From assembly GCA_009781315.1 (NCBI GenBank), contig WQYI01000012.1, forward strand, positions 1 to 50,176: a stretch of DNA of 50,176 nt. The letters run 5' to 3'. This DNA comes from Candidatus Endomicrobium embiratermitis. Its GTDB lineage: Bacteria > Elusimicrobiota > Endomicrobiia > Endomicrobiales > Endomicrobiaceae. This document shows positions 1-50,176 of the stretch, in pieces; positions within the stretch are counted from its first letter, which is position 1, and each line of letters opens with the position of its first letter. Position numbers and translations under genes: made by a program. Under the pieces are notes generated by a model, which made no database searches, was not told where the DNA came from, and saw only the letters and a list, made by a program, of their open reading frames with translations.

Positions 1-128
1 GAAGACTATATTTTTTGGTATAATAACAAGAGACATCACAGAGCTTTAAATTACCAAACACCGCTTCATTGCGCTTTAACACTTCTTAATCACAAAAAGT
101 CCAATATGTTATGAGATACTACAATTCA

Positions 129-157
129 TTGACAGTTTGTGCAGGAAAATATAAAAT
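129..157 (+). promoter_or_regulatory. Predicted housekeeping promoter of the tol-pal block
   Basis: TTGACA at 129-134 is followed after 17 bases by TAAAAT at 152-157, close to the sigma-70 consensus. Transcription would start near 164, about 45 bases before pal. The rest of the first 208 bases holds no gene I can support. A lone TATAAT at 19-24 has no visible partner inside the window. Confidence 0.7.
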
Positions 158-208
158 AGTTAAACTAAAACGTGCGGGTTTTAACAACATTTTTAAAGGA
201 GATGCTTT

Positions 209-721
209 ATGAAGAAAGTTTTAGCGTTTGTTGTTTTGTTTGGGTTTGTTATTGTTGCTTCAGGCTGCGGTAAAAAACAGACTGTTAATCCTACTGCCGA
301 CGACTACTCCGAAGGTTCGATAAAAGGCATTGAAACCGTTAATTTTGCCGACGAACCTTCGATAAGAGATGAGCGTGAGAAAGATGCCAATTTAAGAACC
401 GTAAATTTTGATTTCGACAGAAGCGATTTGACCGCGGAAGCCCGCGCGATTTTAAAAGAAAACGCCAACTATTTGTTGAAGAATCCGAAAATGAACGTTG
501 TGGTGGAAGGTCACACCGACGACAGGGGCACGATAGAATATAATCTCGCTTTGGGACAGCGCAGGGCGGTAAAAGTTAAAGAATTTTACGTTCAGTTGGG
601 AATAGCTCCCAACAGAATAGCCACAATATCGTACGGACTTGAAAAGCCCGTTGACACCAGGCAAAACGAAACCGCTTGGGCTAAAAACAGAAGAGCGGAA
701 ACAAAAAATATTGTAAAATAA
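209..721 (+). CDS. pal: Peptidoglycan-associated lipoprotein Pal
   Basis: Pal is an outer-membrane lipoprotein that binds peptidoglycan and is the outer-membrane partner of the Tol complex during cell constriction. The 170-residue product starts with a lipoprotein signal peptide ending in a lipobox (VASGC, Cys at about residue 20). A short linker follows, then an OmpA-like peptidoglycan-binding domain at about residues 65-170 with the family signature EGHTDDRGTIEYN and GQRRA. The start is fixed by AAAGGAG six bases before the ATG. It is first in a run that includes every Tol component, which supports Pal over a generic OmpA-family lipoprotein. Confidence 0.93.
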   Translation: MKKVLAFVVLFGFVIVASGCGKKQTVNPTADDYSEGSIKGIETVNFADEPSIRDEREKDANLRTVNFDFDRSDLTAEARAILKENANYLLKNPKMNVVVEGHTDDRGTIEYNLALGQRRAVKVKEFYVQLGIAPNRIATISYGLEKPVDTRQNETAWAKNRRAETKNIVK

Positions 722-731
722 TTCTAAATTT

Positions 732-1421
732 ATGAAAATTTTATTTCCCGTCGTATTTTTATCCGCGTTTTTTGCCGCGGGCTGCGTGCCTTTAAATCAA
801 AGAGAAATTTCTGATTTAAAAGGCGAAGTTGCCGAATTGCAGATACAGTTAAAAGATCTTCAGAAACGCCACGCGGATTTATTCGTTAAAGCGGATTCGT
901 CTTATGTAACTCTTGACGTTCTTTCAGCTTCGATAAAGGATTTGCAAAACAAAGTTTCAATGCTTGCGCAGAATATTCAGGATATTGAAGTTTCTTCAAA
1001 GAAGAAAAGGGACGGAGCAAAGTCTGAAACAATGATTCCTTCGGATATATACCAAATCGCTTACAGCGATTATTCCATGGGAAAGTATGGTTTGGCATAC
1101 GAAGGATTTAAGTCGTTTGTGGATAAATATCCCAATTCCGAACTCGCGCCTCAGGCCCAGTATTTTATGGGCGAGTGTTTTTATTCGCAAAGTATGTGGG
1201 CGCAAGCTGTGGCCGAATATAAAAAAGTCGAACAAAATTATCCTCGTTCGGATTTAACCGCGTCGGCAAGGCTAAAAATTGCCCTTAGTTACGATCTTCT
1301 CGGTAAAAGGAACGAGGCAATAAGCATTTTTTCTTCAATAGTAGAAGATTATCCTCAAAGTTCCGAAGCTTTAACGGCTAAGGAAAAAATAAGAATATAT
1401 AATAATGCGCAGAGAAAATAA
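732..1421 (+). CDS. cpoB: Tol-Pal system protein CpoB (YbgF), lipoprotein form
   Basis: CpoB coordinates peptidoglycan synthesis with Tol-driven outer-membrane constriction. The 229-residue product has an N-terminal coiled coil (about residues 25-95, heptad-like LKGEVAELQIQLKDL) and C-terminal tetratricopeptide repeats (about 105-225, with YSMGKYGLAYEGF and YPNSELAPQAQYFMGECF). This is the usual YbgF layout. Unlike E. coli CpoB, the signal peptide ends in a lipobox (FAAGC), so the protein is probably a lipoprotein. It lies 10 bases after pal and overlaps the next gene by 17 bases, implying translational coupling. Confidence 0.85.
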   Translation: MKILFPVVFLSAFFAAGCVPLNQREISDLKGEVAELQIQLKDLQKRHADLFVKADSSYVTLDVLSASIKDLQNKVSMLAQNIQDIEVSSKKKRDGAKSETMIPSDIYQIAYSDYSMGKYGLAYEGFKSFVDKYPNSELAPQAQYFMGECFYSQSMWAQAVAEYKKVEQNYPRSDLTASARLKIALSYDLLGKRNEAISIFSSIVEDYPQSSEALTAKEKIRIYNNAQRK

Positions 1422-2157
1422 GCCGTTACATTACCTTGCGCTTGCGTTTGCGGTTTCAATCGCGCTGCATATCACCATATTGTTTGCGGCGTCCTATTCG
1501 AATTTAAAAAAGAAGATAAAATTTGTTTCCGTGCCTATAGAGGTTTCTTTTTATACGCCGGCGCCAACGCGTTCTAATCCGCCTCAGGTTGTTGAACAAA
1601 AAGAGACGATAAAGCAGCAAGAAATCAAAGAAGAACAAAAACCAATTAATAAAGAAGATGTCGTAGTAAAGAAAAAAGAACCTGTTAAAGAAAAGCCTAA
1701 ACCGAAACCTCAGGTAAAAAAGGCTAAACCTGAAGAAAAACCAAAAGAAAAAGTTAAAGAAGAAGTTAAACCGGTTGAAACAAATAACGAAGTCGAAACC
1801 ATTCAGCCGGCGCAAAACGCCGAACCGATCCGGGAAACTGCCGGTTCTCAATATGAAAGTCTTTCTTTTGATTCCCAAAATTTTAAATATCCGTTTTATG
1901 CGAATACTATTATCCGAAAAATAAGAACATATTGGCAGTGGGTTGAGAGTTACGGAAGGCTAAGGGCTGTAATATATTTTAGAATACTTAAAGACGGCAG
2001 CGTAACCGATATAACGGTTAAAGAATCTTCTGGCGATTTAAGTTTTGACAGAAATGCAGAAAGAGCCGTGCAGCTGGCAAGCCCTTTTGCGCCTTTGCCC
2101 GACGGATATGAGGGAGATTCCCTGGGAGTGCATTTTGAATTTAAATACAGAAATTAG
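1405..2157 (+). CDS. tolA: TolA/TonB-type energy-transducing protein
   Basis: TolA/TonB proteins carry energy from an inner-membrane TolQR/ExbBD motor to outer-membrane partners. The 250-residue product has one N-terminal membrane anchor (about residues 10-30). A long Lys/Glu/Pro-rich stretch spans the periplasm (about 55-130, many KPK and EEK runs). A TonB-like C-terminal domain follows at about 155-250 (YFRILKDGSVTDITVKESSG). By sequence the tail resembles TonB. By position between cpoB and tolB it should act as TolA. No TonB-dependent receptor lies nearby, so the Tol role is preferred, but this is an inference from context. Confidence 0.8.
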   Translation: MRRENKPLHYLALAFAVSIALHITILFAASYSNLKKKIKFVSVPIEVSFYTPAPTRSNPPQVVEQKETIKQQEIKEEQKPINKEDVVVKKKEPVKEKPKPKPQVKKAKPEEKPKEKVKEEVKPVETNNEVETIQPAQNAEPIRETAGSQYESLSFDSQNFKYPFYANTIIRKIRTYWQWVESYGRLRAVIYFRILKDGSVTDITVKESSGDLSFDRNAERAVQLASPFAPLPDGYEGDSLGVHFEFKYRN

Positions 2158-2179
2158 GGTCTCTTGAAAAAACCAAGTT

Positions 2180-2270
2180 TGTCATACCGGCGAAAGCCGG
2201 TATCCACGTTGTCCTTATATTTGTACGATGACAACAACGAAAATGGATTCCGTTTTTCAACGGAATGACA
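2180..2270. repeat. TGTCAT...ATGACA cloverleaf repeat, copy 1
   Basis: The ends TGTCAT (2180-2185) and ATGACA (2265-2270) are inverted. Inside lie a hairpin ATACCGGC-GAAA-GCCGGTAT (2184-2203), a GTTGTC/GACAAC pair around 2208-2236 and a hairpin ATTCCGTT-TTTC-AACGGAAT (2247-2266). The element fills the gap between tolA and tolB. Confidence 0.75.
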
Positions 2271-2294
2271 CGGACACAACAAGGAAATCCATTT

Positions 2295-3578
2295 ATGAAG
2301 AAATTTTGTTTTGCTTTGTTTATCTTAAGCGTTTTCAGTTCGTTTGTTTACGCCCAGAACGACGTGTATCTTTCGCTTTCGGCCACAGGCAAAAGGTCGG
2401 ACATAGCCGTTGAAAATTTTGTATCGGAAAAATCTCCGGAAGCGTTAAAAATGTCCCGGATTTTACAGGAAATTGTCGAAAACGATTTGATTTTAAGCAG
2501 ATATTTTAACATTATTAAGGAGGATTCCGAAGAACAAATTCCTTTTACTGAAAAACTTGTTCTCTGGGATAAAAAAGGGGCGAGCGTTCTCCTTACCGCG
2601 GACGTTAAATTAGCCGCAAATACTATAACTCTCAAAGCCAGACTTTACGATGTGACCAGCGGTGAAACAATATGGCAGCATTCTTACCAAGGCGACAGTA
2701 TTGATTACAGGTTTCTGGCTCACAGCCTTAGCGACGAAATAGTAAGAAGGTTTACCGGCGAAAGCGGAATAGCCCGCACTAAAATAGTTTTTATAAACAA
2801 CAGCACCAGATTTAAAGAACTTTACATAATAGATTACGACGGCTATAACCTGAGAAGGCTGACTAAAGACAATAAATTAAATATTCTTCCCAGATGGTCT
2901 CCGGACGGCGAGCAGATTATATACACAAGCTATCTTTACAACAATCCCGATTTATTCGCGTTAAATCTCGTGAAAAACAGGCGCGGTATAATTTCAAAAT
3001 TTCAGGGATTAAACAGCGCAGCCAATTTTTCGCCCGACGGAGAAAGAATTGTTCTGACGCTTTCAAGAGGAAAATATCCGAATTTGTTTTTGATAAGCAA
3101 AACAGGGGAGCTCATACGAAGAATGACCGAAGGTACGCATATAGACACAAGCCCTTCTTACGCTCCTAACGGCCAGGAGATAGTTTTTATTTCCGACAGG
3201 CCCGGATATCCGCAGTTGTATATAATGAATGTCGACGGCGGAAACATGAGGCGCCTTACGACAAGCGGTTTTAGCGATTCTCCCGCGTGGTCGCCGCGCG
3301 GCGATAAAATAGTTTTTACTATGAGGCAGCCTAAAGGAAATTTCGATTTATACGTTTACGATTTGCCTACTACTAAAATTACAAAAATCACTAATAATCA
3401 GAGAAATAATGAAAATCCGTCGTGGTCTCCGGACGGAAGGTTTGTGGCTTTTTCATCTACCAGGTCCGGGAAGAATGAAATTTACATTATGGCTATAGAC
3501 GGTTCCGGCACAAGAAAACTTGCCGAAATTCCGGGGAATTCCTATACTCCGGCGTGGTCGCCGAACTTTAAAAAATGA
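2295..3578 (+). CDS. tolB: Tol-Pal system beta-propeller protein TolB
   Basis: TolB is the periplasmic propeller that binds Pal and TolA. The 427-residue product has a signal peptide cleaved after VYA (about residue 20). An N-terminal alpha/beta domain follows (about 20-165), then a propeller built from repeats with WSPDG-like hallmarks (PRWSPDG, ANFSPDG, PSYAPNG, PAWSPRG, PSWSPDG). Length and order are normal for the family. An in-frame ATG exists at 2265, but it lies inside the upstream repeat. The ATG at 2295 has AAGGA nine bases before it and starts the signal peptide directly, so it is preferred. Confidence 0.93.
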   Translation: MKKFCFALFILSVFSSFVYAQNDVYLSLSATGKRSDIAVENFVSEKSPEALKMSRILQEIVENDLILSRYFNIIKEDSEEQIPFTEKLVLWDKKGASVLLTADVKLAANTITLKARLYDVTSGETIWQHSYQGDSIDYRFLAHSLSDEIVRRFTGESGIARTKIVFINNSTRFKELYIIDYDGYNLRRLTKDNKLNILPRWSPDGEQIIYTSYLYNNPDLFALNLVKNRRGIISKFQGLNSAANFSPDGERIVLTLSRGKYPNLFLISKTGELIRRMTEGTHIDTSPSYAPNGQEIVFISDRPGYPQLYIMNVDGGNMRRLTTSGFSDSPAWSPRGDKIVFTMRQPKGNFDLYVYDLPTTKITKITNNQRNNENPSWSPDGRFVAFSSTRSGKNEIYIMAIDGSGTRKLAEIPGNSYTPAWSPNFKK

Positions 3579-3581
3579 AAA

Positions 3582-3612
3582 TGACAGATTGCGGGTCAAG
3601 CCCGCAATGACG
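3582..3612. repeat. Single-arm hairpin related to the cloverleaf repeats
   Basis: ATTGCGGG (3588-3595) pairs with CCCGCAAT (3601-3608) around a five-base loop. It is bounded by TGACAG and ATGACG, like the ends of the cloverleaf repeats. It sits between tolB and tolQ with no T-run, so it is not a standard terminator. Confidence 0.65.
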
Positions 3613-3632
3613 ATAATAAATAGGGGAAAACA

Positions 3633-4283
3633 ATGTTTGAAGGCAAAAGTATTATCGATATAATACGAATGGGAGGATGGACTTTTTCCGTTCTTATAGC
3701 GGTTTCAATTCTTTCTTTCACCGTTATTTTTTATAAATTTTTTGAGTTTGCGGTGAAGTCGAAAATTACCAGAAAAGAATTTATTACAAGACTTATGGAA
3801 AAACTCAGAAAAAATAAAATCGACGGAGCAATCGGGTTTTGCGAAAGCGTTAATACTCCGATGGCGCCCGTCGCAAAAGCGGGATTAACGGCTTACAACG
3901 ATCGGGAAGGCACAATGAGCCAAGCCATGAACAGAGAAATTATGATACAAACCGTAAAACTTGAAAGGTTTACGACGATTATCGGAACAGTAGGCAGCAT
4001 CGCGGTTTATATAGGTTTGTTCGGCACGGTCTTAGGGATAATAAGAGCTTTCCACGATATAGCGAAAGCGGGTTCCGGCGGAATTTCAATAGTAATTGGA
4101 GGCGTTTCCGAAGCCTTGATAGCCACGGCAGCCGGCCTTTTTGTTGCTATTCCCGCTGTCGTAGCTTATAATTTTTTAATGAAACGTATTGAAAATTTTA
4201 CGGTTAATATGGAGTATTGCGCGTCCGCAGTAGAGGATTTTTTATCGGAGCAAGATAAAAACAATGCCAACGAGAATAAATAA
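3633..4283 (+). CDS. tolQ: TolQ/ExbB-family proton-channel protein
   Basis: TolQ forms with TolR the inner-membrane proton channel that energises the Tol system. The 216-residue product has the family's three membrane segments (about residues 15-37, 125-150 and 160-185). It carries the conserved cytoplasmic and membrane signature GTVGSIAVYIGLFGTVLGI...AF with the later GGVSEALIATAAGLFVAIPAV. AGGGGAAA precedes the ATG. The gene overlaps tolR by 20 bases. The family also includes ExbB and MotA; the Tol gene order decides the call. Confidence 0.9.
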   Translation: MFEGKSIIDIIRMGGWTFSVLIAVSILSFTVIFYKFFEFAVKSKITRKEFITRLMEKLRKNKIDGAIGFCESVNTPMAPVAKAGLTAYNDREGTMSQAMNREIMIQTVKLERFTTIIGTVGSIAVYIGLFGTVLGIIRAFHDIAKAGSGGISIVIGGVSEALIATAAGLFVAIPAVVAYNFLMKRIENFTVNMEYCASAVEDFLSEQDKNNANENK

Positions 4284-4713
4284 GCACAGGTCCAAAGTGA
4301 TGGCTGAAATAAACATAACTCCTTTTACGGACGTTATACTTGTTTTGCTTATCATTTTTATGATAACGACTCCCATGCTCATGCAGCCGGGAATAAAAAT
4401 CAATCTGCCCAAAACCCAGACCACTGACCACGAAGACTCTAAAAATATCGAAGTTGTCATTTCAAAAGACGGTTATGTTTACATGGAAGGAAAACAAATT
4501 CACGAATCTAACGTCGACGCGACTATAAAAAACCTTATATCGAGATATCCCGACAGACCTGTCGTAATAAAGGGAGATAAAGACGTTAAATACGATTATG
4601 TTATGCGGTTTATGGATAAAGCGAAAAAAGCCGGAGCAATAAGATTTGCTCTTGCCGTAGATAATGTAGTTGTTCAAAAGCCCGCGCCGCAGGTACAAAA
4701 TGAAAGCAATTAA
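4264..4713 (+). CDS. tolR: TolR/ExbD-family biopolymer transport protein
   Basis: TolR partners TolQ in the proton channel and has a periplasmic peptidoglycan-binding domain. The 149-residue product has a short cytoplasmic N-terminus, then one membrane helix beginning with the essential aspartate (NITPFTDVILVLLIIFM). A periplasmic ExbD fold follows, with VVIKGDKDVKYDYVMRFMD near residues 95-120. The ATG lies within the end of tolQ, and the stop lies 14 bases past the start of the next gene, so three genes are translationally linked. Confidence 0.9.
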   Translation: MPTRINKHRSKVMAEINITPFTDVILVLLIIFMITTPMLMQPGIKINLPKTQTTDHEDSKNIEVVISKDGYVYMEGKQIHESNVDATIKNLISRYPDRPVVIKGDKDVKYDYVMRFMDKAKKAGAIRFALAVDNVVVQKPAPQVQNESN

Positions 4714-6028
4714 CAGGATGTTGGTTTGCCTTTGCGTGATAGGTTTTTCGGGGTTAATTTTCTACTCTCCGCAGCAGCTTTACGATTTGATAACGCAAAC
4801 TCCCGCATATGATTTTTCTATAGATTGGCCTGTGGCAAGAATTTTGACAGAGCCTTTTTATGCTTTTGCTTTATACGCTCTTAATCTTGACAGAAATTTT
4901 TACCGTCCCGCTTTAATTTCATGGGGAGTCTGGATTTTAATAGCCGTATTTACTTACTGCGTTATAAATAAGACAACCGCGCTTTATTGCTTTAAGAGAA
5001 TACTGTACGCTTTTATGCTTTTCGCGACGGTTTTGCTTTTCACGGTTTTAATCCCTCTGCCTGGTCCGAAACTCATCAAACCCGAAGGATACGTCGCGGC
5101 CGACATTCATTCGCATACTATGGTTTCGCACGACGCTACAGGGTCCGCGGCGTCAAATTTAAAGTTTCACGAACTTCAGGGTTTTGATTTCTTTTTTATT
5201 ACGGAACACAACCACACAAAAGGTTTTTTAAAATTTCCCGAAAACGAGCGATATAAAAAAGTTTTTCCGGGCGTACAAATGCAGACGAAAGACGGAGTAT
5301 CGGTTCTTCTTCTCTCGGGTCAAGAATTCGACGGAAACGAATACAAAAACATAACCCTGTCCGAAATTATAGAAAAAGCTCATCAAAACAGCATGCTTGT
5401 TATTATGCCTCACTGGTGGAAATGGCATAAGTTTTCTTATCAGGAATTAACGGAGCTCGGCATAGACGGATTTGAAGTTTACAATTGCGGTTACAGATAT
5501 TTTGACGCTAAAGAACAGAGTGAGCTTATTTCTTTCTGCAAAGAGAACAATCTTTTGATGTTTGGCACAACAGACTGGCACGGCTGGGGATATATGACCG
5601 ACGTCTGGACGGTTTTTAAAGGAGACGCGGAACAAAATTTAAAAGATCAGCTTGCCAAAAAGCCGGATTTAAAGGTTATAACTTTCAGGGAAAAGCAATG
5701 GAACTCTCCCGCCAGATTTATTTTTGAACCTTTTGCCGCTTATTATTATTACGTAAAAAACGCGGACATGACGGCTTTGCTCTCTTTTATGGCTTGGTTT
5801 GGTATTTTATTTACTTTAATGTCGAGCAACGCGGCAAAATATATAAAATCGTATTTACCCGCCGCGCTGTCTTTGTTTTTTCTCGGAGCGGCAATTTATT
5901 ATTACGTTATAAGTATTCAGGCCTTAGAGACAAACAGGATTATCCTGACTTCCGTTGTACCCGTTTTAACAGGCATGTCTTTACTTTGGTTTGCGTTGTG
6001 GAGAATGAATGGAAAGGATTTTCAATAA
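4700..6028 (+). CDS. Membrane protein with a PHP-type metallo-phosphoesterase domain
   Basis: The specific function is unknown. The 442-residue product has three N-terminal membrane segments (about residues 5-22, 65-85 and 95-117) and a PHP-like metal-hydrolase domain (about 128-330). Three further membrane segments follow (about 360-378, 388-408 and 415-435). Metal-ligand motifs are visible: ADIHSHT near 135, ITEHNH near 167, MPHWWKWH near 240 and TTDWHG near 292. This is the expected Asp/His series for PHP hydrolases. The side of the membrane facing the domain cannot be told with certainty. The ATG at 4700 overlaps tolR and is preferred to an upstream start inside tolR. Overlap with tolR and the following glycosyltransferase suggests a role in envelope sugar or lipid chemistry. 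Confidence 0.72.
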   Translation: MKAINRMLVCLCVIGFSGLIFYSPQQLYDLITQTPAYDFSIDWPVARILTEPFYAFALYALNLDRNFYRPALISWGVWILIAVFTYCVINKTTALYCFKRILYAFMLFATVLLFTVLIPLPGPKLIKPEGYVAADIHSHTMVSHDATGSAASNLKFHELQGFDFFFITEHNHTKGFLKFPENERYKKVFPGVQMQTKDGVSVLLLSGQEFDGNEYKNITLSEIIEKAHQNSMLVIMPHWWKWHKFSYQELTELGIDGFEVYNCGYRYFDAKEQSELISFCKENNLLMFGTTDWHGWGYMTDVWTVFKGDAEQNLKDQLAKKPDLKVITFREKQWNSPARFIFEPFAAYYYYVKNADMTALLSFMAWFGILFTLMSSNAAKYIKSYLPAALSLFFLGAAIYYYVISIQALETNRIILTSVVPVLTGMSLLWFALWRMNGKDFQ

Positions 6029-7442
6029 AAAGAATACCGTTTTAGCGGTCGGCGCGGTTGTATTGTTTAAGCTCTTTTTATCAGCTGTTTTGGAGCTTCA
6101 TCCGGACGAAGCTTATTACTGGCTTTGGTCAAAAAATCTTGCCTTGGGGTATTACGACCATTCCCCGATGGTCGCGTATTTTATAAAAATTACCACTGTC
6201 TTTTCGGATTCCGAAGTATTTGTCAGGTTGTCTTCGGTTATAGTTACCGTATTTTTAAGTTTTTTGACATGGAAATTCGCAAAGAAATTTTTTGACGAAA
6301 CCGTAGCGGCTGCTGCTGTCATAATAGTGAACACAATTCCGTTGATGATGGTCGCGTCGATTGTAATTACTCCGGATACGCCGGTTTTTCTTTTCTACTG
6401 TTTGTCGGTTTATTTTTTATGGCGGCTTGTACAAACAAACGAAACAAAATATTGGTATTTGACGGGTTTGTTTTTCGGTTTGACGCTTTTTTCAAAATAT
6501 ACTGGCGTTTTATTCGTACCGTGCCTTTTTATTTACATGGTTTTGGACAAAAAACTTTCTTGGTTAAAAAATAAGCATTTTTATCTTATGTTTTTAACCG
6601 CTTTAGCGGTTTTTGCGCCTGTTATAATATGGAATTCCCAAAACAACTGGATATCTTTTACTTATCAGCTCGGACACGGTTTATACAATGACAGGCTTAA
6701 TGTAGGATATGTTTTCGAATATTTAGGCGCGCAGTGCCTTGTCGCGGGACCGTTCATTTTTATAGCCGGTTTTATAGCGGCGTACGGGTATTTTATTTCA
6801 AAAGATTCGGGAAAAATTTTCCTTGCGTCTTTTTCAATTCCTATTATACTTTTTTTCGCGTTTACGGCTTTAAAAAGGCTGCCCGGAGCCAACTGGCCTT
6901 CTTTCGCGTATTTTACGTTCAGCGTTATGACGGCTCAATATTTGTTGTCCGGCGGCTCAAAATTTAAAAGAAAAATCCTTATTATCGGGATTTCTTTTAA
7001 CATAGTTTTATCGGCTATTGCCGGATTTCACGCTAAATTTAGTATAATACCTGTATATAAGTTTTCGCAAAAAGCGGCTGTGGCGGATGCGACAAACTGG
7101 TTTTCGGGATGGAAAGTTTTAGGCGATGATCTTTTAAAGCGCGATATAAAATACGCGGTAACGCATTCGCACCAGTGGGGCGGAGCCATAGCGTATTATA
7201 CCAAAGGCAAAATAGGCGTATTTTTGGATACCCTCAGGCTAAACCAGTTTGCCTATTGGAATGTGCCCCAAGATTTGAGAAATCAAAAAACGGCTTATGT
7301 GAATATAGACAACAGAATGGAAAAAGATTTCGGCATTTTGGAAAACGCGGACGTATTTTTCGCGTACAGAAACGGTATTCCGGTAAGACAATACGGCGTA
7401 ACCGAAACAAACGGTTATGAAATGAAGATAAACAACAATTAG
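6009..7442 (+). CDS. GT39-type membrane glycosyltransferase (ArnT/PMT superfamily)
   Basis: These enzymes transfer sugars from polyprenyl-phosphate donors to lipid or protein acceptors on the periplasmic face. The 477-residue product is almost wholly hydrophobic, with about 10 to 11 membrane segments. The first large loop carries the family signature LHPDEAYYWLW...GYYDHSPMVAYF (residues about 28-55), whose acidic pair is the catalytic region in GT39/GT83 enzymes. The C-terminal 120 residues are soluble and periplasmic (HSHQWGGAIAYYT near 385). The gene overlaps the PHP gene by 20 bases. The acceptor cannot be read from sequence; lipid A modification or protein O-glycosylation are both possible. 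Confidence 0.8.
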   Translation: MERIFNKKNTVLAVGAVVLFKLFLSAVLELHPDEAYYWLWSKNLALGYYDHSPMVAYFIKITTVFSDSEVFVRLSSVIVTVFLSFLTWKFAKKFFDETVAAAAVIIVNTIPLMMVASIVITPDTPVFLFYCLSVYFLWRLVQTNETKYWYLTGLFFGLTLFSKYTGVLFVPCLFIYMVLDKKLSWLKNKHFYLMFLTALAVFAPVIIWNSQNNWISFTYQLGHGLYNDRLNVGYVFEYLGAQCLVAGPFIFIAGFIAAYGYFISKDSGKIFLASFSIPIILFFAFTALKRLPGANWPSFAYFTFSVMTAQYLLSGGSKFKRKILIIGISFNIVLSAIAGFHAKFSIIPVYKFSQKAAVADATNWFSGWKVLGDDLLKRDIKYAVTHSHQWGGAIAYYTKGKIGVFLDTLRLNQFAYWNVPQDLRNQKTAYVNIDNRMEKDFGILENADVFFAYRNGIPVRQYGVTETNGYEMKINNN

Positions 7443-7451
7443 GAATTAGGA

Positions 7452-8798
7452 GTGAGCGAACGGACGAAAAAAATGAAAATATTAAAAATAATATTATTCC
7501 CAATGTTGCTGCTGTTGTTTTTTCCTGCTTTTCTTTTTGCGCAAGGAAATGATAAACCTCTTATTCACGCCGTAAAAGATAATGAATATGAAAAGGTTTT
7601 AAAACTTCTTGCGCGCGGCGAAAATCCAAACGTTAAAGATTTTATGGGCAATTCCGCTCTTGTTATCGCAGTAAATAACGGCAATGAAAAAATCGCCGAA
7701 GCTCTTATAAAAAAAGAAGCTGATCCCAGTGCAAGTTATATGCGGGGTATGAGCGTGCTTATGCTTGCCATAAACAAAAAACTTGAAAATACCGCGAATC
7801 TTCTTATAAAGCACGGAGCGGATGTAACGGCAAAATTGAGCAACGGCACCGACGCTCTCATGCTTGCCGCAGAAAAGAATTTGATAAGCGTCGCCAAAAA
7901 TATTATCGGTAAAAAACATATTGACGTAAATGCCAGAAATTCGGAAGGATTGAGCCCTCTTTCCATTGCCATAAAAAACAGGAATATGGAAATGGCCAGG
8001 TTTTTGTATAAAAACAAAGCGAAGACTTCCAATATACTGGAAGCCGTCGCGGTTTCGGATTTAGACTCCGTAAAGGGATTTTTGCGTTTAGGGGCAAGCA
8101 TAGAAACAAAAGGCGACGATGATATGACGCCTCTTTTAATCGCGTATTCAAATGAAGATTATAGGATTGCCGATTTTCTTATAGATGAGTACAGGGCCAA
8201 TATTAACGCAAGAAACGCATACGGACTTTCTCCTGCTCTTATAGCCGCCATGAAAAATAACTCGGAGCTTGTTATTCGCGCGATGCAGGCTCATGCCGAT
8301 TTATCCGTAAGAGACATAAACGGTTTAAATCCTTTGATGTTCGCGATTTTTGCCGGCAACCATTCTCTGGTGGATAAAATGCTCCTTTACGAACCGTCTG
8401 CCGTAAATAACATAGATAAAAATTTTAACACGCCTTTGTCTATAGCGGTTTCACTGGGCGATGAGAAGATGGTAAAAAGACTTACCGACGACGGCGCTTA
8501 TCTAAATTCCAAAAACGCGAAAAGGGCTCTGAATGTGGCTATAGACTCAGGCAATCTGGTCATAGCGGAATTTCTTATAAGGAAAGGCGCAAGGGTTAAC
8601 GCGAAAGATTTAAAAGGCGTTTCTCCCATGATGGTCGCGATAAATAATGCCGATCCGGCAGCTGTTAAATTTCTTATTAAAAAGGGCGCGAAAATAAATA
8701 TACGCGATAAAAACGGTTATACGCCTCTGGATTATGCAAAAGAGCGCGGTAATGTTGAAATAATAGCGCTGCTTACCGCGTTAAGTGTAAGCGAGTAA
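7452..8798 (+). CDS. Exported ankyrin-repeat protein
   Basis: The product is built from about a dozen ankyrin repeats (recurring SPLSIAI, TPLLIAY, SPALIAAM, TPLDYAK motifs, residues about 35-445) behind an N-terminal signal peptide (LFPMLLLLFFPAFLFAQG). Ankyrin repeats bind protein partners; no enzyme domain is present. The GTG at 7452 has AGGAA six bases upstream. An internal ATG at 7473 would give a cleaner signal peptide but has a weak binding site, so the start is uncertain by seven residues. The neighbouring gene encodes an exported WD40 propeller, and the pair may be periplasmic scaffolding. Confidence 0.83.
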   Translation: MSERTKKMKILKIILFPMLLLLFFPAFLFAQGNDKPLIHAVKDNEYEKVLKLLARGENPNVKDFMGNSALVIAVNNGNEKIAEALIKKEADPSASYMRGMSVLMLAINKKLENTANLLIKHGADVTAKLSNGTDALMLAAEKNLISVAKNIIGKKHIDVNARNSEGLSPLSIAIKNRNMEMARFLYKNKAKTSNILEAVAVSDLDSVKGFLRLGASIETKGDDDMTPLLIAYSNEDYRIADFLIDEYRANINARNAYGLSPALIAAMKNNSELVIRAMQAHADLSVRDINGLNPLMFAIFAGNHSLVDKMLLYEPSAVNNIDKNFNTPLSIAVSLGDEKMVKRLTDDGAYLNSKNAKRALNVAIDSGNLVIAEFLIRKGARVNAKDLKGVSPMMVAINNADPAAVKFLIKKGAKINIRDKNGYTPLDYAKERGNVEIIALLTALSVSE

Positions 8799-8830
8799 CG
8801 GCGATTACAAATTAAAAATTACGAATGAAA
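8796..8830. repeat. Short scaffold-repeat remnant beginning on a stop codon
   Basis: TAACGGC begins at the ankyrin-gene stop codon (8796-8798). The AT-rich words that follow (ATTACAAATTAAAAATTACG) resemble the arms of the longer scaffold repeats near pnp, but no second arm is clear. It is listed as a probable degenerate copy. Confidence 0.4.
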
Positions 8831-8856
8831 AATCTCAAACACATAAGGAGCTTGAC

Positions 8857-9963
8857 GTGAAAATCATTAAAACTACGGCAATTTTGTTATTTTTATTTGT
8901 TTTTTCCTTTTCTTATTCTTACGGCGAAGATAGCAGTATTACTACTTTGATGGCGCATGAAGACAGCGTAATGTCCGCGGATTTTTCAGCTGACGGACTA
9001 TACGTCTATTCAGGCGGATATGACTATATGATAATTAAATGGAGAATCGATAATTCGGAAAACGTAGTTTATATTAGCGGACTTAAAGATAACGAAGATA
9101 AAGATAAAGGTAAAGGATCTAATAAAGATAAAGTATCCAGTAATACGGGACATAATGATATAATTAACTGCGTAAGAGTCAGCGTTGACGGAAAAATCTT
9201 AGTATCTGCTTCAAACGATTCCACTATAAAACTATGGTCTGTGCAATCGAACAGTCTTTTAAAAACGATTTCGCCTCATTCTCATTACGTAAACAGCGTG
9301 GCTTTTTCTTTGGACGGTAAAAAAATGGTGACTGCAAGTTCCGATAAAAGCGTTAAAATATTGTCGTTTGTCGCGCCTTATAATGTTTTAATGACGTTAA
9401 AAGGACATACTGACGAAGTAAAATCCGTGGCTTTCAGCCAGGGCGGCACGTATGTCGCTTCCGGAGGAGAAGATTGCACGGTCAGGATATGGTCGGCAAC
9501 AGAAGGGAAATTGCTGCAAACTATCAAGCCTCATAGTAATGAAGCGGTAAACTGCGTTGCTTTCAGCCCGAAAGGAAAATATATGGCTTCCGGAGGCAGC
9601 GACAAAAACGCCATAATTTGGGATTTTAGCAAAGGCAAAATTACGGAAAAATTCGTGTTAAGAGGTCATGACAGGAAAGTCAACGCGGTTTCGTTTTCGC
9701 CTGACGGCACAATGCTTGCTACGGCAAGCGACGATACCGATATACGCGTATGGGACGTTGAAACCGGAGAAGACATTGCGGTTCTTACGGGGCACGGAGA
9801 TAAAGTAAACGATGTGGTTTTTTCAAGAGATTCTAAAATGCTTGTTTCGGCAAGCGACGACAGAACCGTAAAAGTATGGGAAGTTCCGGGGATGAATGAT
9901 TCTTTGCAGCCGGAAGAAAATAATTCTTCGCAAGACGCCGATGAGGTCGGCTATTATGAATAA
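8857..9963 (+). CDS. Exported WD40-repeat beta-propeller protein
   Basis: The 368-residue product has a signal peptide (residues 1 to about 22, ending YSYG) and seven WD40 blades. Each opens with a GH/H-containing strand such as HEDSVMSADFS, GHNDIINCVRVS, GHTDEVKSVAFS and GHGDKVNDVVFS, and closes with IKW, IKLW, VRIW, IRVW or VKVW. Seven blades make a closed propeller, so it is probably a protein-binding platform. A Lys/Asp-rich insert (about residues 70-90) interrupts blade one. The start is a GTG with a strong AAGGAG six bases upstream. The function is unknown. The gene is spaced nine bases from the cyclic-nucleotide-fold gene. Confidence 0.87.
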   Translation: MKIIKTTAILLFLFVFSFSYSYGEDSSITTLMAHEDSVMSADFSADGLYVYSGGYDYMIIKWRIDNSENVVYISGLKDNEDKDKGKGSNKDKVSSNTGHNDIINCVRVSVDGKILVSASNDSTIKLWSVQSNSLLKTISPHSHYVNSVAFSLDGKKMVTASSDKSVKILSFVAPYNVLMTLKGHTDEVKSVAFSQGGTYVASGGEDCTVRIWSATEGKLLQTIKPHSNEAVNCVAFSPKGKYMASGGSDKNAIIWDFSKGKITEKFVLRGHDRKVNAVSFSPDGTMLATASDDTDIRVWDVETGEDIAVLTGHGDKVNDVVFSRDSKMLVSASDDRTVKVWEVPGMNDSLQPEENNSSQDADEVGYYE

Positions 9964-9971
9964 GGAACGCA

Positions 9972-10427
9972 ATGATTAAAAAATTTTTAAAAATTTTATT
10001 TATCGATAAGTCTCTAAAAGCCGATGTGGCTTTTTTAAAGAAAGTCGTGCTTTTTAAAGGGCTTTCCAATAGGGATTTGGCAAAAGTCGCCTTGATAGTT
10101 TTTAAAAGAAATTATGTTCCTGGGGAGACCGTTTATAAAGAAAAACAGGAAGCCGACGTTTTATACATAATAAAAGGCGGACAGATAAAAGTCAATAACG
10201 ATTCAAACGAAAAAATAGTTGAAAGCGGCGATTTTTTCGGAGAGATGTCGTTGATAGCCGATAAAAAGCACGATTCTTCGGCCGTGGCGTTAAAAAACAG
10301 CGAATTATATCTCATCTACAGAGTGAAATTCGACGATTTTGTGGATCTGGACGCCAAAGCGGGCTTGCAGATAATGAGAAACCTTTCCCAAATTCTTACC
10401 GTAAGGGCAAAATGTTCCGAGATATGA
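9972..10427 (+). CDS. Stand-alone cyclic-nucleotide-binding-fold protein
   Basis: The 151-residue product is a single cNMP-binding beta-roll (about residues 25-135). It has LFKGLSNRDLAKVA at the start and the phosphate-binding-cassette region GDFFGEMSLIADKKHDSSAVA near 85-105. The FGE core is present, but the arginine that normally contacts the cyclic phosphate is not in the usual RSAxx position, where the sequence reads HDSSA. Ligand binding is therefore doubtful. There is no DNA-binding helix-turn-helix, so it is not a Crp-type regulator. It lies four bases before the permease gene and may regulate it or the propeller protein. Confidence 0.8.
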   Translation: MIKKFLKILFIDKSLKADVAFLKKVVLFKGLSNRDLAKVALIVFKRNYVPGETVYKEKQEADVLYIIKGGQIKVNNDSNEKIVESGDFFGEMSLIADKKHDSSAVALKNSELYLIYRVKFDDFVDLDAKAGLQIMRNLSQILTVRAKCSEI

Positions 10428-10431
10428 AATT

Positions 10432-11475
10432 ATGATGACGGAATCGTCGAAAAATAGAATATTCATAATAGGAATAATACTTTTTCTTGCCTTATGCCTT
10501 TTTTTGTATTTCGCAAGAGGAATCCTCGCGCCGTTTATAATAGCGGCTTTTATTGCTTATCTTTTATCGCCTGTCGTGGATAAAATACGTTCGTACGGTT
10601 ATAGAAGGTGGGTGGGCGTGGCGGTCATAGCCGTCATCATTATGGCCGTGCTTGCCGCTATTTTAATTATTTTTATTCCTCTCATTTTGGAAGAAATCGA
10701 CAAATTGCAGGTCAATATTCCGGCGTATTATACATATCTTTCAAACCATATTGACACAGTAAAAAATAAAATCGAAGCCGCTTTTCCGATAATTAAAGAA
10801 TACGGCGTTCTTGATTTGGCCATTGATAAAATTAAGGCTATAGCCGCTTCGGGAGCGGAAAAAATACCCGGATATGTAGTTAATATTTTTTCCATTTTTT
10901 CTTTTTTAGTGCTCATTCCGGTAATTGTTTTGTTTATGCTTTTAGGAGGGAACAGAAGCATAAATATGATTGTGGAAATTGTTCCGTCGGCTCACGTTGA
11001 AACAGTTCTGTCCGTAATTTACGAGATGGATTCGATCCTGGGAAAATTTATCAGAAGCCAGCTTATAGAAGCTTCGTTTGTGGGAGTGATGTCCGTTATA
11101 GCTTTAAGCGCGTTAAACATAAATTTCGCGATATTGATAGGGATATTCGCAGGTCTTGCAAACCTTATTCCTTATGCGGGTCCTATTTTAGGCGTTTTAG
11201 TTGCAAGCGTTGTCGCTTTGGTCCAATATCAAAGCATTGCCGTTTTAGTTAAAGTGCTTTTGGCGTTCGGCATAATAAAATTTTTGGATGATAACGCGGT
11301 GCAGCCGTATGTCGTAGGACATAATGTGGATTTAAGTCCCGTTACGATGATGTTTGTGTTGCTTGCCGGAGCGCAGGTTTTCGGCTTTTTAGGAGTTGTT
11401 TTCGCGGTTCCGGTTACCGCGATAATAAAGACAATTTTCTTTATGCTTGTAAAAAAATATAAAAACGCTTTCTAG
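10432..11475 (+). CDS. AI-2E/PerM-family membrane transporter
   Basis: The 347-residue product has the PerM/YdiK family layout. Two N-terminal membrane segments (about residues 8-45, containing ILAPFIIAAFIAYLLSPVVD) are followed by a pair near 60-85, a soluble loop (about 90-150), and a C-terminal hydrophobic bundle. The bundle contains NLIPYAGPILG (near 245) and the family's DNAVQPYVVG (near 285). Members export diverse small molecules or ions; the AI-2 label does not establish the substrate here. Two consecutive ATG codons offer starts at 10432 or 10435. Tight spacing joins it to the cNMP-fold gene before it and to glgB after it. Confidence 0.85.
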   Translation: MMTESSKNRIFIIGIILFLALCLFLYFARGILAPFIIAAFIAYLLSPVVDKIRSYGYRRWVGVAVIAVIIMAVLAAILIIFIPLILEEIDKLQVNIPAYYTYLSNHIDTVKNKIEAAFPIIKEYGVLDLAIDKIKAIAASGAEKIPGYVVNIFSIFSFLVLIPVIVLFMLLGGNRSINMIVEIVPSAHVETVLSVIYEMDSILGKFIRSQLIEASFVGVMSVIALSALNINFAILIGIFAGLANLIPYAGPILGVLVASVVALVQYQSIAVLVKVLLAFGIIKFLDDNAVQPYVVGHNVDLSPVTMMFVLLAGAQVFGFLGVVFAVPVTAIIKTIFFMLVKKYKNAF

Positions 11476-11486
11476 AGGAATTTGAC

Positions 11487-13403
11487 ATGGACAACAGAGT
11501 TCAGGGATTTTCCATTTTCACAAAAGACGACATTCATTTTTTTTGCGAAGGCAGCCATTTCAGGATGTACGAAAAAATGGGGTCCAGGCTTATATCCAAA
11601 GACGGCGCCAGCGGCGCGTATTTTTCCGTTTGGGCGCCTAATGCCAAAAGCGTGTCCGTAATAGGCGACTTTAATTTTTGGGACAAAGAAGCTCATCCTT
11701 TGTTTGTCAGATACGACGGTTCGGGAATATGGGAAGGTTTTATTCCGGGAATGAAGAAGGGCGATACTTATAAATATTTTATAGTTTCAAATCATAACAA
11801 TTACTGCGTTGAAAAGGCGGATCCTTACGCGTTTCACGCCGAAACTCCGCAAAAAACCGGTTCAAAAGTCTGGGATCTGGATTATAAATGGAACGACGAA
11901 GACTGGATGAAAACGAGAAAATCCAAAAGCTCGCTTGACGCGCCGGTTTCAATATACGAAGTTCATTTGGGTTCATGGCGCAGAAAGCCTGAAGACGGCC
12001 ACAGATGGCTTTCTTACCGTGAAATTGCCGACGATCTTGCGTCTTATTGTAAAGACATGGGTTTTACGCATGTGGAACTTCTGCCGGTTATGGAACACCC
12101 TTTCGGGGCTTCGTGGGGTTATCAGAGCCTGGGATATTTCGCGCCTACAAGCAGATTCGGCACGCCTCAGGATTTTATGTATATGATAGACACGCTGCAC
12201 CGTGCGGGAATAGCGGTAATTTTAGACTGGGTGCCTTCGCATTTTCCGACTGATTTGCACGGACTTTCTTTTTTTGACGGGACTTATCTTTACGAGCACG
12301 CCGATTCAAGGCTCGGGTTTCATCCGGACTGGAAAAGCGCGATTTTTAATTACGGCCGCAATGAAGTTAAAAATTTTCTTATATCAAGCGCTCTGTTTTG
12401 GCTTGATAAATATCATGTCGACGGAATAAGGGTTGACGCGGTAGCGTCAATGCTTTATCTGGATTATTCGCGTAAAGACGGCCAGTGGCTGCCCAATAAA
12501 TACGGCGGGAAAGAAAATATAGAAGCCATAGAGTTTTTGAAAAGGTTTAACCACGTGGTATATGAAAATTACGACGGCGTGCAGACTTACGCCGAAGAAT
12601 CCACTGCGTGGCCGATGGTTTCAAAACCTACGTATTTAGGCGGTTTGGGTTTTGGTTATAAATGGAATATGGGATGGATGAACGACGTTTTAAGTTATAT
12701 GAAAGTTGATTCTATGTTCAGGAAGTATCATCACAATAAGCTGACTTTCAGTTTTTTATACGCTTTCAGCGAGAATTTTGTCCTGCCTTTTTCGCACGAC
12801 GAAGTCACGCAGGGCAAAGGCTCTTTAATCGGTAAAATGCCCGGCGACGAATGGCAGAGATTCGCGAATTTACGCCTTGCGATCGCGTATATGTACGCCC
12901 ATCCCGGAAAAAAACTTTTGTTTATGGGCTGCGAATTCGGGCAGGTAAGGGAATGGATGTATGAGGAAAGCCTTGAATGGCACGTTTTACAGTTTACTCA
13001 GCATTCTGGAATGCAAAAATGGGTAAAAGATTTAAACTTTGCCTATAAAAATAATCCGGCTTTTTACGAAAACGATAACACATGGGAAGGTTTTGACTGG
13101 ATTGACGCTAACGATTCGGACAACAGCGTAATAAGTTTTGTGAGAAACGCTCCCAGGGCAAGAGAAACAGTTTTGTGCGTTTTAAATTTTACGCCTGTTC
13201 CAAGGCACAATTATAATATCGGGGTTGGCCACAAAGGACGCTGGGAAGAAATATTAAACAGCGACTCGGTTGAGTATTTCGGAAGCGGAATAGGTAATTT
13301 TGGTTTTAAAGACACTCAAGACTGGGGCGCCCACGGCAGACCTTACAGTTTAAACATATCAATACCTCCTTTGGGAGCCGTGTTTTTTAGATTTAAATAT
13401 TAA
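11487..13403 (+). CDS. glgB: 1,4-alpha-glucan branching enzyme
   Basis: GlgB cuts alpha-1,4 glucan chains and re-attaches them as alpha-1,6 branches during glycogen synthesis. The 638-residue product has an N-terminal CBM48 domain (about residues 30-130, ASGAYFSVWAPNAKSVSVIG), a GH13 barrel (about 150-530) and a C-terminal beta domain. Catalytic motifs are intact: nucleophile Asp in GIRVDAVASM (about 317), Glu in TYAEES (about 371) and His-Asp in PFSHDEV (about 438). GAGGAA precedes the ATG. No other glycogen gene is in the window. It is the last gene of the rightward block and is followed by a terminator. Confidence 0.96.
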   Translation: MDNRVQGFSIFTKDDIHFFCEGSHFRMYEKMGSRLISKDGASGAYFSVWAPNAKSVSVIGDFNFWDKEAHPLFVRYDGSGIWEGFIPGMKKGDTYKYFIVSNHNNYCVEKADPYAFHAETPQKTGSKVWDLDYKWNDEDWMKTRKSKSSLDAPVSIYEVHLGSWRRKPEDGHRWLSYREIADDLASYCKDMGFTHVELLPVMEHPFGASWGYQSLGYFAPTSRFGTPQDFMYMIDTLHRAGIAVILDWVPSHFPTDLHGLSFFDGTYLYEHADSRLGFHPDWKSAIFNYGRNEVKNFLISSALFWLDKYHVDGIRVDAVASMLYLDYSRKDGQWLPNKYGGKENIEAIEFLKRFNHVVYENYDGVQTYAEESTAWPMVSKPTYLGGLGFGYKWNMGWMNDVLSYMKVDSMFRKYHHNKLTFSFLYAFSENFVLPFSHDEVTQGKGSLIGKMPGDEWQRFANLRLAIAYMYAHPGKKLLFMGCEFGQVREWMYEESLEWHVLQFTQHSGMQKWVKDLNFAYKNNPAFYENDNTWEGFDWIDANDSDNSVISFVRNAPRARETVLCVLNFTPVPRHNYNIGVGHKGRWEEILNSDSVEYFGSGIGNFGFKDTQDWGAHGRPYSLNISIPPLGAVFFRFKY

Positions 13404-13453
13404 CGGCAGTGAGTAGTTAGTAGTGAGTAGTGAACTACGGAAAAATAAAAAAA

Positions 13454-13492
13454 CGGGAACAGATTAATTTCTGCTCCCGCTTTTTTTGTTTT
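13454..13492. terminator. Bidirectional hairpin terminator between glgB and hppA
   Basis: CGGGAACAG (13454-13462) pairs, with one mismatch, with CTGCTCCCG (13471-13479). It is followed by a T-run (from 13481) and preceded by an A-run (13442-13453). It could end transcription from glgB and from hppA. The 50 bases before it begin with TAACGGC at the glgB stop codon and hold GTGAGTAGT-type words, a likely degenerate scaffold repeat. Confidence 0.8.
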
Positions 13493-13514
13493 GTATTATA
13501 TTAAGTAAACTTAG

Positions 13515-13534
13515 ATACCGGTTTTCACCGGTAT
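13515..13534. repeat. Hairpin repeat ATACCGGT-TTTC-ACCGGTAT
   Basis: A perfect 8-bp inverted repeat with a four-base loop, followed by GACAG. It closely matches the first arm of the cloverleaf repeat at 2184-2203 and lies ten bases past the hppA stop codon. Confidence 0.6.
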
Positions 13535-13544
13535 GACAGCCGGC

Positions 13545-15941
13545 TTATTTGTTTCTCAAATCCGTAAACGATTTTACCACATATAATATTGATACCATAA
13601 AAAAGAAAGCCGCTAAAGACAGTCCTATATATTTGTTCGTAACTAAAGCGAGTTCTAAAGCGAGAAGTCCGAAAAGCGTCGTAAATTTAATTATAGGATT
13701 CATAGCCACAGACGAAGTATCTTTGAACGGGTCGCCTACTGTGTCGCCAACGACAGTGGCTTTGTGAAGTTCCGTGCCTTTTTCTCTTAAGTCAACTTCG
13801 ACAAATTTCTTAGCATTATCCCATGCGCCGCCCGCGTTAGCCATAAATATTGCCTGGAAAAGTCCGAACAACGCTATGGAAATAAGATAACCTATAAAGA
13901 AATAAGGCTCTATAAACGCGAAAGAAAGAGTCGTGAAAAACACCACAAGGAATAAGTTGAACATTCCTCTCTGGGCGTATTTTGTGCATATTTCAACGAC
14001 TTTCTTTGAATCCTGCGTAGAAGCTTTTTCGGAAGAGCCGTCAAGTTTAATATGATCTCTGATAAATTCCACGGCTTTATACGCTCCGCTTGTAACCGCG
14101 TGGTTTGAGGCTCCGGTAAACCAGTAAATTATGGCTCCGCCGGCTATCAGTCCTAAAAGAAAAGGAGCGTGCAGAAGCGATAAATTGTCAAGTCCGGTCG
14201 TAAGTCCTTCCGTAAGCATTACTATTGTGGAGAATATCATAGTAGTCGCGCCTACCACGGCTGTTCCTATAAGAACGGGTTTTGCCGTTGCTTTGAAAGT
14301 GTTTCCCGCGCCGTCGTTTTCCTCAAGAAGTATTTTCGATTTGTCAAAAGCCGCTTTAAAACCGAAATCTTTTTCTATTTCCGCGCCTATATTAGGTATA
14401 TTTTCAATCAAAGAAAGTTCATAGACGGACTGCGCATTGTCGGTTACCGGACCGTAAGAATCAACAGCTATGGTAACGGGACCCATTCCCAAAAATCCGA
14501 AAGCAACAAGACCGAAAGCGAAAACCGCGGGCGCTATCATAATTGCGCCGACACCTAAAGAGCTTATCGCGTAAGCTATTGACATAAGAATTATGATCGC
14601 AAGCCCCATCCAGTACGCGCTGAAATTTCCCGCGGTAAGACCCGCAAGAACGTTAAGCGACGCTCCGCCGTGTTTGGACGAAGCCACTACGTTTTGCACA
14701 AAAGCGCTTTTTACCGAGGTGAATATTTTTACGATTTCAGGGATAACCGCGCCTGCTATGGTGCCGCAGCTTATGATTATTGAAAGTTTCCACCAAAGAG
14801 AGCCGTCGCCCAAACCGCCGATTATGAGTTTTGATACTATGAAAGTGAACGATATGGAAACTACGGAAGTTATCCACACAAGCGACGTCAAAGGAGCTTC
14901 GTAGTTCATTTTGTCGGATAAAGCGTATTTCATTTTCGCAAATGCTCCGTTGATCGCGTATGAAAGCGCGCTGGCAATAAGCATTATCAAACGCATCACA
15001 AAAATCCAGACTAAAAGTTTAACCTGAATTGCCGGGTCTTTTACCGCCAAAACTATAAAGGCTATCAAAGCCACGCCAGTAACGCCGTAAGTTTCAAAAC
15101 CGTCGGCGGTAGGCCCTACCGAATCGCCCGCGTTGTCGCCTGTGCAGTCCGCGATAACTCCGGGGTTTCTGGCATCGTCTTCTTTAATGTTGAAAACTAT
15201 TTTCATCAAGTCCGAGCCGATGTCCGCGATTTTTGTAAATATACCGCCCGCAATTCTCAAAACCGAAGCGCCTAGCGACTCTCCTATGGCAAAACCTATA
15301 AAGCAGGGACCCGCGAAATCGCTCGGAATAAACAAAAGAATTATAAGCATTATGAAAAGTTCTATGCTTATCAAGAGCATTCCTATGCTCATTCCCGCGC
15401 GAATGGGAATTTCATAGCACGGGAAAGGCTTGCCTTTAAGGCTTGCGAACGCTGTTCTTGAATTTGCGAAAGTATTTATTCTCATGCCAAACCACGCTAC
15501 CGCGTAACTTCCCAAAATCCCGACTATACTGCAAAGAACTATCGTAAAAACTTTAATCGCTTCAAAATGCTGCAGGAAACCGAAATAAACCACTATAATA
15601 GCGGCAAGCAAAACTTCAAGTATTATTATGAATTTACCCTGCGTTATAAGGTAGGTTTTACAGGTTTCATATATAAGCTCGGAAATATCTTTCATCGATT
15701 TATGCACCGGAAGATTTTTAATCCCAAGATAATGATAAAGCCCGAACAATAAACCGAAAACGCATATAATAAAGCCGAAAACCAAAAGATTGTGGCCGTT
15801 AATCGCGCCTCCGAAAAAACTTACCGACGATAAGTCGGGAATAATCAAATTAGCCTCGCTTGCGAAAGAGCTTTTTACCGCAGTAAGCACAAGCGCGAAA
15901 ACAGCGGCAACTTTTTTTACAGACAACATTTTACCAAACAT
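13545..15941 (-). CDS. hppA: Membrane-bound proton-translocating pyrophosphatase
   Basis: The enzyme couples pyrophosphate hydrolysis to ion pumping across the inner membrane. The 798-residue product has about 15 to 16 membrane segments and the family's pyrophosphate-binding motifs: GGIFTKIADIGSDL, EDDARNPGVIAD, TGDNAGDSVGPTADGFE (near 267) and, at the C-terminus, AWDNAKKFVE and VVGDTVGDPFKDTSSVAMN. The diagnostic site reads GNTFKAT with Lys at about residue 550. By family rules this favours the potassium-independent, proton-pumping class. The ATG at 15941 has AAAGGAG nine bases upstream and starts a hydrophobic signal-like segment. A further upstream in-frame ATG would overlap the promoter. 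Confidence 0.95.
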   Translation of the reverse strand: MFGKMLSVKKVAAVFALVLTAVKSSFASEANLIIPDLSSVSFFGGAINGHNLLVFGFIICVFGLLFGLYHYLGIKNLPVHKSMKDISELIYETCKTYLITQGKFIIILEVLLAAIIVVYFGFLQHFEAIKVFTIVLCSIVGILGSYAVAWFGMRINTFANSRTAFASLKGKPFPCYEIPIRAGMSIGMLLISIELFIMLIILLFIPSDFAGPCFIGFAIGESLGASVLRIAGGIFTKIADIGSDLMKIVFNIKEDDARNPGVIADCTGDNAGDSVGPTADGFETYGVTGVALIAFIVLAVKDPAIQVKLLVWIFVMRLIMLIASALSYAINGAFAKMKYALSDKMNYEAPLTSLVWITSVVSISFTFIVSKLIIGGLGDGSLWWKLSIIISCGTIAGAVIPEIVKIFTSVKSAFVQNVVASSKHGGASLNVLAGLTAGNFSAYWMGLAIIILMSIAYAISSLGVGAIMIAPAVFAFGLVAFGFLGMGPVTIAVDSYGPVTDNAQSVYELSLIENIPNIGAEIEKDFGFKAAFDKSKILLEENDGAGNTFKATAKPVLIGTAVVGATTMIFSTIVMLTEGLTTGLDNLSLLHAPFLLGLIAGGAIIYWFTGASNHAVTSGAYKAVEFIRDHIKLDGSSEKASTQDSKKVVEICTKYAQRGMFNLFLVVFFTTLSFAFIEPYFFIGYLISIALFGLFQAIFMANAGGAWDNAKKFVEVDLREKGTELHKATVVGDTVGDPFKDTSSVAMNPIIKFTTLFGLLALELALVTNKYIGLSLAAFFFMVSILYVVKSFTDLRNK

Positions 15942-15987
15942 AATACTATACTCCTTTCTCGTGCATAAATTAAACGCATTGCCAAAG

Positions 15988-16016
15988 ATTATATGATTTA
16001 TAAGACGATATGTCAA
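15988..16016 (-). promoter_or_regulatory. Consensus sigma-70 promoter of hppA
   Basis: On the minus strand TTGACA (16016-16011) and TATAAT (15993-15988) are separated by exactly 17 bases. Transcription would begin about 40 bases before the hppA ATG. The promoter abuts the terminator of the giant gene, so hppA is probably transcribed on its own. Confidence 0.85.
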
Positions 16017-16018
16017 TC

Positions 16019-16093
16019 AAAAAACGGCGATGCATGGATGCAAAGTAAAGACAGTTGTGTCGTTAACTCTGCATCCATGCATCTTTGCATCCG
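16019..16093 (-). terminator. Scaffold repeat acting as terminator of the giant gene
   Basis: GATGCATGGATGCA (16029-16042) and TGCATCCATGCATC (16070-16083) are a perfect 14-bp inverted repeat. Read on the minus strand, the stem is followed four bases later by six T residues (16024-16019), the form of an intrinsic terminator. On the plus strand it shows the scaffold-repeat pattern: ACGGC head at 16024-16028 and GTCGTT (16059-16064) in the loop, with copy-specific GATGCATG arms. Confidence 0.7.
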
Positions 16094-16103
16094 TTTTGTG
16101 AGG

Positions 16104-19100
16104 TTATGCGGCGCGCAGTATGTCGGCGGAATGTATTGTTGCAGGAACTTGTTTGCGCAGAATATTTTCGACGTCGGGTTTTGCGGCGCGCGTAAATTCT
16201 ACAAACACGCTTCCCGCAAAACCTTTTATAAAACCGTACGCGCTGGCGTCATAAACCTTTTTAACGGCCGCGGACGCGTATTCCGCCGGAATTACAAAAG
16301 ACATGCCGAACAATTTCGATTCGTCAAAACTTATCTCGCCGGATGAAATGTCTTCTTCAAGCTTAACAAACACGCGTTTGCCTTTCTTGTTGACTATGTC
16401 TTTAAGCGCGCTGTCTTCATTTATAATCGGTAAAACGGCATTAAGTAAAAATTGTTTTTTCAGTCTGGAATCTAAAATTTTGTCGGTTTTTATCAATATA
16501 ACGTTTGTTTTGCCGTAAGAATTTAACATGATGTCTGCGGTTTCTAATTCGCCGTTGATATCCATAGTCGTTTTTTGTATAAGTCTGCTTTGCGACGGTA
16601 AAATATCTTTCGTAATTCTATCCTCGAAAGCTATGACGAAAGATTTCCCTTTTTTTCTTGTTAAATCGTCGGCATCCATGAAATTTTCGCTGAAATTTTC
16701 GGACGAGAGCGTTTTCTCCAAAGACGGGACAAACAAGAAAACGTTGTTTTTCAGCGTTTTTTGCTGTCTTCTTTTTTCCGCTTTTCTTATGGTTTTTTCA
16801 AGTTCGATTTTAAAAAAACCGAATCTGGAGCGTAAAAAATCGAAAAGATTATACTCTGCCGATATCCTCAGCAAAGCATCTAAAGAATCTTTGGAAACCA
16901 TATTTTTTTCAATAATCGTTTCGGATACGCTGTCTTCAAATCCGTAGGAGTATACGCCCTTTGCGGGATCCACTACAAAAAGGCTGCCCATATTGCCGTA
17001 TTTCGGAGATATGCCGTGATCGGCGTTTATAAGCCTTATCATATTATTGTCGTCGGATTCTGTCGTGCCTATTTTTTCTTTTTTAAGTTTGTCAAAAGGG
17101 TTGTGTCCGGCAAACAAGAGCAATATCTTGAGAGGATTAAATATTTTCCCAAACCCGGTTTTCTTTTGAAAGGCTATGTCTTTAGGTTTTATTTTTGTGC
17201 TGACGTCGGAGTATATAGATGTTATTAAATTTAACGCCTCCATTATCTGCGAAATATTGTCCTGCCCGAGCTGAAAATTTCTGATGTCCAAACTTATTTT
17301 TTCAAGCCCTTCCAATATCTTTTCTGGAGGATAATATTCGCCTTTGTATCTAAGCCCGCCGCCTCTGGTTCCTATTGAAACGACTCCGTCATCATTAACA
17401 GGCAGAAGCGAATGCATATAAGAAAAGCCGAACATATCTTTAACGTGCAAAGCAAAATTGTTTTTATAAAATTCTCCCAAAGCTCTTATTTTATAATCGC
17501 TTAAATAATTCGAATTATTCAGAAGGCGTCCGTTTTCATAGTTGTGTTCCTTGTCTCCGGCAAGACGTCCGACAATCAGGTTTAAAGAATTATTGTCCGA
17601 ACAAAACTCGTTAAACAGCTTGGTTAACGCGTTATCTTCGGGTATGCTGTTCTTTTCTTTTAAAATTGAAGCCAGCTCTGCTAAAGAAATTCCGGGATTT
17701 TTGGTTAAAGCTTCGATTATGGTTTTGCTTACAAAACCGGATAAATGCTTGTATTTTTCATTTGTTTCGTATATAGTCTCGCCGACTAGTTCCTTGTTTC
17801 TCTGCGCGAGAAAACCGTCTCCCGTAACGCTGCCCCAGTCTTTATGATAAACCCAATCCAAAGCGTTCCATTCGGTGCTTTGATAATTCAAATACATTAT
17901 GGCGTCTAAAATAGCCCATTGCCAGTTTCCTTTTTTTAGTTCTTGGCGCATTTTCTCTTTTTGCGACGATATTACTTCATCAATCAGCGCTTCCATTTTT
18001 TTCCATTCTTCGTGGTGATGCGGATATTTGTTCTTAATGACATCCAATTCGACTTTTCTGTCAATCCACCAATTTATGGACATTTTGTCAGCCGCTTTAA
18101 AGCCCGTATACACCCACACGCCCACGTCATGGCCGATAATTTTTTTCCACCAATTAAGCAGGTAAACGTTTTCTTCTTTGGCAAAGATTCCTGACGGATT
18201 GTTTAGAATGTCTTTTTCTTTAGAGAAATTTATGTTGTCTATTTTTGCGTTTTCGTTTTCCTCTAAATTATACATTTTATTAAACATGTCAATAATCTCT
18301 TTCAGCGTCTTTGTATGCTCTTTTTGTCTCTTATCCGCATTTTCCATATATTGGGCAAGTTTTTTTGCCCATATAATCTGGCTTGTGGCTTCTTGCGCTA
18401 TGTCTTCATTTTTTGACGTTTGGCGTTCCGCAAGATCTTCGACGGGGTTTCTGTAACCGTAAGTTATTTCTTCGTCTTCCAAATCAACTGTCTGATAATT
18501 TTTGGGTATTCCGTTATATCCTTCGTAATAAGGCAAATGCACGGCCGCTACGTTCATAAAAGCGTATAAATCGTGATTTCCGGTAACCGCCACGCCGCTT
18601 CCGGAATCGATAACCGCCTGTATTATTTCCCATGCGGCAATTTGCTCCGGACCTCTGTCCAGCAAATCGCCTAGAAAAATAATTTTAAAATTATCCTGCT
18701 TGGCTTTATTGCTGAGAATATTTTTGAAATTTACCAGATTATTTTCCAAATCTATTTGTTTTTCATCTATATCTAAAGCATGGGCAAGCAGTTCTTTGAG
18801 CCTTTGCGCGCCGCCGTGTATATCGGATAATATGATAACTTTCGGAAGCCTGCCTTTGGCAAACAGATATTTTGTAATAAATTTTATTAAATTGAAAAAA
18901 TCCGTTCTCACTTGGTGCCTGACGGTTACGGCAACGCGCTCTTTAAGAGCTTGTACCGTGCGGTCAATTACATCGTTTATGCGAACCATAATATCTTCTA
19001 CGTTGTAAGCGTTTTCAGGGTTTTTTAATTTAAGTTTATCTTTTAAAACTTTTGCGTTCGCAGCGTTAAGCTTCATTTGTATAAATGCCTTTAATGTTTC

Positions 19101-22100
19101 CACATCCGAAGTCGAATCGCCGATTATTTCCCGCGCGCCGGCTGTTAAAAATAAATCGGGATTTCTTCTGTAGACCGTTTGCCTTATCAGATCGTTTATG
19201 CCGTCGCCGCCTTCTTCGGCAGTATATTTATGGTCAATTAAAAGCTGTGTTCTTTGCGATATGGAAATGTTTTCGTTAAAGAGAATGCTTTGTTCATCGC
19301 TAATCCATATGTCGAATATTCTGTCAATTTCAAATATTGCGGCGAAAGCGTCGGCGTCATGCAATAATCTTGCTTCCGGGTGGGCGTTATGTTCGTCCCT
19401 CGGGATTTTTGTGTTTTCTATTTTTTTATGCCCCAAGCATATTTCTTTCAGTTTTTGTTCGTCTATGTTTTTGTCGGGGAAACGTTTAAAAATGGCATCC
19501 ACCCACGCGGCTGAATTTTCTTCATGCCTGCTTCTTGTGATTAATGTGGAAATATCATGCATAACTACGGCGTATGCAAGATATTTCGGGTCTGTTCTTT
19601 TTGCGAATGAAGGATCTTTCGAAAGTATTTCTATAATGTATTTGTATACAGTAAAAGAGTGGTCGAAATCATGATTTAGGATAACCGCGCGGTTCTTATA
19701 ATATCTTTCAAATAAATACGTCGGTACGGAAGAATGAAGTTTTTGCAGCGCCTCTACAAAATATTCTTCAAATTTAATAAAAAAATCGGCGTCGGGAAAA
19801 GTTTTTGTCCCCAATATTTCAAGCCGAAATCCCTCGAGAGTTTCTTTTAATTCTTCAATACGCACTATGCTGTCAAAAGGTTTTGAAGGTTTTTCGTTTT
19901 TTTCCAGAAGAAGATTAGCGAACAAAATATCTTCATTGGCTTTTCTTTGGTCGCTTGTGTGGCCCGGGTAAGTAAGATATGCTTTTGCGATTGCCCTTAT
20001 TTCGTCATTGTCCGGAGGCATCAGCGCGCCGTTATTCCTAAATATTCCTTCAGTAAGCTGGTTCCGGGCGCTGTCAAAGTTGGAGTATGTGTCCAAATCT
20101 TCAAAAAAAGCGGCATTATCGTCTAAAATTCCGTCCAAAGCGTTTTTTATGCGTTCTATCGCCGTGGGAGTATCTTTAACGCCGCGTTTTATTTTTAAAT
20201 AATAAAGCATGTTGTATATGTCTTTTTGCGATTGTTCTGCTTCGGAAAAATTTCCTACCATTTCATGAGTCAATTCATGAATTATTCCCGCAAAAATAAA
20301 CGCGTGAGCTACGTCTTTGTCTCTTTTTTCAACTTTTGAAATGCCGGAATTCACGTTTATAAAACCGTTTCTGAAATGGTTTTCAAAAAAATGCGAAGAT
20401 TTTTTTACAATCGTTATATTTATGGCCGATTTAAGAAGCGCAGCCGGATTTTTTTCCGGCAATAACATTTTTGCGTTATCCACGGCTTTATCCAGCATTT
20501 CCCGCATCATTTCAGTGTTAAGCCATTGTCCCGCTATTTTATTATCGACATACACCAATATTTTTTTGCCGTCCACGGTTACGGGAAATCCCATGGAATT
20601 TCCTTGCGTCACATTTTTTTCACCGAAACGTTTGACGGCATTTTGGGCGAGATTAGATTTCAGGTGTTTGTCTATGAAAGAAAAAAACGATAAGCGTAAT
20701 CTGTTATTTCTGATTATTCTGAAATATTTCGGCATGTTCATGTGATTGGCGGCGAATTCGTCAAATACTACTCTGTTGTTTCTTAGCTGTAAAATAATTT
20801 CGCGGTTTGAACTTTCGGTCCGTATAATAAATTTGCCGTTTTCAATCTCCGCGGTGAAATAATTTTCAGGAACGGCTTTGTTTTCTTCGGAAAGTTTTTT
20901 TACCCAGTCTTCTATGATTTCTTTCAGTTTTTGGGGAGGAACGTTTTCGGCGTTCGCGCTGATAATTGCCTCAAGCAGCCTGTCAAAATAAGTTTCTCTC
21001 AAAACGGCGTCCGGTATTATATCGGCAAGCATTATCGGAACGAGGCTTAGCGCGTCGGAAGAATAATCTGCGTTTAATCTTGTCGAATATAAAGATTGCG
21101 CTTCTATCGCTTTTAGCGCCGGCGTAACCACGACGTAAGACATTTTATTGTCGGCAAGTTTTTTTAAAAAATCGGTGTGAAAACCGCCTGCGACAAAAAC
21201 GTTTAAAGAATTTGATTTGGAGTTTTTTAAATGTTTTAATGCGTTTTTCAGGAAAACTTCGTCCCTTTTTATGTTTATATCGTAGTAATCTTTGAAAGAG
21301 TCATCGTCTAACAGCCGAAGCCCGTCGTATCCGCCGTAATATTTTTTCAAAAGCGCTTTGTAGCGTCCGAGATTTAAACTGAAATAGCGCCAGTTCTGGG
21401 GAGTCAAATTTAAAGAAAAGTAATTCTCAAGCATTGATGTCATTTTAGAAATCGTAAGCAGCTCGCGCGCGGAAAGATTTCCGTAGTCGTTTTCTATCAG
21501 ATCTTCAATGTATTTGTTAAACTGCCAAAAAGAATCAAAATGGTTTATAGCCGAGCGTTTCGCAGACGTTTCAAGAAAAGCGGCCAAATCCGGATATTGA
21601 TTTGCGAAATCATATCTTTTGTCGTTGAAAATTTCATTAAGTTTGCCGTAGAAAAAATTTACGCTGCCGGAATTATCGTTTAAATCTTTATAATCTTTAT
21701 AACTTAAAGTTTCTCTAAGTTTCAAAATACAGGTTTGAAGCTGTTTTTTTATTTTCCCGGCATTTAAGTTTTCAAGAGTTTCAGAGGAATAAATTTCTTT
21801 GGCAAGCTCGGACTGCTTTACCGGATAAGCGGACTCTATGCTTAAATCATAGATGTCGTTGAATTTTACGTCGGGATTTAACAGAAATTTATTGATTGCC
21901 GAATATTTTCCTTCGAGTTTTTTCGAAATGTCTTTTAAAATGAGTTTTTTAAAAGATTTAATATTTTCCGAATTCTTATTGTAAACATCGTTAAGGCGGT
22001 ACGCGTTTGCCACGTTTGAAAAATATAAATCCCAATCTTCAATGCCGTAGGCAATGTCAAAATTATCTTTCAAAAACAGTTCGGCGCCGCTCAAATAACC

Positions 22101-22493
22101 TATGTTTAAAAGATAGTCCGCGGCTGCGGCGCTGGTGTCCTGCGGCAGAGTTGATATAATATTGTTTTGTATTTTGCCGAAAGGAGCTCCTTCAATGATT
22201 ACTTTTTCCACATTGAATTTTGAATTTAAAGATGAGATTACGTCACAGATATTCTTTTGTACTGCGGGATTGCAGTGCAGATCCTGTATGAAAACTAATA
22301 CTTTGTCTCCGTTTGCAATATAGGTTTCCGTGACCTCTGCGGATGAATTTTTCGAAATAACTGAAGTTATTTCGTTTATAATATCTTCCGAAGTAACGGG
22401 AGATGATGCTTGCAAAGGATATGCGAAAACGCATGACAGGAAGAAACACAATAATGTAAAGACTGAAACCGCGCGGTTAAACGTTTTTTGCAT
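16104..22493 (-). CDS. Giant exported multidomain hydrolase-like protein
   Basis: I do not recognise this 2129-residue protein as a named family. In order it shows: a signal peptide (residues 1 to about 29, ending YPLQASS); an EreA/ChaN/TraB-like domain (about 45-470, with VLVFIQDLHCNP, VIIEGAPFG and VAGGFHTDFL near 437); an HELTHE zinc-metallopeptidase motif (about 739-744); and an HD domain (about 935-1060: NHDFDHS, VMHDIS, LLHDADAF). A PPP-type phosphatase domain runs over about 1219-1850: SDIHGG, GDLLDRGP, GNHDLY, then after a roughly 380-residue insert YMHSLLP (1694), FAGHNP (1796) and NADHG. The last 270 residues match nothing I know. There is no membrane anchor after the signal, so it is probably periplasmic or secreted. 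AGAGGTG lies eight bases before the ATG. Related N-terminal domains occur in very large Omnitrophota/Elusimicrobiota proteins, to my memory only. Confidence 0.8.
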   Translation of the reverse strand: MQKTFNRAVSVFTLLCFFLSCVFAYPLQASSPVTSEDIINEITSVISKNSSAEVTETYIANGDKVLVFIQDLHCNPAVQKNICDVISSLNSKFNVEKVIIEGAPFGKIQNNIISTLPQDTSAAAADYLLNIGYLSGAELFLKDNFDIAYGIEDWDLYFSNVANAYRLNDVYNKNSENIKSFKKLILKDISKKLEGKYSAINKFLLNPDVKFNDIYDLSIESAYPVKQSELAKEIYSSETLENLNAGKIKKQLQTCILKLRETLSYKDYKDLNDNSGSVNFFYGKLNEIFNDKRYDFANQYPDLAAFLETSAKRSAINHFDSFWQFNKYIEDLIENDYGNLSARELLTISKMTSMLENYFSLNLTPQNWRYFSLNLGRYKALLKKYYGGYDGLRLLDDDSFKDYYDINIKRDEVFLKNALKHLKNSKSNSLNVFVAGGFHTDFLKKLADNKMSYVVVTPALKAIEAQSLYSTRLNADYSSDALSLVPIMLADIIPDAVLRETYFDRLLEAIISANAENVPPQKLKEIIEDWVKKLSEENKAVPENYFTAEIENGKFIIRTESSNREIILQLRNNRVVFDEFAANHMNMPKYFRIIRNNRLRLSFFSFIDKHLKSNLAQNAVKRFGEKNVTQGNSMGFPVTVDGKKILVYVDNKIAGQWLNTEMMREMLDKAVDNAKMLLPEKNPAALLKSAINITIVKKSSHFFENHFRNGFINVNSGISKVEKRDKDVAHAFIFAGIIHELTHEMVGNFSEAEQSQKDIYNMLYYLKIKRGVKDTPTAIERIKNALDGILDDNAAFFEDLDTYSNFDSARNQLTEGIFRNNGALMPPDNDEIRAIAKAYLTYPGHTSDQRKANEDILFANLLLEKNEKPSKPFDSIVRIEELKETLEGFRLEILGTKTFPDADFFIKFEEYFVEALQKLHSSVPTYLFERYYKNRAVILNHDFDHSFTVYKYIIEILSKDPSFAKRTDPKYLAYAVVMHDISTLITRSRHEENSAAWVDAIFKRFPDKNIDEQKLKEICLGHKKIENTKIPRDEHNAHPEARLLHDADAFAAIFEIDRIFDIWISDEQSILFNENISISQRTQLLIDHKYTAEEGGDGINDLIRQTVYRRNPDLFLTAGAREIIGDSTSDVETLKAFIQMKLNAANAKVLKDKLKLKNPENAYNVEDIMVRINDVIDRTVQALKERVAVTVRHQVRTDFFNLIKFITKYLFAKGRLPKVIILSDIHGGAQRLKELLAHALDIDEKQIDLENNLVNFKNILSNKAKQDNFKIIFLGDLLDRGPEQIAAWEIIQAVIDSGSGVAVTGNHDLYAFMNVAAVHLPYYEGYNGIPKNYQTVDLEDEEITYGYRNPVEDLAERQTSKNEDIAQEATSQIIWAKKLAQYMENADKRQKEHTKTLKEIIDMFNKMYNLEENENAKIDNINFSKEKDILNNPSGIFAKEENVYLLNWWKKIIGHDVGVWVYTGFKAADKMSINWWIDRKVELDVIKNKYPHHHEEWKKMEALIDEVISSQKEKMRQELKKGNWQWAILDAIMYLNYQSTEWNALDWVYHKDWGSVTGDGFLAQRNKELVGETIYETNEKYKHLSGFVSKTIIEALTKNPGISLAELASILKEKNSIPEDNALTKLFNEFCSDNNSLNLIVGRLAGDKEHNYENGRLLNNSNYLSDYKIRALGEFYKNNFALHVKDMFGFSYMHSLLPVNDDGVVSIGTRGGGLRYKGEYYPPEKILEGLEKISLDIRNFQLGQDNISQIMEALNLITSIYSDVSTKIKPKDIAFQKKTGFGKIFNPLKILLLFAGHNPFDKLKKEKIGTTESDDNNMIRLINADHGISPKYGNMGSLFVVDPAKGVYSYGFEDSVSETIIEKNMVSKDSLDALLRISAEYNLFDFLRSRFGFFKIELEKTIRKAEKRRQQKTLKNNVFLFVPSLEKTLSSENFSENFMDADDLTRKKGKSFVIAFEDRITKDILPSQSRLIQKTTMDINGELETADIMLNSYGKTNVILIKTDKILDSRLKKQFLLNAVLPIINEDSALKDIVNKKGKRVFVKLEEDISSGEISFDESKLFGMSFVIPAEYASAAVKKVYDASAYGFIKGFAGSVFVEFTRAAKPDVENILRKQVPATIHSADILRAA

Positions 22494-22513
22494 ATCGCCA
22501 CACCTCTGTTTAA

Positions 22514-22541
22514 TATACTATATAATTGTATATATAGTATA
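22514..22541 (-). promoter_or_regulatory. 11-bp palindrome over the giant gene's likely promoter
   Basis: TATACTATATA (22514-22524) and TATATAGTATA (22531-22541) form a perfect inverted repeat with a six-base centre. On the minus strand a TTGAAG, 17 bases, TATATA promoter can be read, with its -10 box inside the palindrome. A dimeric regulator bound here would block transcription of the giant gene. The promoter call is weaker than the palindrome. Confidence 0.5.
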
Positions 22542-22596
22542 CAATAATAATAGCTTCAAAATTGAATAAACAAACAAATTTCACATATTTTTTACA

Positions 22597-22625
22597 TTTA
22601 CATTTATATTCGAATTTGATAAATT
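22597..22625 (+). promoter_or_regulatory. Tandem promoter copy 1 (weaker -10)
   Basis: TTTACA (22597-22602), 17 bases, TAAATT (22620-22625). The spacer contains TTATATTCGAATTTGA, almost the same as in the copies at 22669 and 23658. Confidence 0.45.
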
Positions 22626-22668
22626 CCGAAATATAATGTAAATTTTTTGGTGAGATTATTTATGTTAT

Positions 22669-22697
22669 TTCACATTTATATTGGAATTTGATATAAT
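22669..22697 (+). promoter_or_regulatory. Promoter of the beta-barrel gene
   Basis: TTCACA (22669-22674), 17 bases, TATAAT (22692-22697). The spacer TTTATATTGGAATTTGA and the downstream TTCGGT match the rpsO promoter at 23658-23686. Transcription would start near 22704, giving a 150-base leader. Confidence 0.7.
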
Positions 22698-22853
22698 TTT
22701 TCGGTCGTTAGTAGTGATACAGAGTGTTAGTTGCAAAAGACGCAGAAAAAGTTTATAGCGGTAATTTTTATAATTTTCCTGCAACATAAGAGCTTTTAAA
22801 GCTAAAAGTTTTTAAAGCCAAAAAGATGTTGAGGAATTAAAAGGGAGGATAGA

Positions 22854-23537
22854 ATGAAAAAAGTTGTGAGTGCACTATTGTGCGTGATGTTTGCTTCGGC
22901 GGTGGTTTTTGCTGCGTCTAGTACGGGAAATAAGAGTTCCGGCACGGCGGCTAAGCCTGCTGCCGCGGCTCCTTCCGTTAAAAAAACTCCCGCGGCTTCA
23001 CCTGCGCCGGCTGCTGCGTCCTCTTCTGTTAAAAAAACTACAGTTGCTACGCCTGCGGCAACTAAAACAACAGCTAAGCAAAGTGTTGCGGAACCTGTTA
23101 AAAACGGCGGACAGATGGCGGTAGGTTATTCAGTAGTAGATTATTCCGGAGGCAACGGATGGACCGTCGATAATCTTGCTTTCAGATACCGTATAAACGA
23201 TTTGCTTGCCGTAGAAGGGCTTTTAGGATTTAACGCGGGAGACGCCGGCAATGCTTTTGTGTTTGGCGGTAAAGTTTTTTATACAATTAAAGAATATTCA
23301 ACATTCAATGTATACGGCACCGGAGGAATGAATCTGGGCGTAATAGACCCCGACGGCGGTGAGTCTACGACAATTTTCGGAATTATGGCCGGAGCCGGCG
23401 TTGAATACTTTATAGCGCGCAACCTTTCAATATCTTCGGAATTGGGGTTAGCCGGTAATTTTATGAAAGATAATAATATGTTCGGGACTATCGGAAATTG
23501 GGTGTCTAACTTAGGTATCAGATATTATTTGGACTGA
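22854..23537 (+). CDS. Outer-membrane beta-barrel protein with an Ala/Pro/Lys-rich linker
   Basis: The 227-residue product has a signal peptide (residues 1 to about 21, ending FAAS). A low-complexity Ala/Pro/Lys/Thr linker follows (about 22-82, with SSVKKT repeated), then an OmpA/OmpW-like eight-stranded barrel (about 85-227). The barrel shows alternating hydrophobic strands (QMAVGYSVVDYSG, LLAVEGLLGFNAG, NVYGTGGMNLGV, GIMAGAGVEYFI) and a final strand LGIRYYLD. The basic linker could contact peptidoglycan or the cytoplasmic-membrane surface, but that is a guess. It is transcribed from its own promoter and closed by its own terminator, so it is a single-gene unit, typical of an abundant envelope protein. 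Confidence 0.78.
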   Translation: MKKVVSALLCVMFASAVVFAASSTGNKSSGTAAKPAAAAPSVKKTPAASPAPAAASSSVKKTTVATPAATKTTAKQSVAEPVKNGGQMAVGYSVVDYSGGNGWTVDNLAFRYRINDLLAVEGLLGFNAGDAGNAFVFGGKVFYTIKEYSTFNVYGTGGMNLGVIDPDGGESTTIFGIMAGAGVEYFIARNLSISSELGLAGNFMKDNNMFGTIGNWVSNLGIRYYLD

Positions 23538-23554
23538 TAAATAACGATTTTAAG

Positions 23555-23591
23555 AGCCCGCCTTTTGCCTTTTAAAGGCGGGCTTTTTTTT
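23555..23591 (+). terminator. Strong intrinsic terminator after the beta-barrel gene
   Basis: AGCCCGCCTTT (23555-23565) pairs perfectly with AAAGGCGGGCT (23574-23584) and is followed by eight T residues. It isolates the beta-barrel gene from rpsO. Confidence 0.93.
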
Positions 23592-23657
23592 GTATATAAA
23601 ACTGCCCGCGCGGCTAACGGTTATGATGTTTATCCTGACGGGTCGCATGTATGCGTG

Positions 23658-23686
23658 TTTACATCTATATAGGAATTTGATATAAT
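23658..23686 (+). promoter_or_regulatory. Promoter of rpsO-pnp
   Basis: TTTACA (23658-23663), 17 bases, TATAAT (23681-23686). The spacer TCTATATAGGAATTTGA is nearly identical to that of the beta-barrel promoter, and TTCGGT follows in both. Confidence 0.75.
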
Positions 23687-23736
23687 CATTCGGTTAGCAT
23701 AATAAAAAACACAACTAAACTCAAGGAGTTGCAACA

Positions 23737-23997
23737 ATGGCATTTGCAAAAAAAGAAGTAGTCGAAAAATTTAAAACGCACGCTACCGATACCGGTTCTC
23801 CCGAAGTTCAGGTCGCGTTGCTTACGTCGAGAATTAAATATCTTTCCGACCATTTTCAAAAATATCCGAAAGATTTTGCTTCAAGAGTAGGTTTCCTTAA
23901 AATGATAGGACAAAGAAGAAGATTGCTTGATTATTTGAAAAAACACAATAAAAGCAGCTATTCTTCGTTGATTAAAAGTTTAGACCTTAGAAAGTAA
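23737..23997 (+). CDS. rpsO: 30S ribosomal protein S15
   Basis: S15 binds the central domain of 16S rRNA early in small-subunit assembly. The 86-residue product carries the family core TGSPEVQVALLTSRIKYLSDH and KMIGQRRRLLDYLKK, and is close to the usual 88 to 89 residues. AAGGAG precedes the ATG. The order rpsO-pnp is conserved across bacteria, and S15 often represses its own mRNA in the leader; I see no specific pseudoknot here. Confidence 0.97.
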   Translation: MAFAKKEVVEKFKTHATDTGSPEVQVALLTSRIKYLSDHFQKYPKDFASRVGFLKMIGQRRRLLDYLKKHNKSSYSSLIKSLDLRK

Positions 23998-24050
23998 TAT
24001 AAGGCAAATAAAAAGTCCCGGTCTGCTCAAAGGATGCAAAGAAACACCAA

Positions 24051-24140
24051 AACGGCAATTGACAAATTACAATGAACAAATAAAAATTATTATGGTCTTT
24101 GTCGTTAATTGTTAATTGAAAATTGTTACTTGTAAATTGT
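24051..24140. repeat. Scaffold repeat with AATTAACA-type arms, copy A
   Basis: AACGGCA head at 24051. The first arm is of ATTACAAT/AACAAATA words, then TTTGTCGTT at 24098-24106, then a complementary arm (GTTAATTGTTAATTG and on to AATTG near 24139). It fills the rpsO-pnp gap. Confidence 0.7.
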
Positions 24141-24202
24141 TTTTCGAATAGGGTGTTTGTTTGGATCTTTTGCGCGGCGAACCGGGTAAATGGAGCGTAA
24201 AA

Positions 24203-26272
24203 GTGGAGTATTTTAAAAAAGAAGTTGACGTAGCAGGAAAAAAAATTATTATCGAATCCGGAAAACTTGCAAAACAGGCGAGCGGTTCGTGCATGGTAAG
24301 AATCGGAGAAACTACGGTTTTGGTTAACGCCGTAGCTTCAAAAGAACCTAAAGAAGGCATAGATTTTATGCCTTTGACCGTAGATTACAGAGAAAGAACG
24401 TATGCCGCGGGAAGAATTCCCGGCGGTTTTTTTAAAAGAGAAGCAAAACCAAGAGACAGTGAAATACTTGTCAGCAGGCTTATCGACAGAAGCATAAGGC
24501 CCCTTTTTCCGGAATACTGGAGAAACGATACCCAGATTTCAGCCATAGTGCTTTCCCACGACGGCGAGAATGATGCCGAAACGGCAAGCATTATAGGAAC
24601 TTCCGTAGCCCTTATGATATCCGATCTGCCTTTTTATACGCCTATAGCCTCCGTGAGAATCGGCAGAGTAAACGGCGAACTTATAGTAAATCCCACGATA
24701 GCCCAGCAGGATGCGAGCGACTTGGATTTGATCGTCAGCGGAACCGAAGACGCTTTGACAATGGTTGAAGCGGGCGCTTTGGAACTTTCTGAAGAAGAAA
24801 TGCTTGCGGCGTTAAATCTTGCAAAAGAAAACATAAAAGGAATTTGCGCTTTTCAAAAAGAACTTCCTTCAAAAACAAAAATTCAGGTACCGGAGCCTCA
24901 GTATAACGGGGCGATGAAAGCCGATATTGAAGCCGAAGCAATCGACAATGCCGAAGAAGGCGTTACGATTAAAGAAAAAGGCGAGAGAGACGCGTTTTGG
25001 TCGGGATTTAAAAAAGACATTACAAAAAGAATGCTCGAAAAATATCCCGAGGAACTTAAAGGCACAATCGACGCTATTCTTGAAAATATATTTTACGTTA
25101 AAGCCAGAGAACTTGTTTTGAACAAAAGAGTCCGCACGGACGCGAGAGGTTTGGAAGAAATAAGGCCTATTTCCGTTGAAACCTCTTTTTTGCCTAGGGT
25201 TCACGGCTCGGCTCTTTTTACAAGAGGACAGACTCAGGCTTTGGCTACGGTAACGCTCGGCACGCCGGGTGATATGCAGATTATGGACGAGCTTGCCGGC
25301 GAATATAAAGAACGCTTTATGCTTCACTATAATTTTCCGGGTTTTTCCACGGGCGAAGCAAAAGGCGAGCGTTCCACGAGCAGAAGAGAAATCGGTCACG
25401 GAGCTTTGGCGAAAAGAGCGTTAAGAGCAATATTGCCTCCCGAAGAAGATTTCGGTTACACAATAAGAATAGTTTCGGATATTTTAGAGTCGAACGGTTC
25501 GTCTTCAATGGCGTCGGTTTGCGGCGGTTCTCTTGCGTTGTTTAACGCGGGAGTTCCGGTAAAAGCCAGCTGCGCGGGCGTTGCGATGGGGCTTATAAAA
25601 GAAGGCGATAACTATGTTGTTTTAACCGATATTATGGGAATGGAAGATCATTTGGGCGATATGGATTTTAAAGTAGCGGGAACAAGAAAAGGCATAACAG
25701 CGCTGCAGATGGATATAAAAATTTCAGGGCTTACCACGGAAATTATGGCTCAGGCTTTGGAGCAGGCAAAGCGCGGAAGATTCTTTATATTAGATAAAAT
25801 GGACGCGGCTGTGTCCGCTCCAAGCAACGCTCTTTCGCAATACGCTCCGAAAATGGCGACTTTAATGATTCCTCCTAAAAAAATCGGCGAACTTATCGGT
25901 CCCGGGGGAAAGAACATAAAGAAAATTCAGGAAGAAAATGAAGTAAAGATAGACATTGAAGAAAGCGGGAAAGTCTCCATATCGGGTATGGACTCCGAAA
26001 AAGTAAACAGAGCGAGAGATATTGTTGAAGCGTTTACGGCCGAAGTAGAAGTGGGCAAAATATACAAAGGCAAAGTAGTAAGGATTATAGAAATCGGAGC
26101 GTTTGTTGAAATTCTGCCCGGAAAAGACGGGATGGTGCACATTTCGCAGCTTTCGGACAGCCATGTGAAAAAGGTTGAAGATGCCGTGAAAGTTGGCGAA
26201 GAAGTTACCGTTAAAGTTTTAAAAATAGATGAGAAAGGCAGGGTAAATTTAAGCATAAAAGCAGCGAGATAA
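24203..26272 (+). CDS. pnp: Polyribonucleotide nucleotidyltransferase (PNPase)
   Basis: PNPase degrades RNA phosphorolytically from the 3' end and is a core part of the RNA degradosome. The product (689 residues from this start) has two RNase PH-like domains (about residues 5-215 and 285-510, with FTRGQTQAL and ERSTSRREIGHGALAKRAL). An all-alpha linker lies between them, and a KH domain (GPGGKNIKKI) and an S1 domain (GKVVRIIEIGAFVEILPG) close the protein. The GTG at 24203 has GGAG seven bases upstream and matches the normal N-terminus of the family. A TTG at 24161 would add 14 atypical residues. Confidence 0.93.
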   Translation: MEYFKKEVDVAGKKIIIESGKLAKQASGSCMVRIGETTVLVNAVASKEPKEGIDFMPLTVDYRERTYAAGRIPGGFFKREAKPRDSEILVSRLIDRSIRPLFPEYWRNDTQISAIVLSHDGENDAETASIIGTSVALMISDLPFYTPIASVRIGRVNGELIVNPTIAQQDASDLDLIVSGTEDALTMVEAGALELSEEEMLAALNLAKENIKGICAFQKELPSKTKIQVPEPQYNGAMKADIEAEAIDNAEEGVTIKEKGERDAFWSGFKKDITKRMLEKYPEELKGTIDAILENIFYVKARELVLNKRVRTDARGLEEIRPISVETSFLPRVHGSALFTRGQTQALATVTLGTPGDMQIMDELAGEYKERFMLHYNFPGFSTGEAKGERSTSRREIGHGALAKRALRAILPPEEDFGYTIRIVSDILESNGSSSMASVCGGSLALFNAGVPVKASCAGVAMGLIKEGDNYVVLTDIMGMEDHLGDMDFKVAGTRKGITALQMDIKISGLTTEIMAQALEQAKRGRFFILDKMDAAVSAPSNALSQYAPKMATLMIPPKKIGELIGPGGKNIKKIQEENEVKIDIEESGKVSISGMDSEKVNRARDIVEAFTAEVEVGKIYKGKVVRIIEIGAFVEILPGKDGMVHISQLSDSHVKKVEDAVKVGEEVTVKVLKIDEKGRVNLSIKAAR

Positions 26273-26360
26273 CGGCAAATAACAAATTACAATTAACAAA
26301 TAAGAATTAAAATCTGGTTTTTGTCGTTTATTGTTAATTGAAAATTGTTATTTGTAAATT
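26270..26360. repeat. Scaffold repeat copy B, head on the pnp stop codon
   Basis: TAACGGCAA starts at the pnp TAA (26270-26272). AACAAATTACAATTAAC words follow, then TTTGTCGTT (about 26329-26337) and complementary TTGTTAATTG words up to 26360. The arms can fold back on each other. The accB binding site AAAGGG begins directly after it. Confidence 0.72.
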
Positions 26361-26372
26361 AAAAGGGTTAAC

Positions 26373-26831
26373 ATGCCAAACAACGACATTAAAAACAAAG
26401 TAAAATCTCTTTACGAAATAATGAAAGACGAGAAAGTCCGGGAATTGGAAGTCAATTCCAAAGAATACAGCGTTGTCATTAAGCGTAAAGACCCGAATGA
26501 GGTCGCCGAGGCGGTTTCCGTGCAAAAGGCTGCGCTAAAACCGGTTGCCGCTAATTTTGAAGAAGCTTCGAAATCCGAAGCCAAAATTTCCGGCGAAACA
26601 ATAAAATCTCCGATAACCGGCGTTTTTTACCAATCGCCGTCTCCGTCTTCGCCCGTTTTTGCAAAAGAGGGCGATATTATTGAAACCGGCAAAACTTTGT
26701 GTATAATTGAAGCTATGAAAGTTATGAACGAAATTAAGGCGACTTTTAAAACAAAAATAGTAAAGATTTTAGCCGAAAACGGAAAACCCGTAAATTCCGG
26801 TCAGGATTTGTTTGAGATTGAAAAAGCCTGA
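26373..26831 (+). CDS. accB: Biotin carboxyl carrier protein of acetyl-CoA carboxylase
   Basis: AccB carries the biotin that shuttles carboxyl groups in the first step of fatty-acid synthesis. The 152-residue product has a variable N-terminal half and a biotinyl domain (about residues 72-152) with the biotinylation motif EAMKVMNEI, target Lys at about 116, and the exposed-thumb region SPSPSSPVF typical of AccB. Length is normal. The biotin carboxylase partner accC is not adjacent, which is unusual but not rare; a decarboxylase or pyruvate carboxylase carrier is less likely given the thumb. Confidence 0.9.
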   Translation: MPNNDIKNKVKSLYEIMKDEKVRELEVNSKEYSVVIKRKDPNEVAEAVSVQKAALKPVAANFEEASKSEAKISGETIKSPITGVFYQSPSPSSPVFAKEGDIIETGKTLCIIEAMKVMNEIKATFKTKIVKILAENGKPVNSGQDLFEIEKA

Positions 26832-26916
26832 AACGGCAATTAACAGTTTACAATTAACAAATAAAAACTTCGGGTATTTGTCGTTAATTGTAATTTGTAA
26901 ATTGTTAATTGTTAAT
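26830..26916. repeat. Scaffold repeat copy C
   Basis: AACGGCAA starts right after the accB stop codon. AACAGTTTACAATTAACA words follow, then GGGTATTTGTCGTT (about 26871-26884) and complementary AATTGTAATTTGTAAATTG words ending next to the AGAGGTG binding site of the next gene. Confidence 0.72.
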
Positions 26917-26930
26917 TAGAGGTGCAAAAC

Positions 26931-27137
26931 ATGTCGGATATTACCGAAAGAATAGGAATTACCGCAGGGGAGATATGGAGATATTTGTCTGAAAACGGCG
27001 AATCTTCCCCGATAAAAATAAAGGCAAATTTAGGTTTGTCAAATACAATGCTTTATCTTTCTTTAGGCTGGCTTGCCAGAGAAGGTAAAGTAAATATCGT
27101 GCAGTTTGAATATAGTTATAAAATTTCGTTAAAGTAA
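26931..27137 (+). CDS. Small winged-helix protein (DUF2582-like)
   Basis: The 68-residue product is a single winged helix-turn-helix domain. IGITAGEIWRYLSENGE forms the first helix, IKIKANLGLSNTMLYLSLGWLAREGKV the recognition region, and QFEYSYKISL the wing. The pattern matches the DUF2582 winged-helix family as I recall it, whose role is unknown. AGAGGTG lies seven bases before the ATG. It sits between accB and ftsK, flanked by repeats on both sides. It could be a small DNA-binding regulator, but no target is visible. Confidence 0.75.
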   Translation: MSDITERIGITAGEIWRYLSENGESSPIKIKANLGLSNTMLYLSLGWLAREGKVNIVQFEYSYKISLK

Positions 27138-27154
27138 AGTCGTTAAAAACTTAA

Positions 27155-27260
27155 GCGCCGATGCACGGATGTATAGATGCACGGACGCATAGCAAAGACG
27201 CAACGACAAAAAACAAAAGTTGTTACTATGCATCTATGCCTCTAAGCTTCAATGCATCCA
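27155..27260. repeat. Scaffold repeat with ATGCATC-type arms, reversed core
   Basis: GATGCACGGATG and GATGCACGGACGCATAG words (27159-27193) are complementary to ACTATGCATCTATGCC and AATGCATCC words (27225-27260). Between them lies AACGACAAAAAACAAAAGTTGTT-type core sequence (about 27202-27224). The arm words resemble those of the copy at 16019-16093. Confidence 0.65.
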
Positions 27261-27274
27261 AGAGGTTCTTATCA

Positions 27275-29440
27275 GTGGGAAAAAAGAAAGCGAAAAGCAA
27301 AAAACAAAATAAAAAAAATCCGGAAAGGAACAGGGAAGCCGCGTCCCTGTTTTTTGCTTTGGCGGCATTTATAAGCACATTTGCCCTTGTTATTCCGGAA
27401 AACACCGGAATTGCAGGCAAAGCTTTTGCCAACGTTATGTTTCAAATGTTCGGCGATGCGGCGTATATACTTCCCGTGATTTTACTTTGCTATTTTATAA
27501 TTTACATAAGAAAATCCGTCAAATTAAAACCGGAAACGGATATTATATGGTCGGCGTTATCTCTTGTTTCCTGCGCGGTTTTATTTTCTTTTTGCGCTTT
27601 ATTGTTTCAGTTAAATGCCTCTGGCGGTTGGACAGGCAGTCAGCTTTATCCTTTTTTTGAGAGACTTTTCGGAAGATGGCTTGCTTTTTCCGTTATTGCG
27701 CTCACGTTTGTTTTTTGCATGACGCGGCTGTTTAGAATTTCAATAAGTTCGTCGATATACAATTTCTTAAAAGGCGTTAAGGAAGATATTCAAACGCCTA
27801 AAACATACAAAGAAGGTTTGCAAAAGCCCGATATTGCCGAAAAAAGATCCGATAATGCCGAGCCCGAGCAAAAAAAACTTGAACCCATAAAACCCAATAT
27901 TGTAAATAAAAACGAAAAAGAGGATAAACCCGTAAAAGAAGCTCCCGCAGAATCTAAGCCCGGAACCGAAAAGCCTGAAAAAGTAGACAGCAAAACATTC
28001 GTGTATAAGCTTCCGCCCGCTGATTTGCTTCCTAAAGACGCGACTATGAGTTTTGAGACAAATAAAGAAGAACTGCTGCAGCGCGCCGAACTTTTAAAAA
28101 ATACTCTGGCTGATTTTGACATAATCGCCGAAGTGCAGGACATTATTCCGGGACCTGTCGTAACGCGTTACGATTTGGTTTTGGCTCCGGGGACAAAAAT
28201 ACAAGCGGTTACGAATATTATTGATAATCTTTCTCTGGCTATGCGCACGTCGTCTATAAGAGTTGTTCCGATACCGGAGAAAGCCGTTGTGGGCGTGGAA
28301 GTCCCCAATCCCGACAGCGCGATTGTTGGACTAAGGGGAATACTTGAAAGCCGCGCTTTTGAAAAATCAAAATCGCTTCTTACTCTTGCTTTGGGAAAAA
28401 CCACGGACGGCGCGGGTTATGTGTCGGACCTCGCGGATATGCCTCATCTTTTAATAGCCGGAGCGACGGGTTCCGGAAAAAGTGTCGGGCTTCACACCAT
28501 AATTCTTTCGATGCTTTATAAAGCCCGTCCAGACGAAGTTAAGCTTATGATTATAGACCCGAAGCGCGTTGAAATGCCTATATATAAAGATATTCCGCAT
28601 ATGTATAATCCTTCGTCGCCCGCCGCGGACGCCGATATAATTACCAATCCCCGCGAAGCGGCGGCTTCGCTGCGGAAACTTGTAACCGTAATGGAAGAAA
28701 GATATTCCAAGTTCGCCAAAGAAATGGTGAGAAATATTGATGACTATAATAATAAAATGTCCGAAACCGGAGGCGAGAAAGAGTTTTACATAGTTGTCAT
28801 TATAGACGAGCTTGCCGACTTAATGCTTGTAGTGCGTAAAGAAGTTGAAGATTCGATACAAAGGCTTGCCCAGATGGCGAGAGCCGTCGGGATACATTTG
28901 ATACTCGCGACGCAGAGGCCGTCGGTAAACGTTATTACGGGCATAATCAAAGCTAATTTTCCGGCGAGAATGTCGTTTCAGACGACTTCGCAAATAGATT
29001 CGAGGGTCATTTTAGACATGCTGGGCGCCGAAGATTTAATGGGCAAAGGAGATATGCTGTATTTGCCTAAAGGCGAGGCCAGACCGACGCGCCTTCAGGG
29101 GGCGTACGTTTCTTTAAAAGACGCGCAAAAAATAATAGCTTTTGTTAACGACCAGAATTTTCCGAGAATTTACGAACCCCCCGTCGTGGAAATTGACGTG
29201 CAGTCCGGTTTTAATGCCGACGAGAAAGCAATAAAAGATTTGGTTCCGGCGTTAAAACTCATAAAAGAACGCAGAAGCATTTCGCAGGATTTGCTTAAAG
29301 CCAATTTCGGCGGTTCGGCAAGAGCGACAAACATATTAAGCCTGCTTAACGTCAAAGGTTTTATATCAAAACCCGAAGGCACTAACAAATGGCAGATTAA
29401 TTATGATAAAATAGAACAAGAACTTAACGCCAATGAGTAA
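27275..29440 (+). CDS. ftsK: DNA translocase FtsK
   Basis: FtsK pumps DNA at the septum and activates XerCD at dif. The 721-residue product has four N-terminal membrane segments (about residues 25-160) and a Lys/Glu/Pro-rich linker (about 165-240). A RecA-like motor follows (Walker A GATGSGKS near 396, Walker B YIVVIIDELADL near 505). The C-terminal gamma winged-helix domain (about 660-721, ISQDLLKANFGGSARATN) reads the orientation sequences on DNA. The linker is short compared with E. coli. The reading frame extends 38 codons upstream, but those come from the repeat, so the GTG at 27275 with AGAGG nine bases before it is preferred. Confidence 0.94.
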   Translation: MGKKKAKSKKQNKKNPERNREAASLFFALAAFISTFALVIPENTGIAGKAFANVMFQMFGDAAYILPVILLCYFIIYIRKSVKLKPETDIIWSALSLVSCAVLFSFCALLFQLNASGGWTGSQLYPFFERLFGRWLAFSVIALTFVFCMTRLFRISISSSIYNFLKGVKEDIQTPKTYKEGLQKPDIAEKRSDNAEPEQKKLEPIKPNIVNKNEKEDKPVKEAPAESKPGTEKPEKVDSKTFVYKLPPADLLPKDATMSFETNKEELLQRAELLKNTLADFDIIAEVQDIIPGPVVTRYDLVLAPGTKIQAVTNIIDNLSLAMRTSSIRVVPIPEKAVVGVEVPNPDSAIVGLRGILESRAFEKSKSLLTLALGKTTDGAGYVSDLADMPHLLIAGATGSGKSVGLHTIILSMLYKARPDEVKLMIIDPKRVEMPIYKDIPHMYNPSSPAADADIITNPREAAASLRKLVTVMEERYSKFAKEMVRNIDDYNNKMSETGGEKEFYIVVIIDELADLMLVVRKEVEDSIQRLAQMARAVGIHLILATQRPSVNVITGIIKANFPARMSFQTTSQIDSRVILDMLGAEDLMGKGDMLYLPKGEARPTRLQGAYVSLKDAQKIIAFVNDQNFPRIYEPPVVEIDVQSGFNADEKAIKDLVPALKLIKERRSISQDLLKANFGGSARATNILSLLNVKGFISKPEGTNKWQINYDKIEQELNANE

Positions 29441-29474
29441 TTAACAGCCGGATAATTGGCAAAAGGGGTTTGAA

Positions 29475-30134
29475 ATGAAAAAAATAATTTTTGCGGCGTT
29501 GTTTGTAAGTTGTTTATGCGTTCCGGTTTTTGCCCAAACAAACGGTGACGGCAAGACGATTGATTATGTTCTTAAAAATATGGAAGAAGCCGATAAAAAA
29601 ATAAATACTTTGGAAGTCGACTATGTCCAGGAAATTTTTTACAATACTACAAACGAGAAACAAAAAATAACGGGAAATCTTAAATATAAAAAGCCTTCAA
29701 ACATTTTCATAGCCCAAAGAACCCCGCAGGAACAGAAGATATATATTGACGGTAAAAAAATAACGATATATACTCCGGAAAATTCTCAGGCTGTTGTAGA
29801 CACTTGGAAAAACGTCGTAAGCGGGGATTTTGCTCCGGCTTCTATTATCAGTTTCGGAAGCAACCGGGCAAATATAAGCAAAGATCACGATATAATTCTT
29901 ATCGGCGAGGATGATGATCATTATATTGTCGGTATTTCGCCTAAATCGAAAAAAGACTGGGATATGAAATTATTCGTTTCCAAAAAAACATTCTATCCCC
30001 AGAAAGCTTCGGTCAGCACGGACGGGCTTCTTATAAACGTAGATTTGACGCAGTACAAAACCAATGTGGATTTAAAAAAAGACTTATTTAAATTTAACGC
30101 TCCGGAAGGAGTTGAAATAATAAAACTCAATTAG
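29475..30134 (+). CDS. lolA: Outer-membrane lipoprotein carrier LolA
   Basis: LolA ferries lipoproteins through the periplasm from LolCDE to the outer membrane. The 219-residue product has a signal peptide (residues 1 to about 20, ending VFAQ) and the LolA beta-sheet fold: INTLEVDYVQEIF, ITGNLKYKKPSNIF, KIYIDGKKITIYTPENSQAV and the C-terminal strand GLLINVDLTQYKTN. GGGG lies before the ATG. It follows ftsK by 34 bases, a pairing seen in other Gram-negative genomes. The lipoproteins Pal and CpoB in this window are plausible cargo. Confidence 0.86.
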   Translation: MKKIIFAALFVSCLCVPVFAQTNGDGKTIDYVLKNMEEADKKINTLEVDYVQEIFYNTTNEKQKITGNLKYKKPSNIFIAQRTPQEQKIYIDGKKITIYTPENSQAVVDTWKNVVSGDFAPASIISFGSNRANISKDHDIILIGEDDDHYIVGISPKSKKDWDMKLFVSKKTFYPQKASVSTDGLLINVDLTQYKTNVDLKKDLFKFNAPEGVEIIKLN

Positions 30135-30143
30135 GCGGGATAA

Positions 30144-31064
30144 ATGAAAGTTATAGGAAGCATATTAAAAGAAAAACGCGAAAATGACGGATTAACCTTA
30201 GAAGAAGTTCATAAAGCCATAAAAGTTCAGGAAAAATATCTTATAGCCATTGAAGAAGGAGATGAAAAAGCTTTTTCCGCGGAAGTCTATTATAAGAGTT
30301 TTGTGAAATCTTACGCCAAATATCTGGGGTTTGACGCAAATACGCTTATAAACCAGTACGAAGCCCGTAAAGTCCCGCTGAATATTTCTGTGGACAAAGC
30401 TGAAAATAAAAAATCTGAAAAGCCGGGTAACGGCGGCAAGGCTAATTTCAAAAAGTCGGCAGTGACAATTTTAATTGCCGTCTGTCTGATCGCGGTATTT
30501 TTTTATTTGAATAAAAATATTTCAAATATAGTTTCCGACGATTATTCCGCAATTGAACATAAAAATCAAATGCCGGAGCAAACCGTAAAGAACGAAATAA
30601 AAAGCAGCGAGCAAGTAGTTGTCGATGTCCAAGTCAAGCCTGCAGTCAAACCTGCAGTCAAACCTGAAGTTAAACCTGAAGCCAAGCCTGCAGCCAAGTC
30701 TGAAGTCAAACCCGAAGTTAAACCTGAAGTCAAGCCTGCAGTCAAATCTGAAGTTAAACCCGAAGTCAAACCTGAGGTTAAGTCTGAGGTTCAGCCTAAA
30801 AAAGAAGAACCGGTTGTTTTACCGAAACAGAAGCTGCTTATACAGGCTGTAAGCAATGTGTGGATAAAAGTTGACGGCGATAATAAAGGCCTTTATGAGG
30901 GAACTTTATTAAAAGGCGAAGAGAAAACATGGAAGGCGGATAATCTTTTTAATTTAAAGATAGGCTATACTCCGGGCGTTAAAGTATTTTTTAACGACGA
31001 AGAAGTTGACGTTATATCCGGTTCGGTCCAAGACGTAAACACGATAACTTTGAAAAGGCAGTAA
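30144..31064 (+). CDS. rodZ: RodZ-like cell-shape protein
   Basis: RodZ links MreB filaments to the envelope. The 306-residue product has a cytoplasmic helix-turn-helix domain (about residues 1-75, GLTLEEVHKAIKVQEKYLIAIEEG), one membrane helix (about 107-126) and a tandem KPxV repeat linker (164-219). A periplasmic DUF4115-type domain follows (about 228-306, LLIQAVSNVWIKVDGD). The layout is complete for RodZ. The position between ftsK/lolA and rimO/pgsA resembles the ftsK-ymfM-pgsA order of Firmicutes. The linker repeat is probably unstable in length between strains. Confidence 0.86.
   Translation: MKVIGSILKEKRENDGLTLEEVHKAIKVQEKYLIAIEEGDEKAFSAEVYYKSFVKSYAKYLGFDANTLINQYEARKVPLNISVDKAENKKSEKPGNGGKANFKKSAVTILIAVCLIAVFFYLNKNISNIVSDDYSAIEHKNQMPEQTVKNEIKSSEQVVVDVQVKPAVKPAVKPEVKPEAKPAAKSEVKPEVKPEVKPAVKSEVKPEVKPEVKSEVQPKKEEPVVLPKQKLLIQAVSNVWIKVDGDNKGLYEGTLLKGEEKTWKADNLFNLKIGYTPGVKVFFNDEEVDVISGSVQDVNTITLKRQ
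30633..30800 (+). repeat. 12-bp coding minisatellite in rodZ
   Basis: About 14 tandem 12-base units encode VKPA, VKPE, AKPA, VKSE and similar four-residue repeats. The unit length is a multiple of three, so gain or loss of units keeps the frame and changes only the length of the periplasmic linker. Confidence 0.9.
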
Positions 31065-31065
31065 A

Positions 31066-32379
31066 ATGCGGAAAGTCGCGGTAATCGCTTTGGGCTGTCC
31101 GAAAAATACGGTGGAAGCGGAATATCTTTTAGGCATTTTAGAAAATAAAGGTTATATTCTTACAAATAATACGCTGGAAGCAGATATCGTTATAATCCAC
31201 ACATGTTCTTTTATTAAAGACGCAAGGATTGAGTCTGAAAACCGTATTAAAGAAATTTTAGAACTTAAATCCGAAAAAGATTTAAAAGTTTATGTTTCCG
31301 GCTGTTTGCCCCAGCTTTTAAAAGAAGAGTTTGCGAACAGTTTTCCCGGGGTTGACGGTTTTACGGGGACTGGAGAACTTTCTAGAATTACGCGCTTGAT
31401 GGCCCGCAAAAATAAAACCGGCAAACTTTTGCTTAAACCCGGGGGACTCAACGATTCTAAATTCAGGCTGTTGTCATCGCCTTTGCCTTTCGCTTATTTA
31501 AAAATTGCCGAAGGATGTAATCATAATTGCAGTTTTTGTATAATTCCGTCGCTTAGAGGAAAATACGTAAGCAGGACGGTTTCTTCTTTGGCCGACGAAG
31601 CAAAAGCATTGTCCGATTCGGGCGTGAAAGAACTTATAATAATCGCTCAGGATACGACTTCTTACGGGAAAGATTTATACAATCGTTTTGTTTTGGATAA
31701 GCTTTTGGCAAAACTTGCGAAAATCGAAGAACTGAAAATTATAAGGCTTATGTACGCTTATCCTTCAAGCGTGACGGACGGGCTTTTAGACGTAATAAAA
31801 GAATATGACAATATATGCAAGTATATGGATATTCCGATACAGCACGCAAGCAAAAACGTTCTTGCTAATATGAAACGCCCTTTGAATACCGTAAAAATTA
31901 TAGAGAAAATAAATAAGCGCGTTCCTGATATTGTTTTAAGAACTTCTCTTATAACTGGTTTTCCCGGAGAAACCGAAAGAGATATAAAAGAACTTGAACG
32001 TTTCATAAAGCAGGGATATTTTCAATACGCGGGAGTTTTTGAGTATTCCGGTCAAAAAGAAGCGCCGTCTTTTAAATTAAAAAACCGCGTTGATTTGGAA
32101 AAAGCAAAAGAAAGGAAAATATTTATAGAGAATGCCCAGTATGAAGTTTTTAAGAAAAAAGCGGGCGTTTTGAAAAATAAAAAAATAGAATTTATGGCCG
32201 AAAGCTGTAAGAAATCCGGCGGACGGTATATTGTGTCGGGAAGAAGCTTTTTTCAAGCTCCGGAAATCGACGGAAATATAATAATCCGTTCAAAAAAACC
32301 GGTTAATTTAGGGGGATTTTATTCTGCCGAAATTACCGGGAACGAAGGATACGATGTAACGGCAAAGTTCAAAGTGTAA
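31066..32379 (+). CDS. rimO: Ribosomal protein S12 methylthiotransferase RimO
   Basis: RimO is a radical-SAM enzyme that adds a methylthio group to the conserved aspartate of ribosomal protein S12. The 437-residue product has the N-terminal cluster domain (Cys 11 in LGCPKN, Cys 47 in HTCSF, Cys 80 in SGCLPQ), the radical-SAM site GCNHNCSFC (151, 155, 158) with the RimO-type IIPSLRGKY, and a C-terminal TRAM domain. SLGCPKN-type start and IIPSLRG separate it from MiaB and MtaB. It starts one base after the rodZ stop. Its last codons are shared with a scaffold repeat. Confidence 0.94.
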   Translation: MRKVAVIALGCPKNTVEAEYLLGILENKGYILTNNTLEADIVIIHTCSFIKDARIESENRIKEILELKSEKDLKVYVSGCLPQLLKEEFANSFPGVDGFTGTGELSRITRLMARKNKTGKLLLKPGGLNDSKFRLLSSPLPFAYLKIAEGCNHNCSFCIIPSLRGKYVSRTVSSLADEAKALSDSGVKELIIIAQDTTSYGKDLYNRFVLDKLLAKLAKIEELKIIRLMYAYPSSVTDGLLDVIKEYDNICKYMDIPIQHASKNVLANMKRPLNTVKIIEKINKRVPDIVLRTSLITGFPGETERDIKELERFIKQGYFQYAGVFEYSGQKEAPSFKLKNRVDLEKAKERKIFIENAQYEVFKKKAGVLKNKKIEFMAESCKKSGGRYIVSGRSFFQAPEIDGNIIIRSKKPVNLGGFYSAEITGNEGYDVTAKFKV

Positions 32380-32430
32380 AGTGAAAAGTTAAAATAACAA
32401 CAAAACAGCAAAAAGACAAAGTGCATAAAT
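32356..32430. repeat. Scaffold repeat with AAAGTGTAA-type arm
   Basis: GTAACGGCAAAG begins inside the last codons of rimO. Words AAAGTTCAAAGTGTAAAGTG follow (32364-32383), then AACAACAAAACAGCAAAAAGAC core sequence. The arm recurs in inverted orientation at 35268-35294 with one mismatch. Confidence 0.65.
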
Positions 32431-32445
32431 ATAAAAGGAAGAATG

Positions 32446-33060
32446 ATGAATCTGGCGAATAAGCTTACAGTGGCGAGAATATTAATGGTGCCGTTTTTCA
32501 TTTTGTTTATGGAACTCAACGGCTTTTGGTTTGCCGTATCGGCTTTATTGATTTTTATCGCCGCGTCAATTACGGATTTGCTTGACGGACGCATAGCCAG
32601 AAAAAATAATATGGTTACGCCGCTCGGGATTTTTTTAGACCCGCTGGCGGACAAACTTCTTATTTCGGCCGCTTTCATATGTTTTGTCGATATCCATTAT
32701 CTTGATGTTCCCGCATGGATGGTCATCGCGATTATTTCGCGGGAGTTTCTTATTACGGGACTTCGTACTATTGCCGCCGCAAAAAATGTTATAATTCCGG
32801 CGGATAAAGCGGGAAAATTTAAAACCACTTCACAGATAGTCGTGATTATCATGATTCTGCTTATTATTATAATCAATGAAATGTTTTTGAAATTTTACGG
32901 CGTTACTCCGGAAATGCTTATAACTTACGACAAAGGTTCTTACAGAATACTCGCTTTAATAATGCAAAAAACGCCTTTCTGGGCTGTTCTTGCCGCCACA
33001 ACGCTTACCATTTATTCGGGTTTTAATTATATGTGGAAACACAGGGAATTTTTTAAATAA
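32446..33060 (+). CDS. pgsA: CDP-diacylglycerol-glycerol-3-phosphate 3-phosphatidyltransferase
   Basis: PgsA makes phosphatidylglycerol phosphate from CDP-diacylglycerol and glycerol 3-phosphate. The 204-residue membrane protein carries the CDP-alcohol phosphotransferase signature DGRIAR...GIFLDPLADKLL, with all the conserved Asp residues. Two adjacent ATGs exist; the second (32446) has AGGA six bases upstream and gives the classical MNLANKLTVARI start. It is followed without a gap by pgpA, the next enzyme in the pathway. Confidence 0.94.
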   Translation: MNLANKLTVARILMVPFFILFMELNGFWFAVSALLIFIAASITDLLDGRIARKNNMVTPLGIFLDPLADKLLISAAFICFVDIHYLDVPAWMVIAIISREFLITGLRTIAAAKNVIIPADKAGKFKTTSQIVVIIMILLIIIINEMFLKFYGVTPEMLITYDKGSYRILALIMQKTPFWAVLAATTLTIYSGFNYMWKHREFFK

Positions 33061-33510
33061 ATGAACAAGATAATATTGTTTTTTTCGTCGGGATTCGGAA
33101 CCGGGTATATAAAATACGCGCCGGGCACTTTCGGGACTCTTTTAGGAGTTTTGCTTTGGGCGTTTTTTATTCCGGACAAATATTCGTGTCATTTTCTTGC
33201 GATAATATGCATATTTGCGGTTTCCGTGTTTTTTTCGTCTCTGGCGGAAAAGATTTACGGTAAAAAAGACGACCAGCGTATAGTTATCGACGAAGTCGCG
33301 GGTATATGGTTTTCCGTCGCGTTTTTGCCTAAAACGCTTTTGTTTTTAAGTTTAGGATTTGTCTTTTTTAGGTTTTTCGATATAAAAAAACCATGGTTTA
33401 TAAAAAAAGTTCAGAATGTCAAAGGCGGTTTGGGAGTGACAATAGACGATATTCTCGCCGGCATTTTCGCTAATATAATACTTCAGGTTCTGCATATTTT
33501 TATAAAATGA
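33061..33510 (+). CDS. pgpA: Phosphatidylglycerophosphatase A
   Basis: PgpA removes the terminal phosphate of phosphatidylglycerol phosphate to give phosphatidylglycerol. The 149-residue product shows the family signature: GTGYIKYAPGTFGTLLG at the N-terminus, DDQRIVIDEVAGIWFSV (about 75-91), then RFFDIKKPWFIKKV and GGLGVTIDDILAG near the end. Membrane segments flank these motifs. The ATG follows the pgsA stop directly, and its last codons overlap the next gene by four bases. Confidence 0.94.
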   Translation: MNKIILFFSSGFGTGYIKYAPGTFGTLLGVLLWAFFIPDKYSCHFLAIICIFAVSVFFSSLAEKIYGKKDDQRIVIDEVAGIWFSVAFLPKTLLFLSLGFVFFRFFDIKKPWFIKKVQNVKGGLGVTIDDILAGIFANIILQVLHIFIK

Positions 33511-34118
33511 TAAAAGTAAAAAAAATTATTTCAGGTCAGTTGGAAGTCAACTGTTACATAGTTTATGATTCGGATACCCTGAACGCGGTAATAATCGATC
33601 CGGGCGAAGACGGGGATAAAGTCATAAGAACCGTTGAAGAAGGCGGTTTTAAGCCGGAAATGCTTATAAATACGCACGGGCATTTCGACCATATACTGTC
33701 AGACGAACAAATCAGACAGAGGTTTAATATACCTCTTGCCGTGTACAAAGACGAAATTGAAATGCTTTCTGTTTCGGCAATGTTCGCTTCTTCGCAATCA
33801 GTTTCCGCGCCGGAAATTCTTCTTGAAGATAATCAGGATATCAAACTTTCCTTTGCGTCTTTTAAAGTCATTCATACTCCAGGACACAGCAAAGGCGGAA
33901 TCTGCCTGTTATTTGACGATTTCATAATAACGGGCGATACATTGTTTGCGGGCACAATAGGCAGAACCGATTTTCCCGGCGGAAATTATCAGGATATGGT
34001 GAAATCTCTTGAAAAAATAAAAAACCTGAAAAATTCCCTGATAATTTATCCGGGTCACGGAAGCCAAACAACGCTTGCGAACGAATTGAGGCATAATCCG
34101 TACCTAAACGGCAGGTAG
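33507..34118 (+). CDS. Metallo-beta-lactamase-fold hydrolase (glyoxalase II-like)
   Basis: The 203-residue product is a single metallo-beta-lactamase domain with the two-metal site motif THGHFDH (about residues 53-59), the later HTPGHSKGG (about 122-130), the bridging Asp in TGDTLF, and a final PGHG. This size and pattern match the small YcbL/glyoxalase II-like family. Substrates may be S-lactoylglutathione-like thioesters or another hydrolysable ester. It overlaps pgpA by four bases, so it belongs to the same operon. No substrate can be assigned. Confidence 0.87.
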   Translation: MIKVKKIISGQLEVNCYIVYDSDTLNAVIIDPGEDGDKVIRTVEEGGFKPEMLINTHGHFDHILSDEQIRQRFNIPLAVYKDEIEMLSVSAMFASSQSVSAPEILLEDNQDIKLSFASFKVIHTPGHSKGGICLLFDDFIITGDTLFAGTIGRTDFPGGNYQDMVKSLEKIKNLKNSLIIYPGHGSQTTLANELRHNPYLNGR

Positions 34119-34186
34119 GAAGGAGGAACCTTCCTCGCCCCTTGCGGGAGAGGAACTTTGAGCGAAGCGAAAAGAAGGTGAGGGGT
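34118..34186. repeat. CCTCGCCCC/GGTGAGGGG repeat between the hydrolase gene and xerD
   Basis: GGAAGG-AGGAA-CCTTCC (34118-34134) forms a hairpin. CCTCGCCCC (34133-34141) faces GGTGAGGGG (34177-34186), and AGCGAAGCG lies in the centre. The same word class recurs at 45685-45731. Confidence 0.6.
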
Positions 34187-34228
34187 TGTTGTTGTCTTTA
34201 ACAAGTAACTAATAACTGGCTTAAAAAT

Positions 34229-35113
34229 ATGATTGATTTAAAAAAAACTTTAGACGATTTTATATCTTACATAACCGTTGAAAAGGGGTTATCAAAAAAT
34301 ACCGCTTTGGCATACAGAACCGATCTGGCTAAATTTGCTGTTTTTTGTAAAGAAAAAAATATTTCTGCGGAACAATTTAAACATCACGACATAACCGATT
34401 TCCTTTGGGAAATGAAAATGAAAGGGCTTAAGCCGCGCTCAATATACAGAATGATGGAGTCGTTAAGACAATTCTATAAATTTTTAAACGCCGAAGAACT
34501 CGTTAAAAATAACCCGACGTCTTATCTTGCGGCTCCTAAAATTCCCGAACATCTTCCCGGCATGCTTTCTTTTGAAGAAGTCACTAAGCTTTTGAATTCA
34601 ATAAACGGCGTTGATGAAATGAACGTGAGAAACAGGGCGATGCTTGAACTTTTGTACGCCACGGGTTTAAGGGTTTCGGAGCTTATAAATCTTAAATATT
34701 CGAATATAAACATAGAAGAGCGTTTTTTGAGGGTTATAGGCAAAGGCTCTAAAGAAAGGCTTGTTCCTTTCGGAAAAAAAGCGGGGGATTTTCTTAAAAT
34801 ATATCTAAATAAAAGAAAGCCTAAAACATCCGAGGAAGACGCTCTTTTTATTACGAGGCTAGGCAAAAAGATTTCCCGCGTGGAATTTTGGCGTCAGCTG
34901 AAAAATATCGCAAAAAATGCCGGGATAAATAAAAATATAACGCCGCATACTTTAAGGCATTCTTTCGCAAGCCACCTGCTTTCCGGCGGCGCGGATATAC
35001 GGTTTGTTCAGGAAATGCTGGGTCACAGTTCGATTTCGACCACGCAAATTTACACCCATCTTGATAACGACAAAATAAAACAGCAGCATAAGAAATTTCA
35101 CCCTAGAGGGTAG
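34229..35113 (+). CDS. xerD: Tyrosine site-specific recombinase XerD/XerC
   Basis: Xer recombinases resolve chromosome dimers at dif, activated by FtsK. The 294-residue product has the N-terminal SAM-like domain (about residues 1-90) and the catalytic domain with all active residues: Arg about 148 in ATGLRVSEL, Lys about 173 in GKGSKERLVPF, HTLRH near 240-244, His near 266 in LGHSS, and Tyr near 275 in QIYTH. It lies in the gene run that contains ftsK. XerC and XerD cannot be told apart with certainty; some lineages use only one. Confidence 0.9.
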   Translation: MIDLKKTLDDFISYITVEKGLSKNTALAYRTDLAKFAVFCKEKNISAEQFKHHDITDFLWEMKMKGLKPRSIYRMMESLRQFYKFLNAEELVKNNPTSYLAAPKIPEHLPGMLSFEEVTKLLNSINGVDEMNVRNRAMLELLYATGLRVSELINLKYSNINIEERFLRVIGKGSKERLVPFGKKAGDFLKIYLNKRKPKTSEEDALFITRLGKKISRVEFWRQLKNIAKNAGINKNITPHTLRHSFASHLLSGGADIRFVQEMLGHSSISTTQIYTHLDNDKIKQQHKKFHPRG

Positions 35114-35132
35114 GAGTATTGTTACCCTGAGC

Positions 35133-35181
35133 GTAGTCGAAGAGGAAGAGGTCTGCCGTTAAAGGCGGATGCTTCGACTAC
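35133..35181. repeat. Inverted repeat GTAGTCGAAG...CTTCGACTAC
   Basis: A 10-bp perfect inverted repeat (35133-35142 and 35172-35181) encloses a smaller CCGTT/GGCGG stem. The word CCTGAGCG(T/G)AGTCGAA recurs at 36831-36845 inside the repeat between gdhA and nfnA. Confidence 0.6.
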
Positions 35182-35211
35182 TTGCAAAATACAAATTACG
35201 AAAATAAACAA

Positions 35212-35243
35212 CAGGCGGTCTGATAAATTTATCAGACCGCCTG
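35212..35243. terminator. Perfect 32-base palindrome between convergent xerD and gdhA
   Basis: CAGGCGGTCTGATAAA (35212-35227) is the exact reverse complement of TTTATCAGACCGCCTG (35228-35243). T-rich tracts follow on both strands. It is well placed as a shared terminator for both genes. Confidence 0.85.
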
Positions 35244-35302
35244 CACTTTGCTGTTTTGTTTTTATTTAAACTTTTAACTTTACACTTTGAACTTTGCCTT
35301 TT
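35244..35302. repeat. Scaffold repeat, inverted partner of the copy at 32356
   Basis: TTTGCTGTTTTGTTTTTATTT core sequence (35247-35267) is followed by AACTTTTAACTTTACACTTTG-type arm words (35268-35294). These match, inverted and with one mismatch, the arm at 32364-32390. The gdhA stop codon lies just beyond. Confidence 0.6.
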
Positions 35303-35305
35303 ACT

Positions 35306-36673
<1,368 letters not shown>

Positions 36674-36742
36674 TTAATTGCTAATTTAGTCAGGGATCAT
36701 GTTAAGTTGAGATTATGAAAATGCAATTTTTTTATCAATGTG

Positions 36743-36772
36743 ATTTTACTTAAAAAACCATATAATTGTCAA
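36743..36772 (-). promoter_or_regulatory. Predicted promoter of gdhA
   Basis: On the minus strand TTGACA (36772-36767), 18 bases, TAAAAT (36748-36743). The leader would be about 90 bases. A second, weaker TTGATA...TAATCT pair lies slightly downstream. Confidence 0.6.
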
Positions 36773-36806
36773 TAATCGGGTATTTCTAAAAACCTTGTTA
36801 TAGGTC

Positions 36807-36960
36807 TGTGTCATTCCGTTGAAAGCTTGTCCTGAGCGGAGTCGAATGGAACGGAATCCATTTTTAACTAATAACATGGATTCCCGCTTTCGCTGGAATG
36901 GCAACCTTAGACGAGCCTGTCCTCGAAATTTGTAATCGGTGAATATTCGGGAATGACACA
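36807..36960. repeat. TGTCATTCC cloverleaf repeat, copy 2 (composite)
   Basis: TGTGTCATTCC (36807-36817) and GGAATGACACA (36950-36960) are perfect 11-bp terminal inverted repeats. Inside, ATTCCGTT (36813-36820) pairs with AACGGAAT (36850-36857), and CCAT/ATGG and ATTCC/GGAAT form further stems up to 36903. A nested CCTGAGCGGAGTCGAA segment appears inserted in the first arm. Confidence 0.7.
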
Positions 36961-36966
36961 TGTTGA

Positions 36967-36996
36967 TTGACATAAGTTATGCAAATCTTATAAAAT
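36967..36996 (+). promoter_or_regulatory. Predicted promoter of nfnAB
   Basis: TTGACA (36967-36972), 18 bases, TAAAAT (36991-36996); TATAAA two bases earlier is an alternative -10. Transcription would begin about 25 bases before the nfnA ATG. Confidence 0.7.
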
Positions 36997-37026
36997 ATCA
37001 AAAATTTTTATTTGGACAGGCGAAAA

Positions 37027-37899
37027 ATGTTTAAAATTATTTCTAAAGAAGTTATGGCCCATAACGTAAAAAGTTATGTTATATCTGCTCCGGATATCGC
37101 TAAAAACGCCAAAGCCGGGCAGTTTGTAATGGTGCGCATAGACGACAAAGGCGAACGCGTGCCGCTTACCATAGCCGGAACTGACATTGAAAAAGGTTCT
37201 ATACGCATAATCTTTCAGGAAGCCGGAAAAACCACAAAACATCTCGGGAGGCTGGGCGAAGGCGATTTTATAAAAGATATTTTAGGGCCTTTGGGCATAC
37301 CTACCGAAATTAAAAAGTACGGCACTGTCGCCGCAATCGCCGGCGGGGTAGGCACGGCCGAAGTTCTTCCCGTGATAAATTATCTGCGCGCGGAAGGCAA
37401 CAAAATAATTACCATTATAGGCGCGCGAAATAAAGACCTCATTTTGCTTGAAAACGAGATAAAGCAAAATTCCGACGAGCTTATAATAACCACTGACGAC
37501 GGTTCCAAAGGCGTAAAAGGTTTTGTGACTACCGCTTTGGAAGACCTTATAAAAAAAGGCGTAAAAATAGACATGGTTTACGCCATAGGCCCTGTTCCCA
37601 TGATGAGGTCCGTATCCAAGCTGACAAAAGAATATTCGATTCCCGCTTTTGTTTCTCTTAACCCCATAATGGTAGACGGAACGGGTATGTGCGGCGCGTG
37701 CCGCGTAACTGTTGACGGAAGAACCCGTTTTGCCTGCGTTGAAGGTCCGGAGTTTGACGCGCATAAAGTGGACTGGGACGAACTTATATCGCGTCTGGCG
37801 CTTTTTAAAGAACTTGAAAAATTGTCGGACGATAAATTTACAAAAGAAAGAAATGAATGTTTCGAAGATAATCCGGAGTGCAAATGCCACAGAAAATAG
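37027..37899 (+). CDS. nfnA: Ferredoxin-NADP+ transhydrogenase subunit A (NfnA/SudB type)
   Basis: NfnA with NfnB forms an electron-bifurcating transhydrogenase linking NADH, ferredoxin and NADPH. The 290-residue product has an FAD-binding beta-barrel (about residues 1-95, with RVPLTIAGT), an NAD-binding domain (AAIAGGVGTAEVLPVINYL, near 105-123) and a C-terminal [2Fe-2S] site. That site reads DGTGMCGACRVTVDG...FACVEG, with Cys near 222, 225 and 237. A Cys-rich tail ends the protein. The ATG at 37027 is preferred to an upstream TTG. Homologues also work as sulfide dehydrogenase or glutamate-synthase-like subunits. Confidence 0.88.
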   Translation: MFKIISKEVMAHNVKSYVISAPDIAKNAKAGQFVMVRIDDKGERVPLTIAGTDIEKGSIRIIFQEAGKTTKHLGRLGEGDFIKDILGPLGIPTEIKKYGTVAAIAGGVGTAEVLPVINYLRAEGNKIITIIGARNKDLILLENEIKQNSDELIITTDDGSKGVKGFVTTALEDLIKKGVKIDMVYAIGPVPMMRSVSKLTKEYSIPAFVSLNPIMVDGTGMCGACRVTVDGRTRFACVEGPEFDAHKVDWDELISRLALFKELEKLSDDKFTKERNECFEDNPECKCHRK

Positions 37900-39272
37900 A
37901 AATGCCGCAAAGGCCGGCTGATCAAAGAACCAAAGATTTTGAAGAAGTAACTACGGGTTACAGCGAGAAAGAAGCTGTTGCCGAAGCCGCGCGCTGCATA
38001 CAGTGCAAAGCGCCTCAATGCGTTAAAGGGTGTCCGGTAAATATCGATATTCCGGGTTTTATTAAGCATATAGCCGGTAAAAATTATGAAGAATCTATAA
38101 AAGTTTTAAAAGATAAAAACAATCTTCCTGCAGTTTGCGGAAGGGTTTGCCCGCAAGAGAATCAGTGCGAAAAAATGTGCATACTTGGTAAAAAAGGCGA
38201 AGCCATAGGCATAGGTTATCTTGAACGTTTTGCTTCCGACTGGGCAAATAAAAACTTAGATTTGGTAAAACCAAATATAACTTCCAATAGTATAAAAGTT
38301 GCGGTTGTAGGTTCCGGGCCAGCTGGGCTGACCTGCGCCGGAGATCTTGCCAAAGCGGGTTATGAAGTGACTGTTTTCGAATCCCTTCACGATATAGGCG
38401 GAGTATTGCGCTACGGAATCCCGGAGTTCAGGCTGCCTATAAACGTTTTAGACAAGGAAATAGATTTTTTAAAAAGCCTGGGAATAAAGTTTGTGCTTAA
38501 TTGTCTTATCGGAAGAACTAAATCTGTCGAAGATTTACGGAAAGAAGGTTTTAAAGCTGTTTTTGTCGGGACGGGCGCCGGGCTTCCCGTATTTTTGAAC
38601 GTTGAAGGCGAAAATTTAAACCACATATATTCCGCTAACGAATTTTTAGTGCGCGTCAATTTAATGCGCGCTTTTGCTTTTCCGGAATATGACACGCCTA
38701 TATATAAAGGAAAGAATGTCGCGGTAATAGGCGGGGGCAATACGGCAATGGATTCCGCGCGTACCGCCATAAGGCTTGGCGCGGCAAGCGTCAAACTTAT
38801 ATACCGCCGCACGGAGACGGAGATGCCCGCCCGTGTAGAAGAAAGCCATCACGCTAAAGAAGAAGGGGTAGAGTTTGTAACTTTAACTAATCCTGTGAAA
38901 TTTTTAGGTGATGAAAAAGGTTTTGTTAAAGCCATAGAATGCGTAAAAATGAAACTTACAGAGCCGGACGAATCAGGCCGCAGAAAACCCGTTAAAATTG
39001 AAAATTCTAATTTTGTTATAGAAACCGATTTGGTAGTTTTGGCTCTTGGCCTTAACCCGAATCCTATTTTGCCGTCTCTTACGCAGGGTTTGGAAACGGA
39101 TTCGCACGGTTATATTATAGTTGACGATAATTTAATGACCCGCGTTCCGGGTATTTTTGCCGGCGGCGACATTGTAGGCGGCGATACCGTGATACAGGCA
39201 ATGGGCATGGGTAAAAAAGCCGCTAAATCCATGGAAAGTTATTTAAAACAGCAACCACTTGAAAGCGCTTAG
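37884..39272 (+). CDS. nfnB: Transhydrogenase subunit B (NfnB, GltD-like)
   Basis: NfnB carries two [4Fe-4S] clusters and the bifurcating FAD. The 462-residue product has N-terminal cluster cysteines (ARCIQCKAPQCVKGCP and CGRVCPQENQCEKMC, about residues 35-100). An FAD-binding VVGSGPAGLTCAGDLAKAG (near 140) and an NADPH-binding VIGGGNTAMDSARTA (near 285) follow, with GIFAGGDIVGG near the end. GGAG lies five bases before the ATG, which overlaps nfnA by 16 bases. The small subunit of glutamate synthase is very similar, but the adjacent nfnA and absence of gltB favour Nfn. Confidence 0.88.
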   Translation: MPQKIEMPQRPADQRTKDFEEVTTGYSEKEAVAEAARCIQCKAPQCVKGCPVNIDIPGFIKHIAGKNYEESIKVLKDKNNLPAVCGRVCPQENQCEKMCILGKKGEAIGIGYLERFASDWANKNLDLVKPNITSNSIKVAVVGSGPAGLTCAGDLAKAGYEVTVFESLHDIGGVLRYGIPEFRLPINVLDKEIDFLKSLGIKFVLNCLIGRTKSVEDLRKEGFKAVFVGTGAGLPVFLNVEGENLNHIYSANEFLVRVNLMRAFAFPEYDTPIYKGKNVAVIGGGNTAMDSARTAIRLGAASVKLIYRRTETEMPARVEESHHAKEEGVEFVTLTNPVKFLGDEKGFVKAIECVKMKLTEPDESGRRKPVKIENSNFVIETDLVVLALGLNPNPILPSLTQGLETDSHGYIIVDDNLMTRVPGIFAGGDIVGGDTVIQAMGMGKKAAKSMESYLKQQPLESA

Positions 39273-39288
39273 TAAAATATAGTATAAT
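39259..39288 (+). promoter_or_regulatory. Predicted promoter of the rimP-nusA-infB operon
   Basis: TTGAAA (39259-39264), 18 bases, TATAAT (39283-39288), placed in the last codons of nfnB. The transcript would start near 39295, just before a hairpin at 39303-39325. Confidence 0.5.
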
Positions 39289-39302
39289 TCAGAGGTTAAT
39301 TG

Positions 39303-39335
39303 AAAGGCGGCTAAATGCCGCCTTTTATTTTTGGC
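39303..39335 (+). terminator. Hairpin with T-rich tail in front of rimP
   Basis: AAAGGCGGC (39303-39311) pairs with GCCGCCTTT (39317-39325) around TAAAT and is followed by TATTTTT. It can end nfnAB transcripts. Since a promoter lies directly upstream, it may also be a 5' hairpin or attenuator of the rimP operon. Confidence 0.75.
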
Positions 39336-39346
39336 GGAAGGATACA

Positions 39347-39811
39347 ATGGCTGATATACAAAATAAAATAAAAGAGATAGAAAATCTGCTGGGTCCCGTT
39401 GCCGAAAGAGAAAAAATAGAAATCGTTGACGTTCAGTATTTGAAAGAAAACGGCGGCTGGACGCTCAGAATTTTTATAGATAAAGAAAACGGCGTTAATA
39501 TGGACGACTGCGCTCAGGCAAGCCGTATTTTTGAAGTTTTTCTGGATGAAAGCGACATATTAAAAGATTCTTACGTTTTGGAAATTTCTTCTCCGGGTAT
39601 TGACCGGGTTTTGAAAAGCGAAAAAGATTTTAAACGTTTTAACGGTTATAAAATAAAAGTCCGTGCGTTTGACCCGATAAATAACCAGAAAAACTTTTTA
39701 GGGGAAATTCTTTCCTGCGAGAACGGGAAAGTAAAAATAAACGACGTTACAAAAGGCGAAGTTGAAATTGAAATGCTAAACATAAAAAAAGCAAATTTAA
39801 ACGACAATTAA
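39347..39811 (+). CDS. rimP: Ribosome maturation factor RimP
   Basis: RimP helps assemble the 30S subunit. The 154-residue product has the N-terminal alpha/beta domain (GPVAEREKIEIVDVQYLKENG, LRIFIDKENGVNMDDC) and the C-terminal SH3-like domain. The joining signature SYVLEISSPGIDRVLKSEKDF is intact. GGAAGG precedes the ATG. It heads the classical operon with nusA, infB, rbfA and truB. Its stop codon lies inside the first arm of a scaffold repeat. Confidence 0.95.
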   Translation: MADIQNKIKEIENLLGPVAEREKIEIVDVQYLKENGGWTLRIFIDKENGVNMDDCAQASRIFEVFLDESDILKDSYVLEISSPGIDRVLKSEKDFKRFNGYKIKVRAFDPINNQKNFLGEILSCENGKVKINDVTKGEVEIEMLNIKKANLNDN

Positions 39812-39918
39812 CAATTATCAATGAATAATTAACAATTGTTGTGTGCGCTTCGCGCACCTAATGTTTGCAGCATAGCTGCACAAAAATTGTTAATTGTTAA
39901 TTTTTAATTATTAATTGT
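39799..39918. repeat. Scaffold repeat copy D with two inner hairpins
   Basis: AACGACAATTAACAATT-type words (39799-39840) are complementary to AATTGTTAATTGTTAA words (39884-39918). The centre holds two back-to-back perfect hairpins, GTGCGC-TTC-GCGCAC (39843-39857) and TGCAGC-ATA-GCTGCA (39866-39880). The whole would fold as a three-way junction between rimP and nusA. Confidence 0.75.
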
Positions 39919-39937
39919 AGTTATCGGGGGAAACACA

Positions 39938-41194
39938 ATGTCGGAAAAAAGCGAGCTTTTAATGGCTCTTGAACAGATTGAGAAAGACAAAAAAATTAAA
40001 AAAGAAGATATTTTGGCGGTAATCGAAAACGCTTTGGTGTCTGCGTATAAAAAACACGTCGGAAGAAACGTCAACGTTGAAGCCAAAGTAGATACTGATA
40101 CCGGTGAAATGATGGCAAGCGTTATAAAAGCCGTAGTTAAAGACGTTGCGAATCCTCTTTTGGAAGTAAGCGTGTCGGAAGCAAAGAAACTTGGCGGTTC
40201 CGGGGAAATCGGTTCTGAAGTGAGAATCCCTTTGGATACGCAGGATTTTTCGCGCATTGCCGCTCAGACTGCGAAACAGGTTATAGTCCAAAAAATAAGA
40301 GAATCGGAAAGAGACTCCTTGTTTGAGGAAATGAAAGAAAAAGTCGGGCAGATTACTAACGGCGTTATTTACCGCATAGCGAACAGAAATATAATCGTGG
40401 ATTTAGGGAAAACAGAAGCGATACTTCCGGCAAGCGAGCAGGTATTTAAAGAAAAATTTAACGTCGGACAGCACATAAGAACAGTGATAATAAAAGTTGA
40501 AAAAAATTCTAAAGGTCCCGGAACGGTTTTATCGCGCGCGAGCACGGAGCTCGTAAAAAGGCTTTTTGAGCTCGAAGTTCCGGAAATATACGAACAAGTC
40601 GTAGAGATAGTCAATGCCGTAAGAGAACCGGGAATGAGAACTAAAGTCGCGGTTATTTCGCACAATCCTAAAGTTGATCCCGTAGGGGCTTGCGTCGGGG
40701 TTAAAGGCGCGAGAGTAAAACCGATTATAGACGAATTAAGGGGAGAAAGAATAGATTTAGTGCCTTTTTCGACGGACCCCGCGAAATATATAGCAGGATC
40801 GCTTTCGCCCGCTAAAGTGCTGGCGGTCACAATAATTTCCGAGGCGGAAAAGAAAGCGGAAGTTATGGTTACTGATGATATGTTGTCTCTTGCCATAGGT
40901 AAAAACGGGCATAATGTAAGGCTTGCCGCAAAACTTACGGGCTGGCATATTGACGTGAAATCAGAAGGACAGAAGAAACACGAAAGCGAAGAAAAGGCTG
41001 AGAAGCAGGCTGCGGCTCTTGAACAGCTTGACGGCATCAGCGCAAAAGTAATAGATACGCTGGTAACCGCGGGTTTTTCGGATATAGAAAAACTTACGCA
41101 TCTAAGCGTTGACGATTTAACCACGCTTCCGGGAATAGGTCCTAAAACGGCTGAAAAAATTATTGAAGCGGCGAAGAAAAAAATTCTTGAGTAG
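39938..41194 (+). CDS. nusA: Transcription termination/antitermination factor NusA
   Basis: NusA binds RNA polymerase and modulates pausing, termination and antitermination. The 418-residue product has the N-terminal polymerase-binding domain (about residues 1-130), an S1 domain (about 133-200, GQITNGVIYRIANRNIIVDLG) and two KH domains (about 205-345, with DPVGACVGVKGARV and LAIGKNGHNVRLAAKLTGW). A C-terminal helix-hairpin-helix segment (LTTLPGIGPKTAEKIIE) closes it. AGGGGG-like sequence precedes the ATG. Length and order are normal for species without the extra acidic repeats of E. coli. Confidence 0.96.
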   Translation: MSEKSELLMALEQIEKDKKIKKEDILAVIENALVSAYKKHVGRNVNVEAKVDTDTGEMMASVIKAVVKDVANPLLEVSVSEAKKLGGSGEIGSEVRIPLDTQDFSRIAAQTAKQVIVQKIRESERDSLFEEMKEKVGQITNGVIYRIANRNIIVDLGKTEAILPASEQVFKEKFNVGQHIRTVIIKVEKNSKGPGTVLSRASTELVKRLFELEVPEIYEQVVEIVNAVREPGMRTKVAVISHNPKVDPVGACVGVKGARVKPIIDELRGERIDLVPFSTDPAKYIAGSLSPAKVLAVTIISEAEKKAEVMVTDDMLSLAIGKNGHNVRLAAKLTGWHIDVKSEGQKKHESEEKAEKQAAALEQLDGISAKVIDTLVTAGFSDIEKLTHLSVDDLTTLPGIGPKTAEKIIEAAKKKILE

Positions 41195-41217
41195 CACAGC
41201 ATTGGGGGAACGGATTT

Positions 41218-43500
41218 ATGGCGAATAAAATAACTAAAATAAGTGTCAAGGATACAAAAGACGCGGCTGCAAAGAAAAAACCGCTTTCGGTAAAACCGAA
41301 AGCCAAAGATTCCGCCGCGGTTAAAAAGAATGTGAAAGAAGTAAAAGAACCGGCAAAAAAGCCGGTTAAGGCTAAACCTGCGCCTAAAAAAGAAGCGGTC
41401 CGCGTATCGAAAATGGAAACTAAGACCGCGAAAACTAAAGTCGCGAAACCAGCCGAGCCTGTAGAAAAACAGAAAAAAATCATAAAACCGAAAATAGCGG
41501 TTATAGATAAAGAAAAACTTGAACAAGCTAAGCTTGAACAGGCTAAGATTGAGCAGGCAAAGCTCGAAAGAGAAAAACTCGAACAGGCTAAGATTGAGCA
41601 GGCAAAACTTGAGAAAGAAAAACTTGAAAAAGAGAAACGGGCGCAGCAGGAAAAGCTTGAACAGGCAAAGCTTGAAAAAGAACGCATAGAAAGAGAACAA
41701 GCCCAGGCTAAACTTGAGGAAGAAGAACGAAAAAACAAAGAAAAAGAATATAAAGGCGTTATTTTCATAAACGAGCTTGTTACAGTCAGGGAGCTTGCCG
41801 AAAAAATGAAACTTACGCCCGGAGAAGTGTTAAAAAAACTTCTTTCAATGGGCAGTCTTGCCACAATAAACCAAAGGCTTGACACCGATATTGCCATACT
41901 TTTGGCAAACGAGTTCAAATACGACGCGAAACTCGAGTCGATTTATTCCGAAGAAGCGGTAAAAACCGAAACGGAAAATCCGGCAAATCTCAAGCTCCGT
42001 TTTCCGGTAGTTACTATAATGGGTCACGTTGACCACGGCAAAACTTCGCTTCTTGACGCTATAAGAAGCAGCGATGTGGCCGGCGGAGAACACGGCGGAA
42101 TTACCCAGCATATAGGCGCGTACAAAGTTAAAACCCCGAACGGCGGAAATATTACGTTTTTGGATACCCCGGGACATGAAGCGTTTACCGCTATGCGTTC
42201 CAGAGGCGCGCAGGTTACGGATATAGTAATTTTGGTTGTTTCGGCCGCCGACGGAGTTATGCCTCAGACTATTGAAGCCATAAATCACGCGAAAGCCGCG
42301 GGAGTACCGATAATAGTCGCCGTAAATAAAATAGATTTGCCGATCTCCGACCCTCAGAGGATCAGGCAGGAATTGACTAAGTACGGACTTTCGCCCGAAG
42401 AATGGGGCGGCGATACGATAATGGTTGATATATCCGCAAAACAGAGAATGAATATAGACTCCCTTTTGGATATGATTTTGCTTAAAGCCGAAATGATGGA
42501 ATTAAAAGCGAATCCCGATAAAAAAGCGGAAGGAATTGTCGTTGAAGCAAGACTGGATTCAAGAAAAGGCCCGATAGCCACTCTTTTGGTTCAAAGCGGC
42601 ACTTTAAAAGTCGGAGATAATCTGGTTATAGGCACGACTTACGGAAAAGTGAGAGCCATGGCGGACGAATACGGCAAAAGATTTAACGAAGCCATGCCGA
42701 GTTCTCCTGCGGAAATTCTCGGAATCAACGAACCTCCGCAGGCAGGCGATAAATTTGTAGTAGTCGAACACGAATCCCAGGCCAGGGAAATAGCCCAGTC
42801 TAGAAAAGATAAAGCAAAAGCATCGTCGTTAAGACCCAGACAGCATCTTTCTCTTATGGACATAAGTTCCGGACAGACTAAAGATTTAAAAATAATTTTG
42901 AAAGCCGACGTTCAGGGTTCTCTCGGAGCTTTAAGCGACGCTTTGGAAAGAATGTCAAACTCGGAAGTTACTCTTAAGATAATTCACAGAGGAGCGGGTT
43001 CAATCACCGAGTCGGACGTTGCTTTGGCAATCGCTTCGAATGCTTTGATAGTGGGATTTAATATAAGACCTGACGCCACGGTTGAAAAGCTTGCCGAAAA
43101 CGAAGGAGTAAGCATAAACGTTTACAGAATAATATACGATTTAATCGCCGACGTCAGAGCCGCTATGGAAGGAAAACTTTCCCCTGATATGAAAGAGAAA
43201 ATCCTCGGTAAAGCCGTGGTTAAGCAGGTGTTTAAACTTTCCAGTTTCGGAACAATAGCCGGATGTTCGGTTATCGACGGTAAAATACAAAGAGGCGCGA
43301 AAGTAAGGCTTTTAAGGGACAATGTCATAGTGTTTGAAGGAAATATTGCTTCTCTTAAAAGAATGAAAGAGGATGTCAGGGAAGTTGACAAAGGATATGA
43401 ATGCGGAGTAGGTCTTGAAAACTTTTCCGACATTAAGACGGGAGATATAATAGAAAATTTCACTACGGAAAAAGTAGCCAGAAAGTTAGAAGAGAATTAA
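41218..43500 (+). CDS. infB: Translation initiation factor IF-2
   Basis: IF-2 is the GTPase that brings initiator tRNA to the ribosome. The 760-residue product has a Lys/Ala/Pro-rich N-terminal tail, then a long charged helix of EQAKLE-type repeats (about residues 98-170) and an IF2 N-terminal domain (about 180-232). The GTPase follows ([11 protein letters not shown] near 269, [14 protein letters not shown]), then the tRNA-binding C-terminal domains. It starts 23 bases after nusA with GGGGG before the ATG. The ylxR and ylxQ genes often found between nusA and infB are absent. Confidence 0.97.
41515..41720 (+). repeat. Degenerate coding repeat in the infB tail
   Basis: Repeated units close to GAACAGGCTAAGCTTGAA encode EQAKLE, EQAKIE and EKEKLE. 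They should form one long charged helix or coiled coil between the basic tail and the IF2 N-terminal domain. Confidence 0.8.
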
Positions 43501-43572
43501 CAAATAACAAAGAACAAATTACAATTAACTACGAAAGTCTTTTTTTAATTGTTATTTGTAAATTGTTAATTG
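43496..43572. repeat. Scaffold-type repeat copy E between infB and rbfA
   Basis: AATTAACAAATAACAAAG words supply the infB stop codon (43498-43500). After CTACGAAAGTCTTTTTTT, complementary AATTGTTATTTGTAAATTG words run to 43572, next to the rbfA start. The GTCGTT middle is replaced by AAAGTC, so this copy is diverged. Confidence 0.6.
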
Positions 43573-43580
43573 GAGTTTAA

Positions 43581-43937
43581 ATGCCTTTATCATATAAACG
43601 TTCAACCAGGGTCGGAGAACTCATACAGCATACCGTTTCGGAAATAATAAGAGAAATCCGCGAGCTTAACGTCGGGCTTGTAACTATTATGGGCGTAAAA
43701 CTTACGGACGATTTACAGACTTGCAGGATTTATTATTCGGTTTTTGGGACTGACGAAGACAAAAAAAACGCCGCTTCAATACTTGAGAAAAATACGAAAG
43801 AAGTAAGGCATCAGCTTGCGCTAAGATTAAATTTGAGGCGCACCCCGACTATAACTTTTACTTACGACGATACAAATGAAACGGCGTCTAAAGTATTCGA
43901 TATACTTGAAAAAATAAAAAAAGAAGACGGTAAATAA
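43581..43937 (+). CDS. rbfA: Ribosome-binding factor A
   Basis: RbfA binds the 16S rRNA 5' helix during late 30S maturation. The 118-residue product is a single KH-type domain with the family features RSTRVGELIQHTVSEIIREI, VKLTDDLQTCRIYYSV and LRLNLRRTPTITFTYDDT. GGAG lies seven bases before the ATG. It keeps its usual place after infB. Confidence 0.95.
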   Translation: MPLSYKRSTRVGELIQHTVSEIIREIRELNVGLVTIMGVKLTDDLQTCRIYYSVFGTDEDKKNAASILEKNTKEVRHQLALRLNLRRTPTITFTYDDTNETASKVFDILEKIKKEDGK

Positions 43938-43946
43938 GAGTCGTTG

Positions 43947-43987
43947 TTGTCATTGCGAGGAGCAACGAAGTTGCGACGTGACAATCC
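43947..43987. repeat. TGTCATTGCG single-arm repeat before nrnA
   Basis: TGTCA (from 43948) and TGACA (near 43979) bound a GCAAC-GAA-GTTGC hairpin (43962-43974). The TGTCATTGCGAGGAGC form resembles dispersed repeats known from many bacteria. It displaces any ribosome-binding site for the next gene. Confidence 0.6.
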
Positions 43988-44007
43988 ATGTTGCAAACTT
44001 TAAAACC

Positions 44008-44997
44008 ATGAACAATTCAATATCCGAATCCGATTTAAAAAAAATATCGGAAATCTCAAAGATAATTAAACAATCAAAAACTTTCTTTATAGCGGGTCAC
44101 GTCAAACCCGACGGCGACAGTATAGGCTCTGCTTTGGCGTTAAAATCCGTTTTAACAGGAATCGGAAAAAAAGCCGGAGTTTATTGCTCCGATAATATTC
44201 CGTTATATTTAAAGTTTCTCAAAGACGTAAATAAAATAAAAAAGTCAGTGAAAAACAACGAAATTTTTGACTGCGCGATAATACTTGAATCAGTAAATTT
44301 TTCCCGCATGGGAGATATTATAACTCCGCAACAGGCAAAAAAAATAATCAATATAGACCATCACGTGATGTTTTCAAATTTTGGCGCCGTCAATTATATA
44401 GTTCCGGATTCATCATCGACGGCGGAACTTGTTTTAAATATTTTTGAGCATATGAAAATCAAACTTACAAAAGACGAGGCGGAATGCCTTTATACGGGCG
44501 TTGTGACGGATACCGGCCGTTTTCAGCAGCTAAACACGACTGCGAATTCTCACATAGCTGCGGCAAAACTCATTGAATACGGCGCGTCTCCGGCCTATGT
44601 GCGCAAGCAGGTTTATGAAAATAACTCTCTGGCAAGCGTTAAACTTTTGGGTTCGGCTTTATCATCCATGCAGACTGCTTGCAACGGTAAAATGGCTTAT
44701 ATGATTTTGACCCGTGATATGTTTAAAAAAATCGGCGCAAAAGAAGACGAAACGGAATCGATAATAAATTTTACGATGAGCGTTGAAGGCGTTAAAGTCG
44801 GCTGTATTTTTAAAGAGGTTGATAAAAATACTACGAAAATAAGTTTTCGTTCGGTTAAAAATTTCGACGTTTTGGAAATTGTACGGAAATTCGGCGGCGG
44901 CGGACATAAGAACGCGGCAGGCTGTACTATAAATTCGAATATTAAAACTTCTTTGGAAATCATGAAAAAAGCTTTTAAAGAGAAACTGAATGCCTGA
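44008..44997 (+). CDS. nrnA: DHH-family oligoribonuclease/pAp phosphatase (NrnA-like)
   Basis: NrnA degrades short oligoribonucleotides and dephosphorylates 3'-phosphoadenosine 5'-phosphate. The 329-residue product has the DHH domain with AGHVKPDGDSIGSALAL (about residues 29-45), the catalytic INIDHH (near 115-120) and TGVVTDTGRF. A DHHA1 domain follows, with the nucleotide-binding FGGGGHKNAAGC near 300. The ATG at 44008 has no clear binding site because a repeat lies just upstream. A GTG at 43978 is inside that repeat and is rejected. Its stop overlaps truB. Confidence 0.9.
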   Translation: MNNSISESDLKKISEISKIIKQSKTFFIAGHVKPDGDSIGSALALKSVLTGIGKKAGVYCSDNIPLYLKFLKDVNKIKKSVKNNEIFDCAIILESVNFSRMGDIITPQQAKKIINIDHHVMFSNFGAVNYIVPDSSSTAELVLNIFEHMKIKLTKDEAECLYTGVVTDTGRFQQLNTTANSHIAAAKLIEYGASPAYVRKQVYENNSLASVKLLGSALSSMQTACNGKMAYMILTRDMFKKIGAKEDETESIINFTMSVEGVKVGCIFKEVDKNTTKISFRSVKNFDVLEIVRKFGGGGHKNAAGCTINSNIKTSLEIMKKAFKEKLNA

Positions 44998-45709
44998 GCG
45001 CATGTATAACGATTTTTCAGGCATGCTGCTTTTAGATAAGCCTGCGGGAATCACGTCTTTTAAGGCAGTTTACACGGTAAAGAAAAATTTAAACGTAAAA
45101 AAGGCCGGGCATTGCGGAACTCTTGACCCGCTTGCTACCGGCCTTTTGCTTATTTTGGCCGGCTCTGCCACAAAACTTCAGGACAGATTTATGAAGAAAG
45201 ATAAAGTTTACAGAACTTCTTTTCTTTTGGGAACGGAAACCGACAGCGGAGATTTAGACGGTAAAATAATATACAAAAAAGATTTCTTTCATATAAGTTT
45301 TGATGCCGTAAAAGATACGGTTAAAAAATTTGAAGGTGAAATATCGCAGATTCCTCCGATGTTTTCGGCTTTAAAGCATAACGGAATAAGGCTTTACGAA
45401 CTTGCCAGAAAAGGAATCGAAATTGAAAGAAAACCCAGAAAAGTAATTATAAAAAGTATAGAAATTTTGTCATTTAGCGAAGGTATTTTGGATTTAAGAA
45501 TAGAATGTTCGAGCGGAACTTATATAAGGACTTTGGCTAAAGATATAGGCGATTTCCTGGGGTGCGGAGCCGTAGTAAACTCTCTTCGCAGGGAAAAAAT
45601 CGGAAATTTTGACGTAAAAGACGCTTTAAAGTTCAGTGAGCTTGAAAATATAGATATCGTAAAATTAAAATTGATATCATTGTCGCCCTCTCCTTTCTCC
45701 TCTCCCTGA
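44990..45709 (+). CDS. truB: tRNA pseudouridine-55 synthase TruB
   Basis: TruB converts U55 of the tRNA T-loop to pseudouridine. The 239-residue product has the N-terminal LLLDKPAGITSF, the catalytic-Asp motif HCGTLDPLATGLLL (Asp near 46), YRTSFLLGTETDSGDLDG, QIPPMFSALKHNGIRLYELAR and the later SSGTYIRTLAKDIG. The last ten residues, SLSPSPFSSP, and the stop codon are encoded by an invading CCTCTCCCT repeat. The C-terminal PUA region is therefore short or replaced. The core enzyme looks intact. Confidence 0.93.
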   Translation: MPERMYNDFSGMLLLDKPAGITSFKAVYTVKKNLNVKKAGHCGTLDPLATGLLLILAGSATKLQDRFMKKDKVYRTSFLLGTETDSGDLDGKIIYKKDFFHISFDAVKDTVKKFEGEISQIPPMFSALKHNGIRLYELARKGIEIERKPRKVIIKSIEILSFSEGILDLRIECSSGTYIRTLAKDIGDFLGCGAVVNSLRREKIGNFDVKDALKFSELENIDIVKLKLISLSPSPFSSP

Positions 45710-45731
45710 CGAGGGAGAGGAAGGGTGAGGG
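45685..45731. repeat. CCCTCTCC/GGTGAGGG repeat supplying the truB stop
   Basis: CCTCTCCCT (45699-45707) and AGGGAGAGG (45712-45720) form a perfect 9-bp hairpin around GACG. CCCTCTCC and GGTGAGGG lie outside it as a second, looser pair. Confidence 0.7.
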
Positions 45732-45760
45732 TTGCCTTTGGCAAGGAATGGCAAAAATAT

Positions 45761-46639
45761 ATGAATAAAAAATCCGTAATTACCATAGGGACTTTCGACG
45801 GCGTGCATAAGGGGCATAAGCTTCTTATAGAGAAGACTCTGTCCGACGCGAAAAAAGGCGGTTTAAAAAGCGTTGCCATAGTTTTGGAAAAGCCCGTACG
45901 AAATGTAAGCGGTTTATTGTCTTTGTATGACGAAAAAATAGACGAACTTTACCTTTGTGGCGTAGATGAAATTATAGTCATACCCGTTCCTTCGGATATA
46001 TTGTCCGTTGAACCGGATGAATTTTTTGACGGTTTTTTAGTTAAAATTTTGAATGTAAAACAAATAGTCTGCGGTCAGGATTTCGCATTCGGCAAAAACA
46101 GAAAAGGAAATACCTGCTGGCTTAAAAATAAAGCGAAAACCCGCGGCGTAAAAGTTGACGTATTAAAACCGTTAAAATTTTATTCAAAGCAGGTATCGTC
46201 TTCGCATATCCGTTCGTTAATTGAAAAAGGCGATATAGAAAACGCCGGCAAATTTTTAGGCAGAAATTATTCTTTTTACGGAATGCCGTTTAAAGACAGG
46301 GGAATCGGGGTAAAACTCGGATTTCCGACGGTCAATTTAAAAACAGATAAATCAAAACTTATTCCCAAAGGCATATTTATAAGTTTAATATCCCAAAACG
46401 GAAAAATCTATCCGTCGGTAACAAGCATAGGCACGCGTCCGACGTTTAAAGAGAAAAGCGTTCTTATACCTGAGACGCATATTCTGGATTTTAAAGGCGT
46501 ATGGAAAAAATCAAAAACAAAAGTTACGCTGCTTAAAAAAATAAGGAACGAGAAAAAGTTTCGAAACATAGAAGAGTTAAAAAAGCAGATATCCAAAGAC
46601 GTTATCAAAGTTAGAAAGTATTTTAGGCTTATTATCTAA
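45761..46639 (+). CDS. ribF: Bifunctional riboflavin kinase/FAD synthetase
   Basis: RibF makes FMN from riboflavin and then FAD. The 292-residue product has the N-terminal nucleotidyltransferase domain with ITIGTFDGVHKGHKLLI (about residues 5-21) and CGQDFAFGKNRKGN (near 104), and the C-terminal riboflavin kinase domain (about 170-290: GIGVKLGFPTVNLKTDKSKLI, GTRPTF). The ATG at 45761 starts next to the conserved domain; upstream in-frame codons lie in a repeat. It ends the rimP operon in the order usual in Firmicutes and related groups. Confidence 0.93.
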   Translation: MNKKSVITIGTFDGVHKGHKLLIEKTLSDAKKGGLKSVAIVLEKPVRNVSGLLSLYDEKIDELYLCGVDEIIVIPVPSDILSVEPDEFFDGFLVKILNVKQIVCGQDFAFGKNRKGNTCWLKNKAKTRGVKVDVLKPLKFYSKQVSSSHIRSLIEKGDIENAGKFLGRNYSFYGMPFKDRGIGVKLGFPTVNLKTDKSKLIPKGIFISLISQNGKIYPSVTSIGTRPTFKEKSVLIPETHILDFKGVWKKSKTKVTLLKKIRNEKKFRNIEELKKQISKDVIKVRKYFRLII

Positions 46640-46649
46640 TGCTCAATTT

Positions 46650-46723
46650 TGTCATTCTGCGGGAACGTAGTTCCTTGCAGAATCTATGAATTTATAGATC
46701 CTGCGACTGCGCGCAGGATGACA
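46650..46723. repeat. TGTCAT...ATGACA cloverleaf repeat, copy 3
   Basis: TGTCAT (46650-46655) and ATGACA (46718-46723) close a four-stem figure. Arm one is ATTCTGC/GCAGAAT (46654-46660, 46677-46683) with GGAAC-GTA-GTTCC inside. The middle arm is TCTAT/ATAGA (46683-46687, 46694-46698). Arm two is ATCCTGCG/CGCAGGAT (46698-46705, 46712-46719). It is 74 bases long and lies between convergent ribF and tcdA. Confidence 0.8.
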
Positions 46724-46728
46724 TGTTA

Positions 46729-47466
46729 CTAAGCAGCGCCTGTCAGTTTTTTTATAGCCAAGTCCGCCAAGAGCAGTCCGAAAATTCCGGTAATCACATT
46801 ATAACTTCCTAAAATTTTCGCAGAATTTCTTTCGAATTTTTCGGTTCCTTCAGGCAGGTTTTCCGGAAATAAAGGTTTTGTCTGCGGAGGTTGTTCTGAA
46901 AACACGCAAGGGATGCCGTTTTTAATTCCGCGTTTTTTTAATTCTTCGCGAATCCTCTGCGCAAGTTTACAGTAATGCGTTTTAAATAAATCGGCAGTTT
47001 GTATTTTTGACGGATCGGTTTTTAATGCCGCGCCCATAGACGATACGACCGGAATTGAATTTTTAACGCAGTGTTCCAAGAGAGCGGCTTTGGAATCAAA
47101 AGAATCTATCGCGTCGATGACCATATCCGGTTTTGTTTTAAAAATCTTTTCAATGTTATCTGCATTTACAAATATATGCATAGTTTCAATTTTACATTCC
47201 GGGTTTATATCCAGTATTCTTTCTTTTGCGGCTTTGGTTTTTAATTTCCCTAAAGTAGAATGCAGCGCGAAAAGCTGTCTGTTTAAATTTGTTATCTGCA
47301 CAGTGTCGCTGTCAATAAGCAAAAATTCTCCGATACCGCTTCTTGCAAGCGCTTCTGCCGCAAAACTTCCTACGGCGCCAAGTCCTATAACGGCAATTTT
47401 TGATTTTTGAAGTTTTTGTAGTTTTTCTTCTCCGAAAAGCAGTTCGGTACGTAAAAATTGTTCCAT
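46729..47466 (-). CDS. tcdA: tRNA threonylcarbamoyladenosine dehydratase
   Basis: TcdA cyclises the threonylcarbamoyl modification at tRNA position 37. The 245-residue product is a ThiF/E1-like ATPase: FLRTELLFGEEKLQKLQ at the N-terminus, nucleotide-binding AVIGLGAVGSFAAEALARSG (about 24-43), the arginine motif LNRQLFAL, DAIDSFDSK and the C-terminal NGIPCVFSEQPP. These features separate it from MoeB and ThiF. The ATG at 47466 has AAGGAAA upstream; the longer reading frame begins in a repeat. It follows a 54-codon membrane-protein gene on the same strand. Confidence 0.9.
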   Translation of the reverse strand: MEQFLRTELLFGEEKLQKLQKSKIAVIGLGAVGSFAAEALARSGIGEFLLIDSDTVQITNLNRQLFALHSTLGKLKTKAAKERILDINPECKIETMHIFVNADNIEKIFKTKPDMVIDAIDSFDSKAALLEHCVKNSIPVVSSMGAALKTDPSKIQTADLFKTHYCKLAQRIREELKKRGIKNGIPCVFSEQPPQTKPLFPENLPEGTEKFERNSAKILGSYNVITGIFGLLLADLAIKKLTGAA

Positions 47467-47479
47467 GGTTTCCTTCCTG

Positions 47480-47517
47480 TCGTCATTGCGGGGAGGAACA
47501 AAGGGACTTGGTCCCAA
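47480..47517. repeat. GTCATTGCGGGGAGGA repeat remnant
   Basis: GTCATTGCGGGG resembles the left end of the repeat at 43947-43987. A GGGACTTGGTCCC hairpin follows at about 47503-47515. It separates tcdA from the small membrane-protein gene. Confidence 0.5.
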
Positions 47518-47528
47518 GTTCCGAATTT

Positions 47529-47693
47529 TCAGGAATTCTTATCTTTTAAATTATGAATTAATTTGTGTAAAGGCTTAAAAGAAAAAGAGTATAAATCAGG
47601 CACATAGATAATGCCCCTCTTTATAAACAGGCTTCCCAAAACAATGACGATTAAGGCGGCGATAACTAAAATTCTCCAAAAGTTTTTGTTCAT
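47529..47693 (-). CDS. Small single-pass membrane protein of 54 residues
   Basis: I do not recognise this gene. Translation from the ATG at 47693 gives MNKNFWRILVIAALIVIV, continuing through one membrane helix (about residues 7-24). A basic turn (FIKRG) and a short polar tail ending HNLKDKNS follow. The binding site AAAGGTG lies seven bases before the ATG, which is what makes the reading frame credible. It is leftward, 62 bases before tcdA, so the two may share a transcript. The positive residues flanking the helix do not settle the topology. Confidence 0.6.
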   Translation of the reverse strand: MNKNFWRILVIAALIVIVLGSLFIKRGIIYVPDLYSFSFKPLHKLIHNLKDKNS

Positions 47694-47811
47694 AATAAGC
47701 ACCTTTTTATTATTAAAATTGAATTGAAAAATTATATATAATACTGTTTAAAAAGGCAATTAACGCGCCGGCGCGCCGTTTTTGAGCTTAAAAAAGGTTT
47801 ACGTGCTGCCG

Positions 47812-47840
47812 TTGACAAAGTAAAACAATTCATATATAAT
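47812..47840 (+). promoter_or_regulatory. Consensus promoter of the rpsP operon
   Basis: TTGACA (47812-47817), 17 bases, TATAAT (47835-47840), a perfect match to the sigma-70 consensus. The leader would be about 40 bases. Just upstream, 47763-47779 is a GC-only palindromic stretch (CGCGCCGGCGCGCCG) followed by five T residues. Confidence 0.88.
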
Positions 47841-47885
47841 ATCAAATTCATAGAGAGGGCATTGGGCCTTAAACGGAGGAAGAAG

Positions 47886-48134
47886 ATGGCAGTTAGATTA
47901 CGTTTGCAGAGAAAAGGCAAACCGAAAAGACCTTATTACAGAGTTGTTGCTATTGACCAGAGAGCCAAAAGGGACGGAGAACCTATCGAAATTTTAGGAC
48001 AGTACGACCCTATTGCCAAAGACAACAAACTCAATGTTAATATGGAAAGAGTAAACTACTGGCTCGGAACGGGGGCAAAAGCTTCCGATACCGTCGCGGA
48101 ACTTATAAAAAAAGTTTCAGCGGAAAGCAAGTAG
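47886..48134 (+). CDS. rpsP: 30S ribosomal protein S16
   Basis: S16 is an early-binding small-subunit protein. The 82-residue product has the conserved start AVRLRLQRKGKPKRPYYRVVAID and the core RDGEPIEILGQYDPIAKDN, RVNYWLGTGAKASDTVAELI. GGAGG lies seven bases before the ATG; an upstream TTG in frame is rejected. It opens the rpsP-khpA-rimM-trmD-rplS operon. Confidence 0.97.
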   Translation: MAVRLRLQRKGKPKRPYYRVVAIDQRAKRDGEPIEILGQYDPIAKDNKLNVNMERVNYWLGTGAKASDTVAELIKKVSAESK

Positions 48135-48170
48135 CGCGGTAAAAGTAGTCGCTTCATAACGGAGGAAATC

Positions 48171-48401
48171 ATGAAAGACTTGGTGCTTTACATTGCGAAA
48201 GCGTTGGTTGACAACCCGGATCAGGTGGAAGTAAAAGAAATTGCAGGCGAAAAAGCGACCGTTTTGGAACTCAAAGTCGCGGACGGCGACAGAGGTAAAA
48301 TTATCGGTAAAGAAGGCAGAATAATAAAAGCGATAAGAATTATCGTAAATTCCGCTTCCGCAAAACTCGATAAGAGAGCTACCGTTGAAATAGTAGAGTA
48401 G
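48171..48401 (+). CDS. khpA: KH-domain RNA-binding protein KhpA
   Basis: KhpA is a small RNA chaperone that pairs with KhpB/Jag in many bacteria. The 76-residue product begins LVLYIAKALVDNPDQVEV and carries the KH signature with GKIIGKEGRIIKAIRIIVNSAS, the GxxG loop reading GKEG. GGAGG lies before the ATG. The place between rpsP and rimM is the standard one. Confidence 0.94.
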   Translation: MKDLVLYIAKALVDNPDQVEVKEIAGEKATVLELKVADGDRGKIIGKEGRIIKAIRIIVNSASAKLDKRATVEIVE

Positions 48402-48405
48402 TAGA

Positions 48406-48720
48406 ATGAAGCGCAAACAAACCGGAGAGACAAAGTGGAAAGTATCCGAGATTTTGGGTTTTGAAGTTTTTGACCAGTCCGGAGAACGCTTAGGTCTTCT
48501 TTCCGATGTTATATTGACGGGAAGCAACGACGTATGGGTTGTGCGTTGCGACGGGGAAGAAATTTTAATCCCTGCTTTAAAAAATATAGTCAAAGAAGTT
48601 AATTCTTTGAGAAAGAAAATTTTCGTTACGCTTCCGGCCGGTTATTCGGACATTTACGCTTCGGCTAAGTCCGCCGACGGCCTTTTGGAATATAACGGTT
48701 ATTCCGTTTATGAAGATTGA
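48406..48720 (+). CDS. rimM: RimM-like protein reduced to the PRC-barrel half
   Basis: RimM helps mature the 30S head and binds S19. Full-length RimM is about 165 to 180 residues with an N-terminal RimM beta-barrel and a C-terminal PRC barrel. This product has only 104 residues and corresponds to the PRC barrel: [41 protein letters not shown], and the tail resembling RimM's final strands. It begins four bases after khpA, so there is no room for the missing half, and I found no shifted remnant. The place before trmD supports the RimM call. Function without the first domain is uncertain. Confidence 0.75.
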
Positions 48721-49435
48721 TATTCTCACTATATTTCCTAATATGTTTTGCGGTCCTTTTACCGAAAGCATTTTGGCAAAAGCGCGCGAAAAAAAACTTA
48801 TAAAAATTAATTTTATAGACATACGTTCTTTCTCTAAAGACAAACATAAAAAAGTTGACGATAAACCTTTCGGCGGCGGAGCGGGCATGGTGATGAAACC
48901 GGAACCGCTTTACGACGCGTTAAAAAGCGCCGGCGTAAAAAAAAGGAATAAAGAATACAAAAATCCTTACAATAAGCCTTTGGTTGTTTTTATGTCGCCG
49001 CAGGGAAAGACTTTAAACTGCGAAACGGTAAAAGACCTTTCAAAGTTTAAACATCTGGTTATTTTGTGCGGCCATTACGAAGGCGTCGACGAACGCGTAA
49101 TGAACTTTGTCGATAAGGAAATTTCCGTAGGAGATTATGTTCTTACCGGAGGAGAAATTCCGGCCATGGTTTTGGTTGACGCCGTGGCAAGAATGATTCC
49201 CGGAGTAGTCAAAGACGGAAATTCGGTTAAGAACGATTCGTTTTTTAACGGGTTATTGGATTATCCTCATTATACAAGACCGGCAGTTTTCAGAGGTCTT
49301 AAAGTTCCCGAAGTTTTATTGTCGGGCAATCATAAAAAAATAGACGAATGGCGTAAACTGCAGTCGAGCGAGAGGACAAAAAAACGTCGTCCGGACTTAA
49401 TAAAAGACAATGAGGAAGTAGGAAGTAGGAGGTAG
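48710..49435 (+). CDS. trmD: tRNA (guanine-N1)-methyltransferase TrmD
   Basis: TrmD methylates G37 of tRNAs to prevent frameshifting. The 241-residue product has the SPOUT knot with [19 protein letters not shown], the SAM-binding [15 protein letters not shown] and [20 protein letters not shown], and the C-terminal [13 protein letters not shown] and [13 protein letters not shown]. It overlaps rimM by 11 bases. The final residues EEVGSRR and the stop codon come from the GTAGGAGG words of the repeat that follows. Confidence 0.96.
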
Positions 49436-49515
49436 GAGGTAAGGAAATAACGGCAAAATAAAAGTTGCTGTTTTAAAATTCCTCCCTTCTCCCTCCTTCC
49501 TCCTCCCTCCTAATT
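49416..49515. repeat. Scaffold repeat with GGAGGTA/TCCTCCC arms
   Basis: Purine words GGAAGTAGGAGGTAGGAGG (from 49419) face pyrimidine words CCTCCCTTCTCCCTCC (49482-49511). The centre reads AACGGCAAAATAAAAGTTGC and TGTT (49449-49472), a hairpin AACGGCAA/TTGCTGTT. It overlaps the trmD stop and fills the gap before rplS. Confidence 0.7.
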
Positions 49516-49541
49516 GCAGCATAAAAGGGGAGTTAAGCAAA

Positions 49542-49940
49542 ATGTCATTGTTAGAACATGTTAATTCATTGCAGAAGAAAAATTCGGGAATTTCATTTAA
49601 ACCCGGCGACCAGGTAAAAGTTCATTTTAAAGTCGTTGAAGGCGAAAATGAAAGAATACAGGTTTTTGAAGGCGTTGTTATAAGAATAAAAGGCAGCGGC
49701 CTTTCCGAAACTTTTACCGTAAGAAAAAATTCTTTCGGCGTAGGCGTGGAAAGAATTTTTCCTATTCATTCGCCTAGAATTGAAAAAATTGAGATTGCAA
49801 GGCGCGGAAAAGTCCGCAGAGCAAAACTCTATTATCTGAGAGACCTTTCCGGAAAAGCGGCAAGGATTTCCGAAGATTCTTCAAGAAAAGAAAGTTCGGA
49901 TAAAGCCGAAACGAAGGAACAACCTTCGGCGGCAAACTAA
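49542..49940 (+). CDS. rplS: 50S ribosomal protein L19
   Basis: L19 lies at the subunit interface of the ribosome. The 132-residue product has the conserved [29 protein letters not shown], the [33 protein letters not shown] core and the basic [16 protein letters not shown], followed by a Ser/Lys/Glu-rich tail of about 20 residues that is longer than usual. GGGGAG precedes the ATG. It closes the operon. Confidence 0.97.
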
Positions 49941-49956
49941 AAAATTAAAATTAATA

Positions 49957-49987
49957 AAAGCGGCGGATAACTCCCGCCGCTTTTTTA
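49957..49987 (+). terminator. Intrinsic terminator of the rpsP-rplS operon
   Basis: AAAGCGGCGG (49957-49966) pairs with CCGCCGCTTT (49974-49983) around ATAACTC and ends in six T residues. Confidence 0.92.
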
Positions 49988-50031
49988 ACGCCAATTCGAC
50001 AAAAGAAAGTTGTTATTCCGCTCTTTTGTCG

Positions 50032-50094
50032 TCCCCGAGTGTTTTAATCGGGGATCCATTAAACCGCAGAGGTACCACGGGCGTGAGCCCGTGG
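50032..50094. other. Two hairpins, possible left end of an IS200/IS605 element
   Basis: TCCCCGA (50032-50038) pairs with TCGGGGA (50048-50054). CCACGGGC (50075-50082) pairs perfectly with GCCCGTGG (50087-50094) around GTGA. IS200/IS605 elements lack terminal inverted repeats but carry subterminal hairpins like the second one, upstream of the transposase. Confidence 0.4.
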
Positions 50095-50132
50095 GGGAAT
50101 AAAGACCTGAATCTTTGTAGTATAATATAGAG

Positions 50133-50176
50133 ATGGAACTACGGAAACAAGGACACAGCGTATATTATTGCAAGTA
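50133..50176 (+). CDS. Start of an IS200/IS605-like transposase, cut by the window edge
   Basis: Only 14 codons are inside the window: MELRKQGHSVYYCK, still open at the edge. The HSVYYCKY-type start resembles the N-terminus of Y1 HUH transposases of the IS200/IS605 or REP-associated (RAYT) group, where a similar stretch leads into the first strand and the KYR motif. TATAAT (50121-50126) lies just before it. The call rests on very few residues plus the upstream hairpin. Confidence 0.45.
   Translation, partial: MELRKQGHSVYYCK

What the first reader, a model, noticed from the sequence alone, without database searches (positions are those of the whole stretch)
16104..22493. A 2129-residue exported protein combining four hydrolase-like modules
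One gene encodes a signal peptide, an EreA/ChaN/TraB-like domain with GFHTDF, an HELTHE zinc motif, an HD domain with its His/Asp set, and a complete PPP-type phosphatase (SDIHGG, GDLLDRGP, GNHDLY, YMHSLLP, FAGHNP, NADHG) split by a roughly 380-residue insert. The last 270 residues look like nothing known to me. PPP phosphatases and HD domains are normally cytoplasmic, so an exported chain with all of them is unusual. The gene has its own control region and terminator and no partner genes. It may be a previously undescribed secreted or periplasmic multi-enzyme, perhaps acting on a phosphorylated envelope polymer or on host or competitor nucleotides.
Basis: partly seen in the sequence, partly recalled or inferred. 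Interest (0 to 1): 0.8.

Follow-up and report, generated by a model that had tools for sequence, protein, structure and literature searches.

The report
Exported giant multi-enzyme, one of many
This gut bacterium appears to export a 2,129-residue protein carrying four enzyme-like parts, and it turns out to be one of at least ten giant proteins in the genome that share the same front end and the same short tail but carry different enzymes in between, including whole sugar-breakdown enzymes normally kept inside the cell.

Summary
In detail: one open frame (16104-22493, minus) encodes a signal peptide, a TIKI-like (ChaN/EreA) head, a HExxHE zinc-peptidase-like domain, an HD domain and a PPP phosphatase, with catalytic residues nearly invariant across Endomicrobiaceae orthologues at about 30% identity. 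The reading "a lone gene" is wrong. It belongs to a lineage-wide family of exported giants: ten long paralogues in this genome (1,569-6,076 aa, about 5% of it), and more across Endomicrobiales and other Elusimicrobiota, up to about 12,000 aa. Members share the N-terminal head. In Endomicrobiales and a sister family they also share a C-terminal tail, [ILMV]-[IL]-x-A-[ASG]-COOH: 26 of 29 complete giants match strictly, and no complete non-giant ORF does. Bodies are interchangeable and carry intact TIM, GAPDH, PGK, enolase and aldolase modules beside stand-alone housekeeping copies (checked for all but GAPDH). The "split" PPP module is class III fructose-1,6-bisphosphatase-like: profile match 4.5e-7, generic PPP control 0.07; the only Foldseek hit below 1e-3 is a class III FBPase. 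Best reading: an exported phosphohydrolase multi-enzyme, addressed by both ends, acting on sugar phosphates or nucleotides outside the cytoplasm. Export, activity and the tail's receptor are inferred. Giant genes are known in these phyla; I did not find this architecture described.

The parts
16104..22493 (-). whole coding sequence, 2129 aa, stop codon included
   Evidence: ATG start, single open frame
22407..22493 (-). Sec-type signal peptide (residues 1-29)
   Evidence: n-region K/R, hydrophobic core (KD 2.64 over 12 residues), LQA-SS; 41 of 44 head-bearing ORFs show such a segment; no SignalP available
21105..22376 (-). N-terminal head (about residues 40-463), TIKI-superfamily-like: D71-x-H73, E101, R410, GGFH439
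   Evidence: shared with all paralogues; residue spacing as in RRSP/Bcr135; PF04187 over cut-off in a 4034-aa open frame of a head-bearing giant
19782..20810 (-). HExxHE zinc-peptidase-like domain (residues 562-904)
   Evidence: H739 E740 H743 E751 D758 invariant or nearly so; Foldseek weakly to selecase and M1 aminopeptidase
20262..20279 (-). HELTHE motif (residues 739-744)
   Evidence: translation
19017..19775 (-). HD domain (residues 907-1159)
   Evidence: Pfam PF01966; PDB 2pq7 'predicted HD superfamily hydrolase' 2.8e-4 with orthologue profile
16863..18896 (-). PPP module, class III FBPase-like (residues 1200-1877), with an insert of about 380 residues between GNHD and HSLLP
   Evidence: Pfam PF00149; hhalign to class III FBPases with controls; Foldseek top hit 9a7j_A
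16107..16862 (-). C-terminal region of unknown fold (residues 1878-2129)
   Evidence: pLDDT mostly below 50
16107..16130 (-). conserved C-terminal tail ...SADILRAA-COOH
   Evidence: diagnostic of the giants
16029..16083 (.). perfect 14-bp inverted repeat, 27-nt loop, between this gene and the H+-pyrophosphatase gene
   Evidence: sequence; not called by the terminator scan
22600..22689 (-). two direct repeats AAATTC[CG]AATATAAATGT upstream of the gene; operator-like, unique to this gene among sequences held

Best explanation
The gene encodes an exported, soluble multi-enzyme of a previously unlinked family of giants. Shown by sequence: signal peptide; a TIKI-type hydrolase head common to all members; a variable body, here a gluzincin-like peptidase, an HD phosphohydrolase and a class III FBPase-like PPP phosphatase; and a C-terminal tail [ILMV]-[IL]-x-A-[ASG]-COOH common to the Endomicrobiales members. 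Inferred: the chain leaves the cytoplasm by Sec; the tail is the recognition element for an envelope sorting or C-terminal-processing factor that surface-attaches, releases or matures the protein; the two metal-dependent phosphohydrolase modules remove phosphate from sugar phosphates and/or nucleotides outside the cytoplasm (gut lumen, or the protist surface or cytosol); the head and HExxHE domain act as peptidase or esterase, on host or prey material or on the giant itself.
For: Paralogues sharing the head. Head catalytic set invariant in 29 divergent heads, and spacing H73->E101 = 28 and R410->H439 = 29 equals RRSP H3902->E3930 and R4001->H4030 (PMC6254334). Tail: 26/29 strict plus 3 near misses in complete giants; 17 further closed giant ends carry it in strict or relaxed form; all 25 head-negative ORFs with it are 5'-open C-terminal ends of giants; none of 381 other ORFs in a background of about 450 kb of the same genome. 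PPP module = class III FBPase-like: C-part 4.5e-7 against true class III FBPases, 0.07 generic PPP, 0.25 reversed control; Foldseek 9a7j_A E 3.4e-4, the only hit below 1e-3. Catalytic residues of HD, HExxHE and PPP conserved across orthologues. Modules recombine: HEAD+PPP only, HEAD+HD only, PPP behind another signal peptide in Omnitrophota, PPP alone in a Coriobacteriales MAG. In one Omnitrophota genome a stand-alone exported head gene lies directly upstream of the exported PPP gene (L085). Other giants carry catalytically intact TIM, GAPDH, enolase, aldolase and PGK, recurrently in several genera and beside stand-alone copies where checked.
Against: No experiment shows export, metal binding or activity. 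SignalP was not available. hhalign does not link the head to the ChaN family and Foldseek of the 30-1165 model found no TIKI structure (low pTM 0.42), so TIKI membership rests on residue pattern and one above-cut-off PF04187 match in a deeper relative. Tails drift in deeper Elusimicrobiota families (EQQ, KRQV, AQQA). All genomes with it that I could place by name are MAGs, and a single-contig genome of the same genus has no head-bearing giant (G002).
Confidence: 0.6

Rival explanations
1. Delivered polyprotein: the giant is exported and the TIKI head and/or the HExxHE peptidase cleave the chain to release enzyme modules into or onto a neighbouring cell (protist or bacterial prey), as MARTX-type proteins release effectors; the tail is a secretion or targeting signal.
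For: Protease-type head conserved over wholly different bodies; modules are interchangeable and complete; TIKI members include a MARTX effector endopeptidase (PMC6254334); hosts live with protists (PMC11257099).
Against: No identifiable translocation domain or dedicated secretion system was sought or found; no repeated cleavage-site motif was looked for; the HExxHE domain is absent from most paralogues.
Confidence: 0.17
2. Structural or adhesive giant: captured enzyme folds serve as scaffold and their chemistry is irrelevant.
For: Most published giants of Omnitrophota were proposed as adhesins or surface coats (PMC10066038); many giant bodies have no recognisable domain.
Against: Active-site residues of HD, PPP and HExxHE are the most conserved positions, and embedded enolase, GAPDH, aldolase and PGK keep theirs; embedded PGK in two giants scores 491-499 bits against 503-551 for complete housekeeping PGK genes.
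Confidence: 0.1
3. The tail is a degron or tail-specific-protease signal resembling an ssrA tag: giants are recognised by their free -AA end and trimmed or cleared in the envelope.
For: Tail ends -A[AS] after hydrophobic residues; the tmRNA of the same genome, read by eye, encodes a tag ending ...GVMPIAA. Tsp/Prc recognition of such ends is from general knowledge.
Against: Why only and nearly all head-bearing giants should carry it is then unexplained; ARAGORN did not call the tmRNA, so the tag reading is provisional.
Confidence: 0.12
4. Not exported: the N-terminal hydrophobic segment is only an inner-membrane anchor, or is not used, and the enzymes act in the cytoplasm.
For: PPP, HD and glycolytic enzymes are normally cytoplasmic.
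Against: Hydrophobic n/h/c-type N-termini in 41 of 44 head-bearing ORFs across divergent bodies; the same PPP module sits behind unrelated signal peptides in Omnitrophota; stand-alone copies of the captured glycolytic enzymes supply the cytoplasm.
Confidence: 0.08

Closest known systems
TIKI superfamily (TIKI, EreA/Bcr135, ChaN, HopBA1, RRSP)
   Same: D/E-x-H, E at +28, R, H at +29 relative to R; helical insertion between; GGxH motif
   Different: D instead of E in the first motif; no significant profile or fold match obtained for this head; always the N-terminus of giants (one stand-alone copy in Omnitrophota)
Class III fructose-1,6-bisphosphatase (Bacillus subtilis Fbp type, PF06874)
   Same: PPP core split by an insert, then a C-terminal block collinear with HGCIP / GHVPV / DGGFSKAY..TGIAGY
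   Different: Remote (below the Pfam cut-off), longer and unrelated insert, exported, fused to other modules
HD phosphohydrolases such as PDB 2pq7
   Same: H...HD...H...HD(A)D pattern and order of elements
   Different: Extra conserved histidines; exported
Giant ORFs of Omnitrophota and other PVC phyla (PMC10066038, PMC12057145)
   Same: Very long exported chains in the same phyla
   Different: Published accounts describe few annotated domains, adhesins, coats and polysaccharide degradation; the passages read mention no common head, C-terminal tail or glycolytic modules
C-terminal sorting tags (type IX CTD, PEP-CTERM, sortase signals) and ssrA tag
   Same: Short conserved C-terminus on otherwise unrelated exported proteins, or a free -AA end
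   Different: Sequence and length unlike the CTD, PEP-CTERM or LPXTG types (general knowledge, not tested); native to the gene rather than appended, unlike ssrA

Membership tests
TIKI superfamily | 2His/2Glu(Asp) + Arg catalytic set with conserved spacing | tested here: met
   D71, H73, E101, R410, H439; spacing 28 and 29 as in RRSP
TIKI superfamily | Significant profile or fold match to a member | tested here: inconclusive
   PF04187 31.2 bits over cut-off 27.7 in a 4034-aa open frame of a deeper relative; direct hhalign and Foldseek negative
PPP metallophosphatase | SDxHG / GDxxDRG / GNHD motifs plus downstream His motifs | tested here: met
   invariant in orthologues; PF00149 1.8e-8
Class III FBPase (PF06874) | Match above the family cut-off | tested here: not met
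   no relative over the cut-off
Class III FBPase (PF06874) | C-terminal block specific to the family, collinear with the PPP N-block | tested here: met
   4.5e-7 against 0.07 and 0.25 for controls; Foldseek 9a7j_A
Class III FBPase (PF06874) | Fructose-1,6-bisphosphatase activity | not testable with these tools
   needs assay
HD superfamily | H..HD..D metal set in an all-helical domain | tested here: met
   Pfam at cut-off; PDB 2pq7; helical in the model
Gluzincin metallopeptidase | HExxH plus downstream Glu third ligand | tested here: inconclusive
   HExxH and a downstream Glu invariant; spacing +8 here, longer in orthologues; weak Foldseek hits to selecase and M1
Head/tail giant family (defined here) | N-terminal signal peptide + head | tested here: met
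Head/tail giant family (defined here) | C-terminal [ILMV]-[IL]-x-A-[ASG] tail | tested here: met
   ...DILRAA
Type IX, PEP-CTERM and sortase substrates | Their own C-terminal domain or motif | not tested
   no such Pfam domain appeared in the scan, but no dedicated test was run

The most novel reading that the evidence does not exclude
Endomicrobiales run a set of enzymes on exported giant proteins: aldolase, triosephosphate isomerase, GAPDH, PGK, phosphoglycerate mutase, enolase and an FBPase-like phosphatase, each with an intact active site where examined, are displayed or delivered outside the cytoplasm by a common TIKI head and a common C-terminal tail, and act on the sugar-phosphate pool of a partner cell or its lysate. 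That would be a new kind of extracellular metabolism and a new two-ended protein address.
Probability: 0.2. Interest if true: 0.95.

Novelty: new variant of a known kind. Interest (0 to 1): 0.75.

Why it matters
Giant genes of Elusimicrobiota and Omnitrophota have been hard to assign a function because, one by one, they look unrelated. A shared head and a shared C-terminal tail turn them into one recognisable family whose members can be found automatically and whose export route can be tested with a short peptide. Catalytically intact glycolytic modules and an FBPase-like phosphatase on exported chains raise a concrete question: do these gut and protist-associated bacteria process sugar phosphates outside their cytoplasm?

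Tried and rejected
Generic PPP with a random insert: rejected by the specific C-terminal match to class III FBPases with controls. Lone gene: rejected. Shared upstream regulatory motif among own giants: none found. Tail as a general C-terminus of this genome: rejected, 0 of 381 other ORFs. Glycolytic giants as the cell's only glycolytic enzymes: rejected for TIM, enolase, PGK and aldolase, each has a stand-alone copy; GAPDH and mutase not checked. Direct profile link of the head to ChaN: negative (the first run contained wrong-strand ORFs and was redone). Foldseek of the 1136-residue N-terminal model: dominated by helical-repeat noise. Sugar-phosphate uptake as the purpose: not supported for this genus, since OPA transporters are reported only for two other genera (PMC11257099).
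Full report
What is there. The minus-strand frame 16104-22493 encodes 2129 residues from an ATG with an RBS-like sequence. Pfam at full length sees only a PPP-type phosphoesterase core (1.8e-8) and an HD domain (2e-4). The protein has a Sec-type N-terminus and no later hydrophobic 19-mer, so an exported soluble chain is the simplest reading; SignalP was not available.

It is not alone. A search of the window's own genome (1.9 Mb) with the protein gives eleven further places, all matching within the first roughly 600 residues. Fetching them shows nine long ORFs of 1569 to 6076 aa (one cut by a contig end) and fragments at contig ends. With this gene the ten sum to about 32,600 residues, about 5% of the genome. 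Among 40 relatives, 24 have such matches, and with a 29-sequence head profile 43 of 150 sampled genomes of the phylum do, 38 of them in the same class and 5 in other families, on open frames up to about 12,000 aa. Named relatives are Endomicrobiaceae of termite gut, rumen and other sources, other Elusimicrobiota, and Omnitrophota. A single-contig 1.6-Mb genome of the same genus has none (G002).

The head. Thirteen columns are invariant among 29 heads that are 20-36% identical to this one: D71, H73, Q79, I82, E101, G102, E138, G150, E152, N160, N407, R410, F414; GGFH(439) is nearly invariant in orthologues. In the TIKI superfamily the catalytic set of RRSP is E3900-x-H3902, E3930, R4001, H4030, and of Bcr135 H85/E113 (PMC6254334). 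The spacings (28, 29, 28) equal ours (H73 to E101 = 28; R410 to H439 = 29). PF04187 (ChaN family) exceeds its cut-off in a 4034-aa open frame of a deeper relative that also matches the head profile. Direct profile and fold comparisons gave nothing, so I treat TIKI membership as likely, not proven.

The tail. Complete giants end alike: ILRAA (this protein), ILAAA, MLAAA, MLRAA, ILKAS, ILVAA, ILTAA and so on. Of 29 distinct complete head-bearing ORFs, 26 match [ILMVF][ILMC]x[ASG][ASG] at the C-terminus and the other three nearly so; all 25 head-negative ORFs with the pattern are 5'-open C-terminal pieces of giants at locus edges. Seventeen further closed giant ends, from bodies up to 11,900 aa, carry it in strict or relaxed form (for example ILSAA, IIGAA, ILKAG, VLSSV; one reads LFQAAQ). 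Among 382 ORFs of 100 aa or more in this window plus 400 kb of the same genome, the only match is this protein. In deeper families of the phylum, giants keep the head but the ends drift (EQQ, KRQV, AQQA, LKAA). The tag encoded by this genome's tmRNA, read by eye, ends ...GVMPIAA, so the tail resembles an ssrA end; whether that means anything is open.

The body of this protein. In orthologues from about ten genera (27-32% identity overall) HD residues H979-D980, H1022, H1045-D1046, the HExxHE set, and the PPP residues are invariant or nearly so. The HD profile finds PDB 2pq7, a predicted HD hydrolase. The zinc-type domain has weak fold similarity to selecase and M1 aminopeptidases. The PPP module is the clearest gain. 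I fetched true class III fructose-1,6-bisphosphatases (PF06874) from the order of a Coriobacteriales MAG. hhalign aligns the module with them in two collinear pieces, each about 1e-6: the GDxxDRG-GNHD block, and 173 columns after the insert with HSLLPV / YKG / GHNP / DxGxS.Y against HGCIP / GHVPV / DGGFSKAY. The C-terminal piece alone gives 4.5e-7; against generic PPPs 0.07 and against the reversed alignment 0.25. The AlphaFold model of residues 1165-2129 (core pLDDT mostly 80-95, last roughly 250 residues low) has as its top PDB hit, and the only one below 1e-3, 9a7j_A (F16PC, by its entry name a class III FBPase). It is not a family member by Pfam's threshold.

Modularity. Profile mapping shows HEAD-ZN-HD-PPP in many Endomicrobiaceae, HEAD+PPP only (L056, L059, L087), HEAD+HD with or without the zinc domain (second giants in L052, L053, L080), the HD module inside longer ORFs of an Omnitrophota and an Endomicrobiales record (L081, L082), the PPP module behind unrelated signal peptides in Omnitrophota (L083, L084, L086, L088), and the PPP module alone without a signal peptide in a Coriobacteriales MAG (L077). 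In Omnitrophota L085 a 514-aa stand-alone exported head (25% identical, 3e-29) lies directly before the exported PPP gene.

Sibling giants. L016 (5383 aa) carries triosephosphate isomerase, GAPDH, enolase, a mutase-type histidine phosphatase and class II aldolase; L009 (5210 aa) carries PGK and a phosphoglucomutase-like region; L011 (6076 aa) several AAA_5 modules and a weak VWA match. Alignments to solved enzymes show catalytic residues kept in TIM (NWK, GHSE, YEPVWAI; its lid loop is altered), GAPDH (SCTTN, the His), enolase, aldolase and PGK. Stand-alone TIM, enolase, PGK and aldolase genes coexist in the genome. Embedded PGK recurs in long frames of G022, G019 and G006, embedded aldolase in G006. 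An FBPase-like module on a sibling chain therefore fits a wider pattern of sugar-phosphate enzymes on giants.

What it does. I commit to an exported phosphohydrolase multi-enzyme, sorted or matured through its tail. Shown: architecture, family, conservation. Inferred: export, activity, substrates, the role of the tail. The neighbouring H+-pyrophosphatase gene also lies next to the orthologue in a congeneric genome, in the other orientation (L050, L073), so a functional link is unproven.

Known or new. Giant ORFs in Omnitrophota and relatives are published as putative adhesins, coats or degradative proteins with few annotated domains (PMC10066038, PMC12057145). A search for giant, secretion or adhesion terms in the main comparative genomics paper on Endomicrobia found none relating to such proteins (PMC11257099). 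I found no report of the common head, the tail or the captured metabolic enzymes; preprints and most subscription papers are not in the library.

Noticed in passing
L016 1472-17623 (own genome contig 18): 5383-aa exported giant with TIM, GAPDH, enolase, mutase-type phosphatase and class II aldolase modules, active sites kept in the four that were aligned.
   Followed up: partly
L009 1281-16913 (own genome contig 3): 5210-aa giant with PGK, phosphoglucomutase-like region and methyltransferase; a 3723-aa giant in a congeneric genome (L065) has a very similar N-terminus.
   Followed up: partly
L011 952-19182 (own genome contig 1): 6076-aa exported giant with several AAA_5 (midasin/dynein-like) ATPase modules and a weak VWA match.
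   Followed up: no
L068, L070/L080, L071, L075, L076, L078: An ABC-F-type ATPase gene of about 614 aa lies next to or between giants in several Endomicrobiaceae genera.
   Followed up: no
L085 2869-8665 (Omnitrophota): Stand-alone exported head gene directly upstream of an exported PPP (FBPase-like) gene; the downstream ORF contains a run of masked bases.
   Followed up: partly
L077 1050-2915 (Coriobacteriales MAG): Stand-alone 621-aa, signal-peptide-free version of the PPP module; possible donor type, or a misbinned contig.
   Followed up: partly
unnamed Elusimicrobiota family f13 (e.g. G137 contigs 6 and 11, G146 contig 19): Tandem arrays of proteins of roughly 450 aa with weak N-terminal PF04187 matches.
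   Followed up: no
window 22600-22689: Two direct repeats AAATTC[CG]AATATAAATGT upstream of the giant, an operator-like arrangement not seen at other giants.
   Followed up: partly
window 15988-16016: Perfect TTGACA-17-TATAAT promoter match before the H+-pyrophosphatase gene.
   Followed up: no
L198-L203 (deeper Elusimicrobiota families): Head-bearing giants whose C-termini have drifted from the -LxAA form.
   Followed up: partly
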